The notes beneath the pieces are model-generated. The model worked only from the letters and a program-made list of their open reading frames with translations. It was not told the DNA's origin and searched no databases. DNA of 64,000 nt from Candidatus Poribacteria bacterium (GTDB lineage: Bacteria > Poribacteria > WGA-4E > WGA-3G), in NCBI GenBank assembly GCA_012267415.1, contig JAAXGN010000036.1:1-64000 (forward strand), in the 5' to 3' direction. The position numbers were made by a program, and so were the translations under genes. Shown here piece after piece: positions 1 through 64,000 of this stretch. Within the stretch, counting starts at the first letter, position 1, and every line of letters begins with the position of its first letter.

Positions 1-120
1 TTAATGAAATATTTCGGTAATAAACGGGCAATAAATTGCCCTACTACAAACGATCAGGTTCGTAGTAGTGTGATTCATTGCACATTCCAAAATTACCGAA
101 TTAATATATTAATCTTCATA
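1..120. repeat. MITE-like element, TGAAGATTAA family, left end cut by window
   Basis: The right end (109-120) reads TTAATCTTCATA, the inverse of the TATGAAGATTAA ends seen at 29192 and 46103. The sequence at 1-23 mirrors the inner part of that end, including CGGTAAT, so the left terminus probably lies just before the window. The core is a palindrome (CGGGCAATAAATTGCCC ... TTCGTAGTAG) related to the core at 29220. Short ORFs across it are not credible genes. Confidence 0.75.
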
Positions 121-220
121 CAGTTTGTGCTACAAGGTGGCAACTTAGGTTATTTTAGTAAAACTGGTGTCATCAGAAAACGTCTTGACGTCTGATGACT
201 TATATGGTATTCTTTTTAGT

Positions 221-484
221 ATGCAAACAATGAACAAACTTCCAAATATTGAGCCAGATGCTGTTTTTGATTTAGGAGAACTCGGATGTGGTGACCTTAT
301 CGTTGCATTATTGAAAGCGATGAGGACTCTTGAATCAGGACAGATCGCACAAGTCCATGCTGTAGATCCCGGTGCACCTGTGGATATAGCAGCATGGTGT
401 AACATGATAGGCAATGACCTTCTCGCAGACTGTTGCGGTGAAGACAGTGCCTATTTTTATATTAAAAAAGGAGATAGAACTTAA
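221..484 (+). CDS. TusA-like sulfur-carrier family protein
   Basis: This small cytoplasmic protein of about 88 residues looks like a TusA/SirA-family sulfur carrier. These proteins carry persulfide sulfur on a conserved N-terminal cysteine, here in DLGELGCGDLI. A second conserved block, AAWCNM, is also found as AWCRM in the fusion protein at 1156, which supports homology. The reading frame is open from 167, but those first residues overlap the end of the upstream repeat and do not look TusA-like, so I chose ATG 221 (ATG 230 is equally possible; neither has a clear ribosome site). The stop overlaps the ATG of the DsrE-like gene at 484, which implies translational coupling. The sulfur donor and acceptor are not identifiable here. 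Confidence 0.7.
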   Translation: MQTMNKLPNIEPDAVFDLGELGCGDLIVALLKAMRTLESGQIAQVHAVDPGAPVDIAAWCNMIGNDLLADCCGEDSAYFYIKKGDRT

Positions 485-843
485 TGTCTAAACTGATGAT
501 AAGCATTACGCACGCTAAAGATAACACCGACAAAGCAACTGTCGGTTTTGTTGTTGCAAATGCTTCTGTAGCCTCTGGTGTTGAAACCGTTGTTTTTCTT
601 AGCACAGAAGGTGTGCATTTATCACAAGATGGATACGCAGATGACATACACGAAGAAGGTTTCGCACCGTTGAAACAACTCATGACAGACTTTGTTGAGG
701 TTGGCGGAACAATCTGGGTCTGTTCACCATGCTTCAAAAAGCGCAACCTTGATGAAGAAAACCTTGTAGAGAGTGCCGTCATCGTTGGTGGTGCTAAGGC
801 TGTTGAGTTTTTAATAACTGGCGGATCAAGTCTTACCTATTGA
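484..843 (+). CDS. DsrE/DsrF-like family protein
   Basis: This 119-residue protein has the DsrE-like fold pattern. The N-terminal strand MISITHAKDN is followed by an alternating alpha/beta region with ADDIHEEGF, and the conserved segment WVCSPCFKKRNL carries two cysteines near residue 80. DsrE-like proteins take part in sulfur relay, usually as small oligomers with a reactive cysteine, and are commonly encoded beside TusA proteins as here. The gene starts at the stop codon of the TusA-like gene and ends just before a hairpin terminator. A role in passing persulfide sulfur between this protein and the TusA-like partner is inference from family and context. Confidence 0.8.
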   Translation: MSKLMISITHAKDNTDKATVGFVVANASVASGVETVVFLSTEGVHLSQDGYADDIHEEGFAPLKQLMTDFVEVGGTIWVCSPCFKKRNLDEENLVESAVIVGGAKAVEFLITGGSSLTY

Positions 844-858
844 CATTTGCGAAAGGAG

Positions 859-885
859 TTCCTGCTATACTTAGCAGGAATTTTC
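859..885 (+). terminator. Rho-independent terminator after DsrE-like gene
   Basis: A perfect 8-bp stem, TTCCTGCT (859-866) and AGCAGGAA (873-880), has a 6-nt loop and is followed directly by TTTTC. It lies 16 nt after the DsrE-like stop codon. Confidence 0.75.
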
Positions 886-1155
886 ATAAGGATTCGGCTG
901 AATCCCAAACCTAAACTGAGAGTTTCCCTCCGATTATGGAAAAGGTTTCCTTACGAAAGCAAATTGTGCATGTTTGATATACTGCCAACTTTTTCCAGAG
1001 GAGGGATGCTCATTCAAATCCTTAAAAGACACACTTTGAAAAAGATATAATTCATCAGTCCTGCCAAAAACTCTCTACAGTCCATTTCAATAAACATCAT
1101 TACTTACGATCAGTATATCGGTATCCAAATACAATCTTTATGGAATCATTAACAA
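886..1155. other. Non-coding stretch, nothing recognised
   Basis: This is about 270 nt between the terminator and the TusA-OsmC gene. A short plus-strand reading frame (847-1050) runs through the terminator and has no family-like features. I see no repeat, RNA gene or clear promoter, although the promoter for the next gene must lie here. Confidence 0.5.
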
Positions 1156-1896
1156 ATGCGAGAAGAAGATTTACAAGCCCCTGAAAGTCTACAGACACCA
1201 CATATCTGTGAAGGTGGGAACCTTGATTGTGGTTCCGGTCTGCTGCTTCTGATTCGGAAATCAATGGAGGCAGTACCAGATGGTGATGTGTTGGAGATTC
1301 GCAGTACAGAGATTAGCGTCAAGGAGGATCTCCCCGCCTGGTGTCGTATGACAGAGAATCCCTATCTTGGGTGGAGACCTGCGCCTGCACACAACAAGTA
1401 TTTCGTTCAACGTGGAGAAGCGGAACAGGATGCTGATGCTGCTTATGCTCAAGCGCGAGACTATAGATGGCAGACTCGTATCCATTGGGATGGCGGTCTA
1501 CAGGCGAAGGTTTTCTGTAGAAATCATTCATGGTCGGTAGGTCAACCTGCGAGTTTTGATGTACGTGATGCTGCTCCGAGTGCTGTTGAGTATGTCTTAG
1601 GTGCACTCGGTGCATGTTTGGCAATGGGATTCCAGATTCGTGCATCTCAGCAGAAGATTGAAATTGATGAATTGGAGATTTCCTTGAGTGGACAGATTGA
1701 TAACATCTTCGTCTTTCTCGGCACGGAACAGGATGGACATAGCGGTTTTAGAGCAGTGCGTGGTACGATCTATGTCGCATCCGATGCGGATGATGAAGTT
1801 TTGGAGAGATTGTGGGAGGAAACGCTTGCTGCTTCCCCAGTGACGAGTACTTTGACCCGTGATGTTGATATTGATGTTGAGCTGCGAGTAGTATAG
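1156..1896 (+). CDS. TusA-OsmC two-domain fusion protein
   Basis: This 246-residue protein joins two sulfur/redox domains. Residues about 18-70 are TusA-like: NLDCGSGLLLL holds the carrier cysteine, and AWCRM is shared with the gene at 221. Residues about 105-246 are OsmC/YhfA-like, with SAVEYVLGALGACLAMGF carrying the first catalytic cysteine. The usual second OsmC cysteine, in a CPVSxTL context, is replaced: the sequence is ASPVTSTL. OsmC proteins reduce organic peroxides with two cysteines, so classical peroxidase activity is doubtful, and a persulfide-handling role is an alternative. It follows the TusA-like and DsrE-like genes in the same direction but behind a terminator, so it is probably transcribed separately. 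Confidence 0.82.
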   Translation: MREEDLQAPESLQTPHICEGGNLDCGSGLLLLIRKSMEAVPDGDVLEIRSTEISVKEDLPAWCRMTENPYLGWRPAPAHNKYFVQRGEAEQDADAAYAQARDYRWQTRIHWDGGLQAKVFCRNHSWSVGQPASFDVRDAAPSAVEYVLGALGACLAMGFQIRASQQKIEIDELEISLSGQIDNIFVFLGTEQDGHSGFRAVRGTIYVASDADDEVLERLWEETLAASPVTSTLTRDVDIDVELRVV

Positions 1897-1925
1897 AACG
1901 CAAAAACGATAAGGAGAATCTGAAA

Positions 1926-2177
1926 ATGAAACATACAAAATGGACTAAAGCCGATTCCCATAAAGCAAAACAGATATGGGAGGCATATCAGAAGCAGTAT
2001 GATCTTTCTGAACATATCGGACAGACAGTGGGAATAGATCCGAAAAATAGTCGTATTTGGTTCGGGAATTCTATTCAGGCGATAGTACAGCAAAGAGATA
2101 AAGAGGGTTTGGATTCACCACTTTTCTTTCAACGAGTTGGCAATGAAACCTATTTTCGTAAGGGAGGACATAAGTGA
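1926..2177 (+). CDS. Small conserved hypothetical protein
   Basis: This 83-residue soluble protein has a charged helical N-terminus, a central GIDPKNSRIWFGNSIQAI segment and a C-terminal SPLFFQRVGNETYFRKGGH segment. The start has a good ribosome site (AAGGAG, 1910-1915). I recall such small proteins encoded just upstream of retropepsin-like (clan AA) aspartic proteases. The next frame begins with a stub that fits such a protease, sharing GTGA with this gene's end. The function is unknown, and the pairing is inference from memory of family organisation. Confidence 0.6.
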   Translation: MKHTKWTKADSHKAKQIWEAYQKQYDLSEHIGQTVGIDPKNSRIWFGNSIQAIVQQRDKEGLDSPLFFQRVGNETYFRKGGHK

Positions 2178-2230
2178 TTTTTGGTGTGGTTACAGATGAT
2201 GGTGTACCGACAATCACACTGTCAATACCC
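2174..2230 (+). pseudogene. N-terminal stub of a clan AA aspartic protease gene
   Basis: A GTG at 2174 overlaps the end of the previous gene as GTGA and opens a frame beginning MIFGVVTDDGVPTITLSI. This resembles the first strand of retropepsin-like bacterial aspartic proteases. The catalytic D-T/S-G motif and the rest of the domain are absent. The frame runs straight into the antitoxin-like gene, which has its own strong start at 2246. A deletion joining the two is the simplest explanation. Confidence 0.45.
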
Positions 2231-2245
2231 AAAGAGGAGGAATAT

Positions 2246-2485
2246 ATGACGCAGCTACTGGAAAAAGTACTTTGTGAGGTATATAAACTATCTCCCGAAG
2301 AACAGGATGTGATTGCTGCTATAATTCTTGAAGAACTTGAAGATGAGCGACGGTGGGATAAGGCTTTTGCTGAATCGCAAGATCAACTCGCGCAACTTGC
2401 TCAAAAAGTTCGTGCTGATATTAAGGCTGGTCGTATCAAAAAGATTGGGACAGGTACACACCAAAGAACCGATTTACTCAGTTAG
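2246..2485 (+). CDS. Antitoxin-like small protein of a type II toxin-antitoxin pair
   Basis: This acidic helical protein of about 79 residues has the core LSPEEQDVIAAIILEELEDE followed by a basic stretch, KVRADIKAGRIKKIG. It resembles small antitoxins paired with RelE/HigB-type toxins. The ATG at 2246 has a strong ribosome site (GAGGAGG, 2234-2240) five bases upstream, so I prefer it to the GTG at 2174. No intact toxin gene follows. A short in-phase remnant (IIWRALGLSD, about 2490-2520) recalls the C-terminus of such toxins, so the pair looks broken by the junction with hsdS. Confidence 0.5.
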   Translation: MTQLLEKVLCEVYKLSPEEQDVIAAIILEELEDERRWDKAFAESQDQLAQLAQKVRADIKAGRIKKIGTGTHQRTDLLS

Positions 2486-2547
2486 AATTGGGATTATTTG
2501 GCGCGCTTTAGGTTTGTCTGATCCTATGACTTTTAAAACAGAATCTA

Positions 2548-3753
2548 ATGAATAATCCGCTACAAAACACCGAAATCCTTGTTGGCGATAGTATTCAAAC
2601 ACTCAGGCAAAAACACAAAATAAAACGTTCTGAGTACCTTCCTAACGGGACCATTCCAGTAGTTGATCAAAGTCAAGATTTTATTGCAGGCTACATAAAT
2701 GACACGGAACGTGCTTATGATGGAGACCTTCCTGTTATTGTGTTCGGAGACCACACGTGCACCTTCAAATACGTAGATTTTCGATTCGCGATAGGTGCAG
2801 AAGGCACACAAATCATACGTCCCAAAAAAGACTTTGACATTCGCTATTTCTATTACGCGCTACGAAATTTACCCTTAGAACAGTTCGGTTATCAAAGGCA
2901 TTTTAAATATCTGAAAACGTCTAAAATGTCTTGCCCTCCAATGCAAACCCAACAAAAAATCGCCGCCATTCTCAGCACCTACGACGACCTCATAGAAAAC
3001 AACACCCGCCGCATCAAAATCCTTGAAGACATGGCACAAACCCTCTACCAAGAATGGTTTGTCCACTACCGATTTCCCGGACATGAGAATGTCCCAATGG
3101 TCCAATCCGAGTTGGGACCGGTACCCCAGGGATGGAAGACATCTCAACTTGGGGATCTCGCTGAATCTGTTAGGCAAAATGTAAAAGCGGGAAAAGTTGA
3201 ACAGCAATCCCCCTACTTCGGTTTAGAACACCTGCCTCGAAAGTCAATTGCTCTATCAGATTGGGATTTAGTTGATGCTATTAATAGCACCAAACTAATC
3301 TTCAAAAAAAATGATATTCTATTCGGCAAAATTCGTCCATATTTCCATAAAGTTGGAGTTGCACCTTTGAATGGAATTTGTTCTTCAGACACAATCGTGA
3401 TTCGTCCTAAAAGAAACGAATATTTTGCCATAATCCTCTCTCACGTTTCAAGTGAGTACTTTATCAATTATGCTACTGCAACTTCACAAGGCACGAAAAT
3501 GCCAAGAGCAAACTGGGAAGTTCTTACTAAATTTCCTTTTGTGGTACCTCCACTTAATATATTGCATCGATTCAATAATATGAATCAGGAAATAGTTGGC
3601 AAAATTCATAATTTAATATTTACTAACAACAACCTTCGTCAAACCCGAGACCTACTTCTCCCCAAACTCATCTCCGGCGAAATAGACGTATCCCAACTTG
3701 ATATCGCTACTGATGAAGTCCAACCAAATCAAGGCGGAACACCTAATGTCTGA
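2548..3753 (+). CDS. hsdS: Type I restriction-modification specificity subunit (orphan HsdS)
   Basis: This 401-residue protein has the two-repeat HsdS architecture. A first target-recognition domain (about 1-130, with GTIPVVDQSQDFIAGY) is followed by a conserved helical spacer (TQQKIAAILSTYDDLIENNTRR). A linker, QEWFVHYRFPGHE, leads to a second recognition domain (about 180-345), and a second spacer ends in LLPKLISGEIDV. HsdS reads the DNA target for the HsdM methylase and HsdR nuclease. Neither partner gene is present here, and only decayed small genes lie upstream. The start has no strong ribosome site. The gene is either an orphan supplying alternative specificity to a distant system or a relic of a lost operon. 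Confidence 0.9.
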   Translation: MNNPLQNTEILVGDSIQTLRQKHKIKRSEYLPNGTIPVVDQSQDFIAGYINDTERAYDGDLPVIVFGDHTCTFKYVDFRFAIGAEGTQIIRPKKDFDIRYFYYALRNLPLEQFGYQRHFKYLKTSKMSCPPMQTQQKIAAILSTYDDLIENNTRRIKILEDMAQTLYQEWFVHYRFPGHENVPMVQSELGPVPQGWKTSQLGDLAESVRQNVKAGKVEQQSPYFGLEHLPRKSIALSDWDLVDAINSTKLIFKKNDILFGKIRPYFHKVGVAPLNGICSSDTIVIRPKRNEYFAIILSHVSSEYFINYATATSQGTKMPRANWEVLTKFPFVVPPLNILHRFNNMNQEIVGKIHNLIFTNNNLRQTRDLLLPKLISGEIDVSQLDIATDEVQPNQGGTPNV

Positions 3754-3911
3754 ACCAGGATTCACAGGATTTCAAGATTACCAAGATAAAACTCAGACAT
3801 CAAAGTTTGTAATGCCTTCCAACATACCCCTTTGATACTCACCAAAGACATCTTATCCTGAAAATCCTATAATCCTGAAAATCCTATAATCCTGAAAATC
3901 CTGGTTCAGAC
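3749..3911. repeat. Inverted repeat with internal 17-bp tandem repeat
   Basis: GTCTGAACCAGGATT (3749-3763) is matched by its perfect inverse at 3897-3911. Next to the right arm, a 17-bp unit, ATCCTGAAAATCCTATA, is present in three head-to-tail copies (3855-3871, 3872-3888, partial from 3889). The left arm overlaps the final codon of hsdS. At 3922-3935, AACTTTACACACCC is a solo copy of the terminal repeat of the MITE at 43182. Confidence 0.8.
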
Positions 3912-3955
3912 AAGCAACCATAACTTTACACACCCGCTCGCAACACCAAAAGCAA

Positions 3956-3985
3956 TTGACAAGTACAACCGTGAAGATGTATAAT
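3956..3985 (+). promoter_or_regulatory. Sigma-70-type promoter for the MetE-like gene
   Basis: TTGACA (3956-3961) and TATAAT (3980-3985) are perfect consensus boxes separated by 18 nt. The expected start is near 3992, giving a leader of about 90 nt before TTG 4084. That leader contains complementary CGCACA and TGTGCG segments, but I cannot match it to a known riboswitch. Confidence 0.75.
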
Positions 3986-4083
3986 TGGTCTGATATAGAC
4001 AGTGCAAGTTTCGGATGCGCACAAGTATGATACATCCTAACCGTAATGTGTGCGTTACTTGATGAAAAAAGGAGATTTTAACA

Positions 4084-5250
4084 TTGAACAATTTACCCAC
4101 ATTCCCCGTGACCGTAGTTGGTAGCATGCCCCGTTCAAAAACAGTTTCACGGGCACTAAGAGATAAGCAGAAGGGACGCGTCACTGATGCCGAATTCAAC
4201 GCAATTGCTGACGACGCAGTGATTGAAAGTCTCAAAACACAAGAAGAAAATGGTGTTGACATCGTGAGTGACGGTGAACAAAGACGTGATAACTTCTATT
4301 CCTTTATTACTGGATGTATGGATGGAATCAGGTTGATGACGCTTGCTGAGATGCTGGACTATGTTGAAGATAAAGCGGCTTTTGAACAACTGCTTAACGC
4401 ATTAGATGTCCCCGCGTTTGCTCTAAAGAACCCTGTCGTTGATGGAAAACTAAAACGCACGTCACCCCTTGTATTGCATGACTACCATTTCCTAAAACAA
4501 CATACAACAAAACCTATCAAAGTCACCCTACCCGGTCCCTATCTGTTAACCCGCTCAATGTGGGTTAAGAAGTTGTCCTACGACTTCTATCCCGATAAAG
4601 AATCTTTAGGGGATGATGTGGTTGCAGTTCTGAGGCAAGAGTTGTTGGATTTACAGGATGCAGGTTGTGAATTCGTGCAGTTTGATGAACCTGTGCTTAC
4701 CGAGGTTGCATTTACCGGTCCGCACGAAACGCATTCGTTTATGTGTGCTGCGTTATCAGAGAAAAGCAGTCCGGAGGAAGAACTCAATTTTGCTGTGGAA
4801 CTCATAAATCGCGTTGTTGATGGGACGGATGGTAAAATGAAAACCGCACTTCATGTCTGTCGTGGCAACTGGAGTCAACAAGAGGATGTGCTTCTGCGCG
4901 GTTCCTACGACCTGCTTATTCCGTATTTCAGCCAGATGCATGTCAATCAGTTGGTATTGGAGTATGCCACTGAACGTGCTGGGAGTATTGATGTTCTCGG
5001 AGAACTTCCACCAGATAAGGAGATCGGACTGGGGGTTGTTGATCCCCGTACGACTGAGGTAGAACCTGTTGACTTTGTTTTAGATAAAGTTCGCAATTTA
5101 CTAAAACATCGCGAACCTGCACAGATATATCTCAATCCAGATTGCGGGTTCGGTACATTTGCTGACCGACCTGTGAATACTGAAGAAATTGCATATAGAA
5201 AATTGCAAGTGATACATGAAGCAGCCGAGATCCTGCGGTCCGAAATTTAA
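4084..5250 (+). CDS. MetE-like cobalamin-independent methyltransferase (methionine synthase II family)
   Basis: This 388-residue TIM-barrel protein has the size of single-domain MetE C-terminal homologues, about half of full MetE. The N-terminus VTVVGSMPR and later DIVSDGEQRRDNF are typical. The zinc ligands are visible as HVCRGN (His and Cys) and NPDCGFG (Cys), with QFDEPVL in the substrate site. The family transfers a methyl or related one-carbon group to a thiol such as homocysteine. Lacking the MetE N-terminal domain, its methyl donor is uncertain. Translation probably starts at TTG 4084, which follows a strong ribosome site (AAGGAG, 4071-4076). A consensus promoter lies at 3956. Confidence 0.85.
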   Translation: MNNLPTFPVTVVGSMPRSKTVSRALRDKQKGRVTDAEFNAIADDAVIESLKTQEENGVDIVSDGEQRRDNFYSFITGCMDGIRLMTLAEMLDYVEDKAAFEQLLNALDVPAFALKNPVVDGKLKRTSPLVLHDYHFLKQHTTKPIKVTLPGPYLLTRSMWVKKLSYDFYPDKESLGDDVVAVLRQELLDLQDAGCEFVQFDEPVLTEVAFTGPHETHSFMCAALSEKSSPEEELNFAVELINRVVDGTDGKMKTALHVCRGNWSQQEDVLLRGSYDLLIPYFSQMHVNQLVLEYATERAGSIDVLGELPPDKEIGLGVVDPRTTEVEPVDFVLDKVRNLLKHREPAQIYLNPDCGFGTFADRPVNTEEIAYRKLQVIHEAAEILRSEI

Positions 5251-5313
5251 TTATGTTAAGATTTTACTATCTTTTCTCGCTATAGATTATCATTTAAGCA
5301 GTAACGATTGGTA

Positions 5314-5385
5314 GGGTGTGTGATTTTTTCGGAAGAGACGGCACTCGGAGAGTGCCTACTACTATTATAAGAACTTTACGCACCC
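5314..5385. repeat. MITE-like element, GGGTGTGTAAAG family
   Basis: The ends GGGTGTGTGATTTTTTC (5314-5330) and GAACTTTACGCACCC (5371-5385) are imperfect inverted repeats matching the element at 43182. The core holds the palindrome GGCACTCGGAGAGTGCC (5340-5356), which recurs in variant form at 20161. No clear target duplication is seen. Confidence 0.65.
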
Positions 5386-5400
5386 GACTTGAATCCGCGC

Positions 5401-5429
5401 TTGTGTATTCTGTCAGTTTATGCTACAAT
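5401..5429 (+). promoter_or_regulatory. Possible promoter for DUF4432 gene
   Basis: TTGTGT (5401-5406) and TACAAT (5424-5429) are 17 nt apart and lie about 60 nt upstream of the TTG start at 5490. The boxes are near-consensus only. Confidence 0.45.
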
Positions 5430-5489
5430 CTCATCATAATGGAATAGGTATCTGATTCAATAAACGATAAGTCAAAGGAGAGCATCATT

Positions 5490-6578
5490 TTGATACATCT
5501 ATATGGAGAGAACTATGAGAGAATGCAACTCTTACGGCACATTGGAGACATCTCTCAGGTTGCGGAAGCCAAGATATTCCAACTCACTGATGGAAATGAG
5601 AAGGGAACAGACGCTATCGGCTTTCGGACAGGTTCAGGGTTAAACTTCACTGTCCTGATAAACCGGGGTCTTGATATCTCTTATGCAGATTATAAAGGTA
5701 TACCCTTATGTTGGCGATCTGGAACTGGTGATGTAGCAGCTGCACATTACGAACCAAACGAGGAAGGGTGGTTACGCGGATTTTATGGTGGATTACTCAC
5801 AACCTGTGGTATGACTCAAGCAGGGGCACCAAACGTTGATGAAGATGAAGCACTCGGATTACACGGGAGAGCTTCATACATCCCCGCAAAGAACGTATGG
5901 GTTGATAGTCGATGGGAAGGTGACCGTTACATACTATGGGCACAAGGAAAAATCACTGAAACAAGAGCGTTAGGTGAACATCTATGCAGAACGCGACGAA
6001 TCTGGACTGAATTAGGCTCTAATAAGATACGCATTGAAGACATTATTGAGAATCTCGGGTACCAAGACTCACCCCTTATGTATCTATTCCATATAAATGT
6101 AGGTTTCCCAATACTCTCAGATGGCAGCGAACTATTAGCACCATCATCTCAGGTCACGCCTCGCGATGAACACGCAAAAGATAACCTATCAAACTATAAC
6201 TGCGGCGAACCTCCCACTGTTGATTTCAAGGAACAGGTATACTATCATCAGATGGAACCTGATGTTGACAACCATATCCGTGTTGCACTCGTGAACCGAA
6301 GTTTCAATGATAATAAAGGTATAGGCATAGCAGTCCGATACCATAAGACGCAGTTTCCTCACTTTGTGCAATGGAAACTGTGCAGTCAAGGAAACTATGT
6401 AATGGGTTTAGAGCCTTCAAATTGCAGAGTTGATGGAAGGGCATCAGAACGTGAACAAGGTTCGCTACAACACATTGAACCTGGTGGCAGACGCCACTAT
6501 GAAGTCGAAATAAGTGTGTTAACCTCAAATGCTGAGATTAAGGCACTTGAAGAAAAGATTAAAGATAACCGGAAATAA
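5490..6578 (+). CDS. DUF4432 family protein (aldose 1-epimerase-like fold)
   Basis: This 362-residue soluble protein belongs, by its conserved segments, to the DUF4432 group of galactose-mutarotase-like proteins. The segments include TVLINRGLDISYADYKGIPL, GWLRGFYGGLLTTCGM, LGLHGRASYIPA and FPHFVQWKLC. Mutarotase-fold enzymes interconvert sugar anomers or act on modified sugars; the substrate of this group is not established. Translation starts at TTG 5490 behind a clear AAAGGAG (5474-5480). The gene stands between the MetE-like gene and an exported protein, with nothing nearby to reveal a pathway. The C-terminal 20 residues are a charged helix. Confidence 0.82.
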   Translation: MIHLYGENYERMQLLRHIGDISQVAEAKIFQLTDGNEKGTDAIGFRTGSGLNFTVLINRGLDISYADYKGIPLCWRSGTGDVAAAHYEPNEEGWLRGFYGGLLTTCGMTQAGAPNVDEDEALGLHGRASYIPAKNVWVDSRWEGDRYILWAQGKITETRALGEHLCRTRRIWTELGSNKIRIEDIIENLGYQDSPLMYLFHINVGFPILSDGSELLAPSSQVTPRDEHAKDNLSNYNCGEPPTVDFKEQVYYHQMEPDVDNHIRVALVNRSFNDNKGIGIAVRYHKTQFPHFVQWKLCSQGNYVMGLEPSNCRVDGRASEREQGSLQHIEPGGRRHYEVEISVLTSNAEIKALEEKIKDNRK

Positions 6579-6631
6579 TACGATATCCACAAAGGATATA
6601 AGAATTGTCCCTCTTCTAAGGAGAAATAATA

Positions 6632-8521
6632 ATGAAGAATCGAATTTCACTATTCAGTCTTATCGTTGTAAGCTGTGTATGTGTTTTATTGACAAACATT
6701 TATGCAGATCACCCAAATATTGCTGATCAATCTGACTATATTCTTACAGATTCACACGTAGAAAAAACCGAAGAAAAATCTCATGCAATACCTGAAAATA
6801 GCGTGTTAAATTTAATTCCTGAAAACGCAATAGGTATAATCTACTGTCCAAGCCTTTCTGAGCTGAATAAAAGGATCAACGATGGTGCGGCAGAAATGGC
6901 ACCTCAAGTTGGTCAACAGCCTGAAATCCTTGCATCTATATTGGCAGAATCCTTTGGTGCAGGCTTTGAGAATTTGGCTGAATTGGAACAGATTGGATTG
7001 GACTTAGACAATGATTTCGCAATTTTTTTTACAAGTTTCGACCCCGTTGCTGTTGCGGCAACCGTACATTTGACAGATCCAGAAGCGATGATGCAGGTTA
7101 TTCAGACAGAAGCACAAGGCAGCGAACCTACCGAATATAAGGGTGAAACCTACTTCAGTTCTGAAGGTGATGGTAGTTTTGCTATTTTGGGTAATACACT
7201 TGCCTTTACACAACAGGCTAAAGATTGTGTAAGCATCATTGATGTGAGTAAGGGAGAACAAAACGCAATCGCTGCTAACCCAAATTACACCGTATTTCTA
7301 AATCAGATTGCAAAGGGAACTGATCAGCTTGCTGCGTATTTTGACCTTGGGACAATTCTTGGCCCACATATTGAGACAATCATGGAAGACATGAATTCCG
7401 CGGTTGATGAGATGGAAAGTGATCCCGCTACCATGTCTGCGGTTCCAATGATGGAAAGTATGTTTGGGACATTTGCTGAACTCATAAGAGATTTAGAGTC
7501 CGTGAGTGCAACCCTTCAGATACAAGGTACTGATGTACAACTTGCACCTTTTCTGAAGTTTAAAGACGAAGGGAAGATTCAAGAAACACTAAAGGAACTA
7601 GTGCCTGATGAATTAGTAATCATGGATGATTTACCAAATGGAGGATTCCTTTTCGGTGGTTTTGAGGGAAATGCCTTGAGTTTATATGAATGGAGCATGG
7701 ATTGGTTGTTAGCTCTGCCTTCAGATGATGAGGAACAGAGTCAGGACCTCAAAAATGTCGTACAAGAGATGCAAGAGATGTACCAAGCATTGGGTAGTGA
7801 ACAAGGATTCTCCGTGAATTTTAGAGATAGTTTAATTCCTGATGTTTTGGTCATTTATGATCTTGAAGATGAAGAGAAAGTCAAAACATACTATGATGAG
7901 CGTTTTTTGGATAACCTAAGCAAAATGATGCAAATTATGAAAGATTCAATGGGAGAAATTCCACAGTTCACCATTTACGATGGGGGGTACGTTGGGAAGC
8001 CAATCATGCATAATGAGGTAGAGATCAAGACTATTGTCTTTCCGAATTTTGGTATTGCTTTTCAGGATGTTCCCGTAGAGATGGCTGTTCTGATGCCCCA
8101 TGAATGGCATTGGTCTTATGCATTTTCGGATGGACAACTCTATTTTTCTTTAGGGGGTGCAGAAATAATACAGAGAGCACTTAATAGCAAAGCTAAAGTT
8201 GTTGAGAACATATCTGAAAATGTAGGTTACCAGAATCTTGTTGAAAAGTTAGGAAAAGATAACAACCTACTATTTGGCATTTCTCCTATAGCAGCTATTA
8301 AGAGTTTCGTTGCTCTTGCCTCGAAAGCTGATCCAAACGCTGCCGCTGAAATGCAGATGATGGCTGGCATGATCATGGGGATTCCCGAAAACTACAGTAT
8401 CGGTATATCAGCAAAAGTAAGGGACGGTGGTGTCGGTGCAAAACTACACATTGCAGTGGGTGATTACAAACAATTGGTACAAACATTTATGATGTTTAGT
8501 GCAATGGGACAGATGCAATAA
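6632..8521 (+). CDS. Exported protein of unknown function, DUF3352-like
   Basis: This 629-residue protein has a signal peptide of about 25 residues ending at an NIYA cleavage region. The mature part opens with NLIPENAIGIIYCPSLSEL, a pattern common at the start of DUF3352-like exported proteins. It then alternates FAIFFTSF..VAATVHL and FAILGNTLAFTQ motifs, suggesting a duplicated alpha/beta unit. The C-terminal third is rich in Met and Ala. The protein is probably periplasmic or lipid-associated, with unknown activity. The start at 6632 has AAGGAG (6619-6624). A strong hairpin terminator follows. Confidence 0.65.
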   Translation: MKNRISLFSLIVVSCVCVLLTNIYADHPNIADQSDYILTDSHVEKTEEKSHAIPENSVLNLIPENAIGIIYCPSLSELNKRINDGAAEMAPQVGQQPEILASILAESFGAGFENLAELEQIGLDLDNDFAIFFTSFDPVAVAATVHLTDPEAMMQVIQTEAQGSEPTEYKGETYFSSEGDGSFAILGNTLAFTQQAKDCVSIIDVSKGEQNAIAANPNYTVFLNQIAKGTDQLAAYFDLGTILGPHIETIMEDMNSAVDEMESDPATMSAVPMMESMFGTFAELIRDLESVSATLQIQGTDVQLAPFLKFKDEGKIQETLKELVPDELVIMDDLPNGGFLFGGFEGNALSLYEWSMDWLLALPSDDEEQSQDLKNVVQEMQEMYQALGSEQGFSVNFRDSLIPDVLVIYDLEDEEKVKTYYDERFLDNLSKMMQIMKDSMGEIPQFTIYDGGYVGKPIMHNEVEIKTIVFPNFGIAFQDVPVEMAVLMPHEWHWSYAFSDGQLYFSLGGAEIIQRALNSKAKVVENISENVGYQNLVEKLGKDNNLLFGISPIAAIKSFVALASKADPNAAAEMQMMAGMIMGIPENYSIGISAKVRDGGVGAKLHIAVGDYKQLVQTFMMFSAMGQMQ

Positions 8522-8529
8522 GCATCACG

Positions 8530-8564
8530 AACTCGTCTACAAGAAATTGTAGGCGAGTTTTTTT
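8530..8564 (+). terminator. Rho-independent terminator
   Basis: The stem AACTCGTCTAC (8530-8540) pairs with GTAGGCGAGTT (8549-8559), allowing one G-T pair, and a run of eight Ts begins at 8557. It closes the transcript of the exported protein at 6632. Confidence 0.88.
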
Positions 8565-8658
8565 ATTTAACATTATATAGAACATGTGGTATCATACACA
8601 ACATGTTTGCTTGCAGTTATGTGCAAAGGAGGGGTGCACACAACTGCCAGTCTTCTGT

Positions 8659-8811
8659 TATGGTGAAATATATAATTACTTGCACGCAATTGTAGCGCAA
8701 ACTTTTAGTTTGCGTACACTAATGCACAAACTAAAAGTTTGTGCTACAGTCCAGTCTGTCGATTTTGGTACCACGTGCCGAAATTGTGCATATATTTTTG
8801 TATTTCACTAA
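8659..8811. repeat. MITE-like element with GCGCAAACTTTTAGTTTGCG core, copy 1
   Basis: A 58-bp core (8691-8748) consists of two palindromes, one reading GCGCAAACTTTTAGTTTGCG and the other CACAAACTAAAAGTTTGTG. It recurs almost unchanged at 17840-17897 and 56758-56815. Outer flanks also match among the copies, and the ends TATGGTGAAATA and TATTTCACTA are inverted repeats. The element length is about 150 bp. It fills most of the 332-nt gap before the porin gene. Confidence 0.85.
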
Positions 8812-8853
8812 AATCCCTCCAAATGTGTATATATGTACCTTAGGAGGAAGATT

Positions 8854-10225
8854 GTGCTACAGAAAAATAGTATTATACACTGGATTTGTATAAAGAATAG
8901 AAAATTCCAACCTTTACTAATATTTTGTATTGTCTTGTTCTTGCTAACTTTACCATTCGCGATGGCTGATACGACTGCAGAAAATAGTGCCGAAGTCGAG
9001 CCAAAGAAAAGTCCTATAAAAATCGGTGGTGCCATGCGAGCCAACTACGTCTACGGTATGTATGAGGATCGTACGCGATATGATAGTTCCGGTGAGCCGT
9101 ATTTGGAGGATGATGGTAGAGGTGCAAACTTTGGGGATGTTGATCTTGAATTACTACGGTTGAATGTCGACCTTGACTTTCATAACGTCATTGGAAGGAT
9201 GGAATATCGATGGTATCCGAGGTATTTTGGTAGTTCAATCGGTTACAGCATGATACATACTGCTTGGTTGGGTTATGACTTTAAGGATACGGGTACGCTC
9301 AGAGCAGGCATTGTGCGAGTGCCTTTTGGACCAACAGACTACGGTGTTTCTACCAGTTGGTTTTTTGACCAGCATTTTTATGTCGGACTCGCTGATGACC
9401 CTGATGTAGGGATCGTATGGAATAACAATACTGGTAACTTGACTTATGATGTAGGTTATTTCCTGATGAGTGAACCCCAGACGATAGGAAATAGTCTCAA
9501 TAGTGCACGATACGGATAACGACGTTGTAAAATGGGAAGAACAAGCAGATGAAGATGGAAATGTGCTATGGGGTGTTGAGGAGAATGGGTTTGATGAGCA
9601 ACATCAATTTAATCTTCGTGCAATCTACTCCATTGAAAACGTCGCTGATATAGGAGTCTCAGCACAGTTCGGGTTGTTGCAAGGAACGAATGTAGGAAAC
9701 GATGAAGGCGGAAACCACTACGCTCTTTCCGCGCACATGAAGAACTCAGCAGCAGATTTCACACTCTATTCACAGTTTACCTATTATGCACACAATATTA
9801 CAGATGATACGGCTTGGGGAACAGGGGACTTGATTCCGATGGGTGCTTACGAATTTGCATGGCCTGTTGCGTCTGAGGGTTTAATACCTGCGCTTTCCCT
9901 ACGTTATAATGGGATTAATACGGAAAGTATCTCATGGCTAAACAGTGTAATGCCATACATAGAATGGAGTACTATTCTCAAGACTGTTGAAACTTACAAC
10001 CCAAGCACGCTTGTAACCCTTGGGATAAATTGGAACATCTTTGATTCACTGTATGTCTATAGTGACCTCGGTCTATCAAATGGTAATTCCTTTGTAGGTA
10101 ATAGTGCAGGCGATGGTATCAGAGAAGGTTACGGAAGTATCTACGATGGTGCGGGTGATGTTGGTGCAAACGGCAATAACGTTTGGAACTGGCGTCTTAA
10201 TTTTAACTTCGGTGTTTATTTCTAA
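8854..10225 (+). pseudogene. Outer-membrane porin-like protein, frameshifted near 9510
   Basis: Two overlapping frames together make one beta-barrel protein of about 455 residues. The first (8854-9519) has an N-terminal hydrophobic signal region ending PFAMA, followed by amphipathic strands (GGAMRANYVYGMYED, LDFHNVIGRMEYRWYPRYFG) typical of porins. The second resumes near 9510 in another frame and ends in the aromatic C-terminus NFGVYF expected for outer-membrane barrels. A single-base frame change in the sequence around ATACGGATAACG explains the break. I place the start at GTG 8854, six bases after AGGAGG (8842-8847). The substrate is unknown. It could be a real pseudogene or a sequencing or assembly error. 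Confidence 0.75.
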
Positions 10226-10293
10226 TTGGTTCACACCGCTTCTCATGTAGTTGAACTTGTGTACGTTACTACTATTATAAAGGAGAATCTTAA

Positions 10294-11967
10294 ATGCACG
10301 AAGAAGAAAAACAACCGCAACAGATGCCGCATCAGGTAGATGAAGGTAGATACAAGAAACTATTCGGTTTAGACATTTACTTAACCCCAGTATTCGTGAT
10401 TTCTGGTATCACCATTGTTCTATTTATAATTGGTTCCCTTATCTTTCAAGACCAAGCAACAACGCTTTTCAAGGATACCAGAGTCTGGCTTACGGAAAAC
10501 CTTGATTGGCTCTTTATGATCACAGCTAATCTTGTATTTCTCTTTTGTGTAATTGTCGCCATTTCCCCTCTTGGCAAAATCCGACTTGGAGGTCCAGAGG
10601 CAAAACCAGAGTACTCCAACTTAACATGGCTTGCGATGCTTTTTGCTGCAGGTGTGGGGATTGGACTTCTCTTCTTTGGTGTCTCGGAACCTGTAACCTA
10701 TTTTCAGGGAGGTGACTATTCACCGCTGGAAACAGAAACGATTTATGACCCAGCTGCGGAATACACGTCTGAAAATGTACCTGACATCAATGACCCGGAG
10801 GTTCAACTTAAGGTTCAAAGGGCGGCCTCCTTAGGCATAGCGACGACGGTCTTCCACTGGGGTCTACATGGGTGGGCGATCTACGGAGTCGTAGGACTCG
10901 CATTAGCATTTTTTGCATACAACCGAGGATTCCCTCTCCTCATACGATCTGCGTTTTATCCCATACTCGGTGACAGGATATGGGGATGGCCCGGACACAT
11001 CATTGATACATTTGCCATTTTTGCTGGTATTTTTGGACTTGCAACTTCCCTCGGTTTAGGTGTAGAACAGGTAACTTCTGGCCTTAACTACCTATTTGAG
11101 ATACCAGCAAGCAAATTGACCATGATTCTGCTAATTGTAGGGATTACTGCCATCGCTCTTGTCTCTGTGATGACAGGTATAAATGTCGGTATCAAACGTT
11201 TGAGTCAGTTCAACATAATTCTCGCATTTGTCTTGCTGTTAACCATTTTCATTCTCGGTCCAACACGATACATTTTTCAAAGTCTTTTTGCAGGATTGGG
11301 AACCTATATCAAGGAAATGGTTCCGCTGAGTAACTGGATTGGACGTGAGGACACAAGTTTCCTACACGATTGGACTACGTTCTATTGGGCATGGTGGATT
11401 GCGTGGGCACCGTTCATCGGCACATTCATTGCGAGGATTTCAAAAGGACGTACTGTTCGTCAGTTCGTCTTTTTTGTGCTAATTTTGCCAACCCTTTTGT
11501 GCCTTCTGTGGTTTAGTGCGTTTGGTGGAACTGCAATCCACCAGTTTCTCACTGGCGGTTTCACAGGCGTAACCGAAGAGGTAGAGGCATATAATTACCC
11601 ACTTGCACTCTTTAAGATGTTTGAAGAACTACCAGTATCATTGCTGCTTTCGTGTGCGGCAATGCTGTTAACAATTATCTTTTTTGTTACCTCATCGGAT
11701 TCGGGTTCCCTAATCATTGATATAATAGCCGCTGGTGGTAAGGTTGATGCCCCAGTTGCACAACGGGTTTTCTGGTGTACTGCTGAAGGTTTAGTGGCAA
11801 TTGCATTGCTACTCGGAGGAGGGTTGAAGGCTTTACAAGCCGCATCCCTTGCGACAGGTTTCCCGTTCGCCATTGTGCTGTTAGGTATGGGCGGATGTGT
11901 CCTTGTTGGCATGATCAGAGAAAGACGTGAATCTCTATCTGAAGATAGCAATAATCTTCAAGAATAA
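10294..11967 (+). CDS. BCCT family betaine/carnitine/choline transporter
   Basis: This 557-residue integral membrane protein has about 12 hydrophobic segments. It carries the BCCT signature around residues 350-385: a tryptophan-rich helix with FYWAWWIAWAPFIGTFIARI followed by SKGRTVRQF. Also typical are MLFAAGVGIGLLFFGVSEP near residue 110 and TVFHWGLHGWAIY near 185. BCCT carriers import quaternary ammonium or betaine compounds with Na+ or H+ as osmoprotectants or nutrients. The start has AAGGAG (10280-10285). A 12-bp hairpin lies 15 nt after the stop. The precise substrate cannot be told from sequence. Confidence 0.95.
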   Translation: MHEEEKQPQQMPHQVDEGRYKKLFGLDIYLTPVFVISGITIVLFIIGSLIFQDQATTLFKDTRVWLTENLDWLFMITANLVFLFCVIVAISPLGKIRLGGPEAKPEYSNLTWLAMLFAAGVGIGLLFFGVSEPVTYFQGGDYSPLETETIYDPAAEYTSENVPDINDPEVQLKVQRAASLGIATTVFHWGLHGWAIYGVVGLALAFFAYNRGFPLLIRSAFYPILGDRIWGWPGHIIDTFAIFAGIFGLATSLGLGVEQVTSGLNYLFEIPASKLTMILLIVGITAIALVSVMTGINVGIKRLSQFNIILAFVLLLTIFILGPTRYIFQSLFAGLGTYIKEMVPLSNWIGREDTSFLHDWTTFYWAWWIAWAPFIGTFIARISKGRTVRQFVFFVLILPTLLCLLWFSAFGGTAIHQFLTGGFTGVTEEVEAYNYPLALFKMFEELPVSLLLSCAAMLLTIIFFVTSSDSGSLIIDIIAAGGKVDAPVAQRVFWCTAEGLVAIALLLGGGLKALQAASLATGFPFAIVLLGMGGCVLVGMIRERRESLSEDSNNLQE

Positions 11968-11981
11968 CGTAATAACATGAA

Positions 11982-12014
11982 ATGGGATGGATGGCTATAA
12001 TACATCCATCCCAT
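11982..12014 (+). terminator. Perfect 12-bp hairpin after BCCT gene
   Basis: ATGGGATGGATG (11982-11993) pairs perfectly with CATCCATCCCAT (12003-12014) around a 9-nt loop. No T-run follows, so it may be a 3'-end stabiliser or an atypical terminator. Confidence 0.6.
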
Positions 12015-12047
12015 CAACTTCTGAATTATCCAGATTATCCATTTAAG

Positions 12048-12329
12048 ATGATGAACAATTCTTCCTATAAATACGCTGGACTGCCACTTACGCCGTTGAT
12101 GGCTCAAGAACTGATATTAGAACTCTTCACAGGACAGACACTCCACAAACAGGAGATGGCAGATATTGTAGAAGCGACTCATGCTGAACGCGGCGGTAAC
12201 CCACCACGGTCGAAACAGAACCCAATTACAAGAGCATTGACATTGCTGAAAAAGTTGGGACATGCTGAGAATGTGATGATAGGTGTCTGGAAAATCGGTC
12301 CAGATGATGCAAATAAAATAGGCTCATAG
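12048..12329 (+). CDS. Small hypothetical protein
   Basis: This protein of about 93 residues is soluble and mostly helical. An N-terminal block, LMAQELILELFTGQ, is followed by basic residues (GGNPPRSKQNPITRAL) and a final strand-like VMIGVWKI. The layout is compatible with a winged-helix DNA-binding fold, but I cannot assign a family. ATG 12048 is preferred because the frame upstream to 11982 overlaps the hairpin of the preceding gene. It lies 39 nt before tsaD. Confidence 0.55.
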   Translation: MMNNSSYKYAGLPLTPLMAQELILELFTGQTLHKQEMADIVEATHAERGGNPPRSKQNPITRALTLLKKLGHAENVMIGVWKIGPDDANKIGS

Positions 12330-12368
12330 GAATATAAGAAATAGGATTCAAAACAGAAAGAAAACCAT

Positions 12369-13403
12369 TTGAAAATACTCGGTATAGATACCTCTTGTGA
12401 TGAAACAGCTGCAGCTATAGTAGTTGATGGTCGTGATGTGCAATCAAACATCGTTGCATCACAGATAAAAGCACATGAGGAATACGGGGGTATTGTGCCA
12501 GAATTGGCATCCCGCAAACACATAGAAGCAATTAACTATATCGTCAACAGAGCACTCACTGAAGCTGACACTACTTTTGATGATATAGATGCTGTTGCTG
12601 TAACAAATCGTCCAGGTCTGATTGGTGCTTTACTGATTGGCGTGGCAGCAGCCAAGAGTCTTGCATACTGTCACAATCTTCCGTTACTCGGTATCAATCA
12701 TATTGAAGGACACATCTACGCCAATTACATGGTGCACGAGAACTTAACCTTTCCTCATATCTGTCTAACTGTATCTGGTGGACACACCTTGTTGGTAGAA
12801 GTTCATGAAGGATGGAAGTATAAAGTACTCGGCACGACACAGGACGATGCCGCAGGTGAAGTCTATGATAAGGTTGCAAAGTATCTCGGACTCGGTTTTC
12901 CAGGTGGCAAAATCATAGACGACCTTGCGACAAAAGGTAATCCGACAGCTATTGACTTTCCGCGTCCAATGCTCCGCAGCGGAGATTATCAATTCAGTTT
13001 TAGCGGTGTCAAGACCTCGGTGCGATATTTTGTGGAAAAGGCAGAACGCGCGGGAACAATTGATAGTGGAGAAGTTACCATTGAAGACATTGCGGCAAGT
13101 TTCCAAGCAGCAGTTGTCGACGTACTTGTAGCAAAAACCGTTCAAGCTGCAAAGACTACTGGTTGTCACACGATAACACTAACCGGTGGGGTTGCAGCCA
13201 ACAGTAAACTGAGGTCATCTCTAAAGGAAGCTGCACAAGAAGTTGGCGCGGAAGTATACTATCCTCCATTTAGTTTATGTACGGATAACGGCGCGATGAT
13301 CGCAGGGATCGCTTATGAGAAGTATCAGCAAGGGCAGCGTGATGAACTCTCACTCAACGCTGCCGCAAACGGATCAATAGTGGATGTCAGTGATATATTT
13401 TAA
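12369..13403 (+). CDS. tsaD: tRNA N6-adenosine threonylcarbamoyltransferase TsaD
   Basis: This full-length, 344-residue TsaD/Kae1-family enzyme transfers the threonylcarbamoyl group from threonylcarbamoyl-AMP to A37 of ANN-decoding tRNAs. Visible motifs are GIDTSCDETAAAIV at the N-terminus, the metal-binding HIEGH (His111 and His115), SGGHTLL, the GLGFPGGKIIDDLA loop, FSFSGVKTSVR and TGGVAANSKLR. Translation starts at TTG 12369. The next gene, 18 nt downstream, makes the TsaC enzyme that supplies its substrate, so both steps are probably co-transcribed. TsaB and TsaE are not in this window. Confidence 0.97.
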   Translation: MKILGIDTSCDETAAAIVVDGRDVQSNIVASQIKAHEEYGGIVPELASRKHIEAINYIVNRALTEADTTFDDIDAVAVTNRPGLIGALLIGVAAAKSLAYCHNLPLLGINHIEGHIYANYMVHENLTFPHICLTVSGGHTLLVEVHEGWKYKVLGTTQDDAAGEVYDKVAKYLGLGFPGGKIIDDLATKGNPTAIDFPRPMLRSGDYQFSFSGVKTSVRYFVEKAERAGTIDSGEVTIEDIAASFQAAVVDVLVAKTVQAAKTTGCHTITLTGGVAANSKLRSSLKEAAQEVGAEVYYPPFSLCTDNGAMIAGIAYEKYQQGQRDELSLNAAANGSIVDVSDIF

Positions 13404-13421
13404 CAGACAGGAGTAATATAC

Positions 13422-14048
13422 GTGGGATCCGATGTACGTATTGAAGCAGCAGTTAACTGTATAAAGTCTGGCGGAATTATTGCTGTTCCAACTGATACAG
13501 TGTATGGTATAGGTGCTGATCCATTTAATGTGGAGGCGGTACAAAAACTATACACGTTAAAGGGACGTCCAGAAGAGAAACCGATCCCCTTAGTCTTAGG
13601 ATCAACAGAGGATGTAGAAAAAGTAGCACAGAACCTTTCTGGCTTCTTTTATCACCTTACAGATAGGTTTTGGCCGGGTGGATTAACAATCATCGTAGAG
13701 GCAAAAAACCTGCTACCCCAACTGACAGCTGGGGGTAACACTGTCGGTTTACGGATTCCAGATCAACCATTATTATTGCGCATACTTCAAGAATTCGGAG
13801 GTCCACTTGCGATCACTAGTGCTAATCTTTCAGGTACACCCGCAGCCACTTCACCAGCGGAATTTGGAGAAGAACTCAGTTCTCGGTTAGATTACATTGT
13901 TGATGATGGAGAGACATTAGGGTCTATACCATCAACAGTTTACGATATATCTATATCACCCCCCGTTGTTCGCCGGCACGGCGTAATTTCTGCGGTAACA
14001 CTTGAGAAGGAGTTGATTTGCTACAACAGACATTTAAAGAACTCCTAA
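13422..14048 (+). CDS. tsaC: Threonylcarbamoyl-AMP synthase TsaC (YrdC/Sua5 family)
   Basis: This 208-residue YrdC-domain enzyme makes threonylcarbamoyl-AMP from threonine, bicarbonate and ATP. Typical motifs are GGIIAVPTDTVYGIGADPF near the N-terminus, KGRPEEKPIPLVL, FWPGGLTIIVEA, VGLRIPDQPLL and PLAITSANLSGTPA, with STVYD near the C-terminus. Its length fits the short TsaC form, without the extra Sua5 domain. The start is GTG 13422 with AGGAG (13409-13413). It follows tsaD and overlaps the next gene by 31 nt, suggesting one operon. Confidence 0.96.
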   Translation: MGSDVRIEAAVNCIKSGGIIAVPTDTVYGIGADPFNVEAVQKLYTLKGRPEEKPIPLVLGSTEDVEKVAQNLSGFFYHLTDRFWPGGLTIIVEAKNLLPQLTAGGNTVGLRIPDQPLLLRILQEFGGPLAITSANLSGTPAATSPAEFGEELSSRLDYIVDDGETLGSIPSTVYDISISPPVVRRHGVISAVTLEKELICYNRHLKNS

Positions 14049-14602
14049 AGTTTATCACATCTTCAACGGGACAGTGGGTGATACTCATTTTAGGTTGCGT
14101 GGTTGCATTGGCAGCTGTCTATCACAGATGGCGACAAATACCCGGTTTGACGGTCAACCTGATTCAGGAGGATACTTGGTTTATCAATCGTGATGACAAT
14201 AATCGTTTATCCATTGTGGTGTCACTCCATCTTATCAACAAATCCGCTGCACCGATACAGTTTAGTAGATGTAAATTGAGTGGTTATTCCCCCAAACCCC
14301 CTCCGGATCAGATGTTTCTTGAGGGATACGACAAGACAATTGAACTCACCTATCCCGATTACGATTCGTTCTCAGAAATCGTGGGTAAATCGGAGAATCT
14401 TAATTCTGTGTATGTACTCAATCCATATACAGAGCAACGGATGTGGGTGTATTATGAGTCTGGGATCGTTACACTTAGGAATATGCTTCGTGCACCAATA
14501 GTGTTGAAAGATCTTAATCGCAAACGAAAGTCTATACCAGCAACAGTACCACGCAATATGGAGCAAATACAACTGTACCGAGAAGCGGCGATGCGTTGGT
14601 AA
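14018..14602 (+). CDS. Membrane-anchored hypothetical protein
   Basis: This 194-residue protein has one transmembrane segment near residues 18-38 (WVILILGCVVALAAVY), followed by a soluble domain rich in beta-strands (RLSIVVSLHLINKSAAPIQFSRCKLSGY). I do not recognise the family. The TTG start at 14018 lies inside the end of tsaC and is preceded by GAAGGAG (14006-14012), so translation is probably coupled. A link to tRNA modification is not implied by anything in the sequence. Confidence 0.65.
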   Translation: MLQQTFKELLKFITSSTGQWVILILGCVVALAAVYHRWRQIPGLTVNLIQEDTWFINRDDNNRLSIVVSLHLINKSAAPIQFSRCKLSGYSPKPPPDQMFLEGYDKTIELTYPDYDSFSEIVGKSENLNSVYVLNPYTEQRMWVYYESGIVTLRNMLRAPIVLKDLNRKRKSIPATVPRNMEQIQLYREAAMRW

Positions 14603-14626
14603 TCAAATAAAGAATAGAGGATACAC

Positions 14627-15355
14627 ATGCAAACGAAAAGAGTGTGTCTATGGTCAGGACCCAGGAACATTTCAACTGCCCTGATGTATGCTTTTGCACA
14701 ACGGAGTGATACAGAAGTTGTTGATGAACCGTTCTATGCACACTATCTACATACGACTGGTGCACTGCATCCTGGTCGAGATGCGGTTATTACCTCAATG
14801 GAAACGGATGCGGATGCAGTCATTCGTGATGTTGTTTTAGGTACGTGTGCTAAACCTGTCCTTTTCATGAAACAGATGGCACATCACCTTGTCAATATTA
14901 ACAGATCCTTCATGCAGGAGACAGTGAATATTCTACTCATCCGTGATCCGAAGGAGATGCTCCCCTCATTAACAAAAGTGATTGGGATTCCTACCTTGAA
15001 GGATACGGGTTTGAAGATCCAGGCTGAACTGTTAACCAAATTACGGCAGATTGGACAGGTACCACCTATCTTAGATGCAAAGGAATTGTTGCTTAATCCG
15101 AAGCATGTTTTGTCAATCCTGTGTTCTCAGTTGGATGTACCGTTTGAGGAAGAGATGCTATCTTGGAAGAGTGGTGGACATTCTTCGGATGGCGTGTGGG
15201 CTCCGCATTGGTATGAGAACGTGCATCGGAGTGTGGGATTCGTGCCGTATAAACCGAAAAGCGAACCCTTTCCTATAGAATTGGAAGGTGTATTATCTGA
15301 GTGTTTGCCTTATTATGAGGTTTTACGTGCTGATGCAATTTGTAGTGTTCGTTAG
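14627..15355 (+). CDS. Sulfotransferase-like P-loop protein
   Basis: This 242-residue protein resembles sulfotransferases of the PAPS-binding superfamily. The N-terminal WSGPRNISTALMYAFAQR corresponds to the 5'-phosphosulfate loop, VVDEPFYAHYL to the substrate region, and VNILLIRDPKEMLPS to the 3'-phosphate-binding strand and helix. Related proteins in other bacteria are often labelled branched-chain aminotransferase-like for historical reasons. The acceptor is unknown. The ATG follows AGAGGA (14615-14620). A MITE-like element begins three bases after the stop codon. Confidence 0.75.
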   Translation: MQTKRVCLWSGPRNISTALMYAFAQRSDTEVVDEPFYAHYLHTTGALHPGRDAVITSMETDADAVIRDVVLGTCAKPVLFMKQMAHHLVNINRSFMQETVNILLIRDPKEMLPSLTKVIGIPTLKDTGLKIQAELLTKLRQIGQVPPILDAKELLLNPKHVLSILCSQLDVPFEEEMLSWKSGGHSSDGVWAPHWYENVHRSVGFVPYKPKSEPFPIELEGVLSECLPYYEVLRADAICSVR

Positions 15356-15358
15356 ATT

Positions 15359-15481
15359 TATAGTGGAATTTACAATTAATGAAACACTCCTTAACGGGCG
15401 AGGAAACCTCGCCCTACGCTGGGTGGCTTTCGTCATCGGTGTATGGGGTGAGAAGTCTCATCAATTATCAGGTTTACTATA
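15359..15481. repeat. MITE-like element, TATAGT family with GGGCGAGG core, copy 1
   Basis: The left end TATAGTGGAATTTACAATTA and right end ...AATTATCAGGTTTACTATA are imperfect inverted repeats. The core palindrome GGGCGAGGAAACCTCGCCC and the downstream CATCGGTGTATGGGGTGA recur at 27726-27863, and in part at 45669-45783. The element spans the whole gap between two convergent genes and abuts both stop codons. Confidence 0.85.
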
Positions 15482-15482
15482 G

Positions 15483-16181
15483 TCAGTTCCCTTTTATTTC
15501 TGCCCAAGTTTCTGTTGCCTTAACTTCTGCTGAGACGTTTAGACCAGAAATAGTGAACGAATCGACCCAACCTTCAGCTTCCCACTCGTTAGCGATGTTG
15601 ATTCCTTCCAAAACAAAGCCGAGGATTTCTATCCGGTTGAAATTTGAATCTTTGAATTTTGTCCGGAATTCGCCATCAACAAACAGGAGAAAGAATCCTG
15701 AGTTAAAATGCAGTTCCATCTCATCTATTACGTCTGTGTCCCAACGTTGACGTGGTTCACGAGACAACCTATAGCGAAAAGGATGGCTGGTGCCTCTGCC
15801 GTTGAAACGTCGTGCTCTAATTTCATCAGGGAAAAATACATAATAGAACGGGTCTTCATCAGCGGTTTCAGGAAAACGTCGTCCTACGCAGAAACCGAAA
15901 CGGAGTTTGTCCCCCCCAAAATTCTTGATTGTAACGACAAAATCCCTATGGGGTCCGGGAAATGCTATGAGTTCGTAGAACTCATATCTAACTGCCCAGT
16001 CTCTATTGACTTCAATGCGTAACATACCATCAACGACTTTCCACACTCTTCTATCACCGATGTTTTTCCATGCTTCAGTATTCTCCATATCAAAGTCATC
16101 GTGCCACATCTCTGCCGATGTGGAGATGATGTTGCTAACTGATAAGAATATGAGGATCAGTAAGAACAGAATATTTCGCAT
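15483..16181 (-). CDS. Exported hypothetical protein, LamG/DUF1080-like, paralogue of 17093
   Basis: This 232-residue protein has a signal peptide of about 23 residues. The mature part begins WHDDFDMENTEAWKNIGDRR and runs through beta-rich segments to a C-terminal FTISGLNVSAEVKATETWAE. The pattern of an acidic DxFD start, a trailing indole and a long beta-sandwich resembles concanavalin-like (LamG or DUF1080) domains. The protein at 17093 shares the WxDEFD start, the WDTDV/WNTDV motif and the ISGLxV..TW end, so the two are paralogues. The function is unknown; a periplasmic or surface role is likely. Confidence 0.65.
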   Translation of the reverse strand: MRNILFLLILIFLSVSNIISTSAEMWHDDFDMENTEAWKNIGDRRVWKVVDGMLRIEVNRDWAVRYEFYELIAFPGPHRDFVVTIKNFGGDKLRFGFCVGRRFPETADEDPFYYVFFPDEIRARRFNGRGTSHPFRYRLSREPRQRWDTDVIDEMELHFNSGFFLLFVDGEFRTKFKDSNFNRIEILGFVLEGINIANEWEAEGWVDSFTISGLNVSAEVKATETWAEIKGN

Positions 16182-16200
16182 ACCTATACCTAAACGACAT

Positions 16201-16944
16201 TCAATTGATTTTTATACAATCATACCATCTATGTGTTAGTTTTCCTCTGCGGCTGATGATTCCGGGTTTACGTTCGACAGGGAAACCGAAGTCTCCATCA
16301 CGTTGTTTCAGTTCTTGCCAATCAGGAGGGAACCAGGTTCTATATGTTCGGCAGTGCACTTCAAGGTCTTCTCCTTGCCAACCTCCGATTTTAAAGTACA
16401 TTGGACAGACCCATCGTTCTCTGCCGCGTGCATACTGTCGCCATCCCATCACTGTTGCTTGTTGTCTGATGATATTTCCATCGCGCCAATGCCGTTCTAT
16501 GCCACTCCACGGATAACCGGTTGTCCCGCCTCCGGTACTGATCTCACTCCACCCAAGATCGTCATGTAACGTGATAATGGACACATTTGTACCCCACGGG
16601 GTTTTGTCATCTGCAAATGTCCACTTCTGTCGTCTATACCAGTGCAACGCCCCCGTAATATTGGACTTAGATACCACTGCGTTTTCAATCGTTTCTACTA
16701 TGTCAAAAAAGCCTTTATTGTTATAGGGGTTATGTGTACCCTTACAAAGTGTGAGTGAGTTGATTTCGGGACCAAACCATTTTCCATTTTTGCCGGGTGT
16801 GCGATAATATGCACCGGACGCGGTTGGATTGGCCCGTTCATGCGGGTTTAACCTTGCACCAGCAAATTTACCCCAGAACGCAACAGAGATTAGTACTATT
16901 AATAAGAATAGATTAAAAATAAGGTCTAAATTCTTCTGAAACAT
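16201..16944 (-). CDS. Signal-anchored hypothetical protein
   Basis: This 247-residue protein has an N-terminal hydrophobic segment (about residues 8-26) that may be a signal peptide or anchor. The rest is rich in Trp, Gly and Arg (PGKNGKWFGPEIN, ALHWYRRQKWTF, GGGTTGYPWSGIERHW) and ends WYDCIKIN. I do not recognise the fold. It lies between two paralogous exported proteins and may be co-transcribed with the one at 15483, 19 nt away. Confidence 0.6.
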   Translation of the reverse strand: MFQKNLDLIFNLFLLIVLISVAFWGKFAGARLNPHERANPTASGAYYRTPGKNGKWFGPEINSLTLCKGTHNPYNNKGFFDIVETIENAVVSKSNITGALHWYRRQKWTFADDKTPWGTNVSIITLHDDLGWSEISTGGGTTGYPWSGIERHWRDGNIIRQQATVMGWRQYARGRERWVCPMYFKIGGWQGEDLEVHCRTYRTWFPPDWQELKQRDGDFGFPVERKPGIISRRGKLTHRWYDCIKIN

Positions 16945-16972
16945 AAGTGTGTAACATCTGCTTATATGCGTT

Positions 16973-17096
16973 TATAGTAGAATATTGAATAATTTACACA
17001 GTCAACAACGGCAGAATGCGCTTTTGGCATTCTGCATTGATTAGGAAATCGCACCTACCGGAGTGAAGAGGTTATTATTTTCAAAATTCACCCTAA
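16973..17096. repeat. MITE-like element, TATRGT-GAATATTGA family, copy 1
   Basis: The left end TATAGTAGAATATTGAATAA and the right end, inverse TTAGGGTGAATTTTGAAAAT, are imperfect terminal repeats. The inside contains TTACACAGTC-ACAACGG and GATTAGGAAATCGCACCTACCGG, both shared with the element at 24891. The right end supplies the TAG stop codon (17093-17095) of the neighbouring minus-strand gene. Confidence 0.7.
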
Positions 17097-17785
17097 TCCT
17101 GTTTCAACTGTCCCCATGTTGTTGCTAATTTATCTTTTGCTGTTACCGGTAGTCCGGAAATTGTAACACGTTCCACGTATCCTTCACCTGTATTCGGCAT
17201 ATCAGTAACATAGCCGACAAGGACAAAACCGAAGAAATCTATCGTCTTCAGATTTGTATCTATAAAGTCCAGGCGTGATTCGTCATTACCAGAAAACTGA
17301 AATCTACCTTCGTTGAAGTGCAGTGTCATTTGGTAAAGCACATCGGTATTCCAACGTCTCCCCGTCCCAAGAAACACCTTTCCGTCCCTTAATGCCTGCA
17401 TATCATTTGTGAGAAAAAGGTAATAACCTGTCTCCTCTAATTCCCCATCGTCATTTAGGAAGCGTTTACCAATCACTAAACCAAACTTAATATCTCCAGA
17501 TGCACCTATGTTTTCTGCTCTTATTGTAATGTTACTGAAGTCTCCTACGTGGTTAATATATTCAAAGACTTCAAACATAGTCGTCCACTGCTTTTTGGTG
17601 TTGATTTTTGCGCGCAAGAATCCGTACTCGGTCCGCCATGTGGAATCATCTCCTCGTAATTGCCAATTTTCTTGGGTTTCGAGATCGAATTCATCTTGCC
17701 ACGTTACAGCACCGACTTCACCTTGTAAAAGAAAGGCGAAGCATAAGATGATGGATAGTCTGAGAATGTAGATAGTTTCTTTCAT
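17093..17785 (-). CDS. Exported hypothetical protein, paralogue of 15483
   Basis: This 230-residue protein has a signal peptide of about 26 residues ending GEVGA. The mature region begins WQDEFDLETQENW, continues through beta-strand-rich sequence with GLVIGKRFL and RRWNTDVLYQMTLHFNEG, and ends TISGLPVTAKDKLATTWGQL. The same landmarks occur in the same order in the 15483 protein, which indicates duplication. A beta-sandwich domain is likely but the function is unknown. The stop codon lies in the end of a MITE-like element, so the original C-terminus may have differed by a few residues. Confidence 0.65.
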   Translation of the reverse strand: MKETIYILRLSIILCFAFLLQGEVGAVTWQDEFDLETQENWQLRGDDSTWRTEYGFLRAKINTKKQWTTMFEVFEYINHVGDFSNITIRAENIGASGDIKFGLVIGKRFLNDDGELEETGYYLFLTNDMQALRDGKVFLGTGRRWNTDVLYQMTLHFNEGRFQFSGNDESRLDFIDTNLKTIDFFGFVLVGYVTDMPNTGEGYVERVTISGLPVTAKDKLATTWGQLKQD

Positions 17786-17808
17786 TTTATTTATTCCGAT
17801 GAAACAAT

Positions 17809-17962
17809 GTAGTGAAATCTATAATTACTTACACACAAATGTAGCGCAAACTTTTAGTTTGCGTACACTAATGCACAAACTAAAAGTTTGTGCTACAGCA
17901 CAGTAAAGCGGTTTAGGACTCACGGACTAAAAGTGTAAATATATTTTTGGATATTACTATAA
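17809..17962. repeat. MITE-like element with GCGCAAACTTTTAGTTTGCG core, copy 2
   Basis: The 58-bp core at 17840-17897 matches copies 1 (8691) and 3 (56758). The outer ends GTAGTGAAATCTATAATTAC and ATATTACTATAAT form imperfect inverted repeats. The right end stops about three bases before the stop codon of the minus-strand gene at 17965. Confidence 0.85.
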
Positions 17963-17964
17963 TT

Positions 17965-20115
17965 TTAGAAAGTTCTCCCATCCTGTCTTCCCAGATAGAT
18001 ATGATGTGTGCTATCACTACAATAAGGTATTTCAACCCGCTTCTGCGCATACATACGTTTATATTTTCTCGTCTCATTTACCCAAACCGTATCAACAGCA
18101 CGGATAAGTAAGGCGTATCGTCCTTGAGTTAAACCTGAAAACACAAACTTTCCTTCAGCATTAGTCTCAGTTTCAAAGCGGTCCAGGGTCAATGACATAT
18201 CATATCTGTCCAGATCCCAAGGATACCACGACCGTATGACAACGGCATTCTTGACAGGTTCACCCGTATCTGACCACATCACTTGTCCCATTAAACTAAT
18301 CGTCGGTCTGTCCACAACGACTAATATAGCATCACCCCAAGTACCTTCATCTTCACCTGCTTCAACATTCTTTCCGTTTGATGTAAAGTCGCTTCCTGTG
18401 ATAAACAACTTATATTCCCCTCCAAAAAGACCGTCCAGCACAAACTCTTGTGCTGACACATCAAATCGTCTGGACATTATAGGTTTGTTTAGTGCGAGTG
18501 GATCCAACTTTGGTGTCATCTCAACATCTATCGGAAAAACCTTCACATCATAGTAGGTAGCTGTTGTATTTTCCGGAACAATGACGTTCCCCTTAATAAC
18601 ATTCCCTTTTTTGAGGGTAACAATCAACGGGTCTTTCCTAATTTTCACATTTGGATAAACCCTTGATAGATACCCTTTTTTTGACACTTCTACGAACAGT
18701 AGTGCGTCAGCAGCTGCAATGACTTGCACATTGAAAACACCCTTTTCGTCAGTCTGTGTCATGGCTAAGTGTGTGCCGTATCCGCTACTTTCTTTTGGAT
18801 GAAGGGTTATCCGTACTTTCACATCTGATAAAGGTTGCTGTTGTGTATCAACTACCGAACCGTGTAACGCTATCATTTTTGGCAACTGGATGTGTAGCGG
18901 GTTATCGGTTTGTGGGTTGACAGTGTCAAGATATGCAATGATAGCATCATTCTGTGCGACTGTCAAACTATAATCTATCGGATGTAGTTCAGCAAAGACA
19001 AAATTCCCTTCCTGATCAGTTGTAACTGCATGTTCAGGCTGCGCTGCTGCACGGAAGAAATCAGCAGGTGTATCGTGCATCTTTAAACGCACAGTGAGAC
19101 CGTAGCGTGACCGATTTGACTTGGTGTCGTCTACCTTTCCCGTTAAAGATAGAAATGGCTTCAGTTTGAGTTCACCCAACGTATAATCTGTTTTGTCTGG
19201 TATCATCTCCCTTCGCCAACGATGGGTTTGATGGCGGGGATGTGATGCAATTACCGTGAATGCGTAATAAGCATCTGAATCGTTTGGGACAGTTAAGCGA
19301 AATTCTCCGTGTGTATCTGTTTCCGTTTCATGCGTATCCGCTGCATCTGAATAGAAGCTGCTGCCATGTTCTGATATAACACTGACAATTGCTCCTGATA
19401 GTGGTTGTCCATCATCCGCACCACTTAATCTGCCAGTGACAGTTGCTCCTTTCTTGATATATACTTCCACACCATCTGCACGGCTTCGTGGGGAGACCGT
19501 AATGTTAGGTAAACTGGTGTTCGTCATAACATATCCATCAAAAGAATCGATGATGCGGTAGCTGCCGGGTAACACGTTTCTTATTTCAAAGTATCCGTCT
19601 TTTACCTTTCCTTTGTATGTTCCCAGGAAGAATTCATCCTCTTCTGCGATATGCTCAACTTTGATTTCATCCGTAATTGGCAGAGGCAGCTTGTTGGTGG
19701 AATCAAGTAAAAAACCAGAAATAACACCCGTTCCTTCAACAACAAAAGTCACTTCAGTTTTGTCAACAACGGTAACTTCACGTTGCATAATCCGTACGCC
19801 GCGATGTTGAACTTCAACATTCCAAGTGCCAACAGGAAGGTATCTAAGCGTAAACTGACCCATTGAATCCGTCTTGTCAGCGTAAGTTACACTGTCTTTT
19901 GGAAGCACTGTTGAGACAATATATCCTACCAGAGGATTGTCCTGTTTATCTGTTACGTGTCCGTGGATAGTGCATGAATACGTGGCTGCAATATCTTGTG
20001 CTTTGCAGATACTGACGAAAAGGCTGAAGTTGAGAAGGAATATAAGCATATAGTTAAAAACACAAAACGAAGACTTGCTATATGAATCTGATGAAGTATA
20101 TCTAAAATGCTGCAT
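17965..20115 (-). CDS. Exported protein with multiple carboxypeptidase-regulatory-like (beta-sandwich) domains
   Basis: This 716-residue protein has an N-terminal hydrophobic signal region (about 22-42) followed by repeated CarboxypepD_reg-like units. Each has a strand pair G-x-V-x(D)-x-x-x-x-PL...G...V and a later DxxGxFxLxxLPxGxY-like segment, for example GHVTDKQDNPLVGYIV with GQFTLRYLPVGTWNVEV, and GQVMWSDTGEPVKNAVV with GKFVFSGLTQGRYALLI. I count about six to seven units. Such domains serve as adhesion or spacer modules on surface or periplasmic proteins. No catalytic domain is visible. The start may instead be the internal Met at residue 23 (20049). Confidence 0.78.
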   Translation of the reverse strand: MQHFRYTSSDSYSKSSFCVFNYMLIFLLNFSLFVSICKAQDIAATYSCTIHGHVTDKQDNPLVGYIVSTVLPKDSVTYADKTDSMGQFTLRYLPVGTWNVEVQHRGVRIMQREVTVVDKTEVTFVVEGTGVISGFLLDSTNKLPLPITDEIKVEHIAEEDEFFLGTYKGKVKDGYFEIRNVLPGSYRIIDSFDGYVMTNTSLPNITVSPRSRADGVEVYIKKGATVTGRLSGADDGQPLSGAIVSVISEHGSSFYSDAADTHETETDTHGEFRLTVPNDSDAYYAFTVIASHPRHQTHRWRREMIPDKTDYTLGELKLKPFLSLTGKVDDTKSNRSRYGLTVRLKMHDTPADFFRAAAQPEHAVTTDQEGNFVFAELHPIDYSLTVAQNDAIIAYLDTVNPQTDNPLHIQLPKMIALHGSVVDTQQQPLSDVKVRITLHPKESSGYGTHLAMTQTDEKGVFNVQVIAAADALLFVEVSKKGYLSRVYPNVKIRKDPLIVTLKKGNVIKGNVIVPENTTATYYDVKVFPIDVEMTPKLDPLALNKPIMSRRFDVSAQEFVLDGLFGGEYKLFITGSDFTSNGKNVEAGEDEGTWGDAILVVVDRPTISLMGQVMWSDTGEPVKNAVVIRSWYPWDLDRYDMSLTLDRFETETNAEGKFVFSGLTQGRYALLIRAVDTVWVNETRKYKRMYAQKRVEIPYCSDSTHHIYLGRQDGRTF

Positions 20116-20160
20116 TTAATCTTACCCTATTCTTCATTAGGCGTTTTTGACCTTGCGAAC

Positions 20161-20177
20161 GGCACACGGAGTGTGCC
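20161..20177. repeat. Short palindrome shared with 5340
   Basis: GGCACACGGAGTGTGCC is followed by TACTACT. It is a variant of GGCACTCGGAGAGTGCC plus TACTACT at 5340, a core found in the GGGTGTG-ended elements. Here the outer ends are not recognisable. Confidence 0.55.
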
Positions 20178-20213
20178 TACTACTCTTAAGCACATCTTAT
20201 GACATTGAATTCT

Positions 20214-21122
20214 TTATACACACGTCTCACATAATTCTCGTGCTTGGGTTACTTCTTCACTGTCAATATACTTTATTTCAATTACTTTCACCGCTTCGTT
20301 AGGTATCTGTGCAAAGGTTTCATCCCAATCCAAATCACCGGTTCCGGGTGGATGATACGGATCAAGTTCCTGCAGATCATGTAGCGTTACGCCGATGAGA
20401 TGTTCACCGTAAGTTTTAATCCATTCTTGGGACCAACAGAGTCCGAGTTTTTCCTGCAGTGCGGCGTGCCCTACATCGTGCCAATAGCGCATAGGACTGC
20501 CGTAGAATTCATCAAAAAACAGTCCTACTTCGTCGAAATTTGGTATCTGGAAGTATTGTGGTCTGTTTTCTATAGCGATGTTCAGTTCCAAGCGTAAAGC
20601 TGCTTCATTTAGTTCATCAAGACTTCTTAGTGCGGCATCATGATGTTTTGCTTCTTTGCGTTTTCTCCATTCAGTCGCTTCAGTCACCTTTTTGTTCAAC
20701 GCTTCAAACTCTCTTTCACCATAATTATAGAGATCAGTCATTAGGTAGGAACGGTTGTATGTATCTACTTCTCCGAGTCGAAGTATAACTGTAGGAATTT
20801 CCATATCTATGGCGAGTTGCATGGTTTGTATCGTTTTGCGGATGGCTTCTTTTCGTTCATCATTGTCAAGACTGGCAAGTTGTACTTTGTCTTTGTCTAC
20901 ATCGGATTGCGTTGTTCCCGGTAGTATAGGACAATAATTTTGAATAACAGGCAGATGTGCTTGTCCAATCTCACGAAACATCGGTTTCAGTTGTTCCACT
21001 TGCTCTAAGGTAAGGTGTCGACTAAGTGCGATGTTTTCAAAGCCTAAATCCTTCAATGCATCAAACATTGCTGCGCCGTCTGGCTGCTCTAATGCGTTAT
21101 ACATTGTTGATATTGCTAACAT
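20214..21122 (-). CDS. Sugar phosphate isomerase/epimerase (xylose isomerase-like TIM barrel)
   Basis: This 302-residue protein of the AP-endonuclease-2/xylose-isomerase superfamily shows metal-site motifs: NIAIENRPQYF, RYWHDVGHAAL, LIGVTLHDLQ and the C-terminal VIEIKY. These enzymes isomerise or epimerise sugars and related polyols with a divalent metal. A central insertion of charged helix (about residues 140-175) is unusual for the smaller members. Two 51-bp repeats lie immediately upstream of its start, and no good ribosome site is visible. It may belong with the carbohydrate genes further downstream, although it is not in their operon. Confidence 0.78.
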   Translation of the reverse strand: MLAISTMYNALEQPDGAAMFDALKDLGFENIALSRHLTLEQVEQLKPMFREIGQAHLPVIQNYCPILPGTTQSDVDKDKVQLASLDNDERKEAIRKTIQTMQLAIDMEIPTVILRLGEVDTYNRSYLMTDLYNYGEREFEALNKKVTEATEWRKRKEAKHHDAALRSLDELNEAALRLELNIAIENRPQYFQIPNFDEVGLFFDEFYGSPMRYWHDVGHAALQEKLGLCWSQEWIKTYGEHLIGVTLHDLQELDPYHPPGTGDLDWDETFAQIPNEAVKVIEIKYIDSEEVTQARELCETCV

Positions 21123-21130
21123 GTGGTTTG

Positions 21131-21241
21131 TTCTATAAACATATCGTCCCTACGGGACTAAAGAGTGTGTATATCACGTTTTTCTATAAACATATCGTCC
21201 CTACGGGACTAAGAAGTGTGTATATCACGTTTTTCTATAAG
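21131..21241. repeat. 51-bp tandem repeat, two copies plus remnant
   Basis: Units start at 21131 and 21182 with TTCTATAAACATATCG, and a third start, TTCTATAA, at 21233 is truncated. Each unit holds the palindrome GTCCCTACGGGAC. The same 51-bp unit is repeated at 61654-61745, and its first 17 bases occur at 46082-46098. Confidence 0.85.
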
Positions 21242-21282
21242 TTTGTGCTACAAAAGAGAGACATTATCATTTAGACATGGTA

Positions 21283-21888
21283 TTATTTTATTGTGACAAC
21301 GTTATGATCCTGAATTTTTATTTTTTCTTGTGCGTATTTTTTGATGACTTCAGGATAGAGTTTGTGTTCTTCAATTTGAATGCGTTGATGTAAAGTTTCT
21401 TCATCATCACCGTCATAAACGGGGACAGCTGCTTGTGCTATGATGGGTCCTGTGTCAACACCTTCATCTACAAAATGGACGGTTACCCCTGATACTTTTA
21501 CACCATAGGCTAGCGTATCAGCAACGGCATTTGCGCCTGGGAATGCGGGTAATAGACTGGGATGAATGTTTATGATTCTGTTTCGGAATTGTCGGACGAA
21601 AGGGGGTTGAAACAGTTTCATATACCCAGCGAGTACAATCAAATCAACATCGTAGTCTTGAATTTTCTTAGCTATTGCATTGTCAAATTCAACTCTATCT
21701 CTGAAATGTTGACTTCTAATGATTTCCTGTGGAATTCCTGCGTGTTTTGCTCTTTGTAATGCATAGGCATTTTTGCGATCACTGATTACAACGGCGATTT
21801 CTATATGACAATTCTTGTCAGTATGGAGTTGCGTAATTAGGTTCTGAAGATTTGTTCCGCTTCCGGATGCGAGGACAGCGATTTTCAC
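21283..21888 (-). CDS. purN: Phosphoribosylglycinamide formyltransferase PurN
   Basis: This 201-residue GAR transformylase carries out the third step of purine synthesis, using 10-formyltetrahydrofolate to formylate GAR. The phosphate loop is LASGSGTNLQNL, the folate-binding region includes DLIVLAGYMKLF, and the catalytic residues are in INIHPSLLPAFPG (Asn and His) and VTVHFVDEGVDTGPII (Asp). The start codon is GTG at 21888. It lies 27 nt downstream of the VWA gene on the same strand, so it may be read through from the sigma-factor operon. Confidence 0.95.
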   Translation of the reverse strand: MKIAVLASGSGTNLQNLITQLHTDKNCHIEIAVVISDRKNAYALQRAKHAGIPQEIIRSQHFRDRVEFDNAIAKKIQDYDVDLIVLAGYMKLFQPPFVRQFRNRIINIHPSLLPAFPGANAVADTLAYGVKVSGVTVHFVDEGVDTGPIIAQAAVPVYDGDDEETLHQRIQIEEHKLYPEVIKKYAQEKIKIQDHNVVTIK

Positions 21889-21915
21889 TTTTTGTCTATT
21901 CCCAATTGGTTTTCT

Positions 21916-23697
21916 TTACCAATATGTGTTATTCTTCGTATGTCCTTTTGGAATAGGTACCCATACACCACCTGTTTCAATTGTGACCTTTTGTTGGAAG
22001 TCATCAATAGTTCCGAGAACACTGACCACTGCATGTTTTTCGCGTAAGAATTGTATCGTACTAGCTGAAGTTTTTTCACTGACGGGTTCATCAGTAATGA
22101 GAATTATGTGCAGCTGCGCGTTTGGTCTGAGCTTTATTCGTCTCAATCCTTCAGAAATGGCAGATAGCAGACCCTCATCTTCTTGGCACGGTAGTTCTAC
22201 GATTTTTCTAATCTGTTGAAGCGTCTGTGGTGGATTGAAAACATTCACTCTATTGAGAATTACGCTTTTTCTAAACCGGACAACGCCTATCTGATAGTCG
22301 ATGAGAGCGTTATCCCAATCGCGCATCCATAGTTCTAACTGATCTAAGATGTTTGGTACTTTTTCTTCCATGCTTTTACTACCGTCAATGAATAACAGGA
22401 CATCCACTGGCGCATTCTGTGTAGACTTTAGTACCTGTTTTCCTATCACATCTGCAGTCTGCCATGTTGCGTATCTGAGCAATCTCGCTTTTTCCTTTGC
22501 AAGAAGCGTTTTGTGTTGTCGGGAAAATGACTTGTACTTTACAGGATTTTCCGGTATAGCATGCCATTTTCCATCCGTTTCTTGGGCAATCAATTGGTGT
22601 CCTCTGTTAGGTAAACCGAGTACATTTACATATATTCCGAACTCACGACAGAGCGCGATAGCATCTTGAAGTGTTCTATTCTTCAGACTTTCCAAAGGTT
22701 CGTCAGTTACGATAATGAAGTGTTTTTTGGATGTTGCGCGAAATTTTAACTCTTGAACAGTCTGTGCGATAGCATCCAATGCTCTTTCATCACCGCGTGG
22801 TACGATTGATAATAGGTTCAGTTTGTAATCCTTCAGTCTATCTGTTAATTGGTGAACTTTAATTACATTCTTATTTCCGCGTGTGGCAAATTCTGTTAGA
22901 CCGAGTTCATAATCTATTTCAGAGGCTTCATAAACATCAATCATATCCACTAAGTGGTCAGCAACACCTTTTATGTTATCCCCCATACTCCCGCTTGCAT
23001 CGACGATGAAAACGACATCTATCGGTCCACCATCGCTTGTATCAACGATTTCCTTTGCGAGACTTTTCATCACATTCTCAAAGGGTATATAGGGTAATTT
23101 TGGTTGGTCCCCACCAAGGTCACCTATTTTTGTGGGTGTATCTATATCATCGCCATCAATGTTTGTTGGGATGTTGAGTGTAGAAGGTATGTTATTTCTT
23201 TGAATACCCGGTGCCCCAGATTTCTTTGTGCCGAAGGCTCCCCCTAAGGTGGGTCCGGTCGCTTCAGTTTTTGATAAACCTTCTTCTACTTCCCGTAGTT
23301 CGCGAAGTGCTGTGCTAACATCCACATTTACATCCGGTGTTATTTCTGTGCTTTTTAGTCGTGGCTGCTCAGCCATCGTTGGTTCAGTAGGTGATAATTG
23401 TGGTTGAATTGTAACTTCAGGTGTAATTGACTTTACTTTGATCTCCTTAACTGTTGCTGTTTCGTGGGATGCGGTTTTGTAGAGTTGACGAAGGGGTGTT
23501 TTGATTGGCAGTTTCGCCTTTATTTCCTTCGGTATTGTCGTAATTGTTGCGTCAAGTTTATCCTGAACTGCATAGGGATTTTCATTGCGCACAGTAAAGT
23601 AGAAGAGTGCAATAAGCAGGATGACATGAAGAATCATTGAGAGTAATAGTGCATTACCTGTGATTGACTTTACAGTTTTCTTTGTAAATACGTTCAT
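21916..23697 (-). CDS. Membrane-anchored protein with two von Willebrand factor A domains
   Basis: This 593-residue protein has one N-terminal transmembrane helix (about 16-36) and a low-complexity stalk (about 40-200). Two VWA domains follow. The first (about 225-400) has the metal-ion site VFIVDASGSMGD, and the second (about 425-590) has LLFIDGSKSMEE. VWA domains bind protein partners through a metal ion. The gene follows the ECF sigma and anti-sigma genes (13 nt gap, GGAGATAAAG ribosome site) and is probably in their operon. A role as envelope sensor or effector is inference. Confidence 0.85.
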   Translation of the reverse strand: MNVFTKKTVKSITGNALLLSMILHVILLIALFYFTVRNENPYAVQDKLDATITTIPKEIKAKLPIKTPLRQLYKTASHETATVKEIKVKSITPEVTIQPQLSPTEPTMAEQPRLKSTEITPDVNVDVSTALRELREVEEGLSKTEATGPTLGGAFGTKKSGAPGIQRNNIPSTLNIPTNIDGDDIDTPTKIGDLGGDQPKLPYIPFENVMKSLAKEIVDTSDGGPIDVVFIVDASGSMGDNIKGVADHLVDMIDVYEASEIDYELGLTEFATRGNKNVIKVHQLTDRLKDYKLNLLSIVPRGDERALDAIAQTVQELKFRATSKKHFIIVTDEPLESLKNRTLQDAIALCREFGIYVNVLGLPNRGHQLIAQETDGKWHAIPENPVKYKSFSRQHKTLLAKEKARLLRYATWQTADVIGKQVLKSTQNAPVDVLLFIDGSKSMEEKVPNILDQLELWMRDWDNALIDYQIGVVRFRKSVILNRVNVFNPPQTLQQIRKIVELPCQEDEGLLSAISEGLRRIKLRPNAQLHIILITDEPVSEKTSASTIQFLREKHAVVSVLGTIDDFQQKVTIETGGVWVPIPKGHTKNNTYW

Positions 23698-23710
23698 GAC
23701 TTTATCTCCA

Positions 23711-24238
23711 TTAACGACTTTTTAAAATACGTTTCGGTTCCTGTTGCTGAATTACTTCAAGGGTAATGAGTTTAGGGTTCTGTGTTTCTGTTGATTTCGT
23801 AATAAATTGTGGGAAAGGATTGAAATCTTTTATGCTGGCTGAGTAGAGTGTTGCGCCAACCATGACAAATACAGCGAATATGAAACCAAACATAAATATG
23901 GGATTATATGCATGGACTTTACCACGCATCCATAATTGCATATTTTCAATGCGTGAACCGATACGATTTATATTTGATTCTTTGATTTTTTTGGTCTTTT
24001 TAATGTCTGCAGCTTGATGTAAGACTTCAGAAAGAAAAGTGTCGGAAGCTTTTACAGGTTTCACAGACTTTAAAAGCTTATCTGCCTGTTGAATTGATTG
24101 TAATCGTGATTTACACATGGCACATTGGTTTAGGTGTCTTTTCATTAGATGCCGTTTCCATACTGGCATCTGTCTATCGAAATATGCAGAAAGTTGAGGA
24201 GCTATGTTATCACATTCAGTATTAATAGATTTTTTCAT
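23711..24238 (-). CDS. Anti-sigma factor with zinc-finger (zf-HC2-like) domain
   Basis: This 175-residue protein begins with an anti-sigma zinc-binding pattern (RHLNQCAMCKSRL, His-x3-Cys-x2-Cys), preceded by LSAYFDRQMP. A single transmembrane helix lies at about 113-133 (NPIFMFGFIFAVFVMVGATL), followed by a periplasmic tail of about 40 residues. It overlaps the end of the ECF sigma gene by 17 nt, the usual arrangement for a sigma/anti-sigma pair. It should hold the sigma factor at the membrane until a signal releases it; what triggers release is unknown. Confidence 0.85.
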   Translation of the reverse strand: MKKSINTECDNIAPQLSAYFDRQMPVWKRHLMKRHLNQCAMCKSRLQSIQQADKLLKSVKPVKASDTFLSEVLHQAADIKKTKKIKESNINRIGSRIENMQLWMRGKVHAYNPIFMFGFIFAVFVMVGATLYSASIKDFNPFPQFITKSTETQNPKLITLEVIQQQEPKRILKSR

Positions 24239-24824
24239 TGTTGCTGTCTCCTATTCCAAGTTTGACGAGTATATCTTTGATGTTTTGCCTTGCTCTGTGA
24301 ATAAGTGATTTCACTGCCCCTATTGAACAGTTTAGTATTTCAGCAATTTCTTCGTAGCTTAATTCTTGATATGTGACAAGTGTTAATGCAATGCACTGAT
24401 TTTCTGGTAGCATCTTCATTGCCTTTTTTACTATCTGCTGTCGTTCCTTTCTCTCTAATAGTAAATCTGGTTGTAAACCTTCATCTATCATGTATACGGA
24501 GTGATAGACATCTTCATTTTCATCGACTAAATCTTCTAAAAAGTATGTGTTCCGTCTTGCTCGGTTTCTAATTTCGTTTCGAGTTAAGTTTGTAGCAATA
24601 GTATACAACCAAGTTTTGAAGGATGCTTTTACCTCATAACGACTTGCATTTTTGAAGACCCGTAGAAATGTTTCCTGTGCTAAGTCCTCTGCACGATGGT
24701 AGTCGTTGATGCTGAAATGGATATAATTGATGATGGCATCCTGATATCTTCTCACCAGAAGTTCAAATGCGCTCATATCACCTTTTTTGCAGTCCATCAT
24801 GAGGTCTTCATCTGAAACAAACAT
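24222..24824 (-). CDS. ECF-type RNA polymerase sigma-70 factor
   Basis: This 200-residue ECF sigma factor has region 2 at about 20-90, including YHRAEDLAQETFLRVFKNAS and FKTWLYTIATNLTRNE. Region 4 lies at about 135-190, with LPENQCIALTLVTYQELSYEEIAEIL and GAVKSLIHRARQNI. The start has AGGAG (24832-24836). It is followed by an overlapping anti-sigma gene and a VWA membrane protein. It probably directs its own operon, as is common in the family, but I could not identify its promoter among the repeats upstream. Confidence 0.95.
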   Translation of the reverse strand: MFVSDEDLMMDCKKGDMSAFELLVRRYQDAIINYIHFSINDYHRAEDLAQETFLRVFKNASRYEVKASFKTWLYTIATNLTRNEIRNRARRNTYFLEDLVDENEDVYHSVYMIDEGLQPDLLLERKERQQIVKKAMKMLPENQCIALTLVTYQELSYEEIAEILNCSIGAVKSLIHRARQNIKDILVKLGIGDSNNEKIY

Positions 24825-24890
24825 GATTTACTCCTATTGGAGAGTCATAAAAAATGGAAGAATGGCAAATCACGAATCCATTTGGTCATT

Positions 24891-24994
24891 TATGGTTGAA
24901 TATGATACTTCTTACACAGTCTACAACGGTGCGATTAGGAAATCGCACCTACCGGGGTGTGCAAGTTTCTAAACATTTTCAAATTTCACCATAG
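24891..24994. repeat. MITE-like element, TATRGT-GAATATTGA family, copy 2
   Basis: The ends TATGGTTGAATATGAT (24891-24906) and TTCAAATTTCACCATA (24979-24994) are imperfect inverted repeats. The core GGTGCGATTAGGAAATCGCACC is a perfect palindrome arm pair. ACACAGTCTACAACGG is shared with the element at 16973. Confidence 0.75.
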
Positions 24995-25013
24995 TTTGTA
25001 GGTTATCTGGATT

Positions 25014-25622
25014 CTATTCGTCATTTGAAGTATCACTTTCTTGGTTGTCTGATGCTAAGGAATCTTTCAACTTAAGTATCATTGCTCTTTTATATGCATC
25101 GACTGCTTCTTGTCGTTTTCCTTTGAGAGAATAGACTTTCCCGAGTTCAGAATGGAGTTCAGGGTTATTTGGTGCATTCTGTATTGCTGTTTGATAAACT
25201 CGAATAGCATCATCATAGCGTTTAAGCAGGCGGTATGTCTCAGCTAGACTGGTATATACCGTTAGTTCACTCGGTTCACAGATGATGGCATTCTTATAGG
25301 CATCTATTGCTTTTTCATAGTCTCCCAACATAAAATAAGCTAAGCCGAGATGAAAATGCGCTTCTGCTGAACCGTTGTTATGTTGGATGACTTGTAGGAA
25401 TTCTTGTATTGCTTTTTTATAGTCTCGATCATTCAATGCTTGTGCACCCTGTTTAAGATGTTTGGCTGCAGCTTCGTGTAAATGAATATCTATACGTCCC
25501 CGTTGAACAAATTGGTTCTGCAGACGTTCTGATGTTATAACCGCCTCTTTCTGTTTTAGGGGTGAATTATTAGATACATCGTCATCAGATTCTTGTGTTT
25601 TATCTGTTTTAGTGTCTTTCAT
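25014..25622 (-). CDS. Tetratricopeptide repeat (TPR) protein
   Basis: This 202-residue cytoplasmic protein without signal peptide has at least four TPR units between about residues 55 and 190. Examples are AEAHFHLGLAYFMLGDYEKAIDAYKNA (residues about 88-114), an ELTVYTSLAETYRLLKRYDDAI unit and a PELHSELGKVYSLKGKRQEA unit. TPRs form a superhelical protein-binding surface, and the partner is unknown. The N-terminal 40 residues are charged and probably disordered. It stands alone between two repeat-rich gaps. Confidence 0.88.
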   Translation of the reverse strand: MKDTKTDKTQESDDDVSNNSPLKQKEAVITSERLQNQFVQRGRIDIHLHEAAAKHLKQGAQALNDRDYKKAIQEFLQVIQHNNGSAEAHFHLGLAYFMLGDYEKAIDAYKNAIICEPSELTVYTSLAETYRLLKRYDDAIRVYQTAIQNAPNNPELHSELGKVYSLKGKRQEAVDAYKRAMILKLKDSLASDNQESDTSNDE

Positions 25623-25755
25623 TCAGATCCACGTCCTTAATTTAACAAGTGGGCAACAAGTGCGGTTATAGTATTAACACCTAAAGCGTGAAAAAGTGCC
25701 AATTAAATTGTCTATCGGTATTATGCGGTCTGGGAAACCCAGCCCTACGGTTGTA

Positions 25756-26652
25756 TTAGAAAGCAACACGAAATCCTATCACGAACTCTGCATAGTCTTT
25801 GCTAAAAAAATCGTAGCTAATACAAGTGCTGTAATCGTGGTTATAGTACCAGGCACCACCACATGCGACATTGAAATTCTCTTCATCATCGTAGGGAGTG
25901 GATGTCCATTCCCAGACATTACCCATCATATCATAACACCCGAAAGGACTTTTTCCGTCCACAAATGTGCCAACAGGCGTAGTTCTTTCTGCGCCAAGTT
26001 CTGCGGTGTTGCATCTGGGTTTATCTATTTCGTACCCCCATGGAAACGTTCTATCATCATATCCGCGTGCAGCATATTGCCATTCTTGGAATGTCGGCAA
26101 TCTTCCACCAACATATTCTGCAAAAGTTGTTGCATCCTTGAGGCTGACCCAGACGATAGGATGGTCCCCCTTTAGTCCGTAAATCTCATAATTCAATTCA
26201 GTGTCCTTAGTCCAGTCATTCGGTAGTGGATGTCCTGTATGCAGAAGAAAGTTTAGATATTGTGCGTTTGTTACAGGATATATACCGATTTGATATGCCT
26301 CAATCTCAAGTGGTGTGCATTCTTCACCTATAAGAACAGTGCCTGATGGTATATTGACGGTCGTATCTAATACTTGCAGCGCAGCTGCACGGACGTTTTT
26401 ATCCGTGTGTGCAAGTGCATGTCCAATTGGTGAAATCACTTCTCCTACAGGTGGTGTTATGATTTGTGAAGTCTTTTCCCACCCCAATTCTGTTCCCAAT
26501 AGTAGTTTGGCTGCATCATATAGTGATTCCTCGTAGTGCCAAGTCCAGAAATCTTGAAGTAACAGTTGGAACGCATCGGATGAATTGCTTTCAAGTAATG
26601 CTATTCTTGTCGTTTTCGATTTTTTGATATCTAAAAGCATGTTCTTTAACAT
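25756..26652 (-). CDS. Formylglycine-generating enzyme (SUMF1)-like protein
   Basis: This protein of about 298 residues has an N-terminal helical region (1-100) and a C-terminal SUMF1-type domain. Family landmarks are IGIYPVTNAQYLNFL, HPIVWVSLKDATTFAEYVGGRLPTFQEWQYAARG, PFGCYDMMGNVWEWTSTPYD and GGAWYYNHDYSTCISYDFF...IGFRVAF. True formylglycine-generating enzymes need specific cysteines near the end. Only one cysteine occupies that region, so oxidase activity is doubtful. The frame is open to 26694, but those residues come from a 32-bp tandem repeat, so I place the start at ATG 26652 (26640 is also possible). No sulfatase is nearby. Confidence 0.82.
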   Translation of the reverse strand: MLKNMLLDIKKSKTTRIALLESNSSDAFQLLLQDFWTWHYEESLYDAAKLLLGTELGWEKTSQIITPPVGEVISPIGHALAHTDKNVRAAALQVLDTTVNIPSGTVLIGEECTPLEIEAYQIGIYPVTNAQYLNFLLHTGHPLPNDWTKDTELNYEIYGLKGDHPIVWVSLKDATTFAEYVGGRLPTFQEWQYAARGYDDRTFPWGYEIDKPRCNTAELGAERTTPVGTFVDGKSPFGCYDMMGNVWEWTSTPYDDEENFNVACGGAWYYNHDYSTCISYDFFSKDYAEFVIGFRVAF

Positions 26653-26657
26653 GTCCG

Positions 26658-26749
26658 CACACAATCTAACAGAATGTGCTACAGACAAACGCACAATCTA
26701 ACAGAATGTGCTACAGACAAACGCACAATCTAACAGAATGTGCTACAAA
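26658..26749. repeat. 32-bp tandem repeat, three copies
   Basis: The unit CGCACAATCTAACAGAATGT plus GCTACAGACAAA occurs three times (26658-26689, 26690-26721, 26722-26749). The first copy has one variant base. It lies just upstream of the FGE-like gene and creates an artificial N-terminal extension of its frame. Confidence 0.85.
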
Positions 26750-26802
26750 CGTTGCAGAATATAAGGACTGGTACTATATAAGATATTATACCACATCTTA
26801 TA

Positions 26803-26897
26803 TCGTTGTGCTACACTGATAATTATGCAGCCAAAGAGGCACAATCAGGGATGAATGTGCTACAAAGATCGTTATGCTACACTGATAATTATGCAGC
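26803..26897. repeat. 29-bp direct repeat flanking a dispersed 26-bp motif
   Basis: TCGTTRTGCTACACTGATAA plus TTATGCAGC occurs at 26803-26831 and 26869-26897. The second copy supplies the last codons and stop of the aldo/keto reductase gene. Between them, GCACAATCAGGGATGAATGT plus GCTACA (26839-26864) recurs with one change at 27976-28001, just upstream of the NagA-like gene. Confidence 0.75.
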
Positions 26898-27671
26898 TTT
26901 TCGTTGGGTAATCCTCTGTCTTGCATTTGCACGTGCCAAGTTAACATCCATTTTGATGTGTTGGTCTGTTGTCATACCAAGATTTATGGCGTGTGCAGTT
27001 TCCAGATTGAATCCCCACTCAATCCATTCTGGCATATCGGATTCAGGTATATCACCAGCGACGACGACCTTCATGATGCTGATACCTTTACCGTTGTCAT
27101 AAGCTTGCTGTATATACTCCAGATGTTTGTTGAAAGGTCCACCTTCTAACATTCTTCCTTCTTTGTTTGCTGTTGTAAGGATGACTTCGATTTCTGGATG
27201 CTGAATTACTGCATCCATGACGTCCCCAGTATAGATATGTGTAGAACAGCCGATGACACGGATTTTACCAGCAGCTTTTGCTTCACGGAATGCGTCAAAT
27301 GCCCCTTCGCGTTCCCGTGTTTCCAAGTCATCAGGGGAAGAGACTGCATGTAATAACATTACGTCGATGTAGTCGGTCTGAAGTTCACGTAATGCCTTGT
27401 CAATGCTTTCTGTTGCCTTTTCATGATTTTTGACAGCAGTTTTTGTTTGAATCACGATGGCTTTGCGGTCGATCTGTTGTAATGCTAAACCGAGATGTGG
27501 TTGGGTACCGTATCCCTCGGCAGTATCCCAAAAGGTAACGCCTTCATCATAGGCATTTAGCATGAGTTTCGCACCTGCTTCGTAGGTTTTACATGTATCT
27601 GTTAGACGACCTGCGCCGTAGCAGAGACGTGAGATTTGTAAATCGGTTTTTCCGTAGGATAGATATTCCAT
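26889..27671 (-). CDS. Aldo/keto reductase
   Basis: This protein of about 260 residues of the NAD(P)H-dependent aldo/keto reductase superfamily has the catalytic tetrad in FWDTAEGYG (Asp and Tyr), VIQTKTAV (Lys) and DVMLLHAV (His). VIGCSTH continues the barrel, but the C-terminal cofactor loop is shorter than usual. It reduces or oxidises carbonyl compounds; the substrate is unknown. ATG 27671 is the likely start because GGAGG lies five bases upstream; an in-frame TTG at 27683 overlaps that site. The 3' end overlaps a direct repeat, so the final residues (RKAA) may be repeat-derived. Confidence 0.88.
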   Translation of the reverse strand: MEYLSYGKTDLQISRLCYGAGRLTDTCKTYEAGAKLMLNAYDEGVTFWDTAEGYGTQPHLGLALQQIDRKAIVIQTKTAVKNHEKATESIDKALRELQTDYIDVMLLHAVSSPDDLETREREGAFDAFREAKAAGKIRVIGCSTHIYTGDVMDAVIQHPEIEVILTTANKEGRMLEGGPFNKHLEYIQQAYDNGKGISIMKVVVAGDIPESDMPEWIEWGFNLETAHAINLGMTTDQHIKMDVNLARANARQRITQRKAA

Positions 27672-27725
27672 TTTTGCCTCCAAAGTATGTATTGATTTTA
27701 CGGCTTGACTACATTATAGAGCTGT

Positions 27726-27863
27726 TATAGTAGACTTTAGAATTAATGCCAGTTAAAATATTGACTAGCTTCACACGGGCGAGGTCACCTCGCCCCTACG
27801 CAGGGTGTTGTTCATCATCGGTGTATGGGGTGAAATGTCTCATTAATTATTCACCTTACTATA
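27726..27863. repeat. MITE-like element, TATAGT family with GGGCGAGG core, copy 2
   Basis: The left end TATAGTAGACTTTAGAATTA and the right end AATTATTCACCTTACTATA are imperfect inverted repeats. The core GGGCGAGGTCACCTCGCCC and the CATCGGTGTATGGGGTGA block match copy 1 at 15359. TA occurs at both outer borders. The rest of this gap, to 28017, holds a TTGACA (27934) without a matching -10 box and the 26-bp motif at 27976. Confidence 0.85.
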
Positions 27864-28017
27864 ATATACGTTAACCTAATTATGTGAATATTTCAACCTT
27901 TTTCTTGTGTTTATACGCTTTTTCGTCTATTATTTGACAGAGAAGTATAAAGATGGACGCAGGTTGCAGAAAGAAGCACAATCAAGGATGAATGTGCTAC
28001 AGTCATTGTCACTATGA

Positions 28018-29196
28018 ATGGGTATAGATATGAACATTACTGGATATTCTCTTCATAATCAAATTCCTCTTGAGATTACAGTGGCGGATGGACGCGTTAC
28101 TGCGATTCGGGAAATAGATAGAGCAAAGGCAAATACATTTATCTCTCCCGCACTTGTTGATATTCAAGTGAACGGTTTTTGTGGATATGATCTGAATGTT
28201 GACACTGTAACACCAGATGATGTATGCATGATGGTTCAACAACTCTGGCGTGTGGGGACAGGTTTTCTGTGTCCTACGATTGTAACTGCATCCTTTGAAA
28301 GCATCCGTAATTCATTGGAAGCTGTTATGAAAGCATATCATTCGGACAAGTTGATTGCACATTCAATACTTGGAATTCATCTTGAGGGACCCTATATTTC
28401 AGCTGAGGATGGTCCTCGTGGTGCACACCCTCTACGACATGTCAGGAACCCTGACTGGGATGAATTCAGACGTTGGCAGGATATCGCAGATGGTATGATC
28501 CGAATTGTTACACTTGCTCCTGAGAAAGAGGGAGCATTACCGTTCATTGAAAAGTTAGTATCAACTGGTGTGGTTGTGTCTATTGGACATACCAATGCTT
28601 CTGGTAAAGAGATACAGAATGCCATTAGTGCAGGTGCGACACTTTCCACACATCTTGGCAATGGTGCACACGGCATGATTCAGCGGCATCCCAATTATAT
28701 CTGGGAACAGCTCGCTGCAGATGAACTCTATGCAAGTTTAATCGTTGATGGTCATCATCTCCCACCATCCGTTGTGAAATCAATGCTGCGCGCAAAGACA
28801 TTAGATAAGAGTATTCTCATAAGTGATGCTACTGCATTAGCAGGGATGCCGATAGGTCATTATAAATTCGCTGGACAACCTGTGGAATTGAGGGATGATC
28901 AGAGTATCCGATTAATCGGAACAGAGTATCTTGCTGGTTCGGCAATTGTGTTGGTGCGTGGTGTTGAAAATAGTGTAAAATTTGCGGACATCTCGCTTGG
29001 TCAGGCTGTTTCACTTGCGTCAGTAAACCCGATGCATCTGTTAGATATTGATTTTGAGATTGACAGAACAGACCGAGACACTGCGTTGGACATGATTATT
29101 TTCACGTGGGACGCAGATACGTGTAAAATGGATCTGAAGATGACAATCCTATCAGGAGAAGTCGTATTTGACAAACGTAGCACAGGCAGGATATGA
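28018..29196 (+). CDS. nagA: N-acetylglucosamine-6-phosphate deacetylase-like amidohydrolase
   Basis: This 392-residue NagA-family enzyme has the order of motifs expected for that family: PALVDIQVNGFCGYD, GIHLEGPYIS (metal-binding Glu), VVSIGHTNAS (His), THLGNGAHGM (His), LIVDGHHLPP (substrate His) and the catalytic Asp in ILISDATALAGMP. NagA removes the acetyl group from GlcNAc-6-phosphate to feed amino sugars into glycolysis or cell-wall synthesis. ATG 28018 or the in-frame ATG 28030 could start the protein; ribosome sites are weak. The stop codon TGA lies inside the left end of a MITE-like element. No nagB is nearby. Confidence 0.85.
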   Translation: MGIDMNITGYSLHNQIPLEITVADGRVTAIREIDRAKANTFISPALVDIQVNGFCGYDLNVDTVTPDDVCMMVQQLWRVGTGFLCPTIVTASFESIRNSLEAVMKAYHSDKLIAHSILGIHLEGPYISAEDGPRGAHPLRHVRNPDWDEFRRWQDIADGMIRIVTLAPEKEGALPFIEKLVSTGVVVSIGHTNASGKEIQNAISAGATLSTHLGNGAHGMIQRHPNYIWEQLAADELYASLIVDGHHLPPSVVKSMLRAKTLDKSILISDATALAGMPIGHYKFAGQPVELRDDQSIRLIGTEYLAGSAIVLVRGVENSVKFADISLGQAVSLASVNPMHLLDIDFEIDRTDRDTALDMIIFTWDADTCKMDLKMTILSGEVVFDKRSTGRI

Positions 29197-29317
29197 AGAT
29201 TAAAAAATCCTTCGGAATTAACGGGCAATGAATTGCCCTACTACAAACGGGCTGCTGGTTCGTAGTAGGGCAATTCATTGCCCGTCCGGATATTACCCAT
29301 TAAAATTAATCTTCATA
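29192..29317. repeat. MITE-like element, TGAAGATTAA family, copy 2
   Basis: The ends TATGAAGATTAA (29192-29203) and TTAATCTTCATA (29306-29317) are perfect inverted repeats. The core at about 29220-29283 is a long palindrome whose 27-bp arms begin CGGGCAATGAATTGCCCTAC. The left end overlaps and supplies the stop codon of nagA. The length is 126 bp, the same as the copy at 46103. Confidence 0.88.
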
Positions 29318-29326
29318 TATGATTGG

Positions 29327-30064
29327 CTATTTCCGACAGATCATTGCAGAAATCCAACAGAAAGAATTGAGCATGGGTATGTAACGGATGATAAGATCAT
29401 CAACGGTTCTTAAGACCCTCAGTGTCCAGCGATAGAGGACAGGTATAGGGATAAACCTTTTCCAAAAGAGTGCGCCAAGGGACATGAGATGGAATTCACG
29501 GTGTTCCATTTCTCTGAAGTTCTCACCAATTGCACGAATGTCTGCGAGTGAAAAATAACGGAGTTCACGTGAGTATTTTAGGAACAGTTTGCGATATAAC
29601 CAGACGACCGGATGATAACGCATATTCTCAATGAATATCGCTTTACCACCCGGTTTAAGAACGCGATTGCACTCTCTTGATACTTCTGCGTGATCGGTAA
29701 AAACTAAAACAGATTTAGAAATGATGATGTCAAAAGTATTGTCTGGAAAGGCAAGTTCTGTTGCATCCATCAGTAAGAAATCAGTTGCATTGGCTACATT
29801 ATGTTGTAAGGTTCTCTGCCTTGCTTCTGAAAGACGGAAAGGCAACAGATCAATACCTGTCACTAAGGCACCGCGTTTTGCTAACATTGTTGCAGTTCCA
29901 CCTGTGCCAGTGCCTAACTCCAGAATCTTCTTTCCTTGTAGATCACCCATCTGGGGTAATATGTATTCAAAGATGGGTAGATAGTAATCTTCCCACCAGA
30001 GTAGCAGTTCTACTTCAACGGAAGTATCGTCAGTATTTGTTTTCAATGCATCAGGTTCACGCAA
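29327..30064 (-). CDS. Class I SAM-dependent methyltransferase
   Basis: This 245-residue protein has the Rossmann methyltransferase core at about 35-160. Motif I is KILELGTGTGGTATMLAKRG, the acidic motif II is VTGIDLLPF, and motif IV/post-motif is FDIIISKSVLVF and VLKPGGKAIFIEN. The C-terminal part is basic and partly hydrophobic, suggesting a lipid or hydrophobic substrate as in UbiE-like enzymes, but the substrate is not known. It starts at TTG 30064, two bases after the stop of the upstream isomerase gene, so the two are probably one operon. Confidence 0.85.
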   Translation of the reverse strand: MREPDALKTNTDDTSVEVELLLWWEDYYLPIFEYILPQMGDLQGKKILELGTGTGGTATMLAKRGALVTGIDLLPFRLSEARQRTLQHNVANATDFLLMDATELAFPDNTFDIIISKSVLVFTDHAEVSRECNRVLKPGGKAIFIENMRYHPVVWLYRKLFLKYSRELRYFSLADIRAIGENFREMEHREFHLMSLGALFWKRFIPIPVLYRWTLRVLRTVDDLIIRYIPMLNSFCWISAMICRK

Positions 30065-30066
30065 AC

Positions 30067-30825
30067 CTATATTTTCCCCATTTTTCTGAGATTCTCAATG
30101 CATTTTTCAGCACATTCCAGTGGTGGAAAGGCATAACTTTCCTGTTCGACGATATACCATTCAGTGCCGCCGACGGTTTCGCAAGCGTTGAATATATCTT
30201 CCCAAGGAATGTCTCCCTCTCCAATCACAGCCTTATCGTTTGTAGCGGAGAATTCTTTGATATGCACTAATTTGTATCTACCGGGATATTTCTCAATGAA
30301 CGATACATTGTCTGCTCCCGCGCGAAGGACATGACCCGTGTCAATTTGCAGGACGACATCTTCGTTTGTGTTGCTTGCGAATGTATCCCATGGTATTTCA
30401 CCATCAATTGGCTTAAACTCGCCGGTGTGATTGTGATAGCCTGTGAACATACCTTGGTCTTTAATTTTCTCAGCGATGTCGTTAAATATGTCTGCCGTGT
30501 TTTTCCAGGCTTCATTAGATCCGGTATATTCACCACCTAATCCTGGTACAATCAGATATGGGTTGCCGAGGGTTTTATTGAACTGCACTGTTTCAGTGAG
30601 TTTATCACCAAGTAGTGTATTCAGACCGGTATGTGTTCCAATGATCTTTAAATCGAGATCATCACACATGCCTCGCAATTCTTCGGCGGATCGGTCATAA
30701 TATCCTGCGAATTCAACCCCTTCATATCCCATCTGTGCGACGGCTTGCAGTGTGAGGGATAGGTCTTTTGCACAATCATCTCTAACAGAATATAACTGTA
30801 AGGCTATTGGTATTCTTTCGTTCAA
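30067..30825 (-). CDS. Sugar phosphate isomerase/epimerase (TIM barrel)
   Basis: This 252-residue xylose-isomerase-like protein opens with IALQLYSVRDDCAKD, typical of this oxidoreductase-associated group. Metal ligands appear in KIIGTHTGL, GYHNHTGEF, VLQIDTGHVLRAG, LVHIKEF and EWYIVEQE. Proteins of this type are often encoded with Gfo/Idh/MocA oxidoreductases, as here (the next upstream gene is at 31080), and act on inositol-like or keto-sugar intermediates. The start has AAGGAG (30832-30837). It is closely followed by the methyltransferase gene. Confidence 0.88.
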   Translation of the reverse strand: MNERIPIALQLYSVRDDCAKDLSLTLQAVAQMGYEGVEFAGYYDRSAEELRGMCDDLDLKIIGTHTGLNTLLGDKLTETVQFNKTLGNPYLIVPGLGGEYTGSNEAWKNTADIFNDIAEKIKDQGMFTGYHNHTGEFKPIDGEIPWDTFASNTNEDVVLQIDTGHVLRAGADNVSFIEKYPGRYKLVHIKEFSATNDKAVIGEGDIPWEDIFNACETVGGTEWYIVEQESYAFPPLECAEKCIENLRKMGKI

Positions 30826-30855
30826 CTATGTTCTCCTTTATATCTTAAGTAATAT

Positions 30856-31040
30856 GCGGGCGGGGAAACCCCGCCCCTACGAAACATTGTCCCAAAAATG
30901 GTCCGGTGAATCAACGCCAAATGCGCGTTTGGCATTTGTCGGGTGCGATTTCCTAATCGCACCGGGTTAGTCCCAAACAGTCTCATAAGAGGTTTTCGCG
31001 TAAGATTCGGTGCGATTAGGAAATCGCACCTACCGGTCCT
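30856..31040. repeat. Composite of four palindromic repeat cores
   Basis: The 254-nt gap between the isomerase and oxidoreductase genes contains GGGCGGGGAAACCCCGCCC (30858-30876), CCAAATGCGCGTTTGG (about 30918-30934), GTGCGATTTCCTAATCGCAC (about 30942-30962), and its inverse-oriented relative GGTGCGATTAGGAAATCGCACC with TACCGG (31010-31036). The same cores occur inside MITE-like elements elsewhere in the window, so this looks like nested or fused element remnants. Confidence 0.65.
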
Positions 31041-31079
31041 GGTGAAATCAAAGTTACCTACCTTGGGACTTCAATAGGT

Positions 31080-32099
31080 TTAATTCATTGGTAAAGTTAT
31101 TGCTTTACCTGTATCCGATGAGACCAATCCAGCTTCTAATATTTCTTGTGCATCCCGACTAATGTATGGACAACACAGTCCATCAACTGGTTCATCTGTT
31201 TCCAGACAATGAATTAAGTATTCTGCTGCATTCCTTTTTCCTTCAGGAAGCGGTTCAGGTTCAATGGATTTAACCTCTTCACCTGCAGGGGTGAGGTTAA
31301 CGCTGTTTCCCGATACTGTCAACGCTCCTTCTGTTCCATAGACAACCGGGTTGGGTGTAACATAACCTGTCTTTTGTGTCCAGGATGCTTCCGTTAGTCC
31401 GAATGCGTTTCCATATTTCATTAGAATAATAGCATTGTCATCGGGTAGTGGGTAGTCTTTGACGAAAGTTCCTCGGAAAGCTGTTACCTGTTCAGGCAGA
31501 CCGAGCAGATATGCGCACATATCGGCACAGTAACAGCAGTAATCCATGAGAGCACCTGCTCCGTTTTTCTCCTCGTCGTATAACCATTCATAGAAATATC
31601 GTGAACAGCCGATCTCTTTTGGTCCGTTGTGTGCGGAACGCCATTTGAAATAGAAGACATCACCGATTGCCCCATCTTTGATAAGTTGCATTGCAGTATT
31701 CAACGCAGGACTCCAAGCGGTTGGCCAATTGATCATGAGTTTAGTACCCGCTTTTTCGGATGCCTTGAGCATCTGATCTGCTTGCGCCAGACGGGCGGCC
31801 ATCGGTTTTTCTGATACGACATGGATACCCTTTGCGGAGGCGGCTTCAACGATTTCTGGTCCGGCATTGTTCTCAGCACACGCTTGAACGATATCTAATT
31901 CCTCTTTATCAAGCATTTCTTGCCAGGAATCATAGACGTTATCAACACCACTTTCGTTTTTAAACTGGTCTCGTAATTCAGCGTTGATGTCTCCTGCAGC
32001 GACGATCTCGACATTTGGGTGTGCTTTCCATCGATTCAGTTCACCCCAGACGTGGTCATGAACGAGCGATGCAAAACCGACGCGATAAGTTTTTGACAT
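31080..32099 (-). CDS. Gfo/Idh/MocA family NAD(P)-dependent oxidoreductase
   Basis: This 339-residue protein has an N-terminal Rossmann domain whose first strand is YRVGFASLVHDHVWGEL. The family signature EKPMAARLAQAD lies near residue 97. A C-terminal GFO domain includes GCSRYFYEWLYDEEKNGAGALMDYCCYCADM; this Gly-rich stretch and the following Cys-rich helix lie in the substrate site. Such enzymes oxidise hydroxyl groups of sugars or inositols. The substrate is unknown. The start has a good AAGGAG (32109-32114). It shares the strand with the isomerase at 30067 and the dehydrogenase at 32215, separated by repeats. Confidence 0.88.
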   Translation of the reverse strand: MSKTYRVGFASLVHDHVWGELNRWKAHPNVEIVAAGDINAELRDQFKNESGVDNVYDSWQEMLDKEELDIVQACAENNAGPEIVEAASAKGIHVVSEKPMAARLAQADQMLKASEKAGTKLMINWPTAWSPALNTAMQLIKDGAIGDVFYFKWRSAHNGPKEIGCSRYFYEWLYDEEKNGAGALMDYCCYCADMCAYLLGLPEQVTAFRGTFVKDYPLPDDNAIILMKYGNAFGLTEASWTQKTGYVTPNPVVYGTEGALTVSGNSVNLTPAGEEVKSIEPEPLPEGKRNAAEYLIHCLETDEPVDGLCCPYISRDAQEILEAGLVSSDTGKAITLPMN

Positions 32100-32133
32100 A
32101 AAATATATCTCCTTGTATTATTTTTTAAGCACG

Positions 32134-32194
32134 ACGGGCAATGAATTGTCCTACTACAAACGGACGGGTAATGAATTGTCCTACTACGAACTGG
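32134..32194. repeat. 30-bp direct repeat, ACGGGCAATGAATTGTCCTA type
   Basis: Two adjacent units, starting at 32134 and 32164, match the core half-palindrome of the elements at 1 and 29220, but without the outer ends. They fill the short gap between two minus-strand genes. Confidence 0.7.
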
Positions 32195-32214
32195 TACGAT
32201 TTACTATATCTGTT

Positions 32215-33267
32215 TTATTCTTCTGCACGAACGGCGATTTTTATTGCTGTTTCACCGTCAAGGCGGTATCCACCATCAAGTGCCTTAAATCCATCTTCAA
32301 CCTTTGATAGTGGTAACTGATGGCTCACCATATCAGCGAAAGGTAGTTCGCTTTTTTCGAGGAGTGGTAGTCCTCTGACGAAGTGCTCATATCGGCTTCC
32401 CCAGATCGCTTCTACGCGTAGGTTTTTCCGCATCAACAACTGATTGATGTTAAAGTCTATTGACCCCATATCAACAAAATGTCCGACTTCAACGAAAGTG
32501 CCGTTGCGTCGCGTATATCCTAAACCTTCTGGCGTTGCTGGTAGGAAACCTGCACATTCAAAGACGACATCAGCCCCCTCTTTTCGTGGTGTTTCAGCTT
32601 TAACGTGTTCTGTTCTTTCCTCAACAGTGGTGATCTCTTCAATATCAATAGTCACATCCGCACCGAGCTTTTTCGCAAGTTCTAACCTACCTGCGGGACC
32701 TCCGACATTGATTATCTTCCCAGCACCACTGAGTTTTGCACAAGCAACTGTCACCAACCCGATTGCCCCTGAACCTTGAACAACAACGGTATCGCCTAAC
32801 TTTATCTCCCCTCGCATGACAGCATGCACGCCGACGGTGAAAGGTTCGGTAAGAACTGCGACTTCAGGTGTAGCATCTGTCTTCATGTAACAGGTATTGG
32901 GGTATGTAAGGTACATGTAATCGGCAAAGCCGCCGCGGAAATGGGGTGCTTCATCTGGGTTCCACTGAAATCCGTATCCACCATAGTCTGTTCCTGGTGC
33001 AAAAATGATCCTATCCCCTTCTTTGATAGGATTGCCGACGTAGTCAGTTTCAACACCATCCCCTATTGCTTCAACGATACCAACATTCTCATGTCCTAAG
33101 AGAATTTCAGTCTTGAATCCATTTTGCCAGTTGTGAAGGTCAGTTCCACAGATTCCCGCCAATTCCTGACGTAAGAGTATTGTATTCGGTTCAGGTTCCG
33201 GTACGGGATACTCGCGTATCTCAAAATCCTGTCCGTGAGCAATTACTGCCCTACCAGTGCGCGGCAT
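32215..33267 (-). CDS. Zinc-dependent alcohol dehydrogenase family (MDR) protein
   Basis: This protein of about 350 residues is a medium-chain dehydrogenase/reductase. The catalytic zinc site is in LAGICGTDLHNW (Cys) and LLGHENVG (His and Glu). The coenzyme domain has VVVQGSGAIGLVTVACAKLSGA. The four-cysteine structural zinc loop of classical alcohol dehydrogenases is absent: the segment after GDRIIFAPG has no cysteines. It likely oxidises a polyol or sugar alcohol alongside the Gfo/Idh gene. I prefer ATG 33267, six bases after GAGGAG, to the ATG at 33273 that abuts the ribosome site. Confidence 0.87.
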   Translation of the reverse strand: MPRTGRAVIAHGQDFEIREYPVPEPEPNTILLRQELAGICGTDLHNWQNGFKTEILLGHENVGIVEAIGDGVETDYVGNPIKEGDRIIFAPGTDYGGYGFQWNPDEAPHFRGGFADYMYLTYPNTCYMKTDATPEVAVLTEPFTVGVHAVMRGEIKLGDTVVVQGSGAIGLVTVACAKLSGAGKIINVGGPAGRLELAKKLGADVTIDIEEITTVEERTEHVKAETPRKEGADVVFECAGFLPATPEGLGYTRRNGTFVEVGHFVDMGSIDFNINQLLMRKNLRVEAIWGSRYEHFVRGLPLLEKSELPFADMVSHQLPLSKVEDGFKALDGGYRLDGETAIKIAVRAEE

Positions 33268-33366
33268 AGTCATCTCCTCTATTTTTTGTTCCGAATCCTG
33301 GTAGGGCGGTTTCCATATTTAAGCAGAACACAGATAACGTAATCTGCTACACCCAACAAAGATTCT

Positions 33367-33654
33367 TCAACGATATTTCTTGCTTTTTCGCGATGATATT
33401 ATAAACAGTACGATTATTGTACCAATCGTAATCCAGAGCCAATTTGCTTTGAATATCTCAAAAAAGACATTAAATCCGAGAAAAACAAGCACTTCAATGC
33501 CGACGATTGAGAGTGCTTTCCCCCAAGGAAAATCGGCACTATGTCGTTTTTTCAGTCTATCTGCAAAGACCCAAGAGATTATCAGAGTTCCTGCTATAAC
33601 AACGACAAACAGTAGATTAACAAGTCCTTGAATTCCGCTCAGTAAAGTTACCAT
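33367..33654 (-). CDS. Small membrane protein
   Basis: This 95-residue protein has three predicted membrane segments, near residues 10-30, 47-65 and 69-86, and a basic C-terminus RKSKKYR. I do not recognise a family. It stands alone between the dehydrogenase and fdhD genes. Confidence 0.6.
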   Translation of the reverse strand: MVTLLSGIQGLVNLLFVVVIAGTLIISWVFADRLKKRHSADFPWGKALSIVGIEVLVFLGFNVFFEIFKANWLWITIGTIIVLFIISSRKSKKYR

Positions 33655-33725
33655 TTTAATTTACTCCCTATATGTATGTTTAACATAATAGAGTCACCAT
33701 AAAGGAAAAGGATAGTATGTAACGT

Positions 33726-34592
33726 TTAGCTATCGGTTTTTTCAACTTGTATCCGTTCTGGATGACTATATACTGCCATGCGTTCTCCTCGCATGAAACC
33801 GATCAGCGTTATGTTTCCTTCTTCCGCTAAGTCAACTGCGAGCGAAGAAGCAGCTGAAACAGCGACAATAAAAGGGATCCTTGCAAAAAGTGCTTTCTGA
33901 ACGATTTCAAAGCTTGCGCGTCCACTTACCATCAGAATGTGTCTATCAAGTGGCAACATGTCGGACAACAGTGCTTGACCGATGACTTTATCCACGGCGT
34001 TGTGTCTACCGATATCCTCTCTAACAATCAGCAGTTGACCGTTTTCGTTGAATAATCCAGCAGCGTGGAGGCCACCTGTTTTCTCAAAGACCGATTGTGC
34101 TTTTCTTAGTTCGTCATTGAGTCTGTAAAACAGTGCTTGCTTTAGACTGATGTCAGTCGTTAAAGGATCAACTTGAAGTTTTACAGATTCAATTGTCATC
34201 TTTCCACAGAGTCCGCAACTGGCGTTGGCGTGGAAGTTCCTTTGCCAACCATCATGTTTTTCAAGGTCAAAGCCATTTTTTAGATGGACATTTACTATAT
34301 TCTGGAACTCGGAAAAGTGTGTACTGTCAGCATTTGTATCTTCACAGTATGCGATGATTTCAATGTCATCCACTAATTCTATTAGACTTTCAGTATATAG
34401 AAATCCGGCGGCAAGTTCAAAATCGTGTCCGGGTGTCCGCATCACCACCATTAGGCTTTGTTGCGCGACACGAATTTCCAGCGGTTCTTCAATGACTAAC
34501 TCGTCTTCAACCTGTTTTGATGTGGACTGATTCCAGCGTATGATCTGTTTCGTAGATGTCTGTTGAAAAGTATTATTAGAGTCTGTAGACAT
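33726..34592 (-). CDS. fdhD: Formate dehydrogenase accessory sulfurtransferase FdhD
   Basis: This 288-residue FdhD-family protein shows MVVMRTPGHDFELAAGFLYTE near residue 50 and the cysteine loop NASCGLCGK, whose cysteines pass sulfur from a desulfurase to the molybdenum cofactor of formate dehydrogenase. RLNDELRKAQSVFEKTGGLHAAGLF and LIVREDIGRHNAVDKVIG are strongly conserved family segments, and VSGRASFEIVQKAL follows. No formate dehydrogenase lies in this window, so its client is elsewhere. The gene begins five bases after the TPR-propeller gene, suggesting co-transcription. Confidence 0.96.
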   Translation of the reverse strand: MSTDSNNTFQQTSTKQIIRWNQSTSKQVEDELVIEEPLEIRVAQQSLMVVMRTPGHDFELAAGFLYTESLIELVDDIEIIAYCEDTNADSTHFSEFQNIVNVHLKNGFDLEKHDGWQRNFHANASCGLCGKMTIESVKLQVDPLTTDISLKQALFYRLNDELRKAQSVFEKTGGLHAAGLFNENGQLLIVREDIGRHNAVDKVIGQALLSDMLPLDRHILMVSGRASFEIVQKALFARIPFIVAVSAASSLAVDLAEEGNITLIGFMRGERMAVYSHPERIQVEKTDS

Positions 34593-34597
34593 TTCGT

Positions 34598-36544
34598 TTA
34601 CTCTTCAACCGTTTGACTTAGTTTTTCTTTTTCTATCGTAAGCATACCTTTTGATGTTCCTATCCATGCACGATTCCTGTCTACTGCGATACATTGAACA
34701 ACTGCATCTGATAGAACTATTTCAGGGTATTTTATAATTCCGATGAAATCACTCAGTCGACTGTCATAGATTGTAACAGAATCATTCATTGCAGCCCAGA
34801 CTTGAAGGTGTAAAGGTTTCGTATCCTCTTCATTGGCGTTATTTCTTATTGCAGTTTTTCCAGTCTGTCCTGTTACGTAAATATTGGATAGAAGTTCTTT
34901 TTCAGTAAAACCTGTAATGATTGGATAGGATTCACCGTTGCTGCCGTCCCAATTTGCGAGGAAGAATCCGTTTTCACTTTCGTCTGCATTATACCATGAG
35001 AACAGCATTTTTTCGTTGATTACTTCAAATCTTACGATCTGTGTATTTCGATCAATATCAACAAAACTCCTTTGTTGCCAGTTTCCTGATCTGCGATCGA
35101 AGTAAGCAATATTTGCATCTGCTGTACCAGCCCATACTGATTGTGGTGTAAGTGCGATTGAATAGATATCATCCGCTACAGAACTGTTTCCTCTGTAATG
35201 GGTCTGACTGCCAGAAGCGAGTTCCCATCTGACAACGCCAGCATCTGTTGCGAACCAGATTTCTTTATCATCCATCTCAATATCGCGAATCCAGTTACTT
35301 GGAAAACCGTCTGCTAATGTGTAATTTCTCACTTGGTTGTTCAGTCTATTGTAATGAAGGATACCTTGATTTCGTGTCCCTACCCAGACACTTGTTTCGT
35401 CAACAGCAATAGAGCGAACATCTGGAACAGTTGGCAGATGTTCATTTATCAAGAGTGCGACAGCTTCACTGGCACTCCATTTCCCTGTGTGATCAGTGAC
35501 GATCTGTGCAATTCCCTTTGGTGTCCCTATCCAGAGCGAATTTCCATCTACGACGACAACCTGTATATTTGTATCAGGTAGATTGTATGTGTAGATGTTC
35601 CATGCAGTTGCTTGTATGACTTCTGCAACTTTTTCCTTGAGTTCAGGATCACTGCTCTTCTCTCGTGCGCGTTTTGCTGCGTTGATGGCTTCATCAGGTT
35701 TTCCCATCTGTAGGTATATAACAGCTCGTTTTAGCAGTGCATCATCTAACCATTCACTTTCTGGATAGTTGTTGGCAAAGTTCTTTAGTGTGGATAGAGC
35801 ATTTTGGTATTCCCCTTTCTCTGCTTGAGCCAGTGCAATCAGGTATACCGCCTCTTCGTGTTCAGGTGATTGGTGGAAACGTTGTACTGCATCATATAAG
35901 ACATTGAAACCAGCATTAGGATCATTTAGTTCTTTGATTAGAAGAAAACCGGTGCGATATGCGATTGCGGCAGTGGAATCGTGCTCTGGATAGTGCTTGA
36001 GAATGAGTTGGAACGCATCTAACGTTTGTTCATATTGTTCAGCAGTTGCAGCCTCTTCTCCGATTTCTGTTAGGATTGGCACAAGGTCGAATTTCTGTTT
36101 GTCAATCAGCAATACGGAGCGAAACATGACTAATGCCTTTTCTATTTCTCCATCTTTCTTGTGTAGTAATCCGAGTTGATAGTGTGCATCTGCATAGAGT
36201 GGGAATTCTTCAAGTGCTGCTTCAAATTTCCTTTTCGCGAGTTCTGGCAGTTCTAATTGAAGTAATTGCTGTCCTTTGTCATAGTGATCAGTAGCGATTC
36301 TGTCAGGCACATTTGCTATATCTGTTGTGAAACTAACTCTATGTCCTTTTAGTGGTAACCTTAATACCTGTCCGTTATACTCAATTTCAAAATGTGTATT
36401 TGTAGCACGTAGCCACCTTCCTGTGAGTCTGTCACCGTTTTCTCTATCAACGATGGCAATTTGTTCACTATGGGATATTTGCGGTATCAGTAAGAATGAT
36501 ACGATAGACAATAGGAAGAATTGAATTTGACATATTTTTTTCAT
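34598..36544 (-). CDS. Exported TPR and two-component-regulator-propeller protein
   Basis: This 648-residue protein begins with a signal peptide (about 1-26). TPR-like helices follow at about 65-310 (LPELAKRKFEAALEEFPLYA, HYQLGLLHKKDGEIEKALVM, LDDALLKRAVIYLQMGKPDEAI). A C-terminal beta-propeller (about 325-640) is built of Reg_prop-type blades: SLWIGTPKGIAQIV, SVWVGTRNQGILHY, EIWFATDAGVVRW and RAWIGTSKGMLTI. The layout suggests a periplasmic protein-binding scaffold or sensor. No kinase domain is present. It appears to be the first gene of a pair with fdhD, but a functional link is not evident. Confidence 0.82.
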   Translation of the reverse strand: MKKICQIQFFLLSIVSFLLIPQISHSEQIAIVDRENGDRLTGRWLRATNTHFEIEYNGQVLRLPLKGHRVSFTTDIANVPDRIATDHYDKGQQLLQLELPELAKRKFEAALEEFPLYADAHYQLGLLHKKDGEIEKALVMFRSVLLIDKQKFDLVPILTEIGEEAATAEQYEQTLDAFQLILKHYPEHDSTAAIAYRTGFLLIKELNDPNAGFNVLYDAVQRFHQSPEHEEAVYLIALAQAEKGEYQNALSTLKNFANNYPESEWLDDALLKRAVIYLQMGKPDEAINAAKRAREKSSDPELKEKVAEVIQATAWNIYTYNLPDTNIQVVVVDGNSLWIGTPKGIAQIVTDHTGKWSASEAVALLINEHLPTVPDVRSIAVDETSVWVGTRNQGILHYNRLNNQVRNYTLADGFPSNWIRDIEMDDKEIWFATDAGVVRWELASGSQTHYRGNSSVADDIYSIALTPQSVWAGTADANIAYFDRRSGNWQQRSFVDIDRNTQIVRFEVINEKMLFSWYNADESENGFFLANWDGSNGESYPIITGFTEKELLSNIYVTGQTGKTAIRNNANEEDTKPLHLQVWAAMNDSVTIYDSRLSDFIGIIKYPEIVLSDAVVQCIAVDRNRAWIGTSKGMLTIEKEKLSQTVEE

Positions 36545-36588
36545 GGGAATTATGAGTCCTATCTTACTGCGATGACTGATATCTGTAA

Positions 36589-37404
36589 TTACTTACCAAG
36601 TTGTTGACGTAGTTTTTCTAATTCAACCGCCTGTTCTCGGATCTTTTCTGCTTGTTCTTCAACTTTTACCTCAGCAATTCTACGTTGTTGTTGTGCTTCA
36701 TCGCGTTGTTGTTGTGCTTCATCGCGTTGTTGCTGATCTTCTTCACGAAGTCGTTTTTCTTCTTCATAAAGTTCTTGTATTTCTATGGATGTGGTCATAG
36801 GTGTTCCATCCGGTAGGTATGGACGGAGCAGTCGTACTTCCAAATCCACTTCTACATTCCATTTGAACAATAGGTTTAGTTTCTCACTAAACAATGTTCT
36901 TGGTGTGTCTTGTGTCATCTCAATGATTTCACCGGAAGTGTCACGATACCATCCACGGAACTCCGCAGGTCTTTCCATATCGGGTTGATGTATAAAGTAT
37001 TCTTTTGCTCCCATTTCACCTAAATATATCTGCACTTTTCTATCTCTATCGTCATTTTTCGTGCTATCGGATAGAAACTCAAATATAGTGTCGGGTGTAG
37101 CACCTTCTGCCCATGTATAGAAACTACGTCTTGGTGGCGTTCTCTTTGCTCCCAACACCACAAATATATCGGGAGCAACGCATTTCTTCCTGTCCCCTTC
37201 ACTATAATAGATAAAATTATCCAGTCCGAGAAGGATATATGGATCTGAGTGATAAAGACGATAAAGTTGGTCAAATAAAGAGTTTATCTGTATAGCATGA
37301 GATATAGTTTCTGCCATCGGTTCACCATCCGCAAATGGATATCCTTCAATGTAAACGGTCGGTTGTCCAGTCGCTTTGGTGTAAAATTCGTTGATGTTGT
37401 CCAT
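36589..37404 (-). CDS. Uma2 family (DUF820) nuclease-like protein with coiled-coil tail
   Basis: This 271-residue protein has an N-terminal Uma2 domain (about 30-200) of the PD-(D/E)XK nuclease superfamily. The conserved segments are KCVAPDIFVVLG (Asp) and PDTIFEFLSDSTKNDDRDRKVQIY (Glu, then Lys), with AKEYFIHQPD. The C-terminal 60 residues form a coiled coil with a near-exact QQRDEAQ repeat encoded by a 24-bp tandem DNA repeat (about 36680-36730). Proteins of this type are abundant in cyanobacteria and related lineages, and their role is unproven. The start has GGAG upstream (37412-37415). A second Uma2 gene lies at 54779. Confidence 0.85.
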   Translation of the reverse strand: MDNINEFYTKATGQPTVYIEGYPFADGEPMAETISHAIQINSLFDQLYRLYHSDPYILLGLDNFIYYSEGDRKKCVAPDIFVVLGAKRTPPRRSFYTWAEGATPDTIFEFLSDSTKNDDRDRKVQIYLGEMGAKEYFIHQPDMERPAEFRGWYRDTSGEIIEMTQDTPRTLFSEKLNLLFKWNVEVDLEVRLLRPYLPDGTPMTTSIEIQELYEEEKRLREEDQQQRDEAQQQRDEAQQQRRIAEVKVEEQAEKIREQAVELEKLRQQLGK

Positions 37405-37533
37405 TCATATCTCCATCGCTTTTGAATCATTATTTCAATACCTTTGTCAACAACTTAAAGGTTCTTAGAGTGTTCCTTTCATTATAGCACATCCTGTTTG
37501 ATTGTGCAATTCATTTCTGCTTCATGGTCTCTT

Positions 37534-37700
37534 CTGACATACTCCCAAGTCTAAAGACTTCGGGTTCTTTAGTTCTTATATTGGTAGCGGTTTTTGCTGC
37601 CAAATGACTTTTCCTGCTTCAACGACCTTTGCGTCTGATTGACGTCTGACAGGGTCTCCACAAGCGTTTTGTGTCTCGGTATGCCCTACCGCGACATTTC
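37534..37700 (-). ncRNA. Predicted omega RNA of TnpB at the right end
   Basis: In IS200/IS605 elements the guide (omega) RNA for TnpB is made from the 3' end of tnpB and the right end, and its guide starts at the element border. Here that places it at about 37534-37700 on the minus strand, ending with the hairpin at 37544-37564. The guide would read into the flank below 37534. This is positional inference, not a structure match. Confidence 0.35.
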
Positions 37701-38766
37701 TCAAGTTAATTGCAGCGTTGACATCTCTATCTATTGAAATACCGCAGGCACCGCAATGATACGTCCTTTCGGATAGTTTCAAATCGTCTTTCTTGTGTCC
37801 ACAACTGCAGCAGGTTTTAGATGACGCAAAAAACTGGTCCGCTTCTTTAGGTTTTATCCCGCATGCCTCTGCTTTAGTTTTCAGCATAGAAAGGAAGCCA
37901 CCTAACGCACTATCGGATAATGCCTTTGCTATCTTTCTGTTCTTTAGCATATTAGACACTTTCAAGGTTTCAATACCTATACCAGATACACGATTGACTA
38001 TATCTGTTGTTGCTTTATGATGTGCATCGTCTCTAATACACGCAATACGATAATGCAAGCGGGCAACCTTATCCTTTTGCTTATACCAGTTTTTAGATCC
38101 TTGGACACGTTTGCTTAACCTACGTTGAAACCTTACTAACTTCTTTTCATATCGTTTCAAAGGGCGAGGATTCTCGTATTTTGTGCCATCTGAACAGGTT
38201 GCCAATGTATTTATACCCACATCAATGCCGATAACAGGGTGCGTTGAATCCTTTTCAACGGCTATCGTGTTCTCTGTCTCAACAGTGATAGATGCAAACC
38301 ATCGGTGTGCTGTCCTTGATATAGTCACTGTAGTAACCTTACCTTCAAAACGAAGTTCTTCAAACATTTTTATCCGCCCGATTTTAGGCAGTGTAATGTA
38401 TTTACCGTCAATCTTATCATTTGAAAGGTTTGTTGTCCAAGAATCCCTAATGCCTTTCTTCTTAAATCTTGGAAATCTTGATAGTTTCTTTCTCCATCTT
38501 GATATTGCAGACGCAAGATTCTTGAATATGCTTTTGTTTGCTACAACCTGATCCATATCAGCAGTCCATCCATGATCCTGCTTTGAAACATTAAACCTTG
38601 AATTTAACTCTGTAGCAGATAGATATTCACCTGTTGCGTCATGATACTTCTTAAAGTCATCTAACGCCTGATTATACGCAAAACGTGAGTATCCGCACTG
38701 CTGTGCAAACCATTTACGCTGTTTATTGTTAGGATTTAATGCGATTTTATGTGTCCTTTTAGACAT
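37576..38766 (-). CDS. tnpB: RNA-guided endonuclease TnpB (IS200/IS605 OrfB)
   Basis: This 396-residue TnpB has an N-terminal OrfB helix-turn-helix region (CGYSRFAYNQALDDF) and a central beta domain. The RuvC-like nuclease has Asp in VIGIDVGINTLAT, Glu in GIGIETLKVSNM and Asp in GISIDRDVNAAINLRN. The zinc ribbon between the last two is intact (SKTCCSCGHKK...YHCGACG). All catalytic and zinc residues are present, so the nuclease is predicted active. TnpB cuts DNA next to a short adjacent motif with an omega RNA guide and helps retain the element. No accessory gene replaces the missing tnpA. Confidence 0.95.
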   Translation of the reverse strand: MSKRTHKIALNPNNKQRKWFAQQCGYSRFAYNQALDDFKKYHDATGEYLSATELNSRFNVSKQDHGWTADMDQVVANKSIFKNLASAISRWRKKLSRFPRFKKKGIRDSWTTNLSNDKIDGKYITLPKIGRIKMFEELRFEGKVTTVTISRTAHRWFASITVETENTIAVEKDSTHPVIGIDVGINTLATCSDGTKYENPRPLKRYEKKLVRFQRRLSKRVQGSKNWYKQKDKVARLHYRIACIRDDAHHKATTDIVNRVSGIGIETLKVSNMLKNRKIAKALSDSALGGFLSMLKTKAEACGIKPKEADQFFASSKTCCSCGHKKDDLKLSERTYHCGACGISIDRDVNAAINLRNVAVGHTETQNACGDPVRRQSDAKVVEAGKVIWQQKPLPI

Positions 38767-38959
38767 ATCTGACTCCTGTAGGTTTCTGACTCCCTTTGGT
38801 AGAGGTGTGCAGGCACTACCAATACCTGCACTGAGTCAGTCCTAATAGGGTACCATATATTTGTGTAAAAGTCAAATCTTTTTGACGCAACAACGGAATT
38901 GGCGGTGTCTACATCCCAAACCTAAAGGATTGAGTCTTGACACCGAATATTGATAAAGG

Positions 38960-38988
38960 TTGATATTTCACATCGAAAATGGCATAAT
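38960..38988 (+). promoter_or_regulatory. Promoter for the 39032 operon
   Basis: TTGATA (38960-38965) and CATAAT (38983-38988) are spaced 17 nt apart, giving a predicted start near 38995, about 37 nt before ATG 39032. Confidence 0.6.
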
Positions 38989-39031
38989 AGAATAAACAAT
39001 AAATAGGGTATATTGATAAAGCAAAAGTACT

Positions 39032-39628
39032 ATGAGTATGTTTCGTGAACATTGGATTGGAGGATTGACTGCATATAGTGTGTTTTTCTTTCTTTCACTT
39101 GCAGTCTCTATCTCAGTATCCATCATTTTTGGTTTACCGTTCGACTGGAATCCGACGATCTCTCTGAATCTGGTTTTGATTGTTGGATGTTTTGTCGTTG
39201 CATTGCTTTTTGGATTATGGCCTGATGTAGACATTAAGAGTAAAAGCCAGAAGGTTTTCTATACTGTGTTGTTTGTGCTGAATACGGCTCTTATCTTCGT
39301 CTTTAAATTCTATGTAGCTGCTGCACTCTTAGGTCTATTTGCGATGTTGCCGATTTTAAGTCGGCATCGTGGATGGACGCATTCACGCATAACGATGATT
39401 CTCTTGCCAGGTCTGTTTTTTGTAATTCCTGTATATTTAGAACATCCGACATGGAGTATTGGATCGGTAGAATTACATGATCTGATTGATTCCTTGTTTA
39501 AATGGGAAAGGCTTCCTGATGTGTTACTGGATAGTTTGATGTTCTATCTGGCTGGCGTGATCGGGTATGCGTCCCATCTCTATCTTGATGGTATTCTGTT
39601 CCGTTTAAGGAGAACTAAAGGGAAGTGA
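39032..39628 (+). CDS. YdjM-like (LexA-binding/metal-dependent hydrolase type) membrane protein
   Basis: This 198-residue integral membrane protein has about five hydrophobic segments. The conserved polar motifs of the YdjM/DUF457 family are seen: LWPDVDIKS near residue 68, RHRGWTHS near residue 110 and GYASHLYLDG near residue 180. These His and Asp residues are thought to form a metal site in the membrane, but the reaction is not established. The stop overlaps the GTG start of the next gene (GTGA at 39625), so translation is coupled with the tRNA nucleotidyltransferase-like enzyme. Confidence 0.8.
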   Translation: MSMFREHWIGGLTAYSVFFFLSLAVSISVSIIFGLPFDWNPTISLNLVLIVGCFVVALLFGLWPDVDIKSKSQKVFYTVLFVLNTALIFVFKFYVAAALLGLFAMLPILSRHRGWTHSRITMILLPGLFFVIPVYLEHPTWSIGSVELHDLIDSLFKWERLPDVLLDSLMFYLAGVIGYASHLYLDGILFRLRRTKGK

Positions 39629-40938
39629 CGAATTCAGCGTTTCACAACATTCAAGAGTTGCGTGCCCTTTCTGATATGCGAAGTCCGTTCATGCGCCAAC
39701 TTTTTGAGTTTGCCACGTTTCATAAAGTTGCGCTCTTCCTTGTCGGTGGGAGTGTGCGAGACCTGTTGCTGAATCGTCGGACAACAGACATTGATTTCAC
39801 ACTGCAATCTGACACGTTAACATTCGTCAGGAAATTTGCTGACAGTATCAAAGCCCCCTTCATTCCACTTGAGGAAAACCCTCCGACTGCTCGTGTTATT
39901 GTAAGTTCCCTTGATAGTGTTCCGTCTCAATTTCAGTTAGATTTTACAGAGTTCAGAGGCGAGACACTTGTGGATGACTTGCGTTTACGCGATCTGACGA
40001 TCAATGCAATGGCGATTCCACTTGAAACAATTATGGAATCAGACAATCCTGAAGTGATAGATCCTTGTGATGGTCAGTCGGACCTAACGTCCCGTTTGCT
40101 TCAATTTCCGAGTGAACAGGTAATTGTTGATGATCCACTAAGGATGATGCGGATTTTTAGATTTGCTGCACAATTAGACTTTGAGATGTCAAAGGTTTCG
40201 CTTGAACAGGTCCAGAAGCATCAACATCTTTTGCCGAATGTATCTCAGGAACGGATACGAGATGAATTACTCAAGACGTTGAATGTTGAGAAATCAGCAC
40301 CTCATTTACAGAATATGTGCAAGGCGGGATTGATAGCACAGGTTTTTCCTACAGTGAATATTCTTTCTGACTATTGGGATATGTTAGATTATTTTGAGGC
40401 GTATCCAATACCTGAGTCACTTGATTCGCATCGTGATGAGATAAATGCCTATCTCAATCAAGAAATTGCGTTGCTTGCTAACCGTAGGTCGTTGATTAAG
40501 TTGTGTCTACTTTTTCAGGATAGCGTGAACGATATTGGTAATCTACTTAAGCTGAGTCGGAAGTCGGTGCAATTTCTGAAGTCTCTCGTAAGTGGACACC
40601 AACTCCTTTTAGATTGTGAGTATAGCAGATATGAGATTATAGACTTTTTGAGGGCTGCTGCTTCTGACTGGTGGGGTATTCTACTGTTTTCATCGGTAAT
40701 TCATCTGATTTCTTATGAGAGAATCTCCTTGATTGCGGATATCTATTACGACCATCTTTTACCTATACTGAAGCAGGGGAGACTTATCACGGGGGAAGAC
40801 TTGATACGGGACTTCGGATTGAAAGAGGGAAAAGAGATCGGGATGTTGTTAGAGCAGATTGAGAAACGACAGTTTTATGGTGAGATACGCGCACGAAAGG
40901 AGGCGATTAAAATTGTAGAGGATTTACTGCGTAAGTAG
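39625..40938 (+). CDS. CCA tRNA nucleotidyltransferase/poly(A) polymerase family protein
   Basis: This 437-residue class II nucleotidyltransferase has the head-domain signature LFLVGGSVRDLLLNR. The catalytic carboxylates are in TTDIDFTLQ, with the third in the FQLDFTEFRG segment. RDLTINAMAIP, VDDPLRMMRIFRFAAQL and ERIRDELLKTL define the neck and body domains. These enzymes add CCA to tRNA 3' ends, or in some lineages poly(A) to RNA; sequence alone does not separate the two here. There is no HD domain motif in the C-terminal part. The start is GTG 39625, overlapping the upstream gene. Confidence 0.92.
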   Translation: MTNSAFHNIQELRALSDMRSPFMRQLFEFATFHKVALFLVGGSVRDLLLNRRTTDIDFTLQSDTLTFVRKFADSIKAPFIPLEENPPTARVIVSSLDSVPSQFQLDFTEFRGETLVDDLRLRDLTINAMAIPLETIMESDNPEVIDPCDGQSDLTSRLLQFPSEQVIVDDPLRMMRIFRFAAQLDFEMSKVSLEQVQKHQHLLPNVSQERIRDELLKTLNVEKSAPHLQNMCKAGLIAQVFPTVNILSDYWDMLDYFEAYPIPESLDSHRDEINAYLNQEIALLANRRSLIKLCLLFQDSVNDIGNLLKLSRKSVQFLKSLVSGHQLLLDCEYSRYEIIDFLRAAASDWWGILLFSSVIHLISYERISLIADIYYDHLLPILKQGRLITGEDLIRDFGLKEGKEIGMLLEQIEKRQFYGEIRARKEAIKIVEDLLRK

Positions 40939-40947
40939 CGGGTTCCA

Positions 40948-41634
40948 CTATAATTCTGTTTTCGTCTTACTAAATAGTCTGGGAATAAGGGATACCAATA
41001 GAATGAGAACGCCTGCAAGGGATAGATAAATGAGTGTCTTACGGAGATTCCCTTCTCCGCTGACGAGTGCGCCGCCAATTTGAACATACGCAATGGTTCC
41101 CGGTAGCATAAAAATAGCTGAAACAAGAGCATAAGTGGTAAATTTTATTTTTGTTAATCCGTAGGCATAGTTCTGTAAGTTGAAAGGAAAGAGGGGAACC
41201 AAGCGTGTGAACATCAGTATGCGCCAACCTTCCTGTTCAACCTTCTCATCAATCTTCTTGAATTGTGCGTTTCCTGAAACCCAGTTTTCCACAAGGTCGC
41301 GGGCAACATAACGCGCCGTGAGAAATGCCAGTGAGACGGCAATGACTGACCCTATCCACGCATAGACTACACCTAATACCGGTCCGAATGCAACACCTGA
41401 GAGCACTGTTACAGGAAGACCTGGTAGAAAAAAGAGTGTCGCGATGACGTAAAAACAGATATACACCAACGGTGCAATGATTCCAAAACCTGAGACCCAT
41501 GTTTTGATTTTGTGGACATTTTTAAGGTTGATATACTCGGTTACGCCGTAATGTCTTAGTATAAAGTAGATAAGAACGATAGTAAGGCATGCGGCGATGC
41601 TTTTGATTAACTTACTGTTCATTGGACTTCTCAT
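40948..41634 (-). CDS. TVP38/TMEM64 (SNARE-associated, DedA-superfamily) membrane protein
   Basis: This 228-residue protein has about six membrane segments. It carries the VTT-domain landmarks FLPGLPVTVLSGVAFGPVLG (re-entrant loop), WIGSVIAVSLAFLTARYVAR and FTRLVPLFPFNLQNYAYGLTKI. Members are thought to act in lipid scrambling or membrane homeostasis. The gene overlaps the end of the upstream coiled-coil membrane protein by 23 nt, indicating co-translation. It is convergent with the nucleotidyltransferase gene, leaving only nine bases between stops. Confidence 0.88.
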   Translation of the reverse strand: MRSPMNSKLIKSIAACLTIVLIYFILRHYGVTEYINLKNVHKIKTWVSGFGIIAPLVYICFYVIATLFFLPGLPVTVLSGVAFGPVLGVVYAWIGSVIAVSLAFLTARYVARDLVENWVSGNAQFKKIDEKVEQEGWRILMFTRLVPLFPFNLQNYAYGLTKIKFTTYALVSAIFMLPGTIAYVQIGGALVSGEGNLRKTLIYLSLAGVLILLVSLIPRLFSKTKTEL

Positions 41635-43117
41635 TGACTTCGGTAAGTGCTTTTAGGTAGTTTTGTATCTGTGATCGGAAACGGATCGGAATGCGGTTGT
41701 TTTCTATCGCTTGTGCGTATTCTCGTTGTGCATTCAGAACGACATCTTCAAACTTTAGGTATTCGGGTTCATCTTCCGCATTTCCTGTGTTTCCTGCATA
41801 GACTCTTGTCGTGCGCTCTGTCTCTGCTGCAACTTCAGAGTTGATTCTGAATTCTTTACCGTTGGTCAGCAATGATGGCTCTTCATCACCGGTGATGGGT
41901 TTTTCTGTACTGTTGTTTGTATTCTGAGAAGAGTCATCATCATTTGTCGTTGAAAGTTGGGGATCATCGGGTTGGACCTGTCTACCTTGTGTTTCTTGAT
42001 TACCGGTTTCTTGTCCGGGATTGCTGTCGCTGCTTGCGATGCTTCTATCCGACATATCTGTTTCAATACTTGCCAATGCGATATTTTTTCGACTTTCAGT
42101 TATCTGTGCTTCAAGCCGATTTAGCTGATCAAGTTTATTGAGTTGTCTGACGATTTCTTCCAACATATTTGTTGAAACAGTTTTCCCTTTCATTTTATCT
42201 AACGTCTGACTTAGTTCTCCTTGTGGTACAGTTTCTGCCAATTTGTTTAAGAGTTTTTCAATCTCAGCGCGGAGTTCTGGTGTGAGTTCATCTTGTTTAG
42301 AGATGCTATCTAGTTCATCTGCAAGCGCGGTTGAATCCATGTCTTTGAAGTGATGTGTTGCTTGTGCTGCCTGCGTTATTGTGGAATTATCTGGTAGTGC
42401 TGTTTTCTGTTTCCTTACTTCATCATTTAGTGTCTGTAGATTCTGGTGTGCTGTGGGTACGTCCTTAACATGCTGCAGTTTTTCTATTGTATCTTTGATA
42501 TTCTCGCGTAAGTTGGAGTCAACAACTTGTTCCAATTCATTTGATAGTGCATTTATTGCGTTGTTAATTGCTTCACCTTCTGCGACCGTGGGTGGTAGTG
42601 GCACTGAATATTGGCGTGGTATTGCGAAAGAGAGGCCAACGATGAGTAATGGAATCGGAATCCATTTGAGGATTGATGGCACGGTAAGTGGTATGCAGTC
42701 TGAAAGTTCTCTGTTTGCGATGCTTTTTACAGTATCGTCAATTTGTAGTTGTGTGAGTTCGTCTTGTCTATCAATCTGCATCATTTCCCATGCAGTCGTT
42801 AGACGCGCCTTTAGTTTAAGATGATTGTCTATATACCTGAGCGTATCTATCATGGATATTCTCTGTCTGAATCCGAGTAGAATACCAACAGTAAGGGATA
42901 TTAGAACCAGCGAAGTAGTGGCAAACAGTGTTGACATGGGGAAGGATACGAGACGAGCAGCGATAGAGAGCAGCGCAAGAATGAACAAACATAAGCAGAG
43001 CGTCTGTGTTGTTCTATGAATTACTGCTTGCAGACGTTTTCGGTGTTGGAGCGATTTTAGTTGGTTTTTGATGAGGTGTTTTGGGCCAGTTACATAGATA
43101 GGCATCTTTTGTTCCAT
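41612..43117 (-). CDS. Membrane protein with long helical/coiled-coil periplasmic region
   Basis: This 501-residue protein has three hydrophobic segments in the first 175 residues (about 42-60, 66-83 and 153-168). A long region of heptad-like helices (about 180-350) follows, with repeated LDSISKQDELTPELRAEIEK-type sequence. The disordered stretch at about 355-425 is rich in Ser, Asn, Gln and Asp. The topology recalls DUF4175-like proteins, but I am not sure of the family. It overlaps the TVP38-type gene downstream. The upstream gap holds a MITE and the divergent promoter of the Rrf2 gene. Confidence 0.65.
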   Translation of the reverse strand: MEQKMPIYVTGPKHLIKNQLKSLQHRKRLQAVIHRTTQTLCLCLFILALLSIAARLVSFPMSTLFATTSLVLISLTVGILLGFRQRISMIDTLRYIDNHLKLKARLTTAWEMMQIDRQDELTQLQIDDTVKSIANRELSDCIPLTVPSILKWIPIPLLIVGLSFAIPRQYSVPLPPTVAEGEAINNAINALSNELEQVVDSNLRENIKDTIEKLQHVKDVPTAHQNLQTLNDEVRKQKTALPDNSTITQAAQATHHFKDMDSTALADELDSISKQDELTPELRAEIEKLLNKLAETVPQGELSQTLDKMKGKTVSTNMLEEIVRQLNKLDQLNRLEAQITESRKNIALASIETDMSDRSIASSDSNPGQETGNQETQGRQVQPDDPQLSTTNDDDSSQNTNNSTEKPITGDEEPSLLTNGKEFRINSEVAAETERTTRVYAGNTGNAEDEPEYLKFEDVVLNAQREYAQAIENNRIPIRFRSQIQNYLKALTEVNEKSNEQ

Positions 43118-43172
43118 TTGATGAAGTATGTGTGAATTGTACTTTTAAAACGCATTCTGTGTCAATAGGGTT

Positions 43173-43322
43173 TACGACCCCGGGTGTGTAAAGTTTTTGT
43201 AGAAATATGCAGAAAAGACGTGTAGGAGCGATCTCCGAATCGCGACCTGTCGGGAATCGGAGTTCCCTCCTACAGCGTCTTCTTGGGGATTATAACCAAA
43301 ACTTTACACACCCTACGACCCC
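43173..43322. mobile_element. MITE with 9-bp target-site duplication, GGGTGTGTAAAG family
   Basis: The terminal repeats GGGTGTGTAAAGTTTTTG (43182-43199) and CCAAAACTTTACACACCC (43296-43313) are near-perfect inverses. The element is flanked on both sides by TACGACCCC (43173-43181 and 43314-43322), a perfect 9-bp duplication that points to a transposition event. The core has inverse blocks GTAGGAGCGATCTCCGA and its partner ending CCCTCCTACAGC. No coding capacity. Solo or diverged ends occur at 3922 and 5314. Confidence 0.88.
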
Positions 43323-43390
43323 CAATGAAGACGGATGTATAACGTTACATAAGAAAATCAGACCATATTAGTCGGGAATAGCATAAAAAT

Positions 43391-43419
43391 TTGACTTTTT
43401 TAGTAGGATATATTATAAT
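43391..43419 (+). promoter_or_regulatory. Sigma-70-type promoter of the Rrf2-cys cluster
   Basis: TTGACT (43391-43396) and TATAAT (43414-43419) are 17 nt apart. The predicted start near 43426 gives a leader of about 36 nt. The spacer and downstream AT-rich sequence are where an Rrf2 operator would be expected, but I cannot define one. Confidence 0.78.
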
Positions 43420-43461
43420 TATTGTTACCTGAAATGGTTAGGTTAAATAAGGGGGACACAG

Positions 43462-43899
43462 ATGCATTTATCCGCTAAGTTAAAGTATGCGTTATGTGCG
43501 ATGTTAGAACTTGGTCTGCAGCATCATAATCAGTTTGTTTCTGTGAATGTATTATCTGAGAAGCGTAGTATACCGGGTCCGTTTTTGGAAAAGTTGTTAT
43601 TGGAACTCAAACGTGCTGGTTTGACGGTGAGTCGTCGTGGTCCCGATGGTGGTTATAGTTTGGCATTGCCGCCGGACGAGATTCGTATCGGTGATATTTT
43701 TACTGCTGTTGATGGTCCGGTGAATTTTTCTGAAGGTTTTGAGTTACAAGAATCTTATGAAATAGGCGGTTTTTTCGCTGAACTTGAGCAAGAGGTAAGA
43801 GATGTGTTGAATACGAAGACATTGCATGAGCTTTGTTGTCACGCGCGGAAGATTAAACGGTTGTCGCAGCCTACACATTCACATCCTTTTTCAATATGA
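43462..43899 (+). CDS. Rrf2 family transcriptional regulator (CymR-like by context)
   Basis: This 145-residue Rrf2 protein has a winged helix-turn-helix at about 1-75: KLKYALCAMLELGLQHH, VLSEKRSIPGPFLEKLLLELKRAGLTVSRRGPDGGYSL. The three-cysteine Fe-S cluster signature of IscR and NsrR is absent; there are only C12 and a CC pair near residue 125. The next gene, cysK, overlaps it by four bases (ATGA). Rrf2 proteins of the CymR type repress cysteine-synthesis genes by sensing cysteine metabolism through CysK, so a local feedback role is a reasonable inference. A consensus promoter and an AGGGGG ribosome site precede it. Confidence 0.88.
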   Translation: MHLSAKLKYALCAMLELGLQHHNQFVSVNVLSEKRSIPGPFLEKLLLELKRAGLTVSRRGPDGGYSLALPPDEIRIGDIFTAVDGPVNFSEGFELQESYEIGGFFAELEQEVRDVLNTKTLHELCCHARKIKRLSQPTHSHPFSI

Positions 43900-44846
43900 A
43901 ATTAGCGCAAAATCTGACAGAACTTATCGGAAATACCCCGATGGTTCGGTTAAATGGGTTACCTGGTAAAGATGATGCAACTATTTTTGCTAAGTTAGAG
44001 TCCTATAATCCGGGTGGTAGTATTAAGGATAGGATTAGTTATGCAATGGTTGTTGATGCGGAGGAGCGTGGCATTCTCAGACCGGGTGATACGATTGTTG
44101 AACCCACTGCTGGGAATACGGGTATTGGTCTATCCATTGTTGGCGTAGCACGTGGGTATCGTGTTGTGTTGACCATGCCGGAGAATGTGAGCAGTGAGAA
44201 ATATGCGCTTCTTTCAGCATTTGGTGCGGAGATCATATTGACACCGGAACATGGTGGGATGGCAAGTGCGATTTGGGAGGCGGAGGAGATTCGTCGTCGC
44301 AATTCACGACACTACATGCCTAACCAGTTTACAAACCTCGCTAATCCAGAAATTCATCGGCAGACTACTGCGGTAGAGATCTTAGAATCTTTGGATGATA
44401 GGATTGATGCTTTTGTTGCGGGTGTTGGTACGGGTGGTACTCTCACGGGTGTCGGAGAGGTGTTAAAGGAACGAAATCCAAGCACGAAAGTCGTTGCTGT
44501 GGAACCGCTTGTGTCGTCAGTTCTATCGGGTGGCAAACCAGGACCTACACGTATTGATGGACTTGGTGCTGGCATGGTTCCAGAGGTACTGAATGTTGAT
44601 ATCATTGATGGCGTAATTGCTGTATCCGAGGAGATTGCTTATCAGACGATGAAAGATATATCCCGGATTGAGGGTTTACTTGTCGGTATGTCCTCTGGAG
44701 CGAATGTATTTGCTGCATTGCAGATTGCTAAGGAGTTTGGACGTGGTAAAACTATCGTTACCATCTTACCAGACACAGGTGAACGTTACTTTAGTCTGAG
44801 TCGGTATTTTGAACTTGAGACAGATATAATGGAGACATTACCTTAA
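43896..44846 (+). CDS. cysK: Cysteine synthase (O-acetylserine sulfhydrylase) CysK/CysM family
   Basis: This 316-residue PLP enzyme joins sulfide, or a sulfur-carrier thiocarboxylate, to an activated serine. Lys44 in GGSIKDRISYAM is the PLP Schiff base. TAGNTGIGLS is the substrate loop, GVGTGGTLTG binds PLP phosphate, and MSSGANVFAAL contains the residue hydrogen-bonding the pyridine. The protein is close in length to CysK. The carrier and JAMM protease genes downstream suggest it might use a CysO-like thiocarboxylate, as M. tuberculosis CysM does. It overlaps the Rrf2 gene and is followed 29 nt later by cysH. Confidence 0.95.
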   Translation: MKLAQNLTELIGNTPMVRLNGLPGKDDATIFAKLESYNPGGSIKDRISYAMVVDAEERGILRPGDTIVEPTAGNTGIGLSIVGVARGYRVVLTMPENVSSEKYALLSAFGAEIILTPEHGGMASAIWEAEEIRRRNSRHYMPNQFTNLANPEIHRQTTAVEILESLDDRIDAFVAGVGTGGTLTGVGEVLKERNPSTKVVAVEPLVSSVLSGGKPGPTRIDGLGAGMVPEVLNVDIIDGVIAVSEEIAYQTMKDISRIEGLLVGMSSGANVFAALQIAKEFGRGKTIVTILPDTGERYFSLSRYFELETDIMETLP

Positions 44847-44875
44847 TTATTTACTTTTTTAGGAATATATACGGA

Positions 44876-45634
44876 ATGACATTTCACATTCAAAGTGCAT
44901 CACTGATGCAATTGAAACAAAAGATTAGTTTGATAGAGAATCCGCAGGACATTTTATTTTGCCTATTCAAACATTATAACGATCGCGCAGCAATTGTTAC
45001 GAGTGGACAGTTATCAGGGATGGTACAGATTCACTTAGCTGCAGAAAGTCAGCTCCCATTTCGTGTTTGCACGATTGATACGCTTCGCCTTTTTCCAGAG
45101 ACTTATACGTTCTTTGATCAGGTAGAAGATCGGTATGGCATAGAGATTGAGAGGATACAACCTGACCCAATTGATGTTGACAATATGATATCTGAGCATG
45201 GTGAGTATCTATTTTTTGATAGTAGAGCCAAACAGCAGTTCTGCTGTGATGTGCGTAAAGTCAGACCGATGCGTAAACTGTTAGAATCTTTAGATGTTTG
45301 GATTACTGGCACAAGGCGAGATCAGTCAGAGAGTCGTCAGAAGTTTCAGAAAGTGGAAGTTGTATCTTCTGAAACACATCCTATTCTTAAAGTGAGTCCT
45401 TTAATTGATTGGACCACGGAAGAGGTATGGTCTTATGTAAAGAAGCATGATATTCCAGTGAATCCACTTTTTCAACCTGATGCGAATGGACACTATTTTG
45501 ATTCACTTGGATGCATGACGTGTACAACTCGGATACGACCGGGTGAAGCAAAACGAGCAGGTCGTTGGCGATGGCAGAACGCAACAGACACTGAAGCAGA
45601 TACGAAGGAGTGTGGATTACACTACTCAATTTGA
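44876..45634 (+). CDS. cysH: Assimilatory adenylylsulfate (APS/PAPS) reductase CysH
   Basis: This 252-residue reductase converts APS (or PAPS) to sulfite with thioredoxin. It has the PP-loop-type fold with IVTSGQLSGMVQIHL and IDTLRLFPETYTFFD. A CC pair (KQQFCCDVRKV) and a later CxxC (LGCMTCTTRIRPGE) are the four cysteines that bind the 4Fe-4S cluster, which favours APS as substrate. TGTRRDQSESR binds substrate phosphate, and the catalytic cysteine is in the C-terminal KECGLHYS. Unusually, the first motif reads TSGQLSGM where many relatives have a Ser-Phe-Gly form. A hairpin follows the gene. Confidence 0.95.
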   Translation: MTFHIQSASLMQLKQKISLIENPQDILFCLFKHYNDRAAIVTSGQLSGMVQIHLAAESQLPFRVCTIDTLRLFPETYTFFDQVEDRYGIEIERIQPDPIDVDNMISEHGEYLFFDSRAKQQFCCDVRKVRPMRKLLESLDVWITGTRRDQSESRQKFQKVEVVSSETHPILKVSPLIDWTTEEVWSYVKKHDIPVNPLFQPDANGHYFDSLGCMTCTTRIRPGEAKRAGRWRWQNATDTEADTKECGLHYSI

Positions 45635-45643
45635 CACAATCAG

Positions 45644-45666
45644 TAAGGTGGATATAATCCACCTTA
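45644..45666 (+). terminator. Hairpin after cysH
   Basis: A perfect 10-bp stem, TAAGGTGGAT (45644-45653) / ATCCACCTTA (45657-45666), has a 3-nt loop. The T-run is weak, so it may be a partial terminator separating the Rrf2-cysK-cysH transcript from the carrier gene. Confidence 0.6.
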
Positions 45667-45668
45667 TC

Positions 45669-45783
45669 TATAGAAGACTTCAGAATTAATGATATGTTCC
45701 ACAACGGACGAGGAGACCTCGCCCCTACGGTGGGTGATCATCGTAAACGTTGAAATATCTCTTTAATTTTTAACTCTACTATA
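45669..45783. repeat. MITE-like element, TATAGT family, copy 3
   Basis: The left end TATAGAAGACTTCAGAATTA matches copy 2 at 27726, the right end is ...CTCTACTATA, and the core contains GGACGAGGAGACCTCGCCC. It lies immediately upstream of the sulfur-carrier ribosome site (GGAGG, 45795-45799), so any promoter for that gene must lie in or across it. Confidence 0.82.
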
Positions 45784-45804
45784 AATTCATTTTTGGAGGA
45801 TAAT

Positions 45805-46089
45805 ATGGCTGTTACTGTTAGAATTCCGACGCCTTTGAGGCGTTTAACACAGAATCTTGCTGAGGTAGAAACGGAAGGAACCAATATTCAAGCTATCATT
45901 GAGAATTTAGATTCCGACTATCCTGGGATGAAGGAACGTCTCTGTGATGAAGGTGGAAATATCCGTCGGTTTGTTAATATCTATCTGAATGACGAAGATA
46001 TTAGATTTCTTGATGGACAAGAAACCGCTGTAACTGATGGAGCTGAAATATCCATCATACCTGCTATTGCTGGTGGTAGATTTCTATAA
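45805..46089 (+). CDS. CysO/ThiS/MoaD-like ubiquitin-fold sulfur carrier with C-terminal extension
   Basis: This 94-residue beta-grasp protein is very like CysO of mycobacteria across its length: VTVRIPTPLRRLT at the start, then IIENLDSDYPGMKERL, RRFVNIYLNDEDIRFLDG and a final SIIPAIAGG. Such carriers hold sulfur as a thiocarboxylate on the last Gly. Here Gly-Gly is followed by Arg-Phe-Leu, so the tail must be removed first, fitting the JAMM protease gene downstream. The real start is ATG 45805, not the in-frame TTG 45793, which forms part of the ribosome site GGAGG. The RFL and stop codons coincide with a dispersed repeat (46082). No E1-like activating enzyme is in the window. Confidence 0.9.
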   Translation: MAVTVRIPTPLRRLTQNLAEVETEGTNIQAIIENLDSDYPGMKERLCDEGGNIRRFVNIYLNDEDIRFLDGQETAVTDGAEISIIPAIAGGRFL

Positions 46090-46098
46090 ACATATCGA
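46082..46098. repeat. Fragment of the 51-bp repeat at the carrier gene's 3' end
   Basis: TTCTATAAACATATCG, with the preceding T, matches the first 17 bases of the units at 21131 and 61654. It encodes the last residues and stop codon of the carrier gene and runs into the next MITE-like element. Confidence 0.8.
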
Positions 46099-46102
46099 CC
46101 TA

Positions 46103-46228
46103 ATGAAGATTAAGATCTAAATTGGGTAATATGTGTGCGGTGAAAACGGTAATATTCGGGCGGGGTAACCCCGCCCCTATGATCATTTTTATAGATTGGA
46201 TTACCTAAATATTTATTTAATCTTCATA
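46103..46228. repeat. MITE-like element, TGAAGATTAA family, copy 3
   Basis: The left end ATGAAGATTAAGATCTAAAT with GGGTAAT and the right end ATTACC...TTAATCTTCAT are inverted repeats. The core is GGGCGGGGTAACCCCGCCC. It has the same ends and length as the element at 29192 but a different core. Confidence 0.82.
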
Positions 46229-46233
46229 CGGAA

Positions 46234-46361
46234 CTAAGCAATATTAAATAATGAATTATCAATTTTCCGCTAAGCCTGCAGGCAGCGAACCCGTAGGGGC
46301 GGGGTCTCCCCGCCCGTCATCAACGTGCCACCTGCATATTTAATATTCAAACTTGCTTAAA
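46234..46361. repeat. MITE-like element, CTAAGCAA-TTAAAT family
   Basis: The ends CTAAGCAATATTAAATAATG (46234-46253) and CATATTTAATATTC...TTGCTTA are imperfect inverted repeats. The core GGGGCGGGGTCTCCCCGCCC is a palindrome. Only one copy is seen in this window. With the previous element it fills the gap between the carrier and protease genes. Confidence 0.7.
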
Positions 46362-46407
46362 GAGGGGGTTTTAAGCGTTTTCTTAACCCCTATCCCTTTA
46401 TTTTGAT

Positions 46408-47121
46408 ATGGTTACCTTATTACCGAAGACTTTGGAACAGATATACGCACATGCAGAATCAGTATTTCCTGATGAATGTTGTGGTATCATACTTCACAAC
46501 GGAACGCAGGAGTATGTGAGACCGTGTCGTAATATCCAAAATGATCTACATGAAGATGACCCTGTGGCTTATCCACGCGATGCCAAAACGGCGTATGTGA
46601 TGCATCCTGATGATTTAATCGCTATCCATAAAGAGTCTGAAACAGAGGATTTACCAATCAAGGCATTTTACCATTCACATCCTAACCATGAAGCGTATTT
46701 CTCTGATAAAGACAGATCTGATGCGATTATGTGGGGTGAACCTGTCTATCCGGGTGTAGCATACCTTGTTATTTCCATCTACGACGCTACTGTTCGGGTT
46801 GTGAAAGCATTCACTTGGGATGATGCACAATCTGATTTTTCAGAAGTCTCTTTTCAAACGAGTCCGAGTGGTGCACTGCAAAATACTTCACTAAAAGTGC
46901 GACTGACGTTCCCCCCAGAGAAAATCACAGAACCGATTATCTACAATATTGGACAACAGTTTCATGTGATCACGAACATCCGACGCGCAAATGTTACAGA
47001 GGATGCAGGATGGGTGATGTTGGAACTACTGGGTGCATCTGATGAGATTGAACGCGCCATTGATTACTTGAAGAATATCAAGGTTCAAGTTGAACTTGTT
47101 GAAGGTGATGTTGTCCAATAA
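46408..47121 (+). CDS. JAMM/MPN+ metalloprotease (Mec+-like) fused to a NIL domain
   Basis: This 237-residue protein has two domains. The N-terminal JAMM domain (about 1-145) has the full zinc-protease set: Glu in FPDECCGII, and the HxH-x7-S-x2-D pattern in YHSHPNHEAYFSDKDRSD. The C-terminal part (about 160-237) matches the NIL ferredoxin-like domain (LKVRLTFPPEKITEPIIYNI, then ANVTEDAGWVMLELLG and a helix ending IKVQVELVE). Mec+ of M. tuberculosis cleaves cysteine from the CysO carrier, and related JAMM proteases trim residues after the carrier Gly-Gly. This one could do either for the carrier at 45805. NIL may bind a small ligand such as an amino acid or sulfur compound. Confidence 0.9.
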   Translation: MVTLLPKTLEQIYAHAESVFPDECCGIILHNGTQEYVRPCRNIQNDLHEDDPVAYPRDAKTAYVMHPDDLIAIHKESETEDLPIKAFYHSHPNHEAYFSDKDRSDAIMWGEPVYPGVAYLVISIYDATVRVVKAFTWDDAQSDFSEVSFQTSPSGALQNTSLKVRLTFPPEKITEPIIYNIGQQFHVITNIRRANVTEDAGWVMLELLGASDEIERAIDYLKNIKVQVELVEGDVVQ

Positions 47122-47150
47122 TTGTCTTATCAACTCTATTTGCACATACG

Positions 47151-49487
47151 ATGGTACGTATCCCTTTAAGAACACATCTCAATTCCCTCCATAGATTCTT
47201 CCCTGATTTCACACTTAGCTATGATCCGTCTGTTCGTGCATACCTACGTATCATAACAATATCCGCATTTTCGCTTGCGATTGGTTTAGGATTCGTTCTG
47301 CGGCAATACATCGTTTTTGAATTCCATGATAGTTCTGGTGTCGTTGGTTGGATTAGTGCTAACCAATATCCCAAACAGCAAGAGTACTTCTATTACTTTT
47401 TAGCACTTCTGGGGATTCCGCTCGTAGTTTTGCTTTATTGGATAGGATGGCTTGTTTACTCTCAATGGGTAGCCAAGGTTACTGAACAACCGATTCAACG
47501 TGTGCTTCGGTTCAGTGCTATCAGATCACTTCCGATGTGTCTGTGCTGGTTGCATGTTTATTATTATGAAAAACAAGGGGCACTATGGTTAACGATTGCA
47601 GTTGTGATTACACTGCTTCTGAAATTAGATTTATTGTTAAATTGGTACTATTCAAGAAGGTTTAGACCTGTTGAAGAAAACAGACATACTATTCTCACAG
47701 AACCCGTTATATCAGAAGATACGGGGACATCTGTGCCGGTCAACCGTATAAGGTCTATACTACGTTTTACCTTTCTTTACATCGTTCTACCGGTTTTCAT
47801 CTATCTATTGATTTACAATGGAAATATCGATCGTCGCATTGATATGTTTCATGAAGGTGAACGGTTGGCTCCTTTGAATGAGATGTTACACGGTGGTGTT
47901 GTTTTCCGTGATGTCTATGTGCAGCATGGACTGTTTCAGAATGCGTATTTGGCGTGGTTTGGTAGTAAAATCTTTGAACCGACTCTGATGGGTGTACGTT
48001 CCATGGAGCAGGTCTTGGTACCATTGGGTTTTATCGCCATCTATCTGCTTGGATTACATGTATTTCGCGGTGGGATATTCACTGCTTCTATATGTTTTCT
48101 CATAGTATCTGGTAGCAAGTTCTTTGTTTCTTCAAGACATGGTCTCGGTTTAGTTGCTTTTGTATTTGTCGCAAGTTATCTAACCTACCATAACAGGAAA
48201 AGTCTTTTTGCTGGTGGTATGGCACAGGGAAAAAACAGGTATAGTCTTATATCTCTGTTATTTACTTCTGGTTGGAAATTGGTTGTAAGCGGCATCTTTA
48301 CAAGTTTGGCGTTTTGGTATAGTACTGAAGTAGGTTTGTATACACTCGGTGCAATATCGGTATTCTTAATAATATACAGTTCACAAAAAAGTATAGAATT
48401 TCGGATTCGTCCATTACCCTTGATTAGTTATGTCATTGGACTATCGGTAGGTTTTCTTCCAGTGGCGATCTATTTTCTTTCGCATGGTGCGTTAGATGAT
48501 TTAATATGGAACACCTATATTCAATGTAAGTATCAGCTTGCGACCTGGGGACTGAGATTCCCTTCATTGACGGGGACTCTTGCTATCATATCTGAAGAAG
48601 GATGGCAAGCGTTTTTTCTAAGTGAGAAATTCCGGTGGTATCTGCCTATTTGTGTTTATGCTATTACTGGGGTATATCTGACCTATCGTCGGTTAAGTGG
48701 TAGAAGTGTTTTTGATGAAGTATCACTCAAGCTGCTACTGCTGTTACTTGGCGGCATAGCGTTTTTCCGCACTGCACTTGGTAGATCGGATGGTGGTCAT
48801 TTGACTTACGGCTCCACTTTTTTGTGGCTCATTATTCTGTTTCCGTTTGATAGAGGTATTTCAAATATATTCAATAGTTTTTTTAATGGGACAAGGGAAG
48901 ATGGTATTCTAAGTCGTCTATCTGCATTTACTGATAGATCGCGATGGCAACGTGTCATTAAACCGATTTGCTTTTTACTCATTCCTATAGCGGTGTGTGG
49001 TTGGTATATTGGTGAAGTACACAATCCCATTACCATATTTAAAGGAAGATATCAGAACGTTCTTAACAACCCCTTTGATAGGAGTCTGGCTTCAGAGGAG
49101 CTGGAACGTGCTGGTAGAGTTGACATTCCCGATGACCAAGTTGAGCAGATTCAACAAGTTGTAGAATATATACAGGAGAATACAGAACCGGAAGAAAAAA
49201 TATTTGATTTCACAAGTCAAGGTGCGTATTATTTCTTTGCTAATCGACCGAGTGTCACTCGATTTCACATGGTGTCGTATGCATCCACACCGGGAATGCA
49301 GAGGGAGGTAGTGTCTGCCCTTGAACGGGATCAGACGCGTTTGGTTATCTTCAAGACTGGTGGTTGGTTTGATAATGTTGATGGTATTCCTGTTGAGGAG
49401 CGTCATCCAATTATTGCACAGTATTTGGAAGAGAACTATGAACCTGCGATTGATATTAATGAAACTGAAATTTTGTTGAGAAAATGA
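47151..49487 (+). CDS. Large polytopic membrane protein, possibly GT-C-type glycosyltransferase
   Basis: This 778-residue protein has about 13 hydrophobic segments from residue 30 to 640 and a soluble C-terminus of about 150 residues. A conserved-looking loop, MFHEGERLAPLNEMLHGGVVFRD followed by VYVQHGLFQN, after the fifth segment has acidic residues placed as in lipid-linked-sugar glycosyltransferases of the GT-C fold. The C-terminal domain includes VVEYIQENTEPEEKIFDFTSQ and FFANRPSVTRF, similar to soluble tails of such enzymes. The assignment is tentative. It begins 29 nt after the JAMM-NIL gene, but functional linkage is not obvious. Confidence 0.6.
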   Translation: MVRIPLRTHLNSLHRFFPDFTLSYDPSVRAYLRIITISAFSLAIGLGFVLRQYIVFEFHDSSGVVGWISANQYPKQQEYFYYFLALLGIPLVVLLYWIGWLVYSQWVAKVTEQPIQRVLRFSAIRSLPMCLCWLHVYYYEKQGALWLTIAVVITLLLKLDLLLNWYYSRRFRPVEENRHTILTEPVISEDTGTSVPVNRIRSILRFTFLYIVLPVFIYLLIYNGNIDRRIDMFHEGERLAPLNEMLHGGVVFRDVYVQHGLFQNAYLAWFGSKIFEPTLMGVRSMEQVLVPLGFIAIYLLGLHVFRGGIFTASICFLIVSGSKFFVSSRHGLGLVAFVFVASYLTYHNRKSLFAGGMAQGKNRYSLISLLFTSGWKLVVSGIFTSLAFWYSTEVGLYTLGAISVFLIIYSSQKSIEFRIRPLPLISYVIGLSVGFLPVAIYFLSHGALDDLIWNTYIQCKYQLATWGLRFPSLTGTLAIISEEGWQAFFLSEKFRWYLPICVYAITGVYLTYRRLSGRSVFDEVSLKLLLLLLGGIAFFRTALGRSDGGHLTYGSTFLWLIILFPFDRGISNIFNSFFNGTREDGILSRLSAFTDRSRWQRVIKPICFLLIPIAVCGWYIGEVHNPITIFKGRYQNVLNNPFDRSLASEELERAGRVDIPDDQVEQIQQVVEYIQENTEPEEKIFDFTSQGAYYFFANRPSVTRFHMVSYASTPGMQREVVSALERDQTRLVIFKTGGWFDNVDGIPVEERHPIIAQYLEENYEPAIDINETEILLRK

Positions 49488-49590
49488 TCCTATTGGCTTG
49501 AAATGGTATTTCCACATATAAGTATCCTTGCAAGAAATGGAGATTTAGTAGATCAATCGTCTATTGAATTTCCGCATTAAATTGGGTATC

Positions 49591-51489
49591 ATGTCTGTTA
49601 TGATGACAAAGTTAACAATTACTATTTTTTTAATTTTATTTCTTGTTTGCGTCATATTCAACACAAACAGTTTTGCTCAACAACATTTCACACGTTGGGG
49701 TTTACCCGAGGGAGCAATGGCACGGTTTGGGAAAGGCACCAAAGGCATCTTATCTGGTAAGATAGCTTATTCTCCCGATGGTGCAAGATTAGTTGTAGCA
49801 AGTCATATTGGTATTTGGATTTATGATACCAAAACACTTAAAGAGGTATCTCTACTTACCGGACATACAAGCCTTGTGAACAGTGTCGCTTTCAGTCCGG
49901 ATGGACAGACGATCGCGAGTGCAAGTTTAGATGAAACAGTTCGCTTATGGGATGCTTTCACCGGTGCACAGAAGCATATACTTACTGGACACACGGGTTT
50001 AGTTACAAGCATCTCGTTTAGTCCTGATGGACGCACACTCGCAAGCGGAGGTGATGACAAAACTGTCCGTTTATGGGATGCTGCTACAGGTACAGCTAAG
50101 TTAACACTAACTGAACATTTAGGATCGGTGCTTTGCGTCGCGTTTAGTCCGGATGGTCACACTATCGCAAGTGGAAGTGATGATAAAACTGTCCGACTAT
50201 GGGATGCTGTTACCGGTAATGAGAGATTGACACTCACTGCACATACAGGGTCAATCCTTAGTATAGCGTTCAGTCCGGATAGGAACATACTCGCAAGTGG
50301 GAGTAAGGACAATACTATACGCTTATGGATCGTTGACACTGGCGCACATATTGTAACCTTGAAGGAGCATAAATCTTGGGTCAATAGAGTTGCTTTCAGT
50401 CCGGATGGACGAACGTTTGCAAGTGGCAGTGGTGACAATGAAATCCATCTATGGGATATTACTACAGTTACGCGAAAACTGACACTTACTGGACATACAG
50501 ACAGTATATTATATTTGACGTTTAGTCCAGACGGTAAAACACTTGCAAGTATGAGTTTTGATCGAAGTATTCGTTTCTGGGATTATCATACTGGAAGAAG
50601 CATAGGTGTAATCACTGGACACATAGGACAAGTTAATAGCGTGACATTTAGTCCGGATGGAAGCACAGTCGTCTGTGATTGGGGTTTTCGCCCATATATC
50701 AGAGCATGGACTATTGAGGATGGGAAACAACAGAAGCAGATACAGAGTGTATACTCAGGGTTGCATCCTATTATGTTCAATCAGACTGGAGATGTTATCG
50801 CCAGTTCAGTTAAGGATTCTATTCGCTTATGGGATGTCGTTTCCGGCATGCGAAAGCAGACGATTATTGATCAGACAGAATCCATTTCAGGTGTTGTTGC
50901 ATTTAGTGTAGATGGTAGCACAATAGCGAGTGGACATCGCGACAATACCGTACGTTTGTGGGATGTTGCTACAGGTGAACAGTTGATTACTTTAGAAGGA
51001 CATACAGATCGTGTGCGAGGGGTATCATTCAGTCCTGATGGGGAAACACTTGCAGCAGGAAGTCTTAACGGAAACATCTATCTGTGGGATGTCAAGTCTG
51101 GAGAACGAAAACCTTTTCGCATAAGACATCCAATATGTGTATATTGTGTTGTGTTTAGTCCTGACGGGTCTATATTGGCAACTGGGAGTGATGACGAAAA
51201 CATCCAGTTGTGGAATGCTGCCACCGGTGATCATTTAGCAACATTGATTGGAGAGAATGGTTCGAACCGAAGTTTAATATTCAGTCAAGATGGAAGAATT
51301 CTGATAAGTGGTGGTGATGATGGAAAAGTCCAACTATGGGATGCGACTAACAGGACACTAAAACGCACTTTATCAGGACACACCTCAACCGTCACAAGTT
51401 TAAAGTTCAGTTCAGATGGTCGGATCCTTGCAAGCGGAAGTTGGGATGGTACAGTGCTTCTTTGGGATGTTACTTCTGATGCAGAATAA
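49591..51489 (+). CDS. Exported WD40-repeat protein with 14 blades
   Basis: This protein of about 632 residues has an N-terminal signal peptide (hydrophobic stretch about residues 7-24) and then WD40 repeats to its end. I count 14 units with the pattern LTGHTxxVxSVAFSPDGxxxASGSxDxTVRLWD, enough for two seven-bladed propellers. Blades 8, 9 and 13 are the most diverged. WD40 propellers are protein-binding platforms; being exported, this one acts outside the cytoplasm. The start could be TTG 49564, but ATG 49591 gives a more compact signal peptide. It has no enzymatic domain and no clear operon partner. Confidence 0.88.
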   Translation: MSVMMTKLTITIFLILFLVCVIFNTNSFAQQHFTRWGLPEGAMARFGKGTKGILSGKIAYSPDGARLVVASHIGIWIYDTKTLKEVSLLTGHTSLVNSVAFSPDGQTIASASLDETVRLWDAFTGAQKHILTGHTGLVTSISFSPDGRTLASGGDDKTVRLWDAATGTAKLTLTEHLGSVLCVAFSPDGHTIASGSDDKTVRLWDAVTGNERLTLTAHTGSILSIAFSPDRNILASGSKDNTIRLWIVDTGAHIVTLKEHKSWVNRVAFSPDGRTFASGSGDNEIHLWDITTVTRKLTLTGHTDSILYLTFSPDGKTLASMSFDRSIRFWDYHTGRSIGVITGHIGQVNSVTFSPDGSTVVCDWGFRPYIRAWTIEDGKQQKQIQSVYSGLHPIMFNQTGDVIASSVKDSIRLWDVVSGMRKQTIIDQTESISGVVAFSVDGSTIASGHRDNTVRLWDVATGEQLITLEGHTDRVRGVSFSPDGETLAAGSLNGNIYLWDVKSGERKPFRIRHPICVYCVVFSPDGSILATGSDDENIQLWNAATGDHLATLIGENGSNRSLIFSQDGRILISGGDDGKVQLWDATNRTLKRTLSGHTSTVTSLKFSSDGRILASGSWDGTVLLWDVTSDAE

Positions 51490-51504
51490 GAGGTTGCAAA
51501 GATT

Positions 51505-52824
51505 TCATTTCTCTTTTATTGGTGTTCTGGCTAAGACATAAGCGTGATGTTTACCCACAGCTATGCTGATTGGTTGACTCGCTTGCAGGGGAATAGTGGA
51601 TAATACCTTACCCAATTTTCCTGGTCCCATTTCCTCTATACTAAAAAAATGGAATATAGAAAAGAAACCTTTTTCGCTTACAATGTAAATTAGGTTGCCT
51701 GAAATCTGATAATCTGTGATCTGTCCTTCATAAGTTTTGTTGTTGATTTCTACTGTCTCAATCAAAGGATTGTATCCGATTTGCTGCATTTTTCCATTGA
51801 CAATTGCATGTGAGATTTTCGGTTTGTGTCGTTTTAATGTCTTTTTCCCTTCATCAAAGAAATTTCCTCTATATTTCCTTTTTACGTTGTAGATTGCAGT
51901 CGGGCCTATTCTTATGCTTTTCCTAACTTCATCAATCCAGCATGCATCTATTACACTCAAACCTCCAATGTGTTTCCTCAGCATCTCCCGTTTGATTGGT
52001 AAGTCATTCGCTTTACTACTGAAGTCGGTTGATACCAGAAATTCGTCTGATGAGCGAATTATTCCATGTGCACTTGGGTGTAGCTGCAAAAATCTTCGTT
52101 GAGCAAGGAGCGGTATATGAAGAGAAGAATAACGGTTGCGTCCAGATGGAAACTGAATCTGCTGCACTTTAGGAGAAGTGACATCCGGACATAGCAACCA
52201 CCACCTTTTCGAGAGTTTATTAGATTTGACGAATCTCGGTTGATTGAATTCTAAGGAAAAAATGTAGAGTGAAAAATTGTCCTCTCCTAAAACATAAAGG
52301 TATTCGTTTTGAACGTCCATATCTTTGATCCCATTCTTATTAGGTAACTTCATTGTAGATTGAATAACTGGTTCTGTAGGATCTGATATGTCAATGATAT
52401 GAAATTCTTTATCACCCGCTACAATGAGTCGGTTTTCATAGGCAACGACTTTGCCAATTTCATCTTGAAACGCAAGGGAAGTTTGATAAGATGGAAGATA
52501 CGGCTTAGAAACATCAATGACGTGGAGATGTTTTTCTGTTGTGGCATACGCGTGTTTAGCAACCAAAACAACGGTGTTTTTTGGATTGACACGATAGGGT
52601 AATTGTATATCAACCTCAAGTTTAGGGTATTCTAAATCTTCTATCTCAATGACGGTGAAAATGCTATGTTCTGTTATTTTTGAAGGCGGTTTGTCAATTT
52701 TTGACTGTGCAACTGCTTGGGTTTTGTACTGATTAATCAAACCTGGACTCCACGCAATACTAAAAAGTGTAAGGAGCATGAAGTTGCGTAGTAAGAATGT
52801 AGAAAAATCGGAGTCTTTTTTCAT
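51505..52824 (-). CDS. Exported LVIVD-type beta-propeller protein
   Basis: This protein of about 439 residues has a hydrophobic signal or anchor segment near its N-terminus (about 10-30). Blades contain LHVIDVSKPYLPSY, FHIIDISDPTEPVI and ADVQNEYLYVLG-like motifs, typical of LVIVD repeats. The C-terminal half is poorly recognisable but strand-rich. The function is unknown, with binding or scaffolding in the periplasm likely. The frame is open to 52896, overlapping the Gfo/Idh gene. I chose the internal ATG 52824, which reduces the overlap and places the signal segment correctly. Confidence 0.65.
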   Translation of the reverse strand: MKKDSDFSTFLLRNFMLLTLFSIAWSPGLINQYKTQAVAQSKIDKPPSKITEHSIFTVIEIEDLEYPKLEVDIQLPYRVNPKNTVVLVAKHAYATTEKHLHVIDVSKPYLPSYQTSLAFQDEIGKVVAYENRLIVAGDKEFHIIDISDPTEPVIQSTMKLPNKNGIKDMDVQNEYLYVLGEDNFSLYIFSLEFNQPRFVKSNKLSKRWWLLCPDVTSPKVQQIQFPSGRNRYSSLHIPLLAQRRFLQLHPSAHGIIRSSDEFLVSTDFSSKANDLPIKREMLRKHIGGLSVIDACWIDEVRKSIRIGPTAIYNVKRKYRGNFFDEGKKTLKRHKPKISHAIVNGKMQQIGYNPLIETVEINNKTYEGQITDYQISGNLIYIVSEKGFFSIFHFFSIEEMGPGKLGKVLSTIPLQASQPISIAVGKHHAYVLARTPIKEK

Positions 52825-52852
52825 CGTTTTTTTACGACTAAAGAAAGAAAAA

Positions 52853-53920
52853 TCAGCTTGCTTGTTGTGAGACAAAAATACGATAGATGTCTTCAAACAA
52901 TCTCACATCCGTTAGTGTATCTTCGGCAGAGGAACGGAACGGTTCAGGATTGTGTAGGTTCTTAATGAAGTATTCTGCTTCTCTGTGATATGCCCATGTC
53001 CAAGAAGGTCTTGGGATGGGTCGCGTAATTTCTTGTGCTTCACCTGCGCGGTATATCTCAACTTCTGCCGGTGTATTTTTCAGTAAAAGCGGTGGTGCCC
53101 AAGTATGTATCCATCCGTGTTGGAAGTATATCTGTGAATGTTCATCCCATCGGTAGTGTGAAACGTGTCCAGTTTCTAAAGTAACTCTTGTGCCTGCCAT
53201 ATCAAATATTACGACACCTGTATATCCGTTTTCATTCAGGTCAACTGCTTTAACAGTGACATCATCCCCTGCATTGAGGAACCATCGCATGAGATTGATA
53301 TTGTGTGTATATTGCTGTAGGTATCCGATGTAACCTCCGTGATATTTTTCTGGGAGCCAGTCTGGGAATTTCTGTGGTGCGGTGGGTTTAGGTTCATCGG
53401 TGTTGTCCATGTGTGTATCAAGATTGCAGACCCAGTCGCCTCCAAAACCGTGATTTCGTGCATAGGTTAAGCGTCCCATCTCACCCGTTTCTCGGAATTG
53501 TGCGATTTTTTCTTTGACGATTTCATTGCCGGCATCGTAGCGTTTCATGTAACCGACCATCAATTTTTTGTTGTATTCGTTTGATGCATCAACGATTGCT
53601 TGTGCTTGTTCCAGTGAGACTGCCATGGGTTTTTCCATGAAGACGTGCTTCCCTGCTTGTAACAGGTCTTTTGCGATTTCCCCTTGTAAGGCAAAATCTG
53701 CTGAAACAGCGACGGCTTCAATATCGTCATTCTGTGCGAGTTCTGAATGGTGTTTATATAGATGTGGTATTCCAAAGCGTTCTTGGACTTTTTTCCCAAG
53801 TTCAGTTCTGACTTCAGCGAGTCCTACTATCTCACATTCGGGGATGCTTGCAAAATTTGGAATATGCACCTTCTGTGCCATAAATCCGCAACCAATATAA
53901 CCGATCTTTATTCTATCCAC
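52853..53920 (-). CDS. Gfo/Idh/MocA family oxidoreductase
   Basis: This 355-residue NAD(P)-dependent oxidoreductase has the nucleotide-binding IKIGYIGCGFMAQKVHIPNF at the N-terminus. The family signature FMEKPMAVSLEQAQAIV lies near residue 95 and MVGYMKRYDAGN follows. The C-terminal domain has YIGYLQQYTHNINLMRWFLN, with the catalytic-region His. The substrate is unknown. The gene begins six bases after the HEAT-repeat gene and shares the strand with two further small genes upstream, suggesting an operon from 54735. Confidence 0.9.
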   Translation of the reverse strand: MDRIKIGYIGCGFMAQKVHIPNFASIPECEIVGLAEVRTELGKKVQERFGIPHLYKHHSELAQNDDIEAVAVSADFALQGEIAKDLLQAGKHVFMEKPMAVSLEQAQAIVDASNEYNKKLMVGYMKRYDAGNEIVKEKIAQFRETGEMGRLTYARNHGFGGDWVCNLDTHMDNTDEPKPTAPQKFPDWLPEKYHGGYIGYLQQYTHNINLMRWFLNAGDDVTVKAVDLNENGYTGVVIFDMAGTRVTLETGHVSHYRWDEHSQIYFQHGWIHTWAPPLLLKNTPAEVEIYRAGEAQEITRPIPRPSWTWAYHREAEYFIKNLHNPEPFRSSAEDTLTDVRLFEDIYRIFVSQQAS

Positions 53921-53926
53921 GAAAAT

Positions 53927-54364
53927 CTACTCCTTTTCCACGTACGATTCTATCTGTTCAATTGCTGTTTGAGCACCTTCTCTGACCAATGCAGAAACAT
54001 CATTCTGCGCAAGTTGCTTTAGTTTTTTCAGGCAGTCTCTTGCATCTAATTTACCGAGTGCAACAGCGACAAAATAGCGGACATCCGCGTCTTCATCGTC
54101 GAGTGCTTTTAGCATTGTCTTTATATCGGTAGGTGATGCTAAATGTCGGTCAACATCACCGATATTGATTAGTGATTGTGCAGCGATTCTTCTGGAATGG
54201 ATATCACCGTGAAGGAGTGATGTCAATAATTCGTCATTCCCAGTGGCGATTTCGGTTAGATTATCCCAGTCACAATCCAGACAGAACCAGGACTCTTTAT
54301 CCAACTGTTGCACGTTGACAGTGCTACATTTCGGACATACTTCATAGATATATTCTTGACTCAT
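53927..54364 (-). CDS. Zinc-ribbon and HEAT-repeat protein
   Basis: This 145-residue protein begins with a four-cysteine zinc ribbon (VCPKCSTVNVQQLDKESWFC, then LDC). Three HEAT/PBS-type helical repeats follow (about 45-140), for example HSRRIAAQSLINIGD and DADVRYFVAVALGKLDA. HEAT repeats bind proteins. The ATG overlaps the stop of the upstream gene (TGATG), so translation is coupled. A role in the neighbouring oxidoreductase's pathway is possible but unproven. Confidence 0.75.
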   Translation of the reverse strand: MSQEYIYEVCPKCSTVNVQQLDKESWFCLDCDWDNLTEIATGNDELLTSLLHGDIHSRRIAAQSLINIGDVDRHLASPTDIKTMLKALDDEDADVRYFVAVALGKLDARDCLKKLKQLAQNDVSALVREGAQTAIEQIESYVEKE

Positions 54365-54735
54365 CAGCTATTCATAACCTCCATTTCGGGTAGGTCTCTC
54401 CAGATTTCTGGTCCTTCAGGTTTGAAATTGATTGTTGCGATGAATTGCATGCCGTGATAGAAGTTAATTTTGAATTTTCCGCCGCCGAAGTGTTGCTTTA
54501 GGTAATCCATGGGTGCGTCAATCAAAGGACCCATTTCGTCTGCATAATAGAAAGCGAGTGGTTTAAAGCGAACAGTGTTCCCGACAGGTTCTTGCACTAA
54601 CAACTGTGCGGAGGTAGCAGGAAATAGGACTTGAAAGGCATCCCACAAATCACCGACTGTCGGATTTGGATTGCCAATTCGCTTTTTGAAGTCGTTTTCA
54701 AGATATTCTGAGAAGGTGTTAAATACCCAATCCAT
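54364..54735 (-). CDS. Hypothetical protein
   Basis: This 123-residue soluble protein has a pattern of LVQEPVGNTVRFKPLAFYYADEMG and GGGKFKINFYHGMQFIATINF, suggesting a small alpha/beta fold. No family is recognised. It is translationally coupled to the zinc-ribbon/HEAT gene, with a one-base overlap. Confidence 0.6.
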   Translation of the reverse strand: MDWVFNTFSEYLENDFKKRIGNPNPTVGDLWDAFQVLFPATSAQLLVQEPVGNTVRFKPLAFYYADEMGPLIDAPMDYLKQHFGGGKFKINFYHGMQFIATINFKPEGPEIWRDLPEMEVMNS

Positions 54736-54778
54736 GCTTTTCGTTTAAACCAGATTCTATAGAAGTCGTCTTTATATA

Positions 54779-55351
54779 TCAGTTAAAGTCAATCCGTGTG
54801 TATATGTCCCTGAGAGATAGTTTGCATCCTATGGAGGTAAGAATTAGTGTGTCTTGAAATGCGCTAAATGTTTTCAGATTCCATTCTGAATTATTTAACT
54901 TGTAATGCGCCACGTGGACTTTGTCTTGTGAAACAAAAATATATTCCTTTAATGTGGCAATTTGTTTATAGTATTCAAATTTCTCACCTTTGTCATATTT
55001 CTCGGTTGAGGATGAAAGCACTTCTATGATCAGAACAGGGTTTAGGAGTGTGTCAAAAGTATTATCCTCAAATTGTGGTTCTCCGCAGAAAACGATGACA
55101 TCTGGATAGAAGTATGCCATCTTCGGACTGGTCTTCACACGTACATCGTTAGTTACGACTTCACAATCCTTTCCTCTCAGTTGAATGTTTAACTCTGTCG
55201 CAATATCCAATGTGATTTGAGCATGCGCGAGATTTGCCCCAGGCATAGTGAGTATCTCTCCGCTGAGGTATTCACTCTTGATTGTTGCCTTACGTTCAGC
55301 GATGAGATAATCTTGTGGGTTATAGAGAGTTTGCGCGCTGGGATACTTCAT
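54779..55351 (-). CDS. Uma2 family (DUF820) nuclease-like protein
   Basis: This protein of about 190 residues has the PD-(D/E)XK-type Uma2 core: EYLSGEILTMPGANLAHAQI, AYFYPDVIVFCG (Asp), PVLIIEVLSSSTEKYDKGEKFEYYK (Glu, then Lys) and LKEYIFVSQDKVHV. The in-frame extension to 55447 overlaps the upstream gene and does not look like Uma2, so I start at ATG 55351. A second family member lies at 36589. The role of the family is not established; it is widely multiplied in cyanobacteria and some other phyla. Confidence 0.85.
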   Translation of the reverse strand: MKYPSAQTLYNPQDYLIAERKATIKSEYLSGEILTMPGANLAHAQITLDIATELNIQLRGKDCEVVTNDVRVKTSPKMAYFYPDVIVFCGEPQFEDNTFDTLLNPVLIIEVLSSSTEKYDKGEKFEYYKQIATLKEYIFVSQDKVHVAHYKLNNSEWNLKTFSAFQDTLILTSIGCKLSLRDIYTRIDFN

Positions 55352-55443
55352 ACATATCACCAAGAAGTTTAAAAGCCAGGAGCCTTTAAGAAGTCCTTCC
55401 AGTCGAAATCGGGCAGAGGGAACTCCTCTGTGGCTTTGCACTG

Positions 55444-55857
55444 TCAAAATGTTGCTGCTTGTTCAAAGAACTCTATATCTACGCGTTCTATTTTTGCGCT
55501 GCGTGCATTCTCTGCGACACGTTGGACAACCATTTCACGCACAAACGGGATTGGTATTCGTTTGACACGATGCACAACCTCTTCGGTGCATGGGACATTC
55601 GTGTTGTCAAGGAAAGGACCGTCATGCATGGGTGTTTCTGCTGGATGATCACAGGTCTCAGGTACAAGTTGCTGTAGTCGCATTGACACATAATCCGTCA
55701 CCCATTGCTGAAATTGTTCCGTGTTATCCGATTCGTTGACAGTTGCTTGCTGCGGTTGATCCAATTTATCATTTATACTCGTAAGTAGGTTTTCCAATCT
55801 TTGCAAGCGGTCTTCTACATTAGTGAGTCTCTGTTGAACATCGTTCTGTTCTTTCAT
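55444..55857 (-). CDS. Coiled-coil protein with C-terminal PCP_red-like domain
   Basis: This 137-residue protein starts with a coiled coil (about 1-45, RLTNVEDRLQRLENLLTSIN), followed by an acidic linker and a C-terminal domain of about 48 residues. That domain, TEEVVHRVKRIPIPFVREMV then VQRVAENARSAKIERVD, aligns by eye with the domains at the ends of the 56934, 58803 and 61757 proteins. I read these as PCP_red, the C-terminal domain of the light-independent protochlorophyllide reductase B subunit. The start has a strong AAGGAGG (55862-55868). Its partner or ligand is unknown. Confidence 0.7.
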   Translation of the reverse strand: MKEQNDVQQRLTNVEDRLQRLENLLTSINDKLDQPQQATVNESDNTEQFQQWVTDYVSMRLQQLVPETCDHPAETPMHDGPFLDNTNVPCTEEVVHRVKRIPIPFVREMVVQRVAENARSAKIERVDIEFFEQAATF

Positions 55858-55910
55858 ATTTCCTCCTTATATTGTGAAACCGATAAATATCATTACACTT
55901 CCTTGCATGA

Positions 55911-55939
55911 CGGGCAATGAATTGCCCTACTACGAACGG
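55911..55939. repeat. Half-palindrome of CGGGCAATGAATTGCCC type
   Basis: CGGGCAATGAATTGCCCTAC plus TACGAACGG matches one arm of the palindrome at 29220, with GGGTAA and TTTAAT following as in the TGAAGATTAA family. No complete terminal repeats are seen. Confidence 0.6.
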
Positions 55940-55981
55940 ATGTTTGATGATGGGTAAGTATATGTTTAATTCTGAGTTTTA

Positions 55982-56701
55982 CTATATTACCCAGTATTTC
56001 CATAAGTCTGCAGGAATTTCATATCTAATTTCTTCACGGTTTTTATGGTGATAGCGTGCAAATATCCCTACTCTTGGGATGTCTCTAATATTGCCAGAAC
56101 CAGTATGACACAAGTATGCATGCCATAACACGACATCTCCTGCTGCACCGATAAACTCCCGTGGTCCTTCGGGTGATAAATCTGAGAACATGTTCCAACC
56201 CCACCCGTCAATATCTCTGAAACTCCCATCAACCTGTTCAGGATACTTGAGGAAGTATTGATGTGTTGTGAGATGACTTTTGGGCCAAAATACGAAGGCA
56301 CCGCCACCCGGTTCAGTATCATAAAGATATGTTGTCGCACCCATCATAAACGGACTCCAACCGCCGGGACCGTAAGCATCAATATGTCCACTTCCTGGCA
56401 TTGACCATTCTGCTTCTGGGTTTGGCCATTTTACCAATGGTGCGCCTCCACCACCAGCAAACTCACCACCACTGAATTGTTGAATTATCCCCTGCATCGC
56501 TGGCAAATGCCCAAAGTTCGGGGAAAAACCGAAGTTTTCTACGACGTAATTGTCGGGCCATGTCTCTGGCGTCTCTAAGCTGGACTTGAAGTGCTTCCAA
56601 ATCTGTTCTCGCCATCCTTCAATCACCTGTGTATCAATCAAGTTTTCAAGGATAAGGAATCCGTTTTCTTTAAAGGATTCTACCTGTTTTGCTGTGAGCA
56701 T
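55982..56701 (-). CDS. Phytanoyl-CoA dioxygenase (PhyH) family protein
   Basis: This protein of about 239 residues belongs to the Fe(II)/2-oxoglutarate oxygenases of the PhyH type. It opens with AKQVESFKENGFLILENLID, typical of the family. The iron ligands are His and Asp in GSGHIDAYGPGG and a distal His in VVLWHAYLCHTGSG, and RVGIFARYH supplies the 2-oxoglutarate-binding Arg. It hydroxylates an unknown small substrate. The frame extends to 56767, but that part is encoded by a MITE-like element. ATG 56701, with AAAGGAAAA upstream, is the likely start. Confidence 0.9.
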   Translation of the reverse strand: MLTAKQVESFKENGFLILENLIDTQVIEGWREQIWKHFKSSLETPETWPDNYVVENFGFSPNFGHLPAMQGIIQQFSGGEFAGGGGAPLVKWPNPEAEWSMPGSGHIDAYGPGGWSPFMMGATTYLYDTEPGGGAFVFWPKSHLTTHQYFLKYPEQVDGSFRDIDGWGWNMFSDLSPEGPREFIGAAGDVVLWHAYLCHTGSGNIRDIPRVGIFARYHHKNREEIRYEIPADLWKYWVI

Positions 56702-56724
56702 GCATTTTTCCTTTTTCAATGATA

Positions 56725-56884
56725 CTATAATGAAGTCAATAATTACTTGTACATAATTGTAGCGCAAACTTTTAGTTTGCGTACACTACTGCACAAACTA
56801 AAAGTTTGTGCTACAACACAGTTCGGTCTTTCGGTTTTGGTCTCGCGTATCAAAAGTGTGCATATATTTTTGTATTTCACTATA
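56725..56884. repeat. MITE-like element with GCGCAAACTTTTAGTTTGCG core, copy 3
   Basis: The 58-bp core at 56758-56815 differs from copy 1 by one base. The outer ends CTATAATGAAGTCAATAATT and TTGTATTTCACTATAATT are imperfect inverted repeats. It lies 24 nt upstream of the PhyH start codon and must contain or displace that gene's promoter. Confidence 0.85.
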
Positions 56885-56933
56885 ATTATACCCTCTATCA
56901 CAGAGCACATATCCAACGATACGTTCATCATGT

Positions 56934-58238
56934 TTAACGTTTTGGTCGGAATGATGGGATGCCCGTTTTATCAAACCGCCTTTTGACTGCTTTCATGAGT
57001 TCAGGTGTGATTTCTCGATAACCGTGTTCACGCGCATACTTTTCTACACTTTTTATTACCATTCCGCGTGCAAATGAAGGGACACGTTTTAGCCTTTTCT
57101 CTGCAGCTGAATTCCATGCTAAGTCGTAGTCGGGTTCGGATGCGAATGCAGTGCGTTTATCAAATCCAATTACAGGTTTCTCCTGTTGACCGGGTTGGTA
57201 TTCACAAGATTCGTCTGCGGCGAGATAATTGCCACCTGTTGCATAAGCACGTGCCCTACACCCTCCACATACTTCTTTGAATTCACAAGCACCACACTTT
57301 CCTTCAAGGAGATTTCTATTACGTAGTTCCTGAAAGGTTTCTGATTCGTTCCATAGTTTAACAAAACTCTCATCCTTAAGATTGCCGACACTAACAGGGA
57401 GATATGGACATGGCGTTAATTCACCTTCAGGACTGATGCGACAATAGTAGATTCCGCAAGGACATGTTCCGCTTGGGTACCCTTGAAGGAATGCTGAATC
57501 AGACTCTTGTTCGTAGATAACACGTTTATAGTGTGGTGCACATTTTGCTGCGATGAGCATCTTCCCGGTATAATCTCTCTGTAGTTTGAACATTGTATCC
57601 AGCATGTTCTCATATTGTGCGGGAGAGATGTCCATGACTGTTTTACCTCTACCTGTACGTACGAGAAAATATAGGTTTAGTACTTTTGCCCCTATCTGAT
57701 ATGCGAATTCTACGATCTCAGGAATTTCATCGTAATTCCACTGTGTGACGGATGTCTGGACGAGGAAATCGAGTTTTGCACGTTTGAGTGCTTCAACGCC
57801 ATTCAGTGTTGCTTTCCATGCACCCGGCATGCCGCGAAACTTATCGTGTTCAGAAGGTTGGATAGAGTCAATGCTCAAACCAGCACCCGTCACGCCATTT
57901 TGTTGCATCTTCTCAACGATCTCATCGTTGAGTAGGACACCGTTTGTTCCCATCACAACGAGGAAACCTGTATCTGATGCATATTTTGAGATCTCTAAAA
58001 TATCTGGACGTAATAAGGGTTCACCACCGGTGAGGATTAGAAGGATATGCGGGTTAATCTCTGCTATCTCATCAATCACTCTGAAACAATCTTTCTGGCT
58101 TAACTCAGCATCTCTGTGATATCCGTGCGGGTGCTCGTCTGTATCAACAAAACCTGCAGGAAGGTAGCAGTGCATGCATTTCAGATTGCACAATCGGGTG
58201 ATATTCCATGATACTGCCTGAACTTTTGTGTTTTCCAT
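56934..58238 (-). CDS. Radical SAM/SPASM protein with C-terminal PCP_red-like domain
   Basis: This 434-residue protein has three parts. The radical SAM domain (about 8-215) binds a 4Fe-4S cluster through Cys17, Cys21 and Cys24 in CNLKCMHC, with ILTGGEPLLRPDI for SAM binding. A cysteine-rich SPASM region (about 250-375) includes CPCGIYYCRISPEGELTPC and KCGACEFKEVCGGCRARAYA. These sequences are close to the AhbD/NirJ group that modifies heme precursors, although peptide-modifying SPASM enzymes also share them. The last 50 residues (LAWNSAAEKRLKRVPSFARG onwards) form a PCP_red-like domain. It abuts the CopD-like gene, with no gap. Confidence 0.9.
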   Translation of the reverse strand: MENTKVQAVSWNITRLCNLKCMHCYLPAGFVDTDEHPHGYHRDAELSQKDCFRVIDEIAEINPHILLILTGGEPLLRPDILEISKYASDTGFLVVMGTNGVLLNDEIVEKMQQNGVTGAGLSIDSIQPSEHDKFRGMPGAWKATLNGVEALKRAKLDFLVQTSVTQWNYDEIPEIVEFAYQIGAKVLNLYFLVRTGRGKTVMDISPAQYENMLDTMFKLQRDYTGKMLIAAKCAPHYKRVIYEQESDSAFLQGYPSGTCPCGIYYCRISPEGELTPCPYLPVSVGNLKDESFVKLWNESETFQELRNRNLLEGKCGACEFKEVCGGCRARAYATGGNYLAADESCEYQPGQQEKPVIGFDKRTAFASEPDYDLAWNSAAEKRLKRVPSFARGMVIKSVEKYAREHGYREITPELMKAVKRRFDKTGIPSFRPKR

Positions 58239-58697
58239 TTAGTTTCTCAAAAACATAGCAAGTGCAAATACAATTATACCTGAAAAGAGTGTTAGATGAC
58301 CAAAGACATTGATATGACGCGGGACAATTATTCTGCTATCTGGTTGTGCTGCCTCAAGATGTCGTTTATAGGACGAACTGTATAAACCCCAGAAGAGTAT
58401 CATAAATGCAAATGCCCCCAACTTTGCAGCAGAATATATCATGTATTGTGCTTCTAATTTCATGCCGCTGTTCCATGCAACGATGAAGATGACGATTCCA
58501 CCTGTGAGTAGTAGCATATCTCTCATGAGCCGTAACACATGCCGAAAGCGATTGTGTATTTCCAATAGTTCTTGTGCTGATAAGTGTTGTCGGATTATCG
58601 GTAATGTAATTAATGTTGAGAAAACAACGCCTCCAAACCAGAGTATTGCTGCAGTGAGGTGAATGCTTCGCATGATGAGTTCTACATAAGTTCGCAT
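58239..58697 (-). CDS. Four-helix membrane protein, CopD/HemJ-like
   Basis: This 152-residue protein has four membrane segments, near residues 10-32, 57-77, 86-106 and 128-149. The first carries MRSIHLTAAILWFGGVVFST, a His-x7-Trp-x-Gly pattern shared by CopD-like proteins and by the protoporphyrinogen oxidase HemJ. Another His (RFRH) follows the loop, and HINVFGHLTLFSG lies in the last helix. These His residues could bind heme or copper. The stop codon directly precedes the ATG of the radical SAM gene. Given that neighbour, a tetrapyrrole or metal link is plausible, but not shown. Confidence 0.65.
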   Translation of the reverse strand: MRTYVELIMRSIHLTAAILWFGGVVFSTLITLPIIRQHLSAQELLEIHNRFRHVLRLMRDMLLLTGGIVIFIVAWNSGMKLEAQYMIYSAAKLGAFAFMILFWGLYSSSYKRHLEAAQPDSRIIVPRHINVFGHLTLFSGIIVFALAMFLRN

Positions 58698-58802
58698 TGT
58701 TTTTCATTAATGTTGTTTTTTATCTGATTTAAGAGTGCAATTTTGCTGATCAATCAGAATGCTTAATACCTCTTAGAGACTATTTGCTTTCTTAGAATAT
58801 AT

Positions 58803-59327
58803 TTAAAATTCTGTTGGGAAGTTGCCGCGTGCGGCATCCATCACTTCACCTGTAATTTCAGTGTGTCCGTTGTCTTTAGCGTAACTCTCTATTCCCATTT
58901 TAGCCATGGGACGAACAAAACTTGGGATCCGTTCTAAACGTTCTAATGCTTCTGATGTCCATTGTAGACCATCGGGTTCCGTTGTAGTGTTTTCCTCAAA
59001 TGCATCAGATATTACAGATGTAAAGGGACATTTTCCACCTTCTTGTGTTTCTGCTGTTTCTGTCCCTGCCTGCATGTTTGGCATGATGTTTTGCTTTCCT
59101 GTCTCTAACTGGGAACGTATCATCTGCATCGGTTGTGCAGTTTCGTTATTACCACCGAGTTTCAGGTCTAAAGATTTCAACATCTGCGTTTCGGATGGAT
59201 TAAGGAACATTGCAATCTCAGTAAAACATTCTGGACATTCAAAAACAGCCGTGATGGAGCCTTGTTCAGGACGTGTTACATCTTTAAATTTCATTGCTGA
59301 ATCGCATTCTATACATAGAAATTTCAT
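58803..59327 (-). CDS. Zinc-ribbon protein with C-terminal PCP_red-like domain
   Basis: This 174-residue protein has an N-terminal four-cysteine knuckle pair (KFLCIECDSAMKF and FECPECFTEIAMF), a linker of about 75 residues that contains GGKCPFTSVI, and a final PCP_red-like domain (about 122-170, LQWTSEALERLERIPSFVRP then MAKMGIESYAKDNGHTEIT). The same order, metal knuckle then PCP_red, recurs in the universal-stress-type protein at 61757. It lies 27 nt downstream of the Mrp ATPase gene and is probably co-transcribed with it. The function is unknown. Confidence 0.78.
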   Translation of the reverse strand: MKFLCIECDSAMKFKDVTRPEQGSITAVFECPECFTEIAMFLNPSETQMLKSLDLKLGGNNETAQPMQMIRSQLETGKQNIMPNMQAGTETAETQEGGKCPFTSVISDAFEENTTTEPDGLQWTSEALERLERIPSFVRPMAKMGIESYAKDNGHTEITGEVMDAARGNFPTEF

Positions 59328-59354
59328 CTGTTAATCTCCTGGAATTCATACCCG

Positions 59355-60236
59355 TTATGTTTTAAAGAAACTCTGAATCTTCTTTGCGACCTGTATTAAG
59401 GATTTACTTGTATCGGTATCTGGATATTTATTTACATACGGTGTGCCACTATCGCTGCAATGAGAGAGTTTGGGATCAAAAGGAATCTGACCAATGATTG
59501 TTGACTGAAAAGGGTTATCAGAAGTTTGCTCTGAAGCAAAGAGTTGTTCGCTTTCACCGCAATGCTGACAGATATAGTAAGCCATATTTTCAACTACCCC
59601 GATGATTGGTACTTTTAGGATGTCTCTGGTCATGGTTACTGACTTCTTTACAATCAGGTGTGATACATCGGATGGGATTGTGATGATAACTACACCACCG
59701 AGATCAGGAATGAGTTCAATCACATTCGGGAGACGTTCAGAACCCGGTGGTAGATCCAGTAGCAAATAATCCAATTCACCCCATTGTGTATCTGCGATAA
59801 ACTCTCGTAGTGCGCTTACTTCCATCGTGCTTCGCCAAGTGAATGCATCTTTCTGAGAATGTGCGTTCCACATCACAGGTGAATCATCGTCTGAGAGGAG
59901 TAGATCCATTGATATGATCTTAGTTCCATGTGAATCGGTTGCGGGGATGACGCCAGATGCTGTGTATTCAAGTGTAGCGTTGCGTACCCCCATCATTTTT
60001 GCGATTGTAGGACCATTTATATCTGCATCCACGATACCAACGGAACACCCCATTCGTGTTAGTGCAGTAGCAAGATTTGCTGTAATAGCACTTTTTCCAA
60101 CACCCCCTTTCCCACTCATAATTGCGACGGTGTGGTCTATGAAAGAGAGTCTCTGATTTAGGCGAGTATGCTGGTCGTTGACTTGCCCGATAATGTTGGA
60201 CCCGGCATCTCCCGGGAGTTGTGTGTACGTTTTCAC
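59355..60236 (-). CDS. mrp: Mrp/ApbC/NBP35-family Fe-S cluster carrier ATPase
   Basis: This 293-residue P-loop ATPase has the deviant Walker A motif IMSGKGGVGKSAITANLATAL, the switch segment GIVDADINGPTIAKMMG and DYLLLDLPPGSER. The CxxC motif in MAYYICQHCGESEQLF holds the bridging 4Fe-4S cluster in a dimer. Mrp proteins store and hand clusters to apo-proteins. The radical SAM and zinc/cysteine-rich proteins encoded next to it are possible clients. Its start overlaps the stop of the PQQ-like propeller gene by four bases. Confidence 0.95.
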   Translation of the reverse strand: MKTYTQLPGDAGSNIIGQVNDQHTRLNQRLSFIDHTVAIMSGKGGVGKSAITANLATALTRMGCSVGIVDADINGPTIAKMMGVRNATLEYTASGVIPATDSHGTKIISMDLLLSDDDSPVMWNAHSQKDAFTWRSTMEVSALREFIADTQWGELDYLLLDLPPGSERLPNVIELIPDLGGVVIITIPSDVSHLIVKKSVTMTRDILKVPIIGVVENMAYYICQHCGESEQLFASEQTSDNPFQSTIIGQIPFDPKLSHCSDSGTPYVNKYPDTDTSKSLIQVAKKIQSFFKT

Positions 60237-61585
60237 TTTTTCTGACTGATGGCGTATAGTGCATCATAACTTCGTAGATATAACGTTCCATCTACAATGA
60301 CAGGTGATGCAGCAACGGGTTCATCTATTGAATTGGTTGCGACGATTTCAAAGTCTCGTCCAGCTTTTACTACATTGACAACACCATCGCGCGCGGTAAG
60401 ATAGATATGACCGTTTGCGTAGATAGGTGAAGACCGGTGTCTATGCCGATGTGTTCTTTCTCTGTATAGAAGATCTCCTGTTTTTGCGTCAAGACAGATA
60501 AGGTCTCCGTTTTCTCTACATAGATAGACCAGACCGTCATGTATGAGTGGTGAAGGAACATCGGGTGTACCGTTCTGAAGCTTCCAGATTTGCCATTCGG
60601 TGTCAGTAATATCACCTTTGCCATTCGGTGCTAATCCTACAACGGGTCCATTTTTTGCTGTTGGCACAACGATTAAACCTTCAGTTGCTACTGGGGACGC
60701 AACGAGACGAAATGAAGAGTTGTAGTTGAATAGAGGGTTCAATCCGCCGCAACGCCATATCTCACTTCCATCATCAAGGCTGTGAGCGGTGACGTAGTCT
60801 GCACCGTGTACGACGAGGAATTCATGGTTTGTGTCTTTGTAAAGTATTGGAGATGTATAGGCGTGTTCACATTCTCGTGTTGCATCACTTTGACGGTCAT
60901 GTTTCCAAATTTCCTCACCTGTCATCTTATTAAGTGCTATGACTAACCATGCGTTACTATGTATGAGTGTAATGTATAACTTATCCTTATAGAGAAGTGG
61001 GGTTGAAGACATAAGAAAACCGAGTCTGAATCTGCCGTATCGTTCTTCAAGATTTATATTCCAAACAAGTTCACCTTGAAAATCATAGCATACAAGGGTT
61101 CCGTTTCCGATAAATGCCCACACGTGTTTTCCATCAGTCGTTGGTGAAGGTGCTGCGTAGTTAACTTCGTCTCCTCTGGAACCTCGGTTATTATCTGAAA
61201 GCGTGCGTTTCCATTGGATTTCCCCTGCAGTACTGACACACATCAGCACAATTTTAGTTTCATCATAAGGTTCTTCAGGTGGACCTTCATCAGCAGATGT
61301 AAGGAATATTTTGTCTTGCCACACGACGGGTGTAGATGCACCTTCTCCTGGTAGCGGTAGTCTCCACCGAACATTTTCAGTTTGACTCCATTCAGTAGGG
61401 ACATCTTTTGCGTGGCTGATACCGTCATTGTTTGGACCTCTCCATTGATTCCAATTCTTTGAATGATCGTCTGCGTGTGCAATATTCGTTACGGATATAG
61501 TGTGAACACATACATTGACAAGTAGAATTGATAAGGTCAAACATAGAAAGGTAGTAATTTGGTTTAGAGAAAACTTCATCTTCAT
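60233..61585 (-). CDS. Exported PQQ-binding-like beta-propeller protein
   Basis: This protein of about 450 residues has a signal peptide (about 8-38, ending NIAHA). A propeller follows with repeated PQQ-like blades: NWNQWRGPNNDGISHA, AGEIQWKRTLSDN, GELVWNINLEERYG, TGEEIWKHDRQ and KTGDLLYRERTH. Many such proteins do not bind PQQ and serve as BamB-like or secreted binding proteins. ATG 61585 lies six bases after GGAGG (61592-61596); an ATG one codon earlier and one two codons later are alternatives. It overlaps the Mrp gene, so an exported propeller and a cytosolic Fe-S carrier are translated from one message. Confidence 0.85.
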   Translation of the reverse strand: MKMKFSLNQITTFLCLTLSILLVNVCVHTISVTNIAHADDHSKNWNQWRGPNNDGISHAKDVPTEWSQTENVRWRLPLPGEGASTPVVWQDKIFLTSADEGPPEEPYDETKIVLMCVSTAGEIQWKRTLSDNNRGSRGDEVNYAAPSPTTDGKHVWAFIGNGTLVCYDFQGELVWNINLEERYGRFRLGFLMSSTPLLYKDKLYITLIHSNAWLVIALNKMTGEEIWKHDRQSDATRECEHAYTSPILYKDTNHEFLVVHGADYVTAHSLDDGSEIWRCGGLNPLFNYNSSFRLVASPVATEGLIVVPTAKNGPVVGLAPNGKGDITDTEWQIWKLQNGTPDVPSPLIHDGLVYLCRENGDLICLDAKTGDLLYRERTHRHRHRSSPIYANGHIYLTARDGVVNVVKAGRDFEIVATNSIDEPVAASPVIVDGTLYLRSYDALYAISQKK

Positions 61586-61653
61586 CATGCACCTCCGTTT
61601 TATGTATTCCATCATATATTTCTTCGTCAAATACACAATCACATCCACCGTCA

Positions 61654-61745
61654 ATAAACATATCGTCCCTACGGGACTAAAGAGAGTTTGTATAACGATT
61701 TTCTATAAACATATCGTCCCTACGGGACTAAAGAGAGTTTGTATT
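61654..61745. repeat. 51-bp tandem repeat, two copies
   Basis: ATAAACATATCGTCCCTACG starts at 61654 and again 51 bp later at 61705. Each unit contains the palindrome GTCCCTACGGGAC and ends GTTTGTAT. It is the same unit as at 21131. It fills the gap between the universal stress gene and the propeller gene. Confidence 0.85.
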
Positions 61746-61756
61746 TGACACCATTC

Positions 61757-63667
61757 TTACGCTGTTTCTTCTGTATTTTTGGGTTGATAATACTCACCTA
61801 ATACTTCATTCGCGAGACTTCGTCCATCTTCAATGACACGTGCGGCGAAATCGAGCGTGACTTCTGTAATACTTGCTTCCATTGCGCGTTGTTCAATTCG
61901 TGTCTGTGTAATATTTCGCATAAATCCAGCAGGAACCAAGTTTAGTCGTTCTATTGCCTCATCTGTCCATTTAAGAGAACTGTCAATATTAATGGGTGTC
62001 TGCAGTTCTGTCGCTTCCGATTGCGATTGCATTGCTCTTAACTCGGGTGCATCTTCACGGACTGCGGCTGCTTCACCCATGCTATCATCAATAATCTGCA
62101 TTGCGAATGCATTTGTGATTGTGTGAATTTTTTGGGAACGCGCAGATTTTTCAATCCGTGCTTTAACATTGCGTCTCATATAACCGCGCGGGACGGTGCG
62201 TAATGCTTTTTTTGACTGCTCTGACCATTGTAGTCTGACCCCATCAAATGTTTCCTCTTCTGCAGTTCCACCTTCGTCTATAGCGATATGTTCAATAGTA
62301 TCTTTGTCAACCATTTGGAATCGTTCAGGTGGAGAACTACAGACGGGACATTTTTTAGGTTGTTGATTATGCGCTGCATACCCACACTCACCACAGATAT
62401 AGGTTTGGACATCACCTGCATCTAAGATTTTCTGTTCAGCGATTTCTTTTGCTACGCGTGTTAGTTTTTTGGATGCCCGTTGCGGCATGATTGCTTCCAT
62501 TGCACTATCAATTACACTCTCTGTGATAACAGAGTGTCCACGTTCAATAGCAAATCGGTGGACTGCGGTTTTTGCGATTCCCCGGACTAAAGGTGGTGCT
62601 TTCTCCATACGGTCCATTGCTTCTTGTGTCCAGACAAGCGTTTCTTCAGCTTTTACATCAATCTGTGGGAAGTAACGTTGACTTGTCAGGAGAACGTTGC
62701 ATGGTGCAAGTCGTAGGAGGTTTTCTGCTGTGCTACCGATATCAGAATCTTGTTCATTATGCACTCCGATTTTTCCGATAACGAGGAGCCACGGTTGGGT
62801 TTTGCGTGTATATTGTAGGATTTTCTCGTACGCTTTGCCATCAAGGAGTGTGATTTTGAGTTGATAATCGTGATCTTCCTTGGCAATTGAACGTGCCACC
62901 TCAAGATGTGACTGGTATATTTTTGCGAGTCCGGTATCAATTACTTCTTCATGGAGTTGTTCCTGTTCTTTGAATCTGAAAGTTCTTGCTGCTCTTTCTG
63001 TGAGGACATTGACAACTGAGTTGAAGACGATGTAGTGCAAATATGGATCATATACGCCAACTGCTTCAACCTGTTTGTTGAACTTTTGTCCCAAGCGAAT
63101 TGCGGTTTTTAATCCGTGGAAAGATTCCGGACTACCATCAATACCTACAAGGATGTTTCCGGACTGTTCTTGTATCGGTTCAAGATTACGGACCACGAGT
63201 GTATCTGTCGTGATTCTTCGGATAACGCGTTCGCACACGCCACCAATAAGACTGTCCTTCACTGCTCCCATTCCGAGGGCACCCATAATGACCAGATCAT
63301 AGTCGCTTTCTTCAATGTCTTCAACGAGTTTGATATAGTGCTTCCCTTCAGGCATCTTTGCTTCAAACGGGATTTCCAATTTTTCACATTTCTGCTTCAT
63401 TACCTCAAGATATGAATCTGATATAAGTTGTAGTCCCATAGTTATGAGTGTGTCGTGGATTCGTCGCTGCTTTTCCAGTTCAACTTCATCCTGATATTCT
63501 TCGGGTAATGTATATTCCATCTGCTTAAAACGCACATCGTGCATTTTAGCGGCATAGACGTGAGAGCCTACCAATTCGGAGTTGAATTTCTTGGCAAATG
63601 CTACAGCTAAGTCTATACTTGCATCTGAATAATCTGAGTTATCTACTGGAACATATATCTTCTTCAT
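61757..63667 (-). CDS. Universal stress protein with rubredoxin-like knuckle and three PCP_red-like domains
   Basis: This 636-residue multidomain protein starts with two UspA domains (about 1-160 and 167-335), the first with MKKIYVPVDNSDYSDASIDL and IMGALGMGAVKDSLIGGVCE, the second with ILVGIDGSPESFHGL. Three PCP_red-like domains follow, at about 345-392 (LVWTQEAMDRMEKAPPLVRG), 480-528 (LQWSEQSKKALRTVPRGYMR) and 568-615 (LKWTDEAIERLNLVPAGFMR). Between the first two lies a rubredoxin-like iron or zinc site, YICGECGYAAHNQQPKKCPVC. I know of no characterised protein with this order. Stress or redox sensing is a guess. Confidence 0.88.
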   Translation of the reverse strand: MKKIYVPVDNSDYSDASIDLAVAFAKKFNSELVGSHVYAAKMHDVRFKQMEYTLPEEYQDEVELEKQRRIHDTLITMGLQLISDSYLEVMKQKCEKLEIPFEAKMPEGKHYIKLVEDIEESDYDLVIMGALGMGAVKDSLIGGVCERVIRRITTDTLVVRNLEPIQEQSGNILVGIDGSPESFHGLKTAIRLGQKFNKQVEAVGVYDPYLHYIVFNSVVNVLTERAARTFRFKEQEQLHEEVIDTGLAKIYQSHLEVARSIAKEDHDYQLKITLLDGKAYEKILQYTRKTQPWLLVIGKIGVHNEQDSDIGSTAENLLRLAPCNVLLTSQRYFPQIDVKAEETLVWTQEAMDRMEKAPPLVRGIAKTAVHRFAIERGHSVITESVIDSAMEAIMPQRASKKLTRVAKEIAEQKILDAGDVQTYICGECGYAAHNQQPKKCPVCSSPPERFQMVDKDTIEHIAIDEGGTAEEETFDGVRLQWSEQSKKALRTVPRGYMRRNVKARIEKSARSQKIHTITNAFAMQIIDDSMGEAAAVREDAPELRAMQSQSEATELQTPINIDSSLKWTDEAIERLNLVPAGFMRNITQTRIEQRAMEASITEVTLDFAARVIEDGRSLANEVLGEYYQPKNTEETA

Positions 63668-63732
63668 TTTATTTTCTCACATGTCATTTATTGGTCGGGC
63701 CACCTAAAAATGGCCACCCCTACATCATGAAC

Positions 63733-63996
63733 CTATTCTGTTTTCTTACCCTCACTCGTCTTGTAATGTGAACCAATGTATCCACCAAGAATGTGTGCTA
63801 TCAAGGTTGCTGGCCACAGGTATACAATTGCTGTTTGCCATTGCCAGTTGAGTAGAAAACGTCTGACGATTATGTTTAGCACGATAGGAATATATAAACA
63901 TCTACTCCATGGACGACTGAACTTTTTATATCTTACACGATAAAAACCGAAAGGAAAATGCACCACAAATGCGACGATTGAGATTAATAGGTTCAA
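63733..63996 (-). CDS. Small membrane protein, 5' end possibly beyond window
   Basis: At least 87 residues with three hydrophobic stretches (about 1-17, 33-46 and 55-74) and a polar C-terminus. The possible TTG at 63996 lies four bases from the window edge, and the frame stays open to the edge, so the gene may start further out. No family is recognised. Confidence 0.5.
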   Translation of the reverse strand: MNLLISIVAFVVHFPFGFYRVRYKKFSRPWSRCLYIPIVLNIIVRRFLLNWQWQTAIVYLWPATLIAHILGGYIGSHYKTSEGKKTE

Positions 63997-64000
63997 ATCC

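Follow-up and report, generated by a model that had tools for sequence, protein, structure and literature searches.

A gene set built around the PCP_red domain points to heme handling in Candidatus Poribacteria

The PCP_red domain (PF08369) owes its annotation to a chlorophyll-making enzyme, of which it is a part. What it might do in a bacterium of the Candidatus Poribacteria is the question raised by a 64,000-nucleotide stretch of DNA (the window), in which the first-pass annotation had described six such domains in four neighbouring minus-strand genes without chlorophyll genes. The ORF listing confirmed the positions of the four ORFs within 8.2 kb, and hmmscan bore out all six domains, three of which are separate stretches of one protein. 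Identification as PCP_red was upheld for three of the four proteins, as ZnR-PCP (62.5 bits), rSAM-PCP (58.5 bits) and USP-PCP3 (92.9 bits) exceeded the curated PF08369 cut-off of 32.5 bits and PCPc (24.2 bits) stayed below it. Counted per domain in a search of the whole genome, four of the six passed (65.1, 62.8, 46.8 and 34.0 bits) and two fell below (30.9 and 25.7 bits). The weak domain of PCPc finds support in its orthologs, 12 of 14 of which match PF08369 at E<=0.001. A seventh match of 13.6 bits on a different contig was taken as noise; the 5.46-Mb genome has no credible PCP_red domain beyond the six in these 8.2 kb. The absence of chlorophyll genes was confirmed within the scope of a PF00148 search (DPOR N/B subunits, nitrogenase), which returned no protein at E<=1e-5 in this genome and none in the 22 Poribacteria examined. 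PF00148 was detected in 3 of 15 non-Poribacteria panel genomes (G089, G090, G097), where the family covers nitrogenase and DPOR alike. By sequence, the copies in the window belong to the same family as the C-terminal domain of BchB/ChlB, for which structures are available (PDB 2xdq, 2ynm, 3aek and 8vqi; NMR structures of the family 2kru and 2l09); here, in contrast to BchB/ChlB, PCP_red occurs in several copies and on carriers of other kinds, in a genome with no PF00148 protein.

All genes of the set are encoded on the minus strand. A small membrane protein (63733..63999, its ORF open at the window end) without a Pfam match over cut-off joins the PCP_red set to SCO1/cytochrome oxidase genes upstream, outside the window, and has an equivalent position in other Poribacteria by synteny. 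USP-PCP3 follows (636 aa, 61757..63667), in which two USP domains (PF00582 121.8 bits, over cut-off) precede a first PCP_red unit (62501-62632), a rubredoxin-like CxxC pair and two further units (62108-62227 and 61847-61969); the rubredoxin-like part scored 23.6 bits with PF21349 (cut-off 26.5) and matched rubrerythrin in the PDB with E 1.8e-6. The next genes encode a PQQ-type beta-propeller protein (60233..61654; PF13360 80.4 bits), which is absent from several f2/f4 loci by synteny and probably accessory, and an Mrp/NUBPL-type Fe-S carrier P-loop NTPase (59355..60236; PF10609 240.6 bits, over cut-off) with the CxxC pair CQHC. ZnR-PCP (174 aa, 58803..59327) has a zinc-ribbon-like CxxC...CxxC start, an invariant GGKCPF in the alignment and a C-terminal PCP_red (58827-58961). 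The gene of the CopD-like membrane protein (152 aa, 58239..58697; PF05425 23.5 bits, cut-off 32.1) is kept in Poribacterial gene order, and a CopD-family gene comes after USP-PCP3 in two Nitrospiraceae genomes (L275, L277). rSAM-PCP (434 aa, 56934..58238) combines PF04055 and PF13186 with a C-terminal PCP_red (56982-57116). Between rSAM-PCP and PCPc lies a PhyH-family dioxygenase-like gene (55982..56767; PF05721 30.5 bits), an insertion present by synteny in family f1, with none seen in f2/f4 loci, and probably accessory. In PCPc (137 aa, 55444..55857) the N-terminal part looks heptad-like by eye; the PCP_red at its C-terminus (55456-55584) is degenerate, and the alignment shows Cys where Trp is usual. 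The labels zinc-ribbon, coiled-coil-like, ABC-pair and oxidase subunit IV were likewise assigned by eye. Among the neighbours that had been named before, the radical SAM/SPASM protein near heme enzymes, Mrp, the PQQ-type propeller and, below the Pfam cut-off, the CopD-like protein were recovered; the HemJ side of the latter was not supported (PF03653 13.5 bits against a cut-off of 34.2).

Its conservation across Poribacteria speaks against a chance assembly of the set. PF08369 was detected at E<=1e-4 in 70 of 84 Poribacteria genomes, 62 of which have five or six domains among the matches listed, and gene order is kept in three Poribacteria families. Partial sets were obtained from eight other phyla, with AhbD-type radical SAM enzymes bearing PCP_red, USP proteins with varying numbers of PCP_red units and Mrp adjoining a zinc-ribbon-like PCP_red protein, so that the co-occurrence in other genomes on which the earlier proposal depended was found within and beyond the phylum. 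Mrp directly precedes ZnR-PCP in 13 of 37 non-Poribacteria loci, and also in L273 and L276; in several loci, Nitrospinota foremost, rSAM-PCP stands alone, without heme or respiratory genes nearby. The survey covered the best 80 of 544 confirmed relatives, and the gene labels of the loci are tblastn best hits, some of which may be cross-hits caused by PCP_red or by cytochrome c motifs. Among plasmid records, nothing matched the PCP_red array protein, and the relatives of rSAM-PCP in the records listed (15 of 36) align no further than residue 356, ahead of PCP_red.

The best NCBIfam match of rSAM-PCP is the AhbD heme b synthase model TIGR04545 (329 bits, below the equivalog cut-off of 500), with lower scores for NirJ2 (308 bits) and TIGR04053 (269.5 bits, cut-off 395), whose proteins share a homologous radical SAM/SPASM part but have plasmid-borne relatives that end their alignment before PCP_red. 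The PCP_red-bearing genes listed scored 263-332 bits with TIGR04545, and one 367, below the cut-off in every genome. AhbD is defined by CX3CX2C and the full SPASM motif CX20-33CX17CX36-37CX2CX5CX2CX17-35C (PMC10452713), which is complete in rSAM-PCP of the window (residues 233-345). In the tree set, the eight auxiliary-cluster cysteines with AhbD spacing are present in 35 of 37 PCP_red-bearing enzymes, 4 of 4 AhbD-like proteins and 0 of 7 other relatives; the full motif was found in 78 of the best 80 loci, which were picked with a scan pattern already covering two of these cysteines. rSAM-PCP forms its own group in the tree (97/95), neighbouring AhbD, from which it differs further by the extra PCP_red and by coexistence with separate AhbD or AhbD-like genes in G092, G089 and G098 (G041 also has such a gene).

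The set is also linked to respiratory-chain genes. Just outside the window, this genome has bd-like, cytochrome c and cytochrome oxidase genes that share the strand of USP-PCP3 and lead into it. The distribution of the divergent bd-like gene was analyzed in a panel of 37 genomes, comprising 22 Poribacteria and 15 non-Poribacteria picked for having rSAM-PCP. It was detected in 28 of 29 PCP_red-positive genomes (the exception being G089) and in 0 of 8 PCP_red-negative ones, counts that are uncorrected for descent and whose negatives come solely from Poribacteria, as 8 of the 14 genomes of this phylum that lack PCP_red. The linked protein has an alignment to PF01654 confined to positions 2-242 of the 418 in the model (57.7 bits) and is not a canonical cytochrome bd subunit I, one of which is encoded separately in the genome (520 bits). 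The PCP_red-linked cluster (bd-like, c4, c2 and c1) comprises this N-terminal PF01654 match, cytochromes c and a protein with two CxxCH motifs and an EB_dh domain; where c1 appears broken, between L194 and L238, a retrieved segment ends. Its composition is the same as that of a cluster of bd-like oxidase, alternative NxrC and cytochrome c in Nitrospira, Nitrospina and anammox bacteria, for which, however, a PCP_red partner goes unmentioned in the available text of the two descriptions (PMC3578206, PMC6606698). As far as the available text of the former goes, the bd-like complex is also reported from anammox bacteria, and its function in nitrite oxidisers is called enigmatic (PMC3578206).

Heme biosynthesis provides a further link. 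A heme-biosynthesis gene is present in 9 of 37 non-Poribacteria loci, and in a Gemmatimonadota genome (G084) a complete run HemH-A-C-D-B-ChdC-E-PPOX-HemL leads straight into the PCP_red set. In two Nitrospinota genomes (G093, G094), amounting to 2 of 11 ChdC genes examined, PCP_red is fused to ChdC/HemQ (PF06778), which is unrelated to rSAM-PCP; in the main Poribacteria order, the ChdC-like protein has a partial PF06778 match (58-67 bits) and is without PCP_red. Tetrapyrroles are what the known members of the BchB, AhbD and ChdC enzyme types act on. The shared ligand or partner suggested for PCP_red gains support from its carriers, BchB, the AhbD-type enzyme and ChdC, and PCP_red itself may bind such a ligand.

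Taken together, the AhbD cysteines, the fusion to ChdC, the heme gene run and the co-occurrence with the bd-like gene argue for a tetrapyrrole reading. In its preferred form, for which the chances appear about even, the PCP_red proteins, Mrp and the CopD-like protein would constitute a module that supplies or matures a tetrapyrrole (heme) for the bd-like respiratory chain, a module whose substrate, product and carrier or scaffold roles we infer from sequence. In the chain served, the divergent bd-like subunit would be accompanied by cytochromes c and by a heme-b subunit resembling alternative NxrC, next to which lie bc-type and heme-copper oxidase genes. rSAM-PCP would most likely act like AhbD and, independently of oxygen, remove propionate carboxyls from iron-coproporphyrin or a closely related compound. 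Mrp and ZnR-PCP may load Fe-S clusters into rSAM-PCP or hand over its substrate, USP-PCP3 may sense energy or redox state while serving as a scaffold for several PCP_red units, and PCP_red as the common unit would bind the tetrapyrrole or dock on a tetrapyrrole carrier. Counting against this are the scores of rSAM-PCP, below the AhbD cut-off everywhere, the genome with PCP_red but no bd-like match, the co-occurrence counts being uncorrected for descent, the loci in which rSAM-PCP stands alone, the small share of ChdC genes with PCP_red and the lack of a conserved iron-ligating His or Cys in PCP_red.

More tentatively, PCP_red could be a general porphyrin-handover domain in a set that makes a modified heme, not heme b, and delivers it to the bd-like/alternative NxrC complex; Mrp and a ferredoxin would then be its partners for reduction or cluster loading, in distant analogy to the BchL of chlorophyll synthesis. 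It is similarly doubtful that rSAM-PCP is an oxygen-independent heme b synthase (coproheme decarboxylase) beside ChdC, as HemN is beside HemF, with the other PCP_red proteins adjusting it to oxygen or to energy state and the link to respiration mirroring no more than heme demand. The AhbD-type cysteine motif agrees with this, and so do gene counts in the 37-genome panel that fit a coproporphyrin route: 29 genomes have ferrochelatase and 29 have PPOX above the cut-off, HemF was found in none, and HemN exceeds its cut-off in 4. The HemN-like gene of the window genome (453 aa; 195 bits, cut-off 324.95) was not counted as HemN. AhbD is moreover known to be encoded together with hemY/hemH/hemQ, according to the available text of PMC10548856. 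Against it, ChdC-family genes occur in 26 of 37 panel genomes, rSAM-PCP has AhbD or AhbD-like genes beside it in three, PCP_red-less Poribacteria of family f3 carry the same ferrochelatase, PPOX and ChdC-like genes, and the tie to the bd-like gene is left unexplained. Its simple form, in which rSAM-PCP fills a HemN/HemF/ChdC gap, was dropped in view of the ChdC-family genes and the AhbD or AhbD-like genes of four genomes.

A further view, which we consider unlikely, sees in PCP_red a protein-docking unit without tetrapyrrole ligand and in the set a complex for redox or stress responses, with a role in assembling or regulating respiratory enzymes. The USP domains, the rubredoxin-like and zinc-ribbon-like parts and Mrp would suit such a complex, the alignment revealed no conserved His or Cys for iron ligation in PCP_red, whose near-invariant residues include Trp, Pro and two Arg, and repeats of up to five units suit a scaffold; yet BchB, the AhbD-type enzyme and ChdC are carriers from tetrapyrrole families, and in several phyla the set has heme genes as neighbours. 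A PCP_red unit that docks on a tetrapyrrole carrier would itself be compatible with a supply or maturation module. Many SPASM enzymes modify peptides or proteins, and peptide-maturase families also score on rSAM-PCP (GeoRSP 151, mycofactocin 130 bits), with PqqE and SkfB as the closest solved SPASM chains by sequence, but a peptide or protein modifier whose substrate is recognised by PCP_red is highly improbable given the far higher scores of AhbD and NirJ2, the exact AhbD cysteine spacing and, in an unsystematic look, no short precursor-like gene common to the loci seen.

In the literature searched no account of the PCP_red gene set was found, in line with the earlier suggestion of an undescribed system, and the set points to a heme-handling system. 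PCP_red would accordingly be more than a chlorophyll-enzyme piece, namely a recurrent module in non-phototroph-type gene sets of nine phyla, and its joining to two unrelated coproheme decarboxylase types, AhbD-type and ChdC, yields a testable claim on the role of the domain. The heme-type radical SAM enzymes that form this new subgroup thereby receive a candidate function, and the bd-like/alternative NxrC complex, called enigmatic in the available text of PMC3578206, receives candidates for its maturation. If the set indeed makes a modified heme, it would tell which cofactor the bd-like complex of nitrite oxidisers carries.

Four minus-strand proteins (55444..63667) of the window, which lies on contig C146 of a 5.46 Mb Candidatus Poribacteria genome (G000), were found to carry six PF08369 (PCP_red) domains, split 3, 1, 1 and 1. 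On the minus strand, read from the window end, a small membrane protein comes first, followed by USP-PCP3, a PQQ-type propeller, Mrp, ZnR-PCP, a CopD-like protein, rSAM-PCP, a member of the PhyH family and finally PCPc; USP-PCP3, ZnR-PCP, rSAM-PCP and PCPc are the four PCP_red proteins. In a search of the whole genome, four domains scored above the Pfam cut-off (65.1, 62.8, 46.8 and 34.0 bits) and two under it (30.9 and 25.7 bits); the sole further match reached 13.6 bits. The weakest of the six, in PCPc, is backed by 12 of 14 orthologs. A 123-aa protein adjoining the set (54364-54735, minus strand) is 78-97% identical in the Poribacteria loci that have it and gave no match in Pfam or NCBIfam.

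Within Poribacteria, PF08369 was detected at E<=1e-4 in 70 of 84 genomes, 62 of which yielded five or six matches. Families f1, f2 and f4 were positive in every genome listed, and f5 in one (G055); none of the three f3 and none of the 11 other Poribacteria genomes gave a match at this threshold. Common to f1, f2 and f4 is the order USP-PCP3, (PQQ), Mrp, ZnR-PCP, CopD, rSAM-PCP, (PhyH), PCPc. In the g2 genomes (closed or nearly so), G019 and G043, the set is broken up over distant sites and the genes are retained. Mean column identity was high, at 81% for USP-PCP3 (n=15 sequences), 71% for rSAM-PCP (n=16) and 67% for ZnR-PCP (n=14).

To follow the set beyond Poribacteria, the rSAM-PCP alignment was scanned against named genomes, which gave at least 544 confirmed relatives, and the best 80 were kept as loci. 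With our own PCP_red profile, the domain was present on the radical SAM protein in all of these 80, and 37 of them belong to other phyla, namely Gemmatimonadota, Nitrospirota, Nitrospinota, Myxococcota (titled Deltaproteobacteria), Acidobacteriota, Pseudomonadota, Armatimonadota and Chloroflexota. At least one additional PCP_red gene occurs in 23 of these 37 stretches, and Mrp lies directly ahead of ZnR-PCP in 13. In a Nitrospiraceae family (that of G096), all four genomes contain PCP_red matches (6, 10, 10 and 9), and the parts of the set, rSAM-PCP among them, lie at separate sites, such as USP-PCP3 with a CopD-like gene after it (L275 and L277) or Mrp ahead of a ZnR protein that has two PCP_red units (L273 and L276). 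Three of the four also encode a protein of about 335 aa that consists of at least four PCP_red units and little else (L272:6711-7718; L278:7976-8977). This retention of the genes as a set without a fixed location supports a shared function well. The Sedimenticola and Gallionella radical SAM proteins each bear three PCP_red units, and the adjoining USP protein has three to five (L102:1674-5997; L098:2979-6628).

Among NCBIfam models, the window rSAM-PCP scored best against AhbD heme b synthase, with 329 bits, and NirJ2, with 308 bits; the cut-off of each is 500 bits. In a tree built on the catalytic part only, excluding the PCP_red columns, the 37 PCP_red bearers fell on one side of a branch (97/95), adjoined by an AhbD-like group. 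The window protein has the full AhbD SPASM cysteine motif, as defined in excerpts of PMC10452713, and so do 35 of the 37 PCP_red bearers (exceptions L089 and L094) and all four AhbD-like proteins; none of seven other relatives has it. By its anatomy, rSAM-PCP is predicted to act like AhbD; it shares the SPASM motif, yet misses the AhbD equivalog cut-off and is therefore not classed as AhbD. In the same tree, the main Poribacteria group clusters with Nitrospiraceae (L125, L143; support 100/100) and Poribacteria ARS61 (L087) sits apart from it, positions that suggest horizontal transfer.

The known carrier of PCP_red is BchB, a protochlorophyllide reductase subunit. In two Nitrospinota genomes, G094 (52.9 bits) and G093 (47.4 bits), an N-terminal PCP_red above the Pfam cut-off was found on the coproheme decarboxylase ChdC (L175:1465-2418, minus strand; L182:1147-2109, plus strand); nine other ChdC genes examined had none. 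According to parts of PMC7242693, coproheme is converted to heme by AhbD in some organisms and by ChdC in others. One small domain common to BchB, ChdC and an AhbD-type enzyme is best explained by tetrapyrrole handling. In the Gemmatimonadota genome G084, a heme run of HemH, HemA, HemC, HemD, HemB, ChdC, HemE, PPOX and HemL (a class-III aminotransferase match labeled by eye) continues into ferredoxin, Mrp, ZnR-PCP, an ABC pair, USP-PCP2 and rSAM-PCP. Among the 37 non-Poribacteria stretches, nine contain a heme-biosynthesis gene, and PPOX directly follows rSAM-PCP in three (L102, L161 and L164).

Heme pathway genes were then counted in a panel of 37 genomes (22 Poribacteria and 15 others picked for having rSAM-PCP). 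HemF was absent from all 37 and HemN exceeded its cut-off in four; ferrochelatase was present in 29, PPOX above cut-off in 29 and the ChdC family in 26, with weak and partial matches in the main Poribacteria order. AhbD exceeded its cut-off in one genome, and AhbD-like proteins scored >430 bits in three more. These counts fit a coproporphyrin-type heme route in many of the bacteria and show that rSAM-PCP is often not the sole candidate for the last heme step. An AhbD or AhbD-like gene exists alongside rSAM-PCP in G092, G089 and G098, which speaks for a putative second, dedicated role of rSAM-PCP. The poribacterial ChdC-like protein (L193:8258-9013, minus strand; L199:1991-2746, plus strand) matched only the C-terminal part of the PF06778 or HemQ models; its gene shares a contig with the PCP_red set in G035, G037 and G048, within some kilobases of it. 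HemE, ferrochelatase and PPOX genes adjoin an AhbD-like gene without PCP_red in L197 (G098) and L198 (G089); co-location of heme genes with AhbD has already been published (excerpts of PMC10548856).

A respiratory link was seen in Gemmatimonadota, where rSAM-PCP is followed by a bd-like oxidase subunit (PF01654, only the N-terminal half), two cytochromes c, a protein that combines two cytochrome c stretches with an EB_dh heme-b domain, and cytochrome oxidase genes. The same genes in G000 share contig and strand with the PCP_red set and run into it: Rieske, split cytochrome b, a cytochrome with eight CxxCH, bd-like, the cytochrome c genes c4, c2 and c1, an ABC pair, CtaC, D, A and B, oxidase subunit III and SCO1, then USP-PCP3. 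By tblastn, bd, c4, c2 or c1 was matched in 22 of the 37 other-phyla stretches among the best 80 loci; in Nitrospinota stretches, rSAM-PCP has none of them nearby, and bd-like genes lie elsewhere in those genomes. Within the panel, a bd-like PF01654 gene occurs in 28 of 29 PCP_red-positive genomes (exception G089), and all eight PCP_red-negative Poribacteria gave no PF01654 match of any kind (Fisher p = 2e-7, shared descent uncorrected). It lies about 26 kb or less from USP-PCP3 or ZnR-PCP on the same contig in 11 of 13 f1/f2/f4 panel Poribacteria, and on a different contig in G040 and G048. The composition of these genes matches that of a Nitrospina and Nitrospira cluster in which a bd-like oxidase accompanies alternative NxrC and both mono- and diheme cytochromes c; its bd-like part is termed enigmatic in excerpts of PMC3578206 and PMC6606698.

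Each part of the set is from a known family, and no description of such a PCP_red gene set was found in open-licence PMC papers; the gene combination, the PCP_red-ChdC fusion and the tie to a bd-like complex appear undescribed. In the PCP_red consensus, a Trp (87%), a Pro (99%) and two Arg (88% and 90%) are near-invariant and no His or Cys is conserved, so the domain may grip carboxylates and ring instead of ligating iron. In the most likely mechanism, PCP_red units would present or cap a tetrapyrrole, or serve as docking sites for its carrier. The enzyme rSAM-PCP, for which three [4Fe-4S] clusters are predicted, would perform oxygen-independent propionate chemistry, Mrp and ZnR-PCP would serve cluster loading or substrate handover, and USP-PCP3, which has a rubredoxin-like part besides its two USP domains, would be an energy or redox sensor holding several PCP_red units. 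The CopD-like protein could form the membrane end of the system, the product of which would be supplied to the linked bd-like chain.
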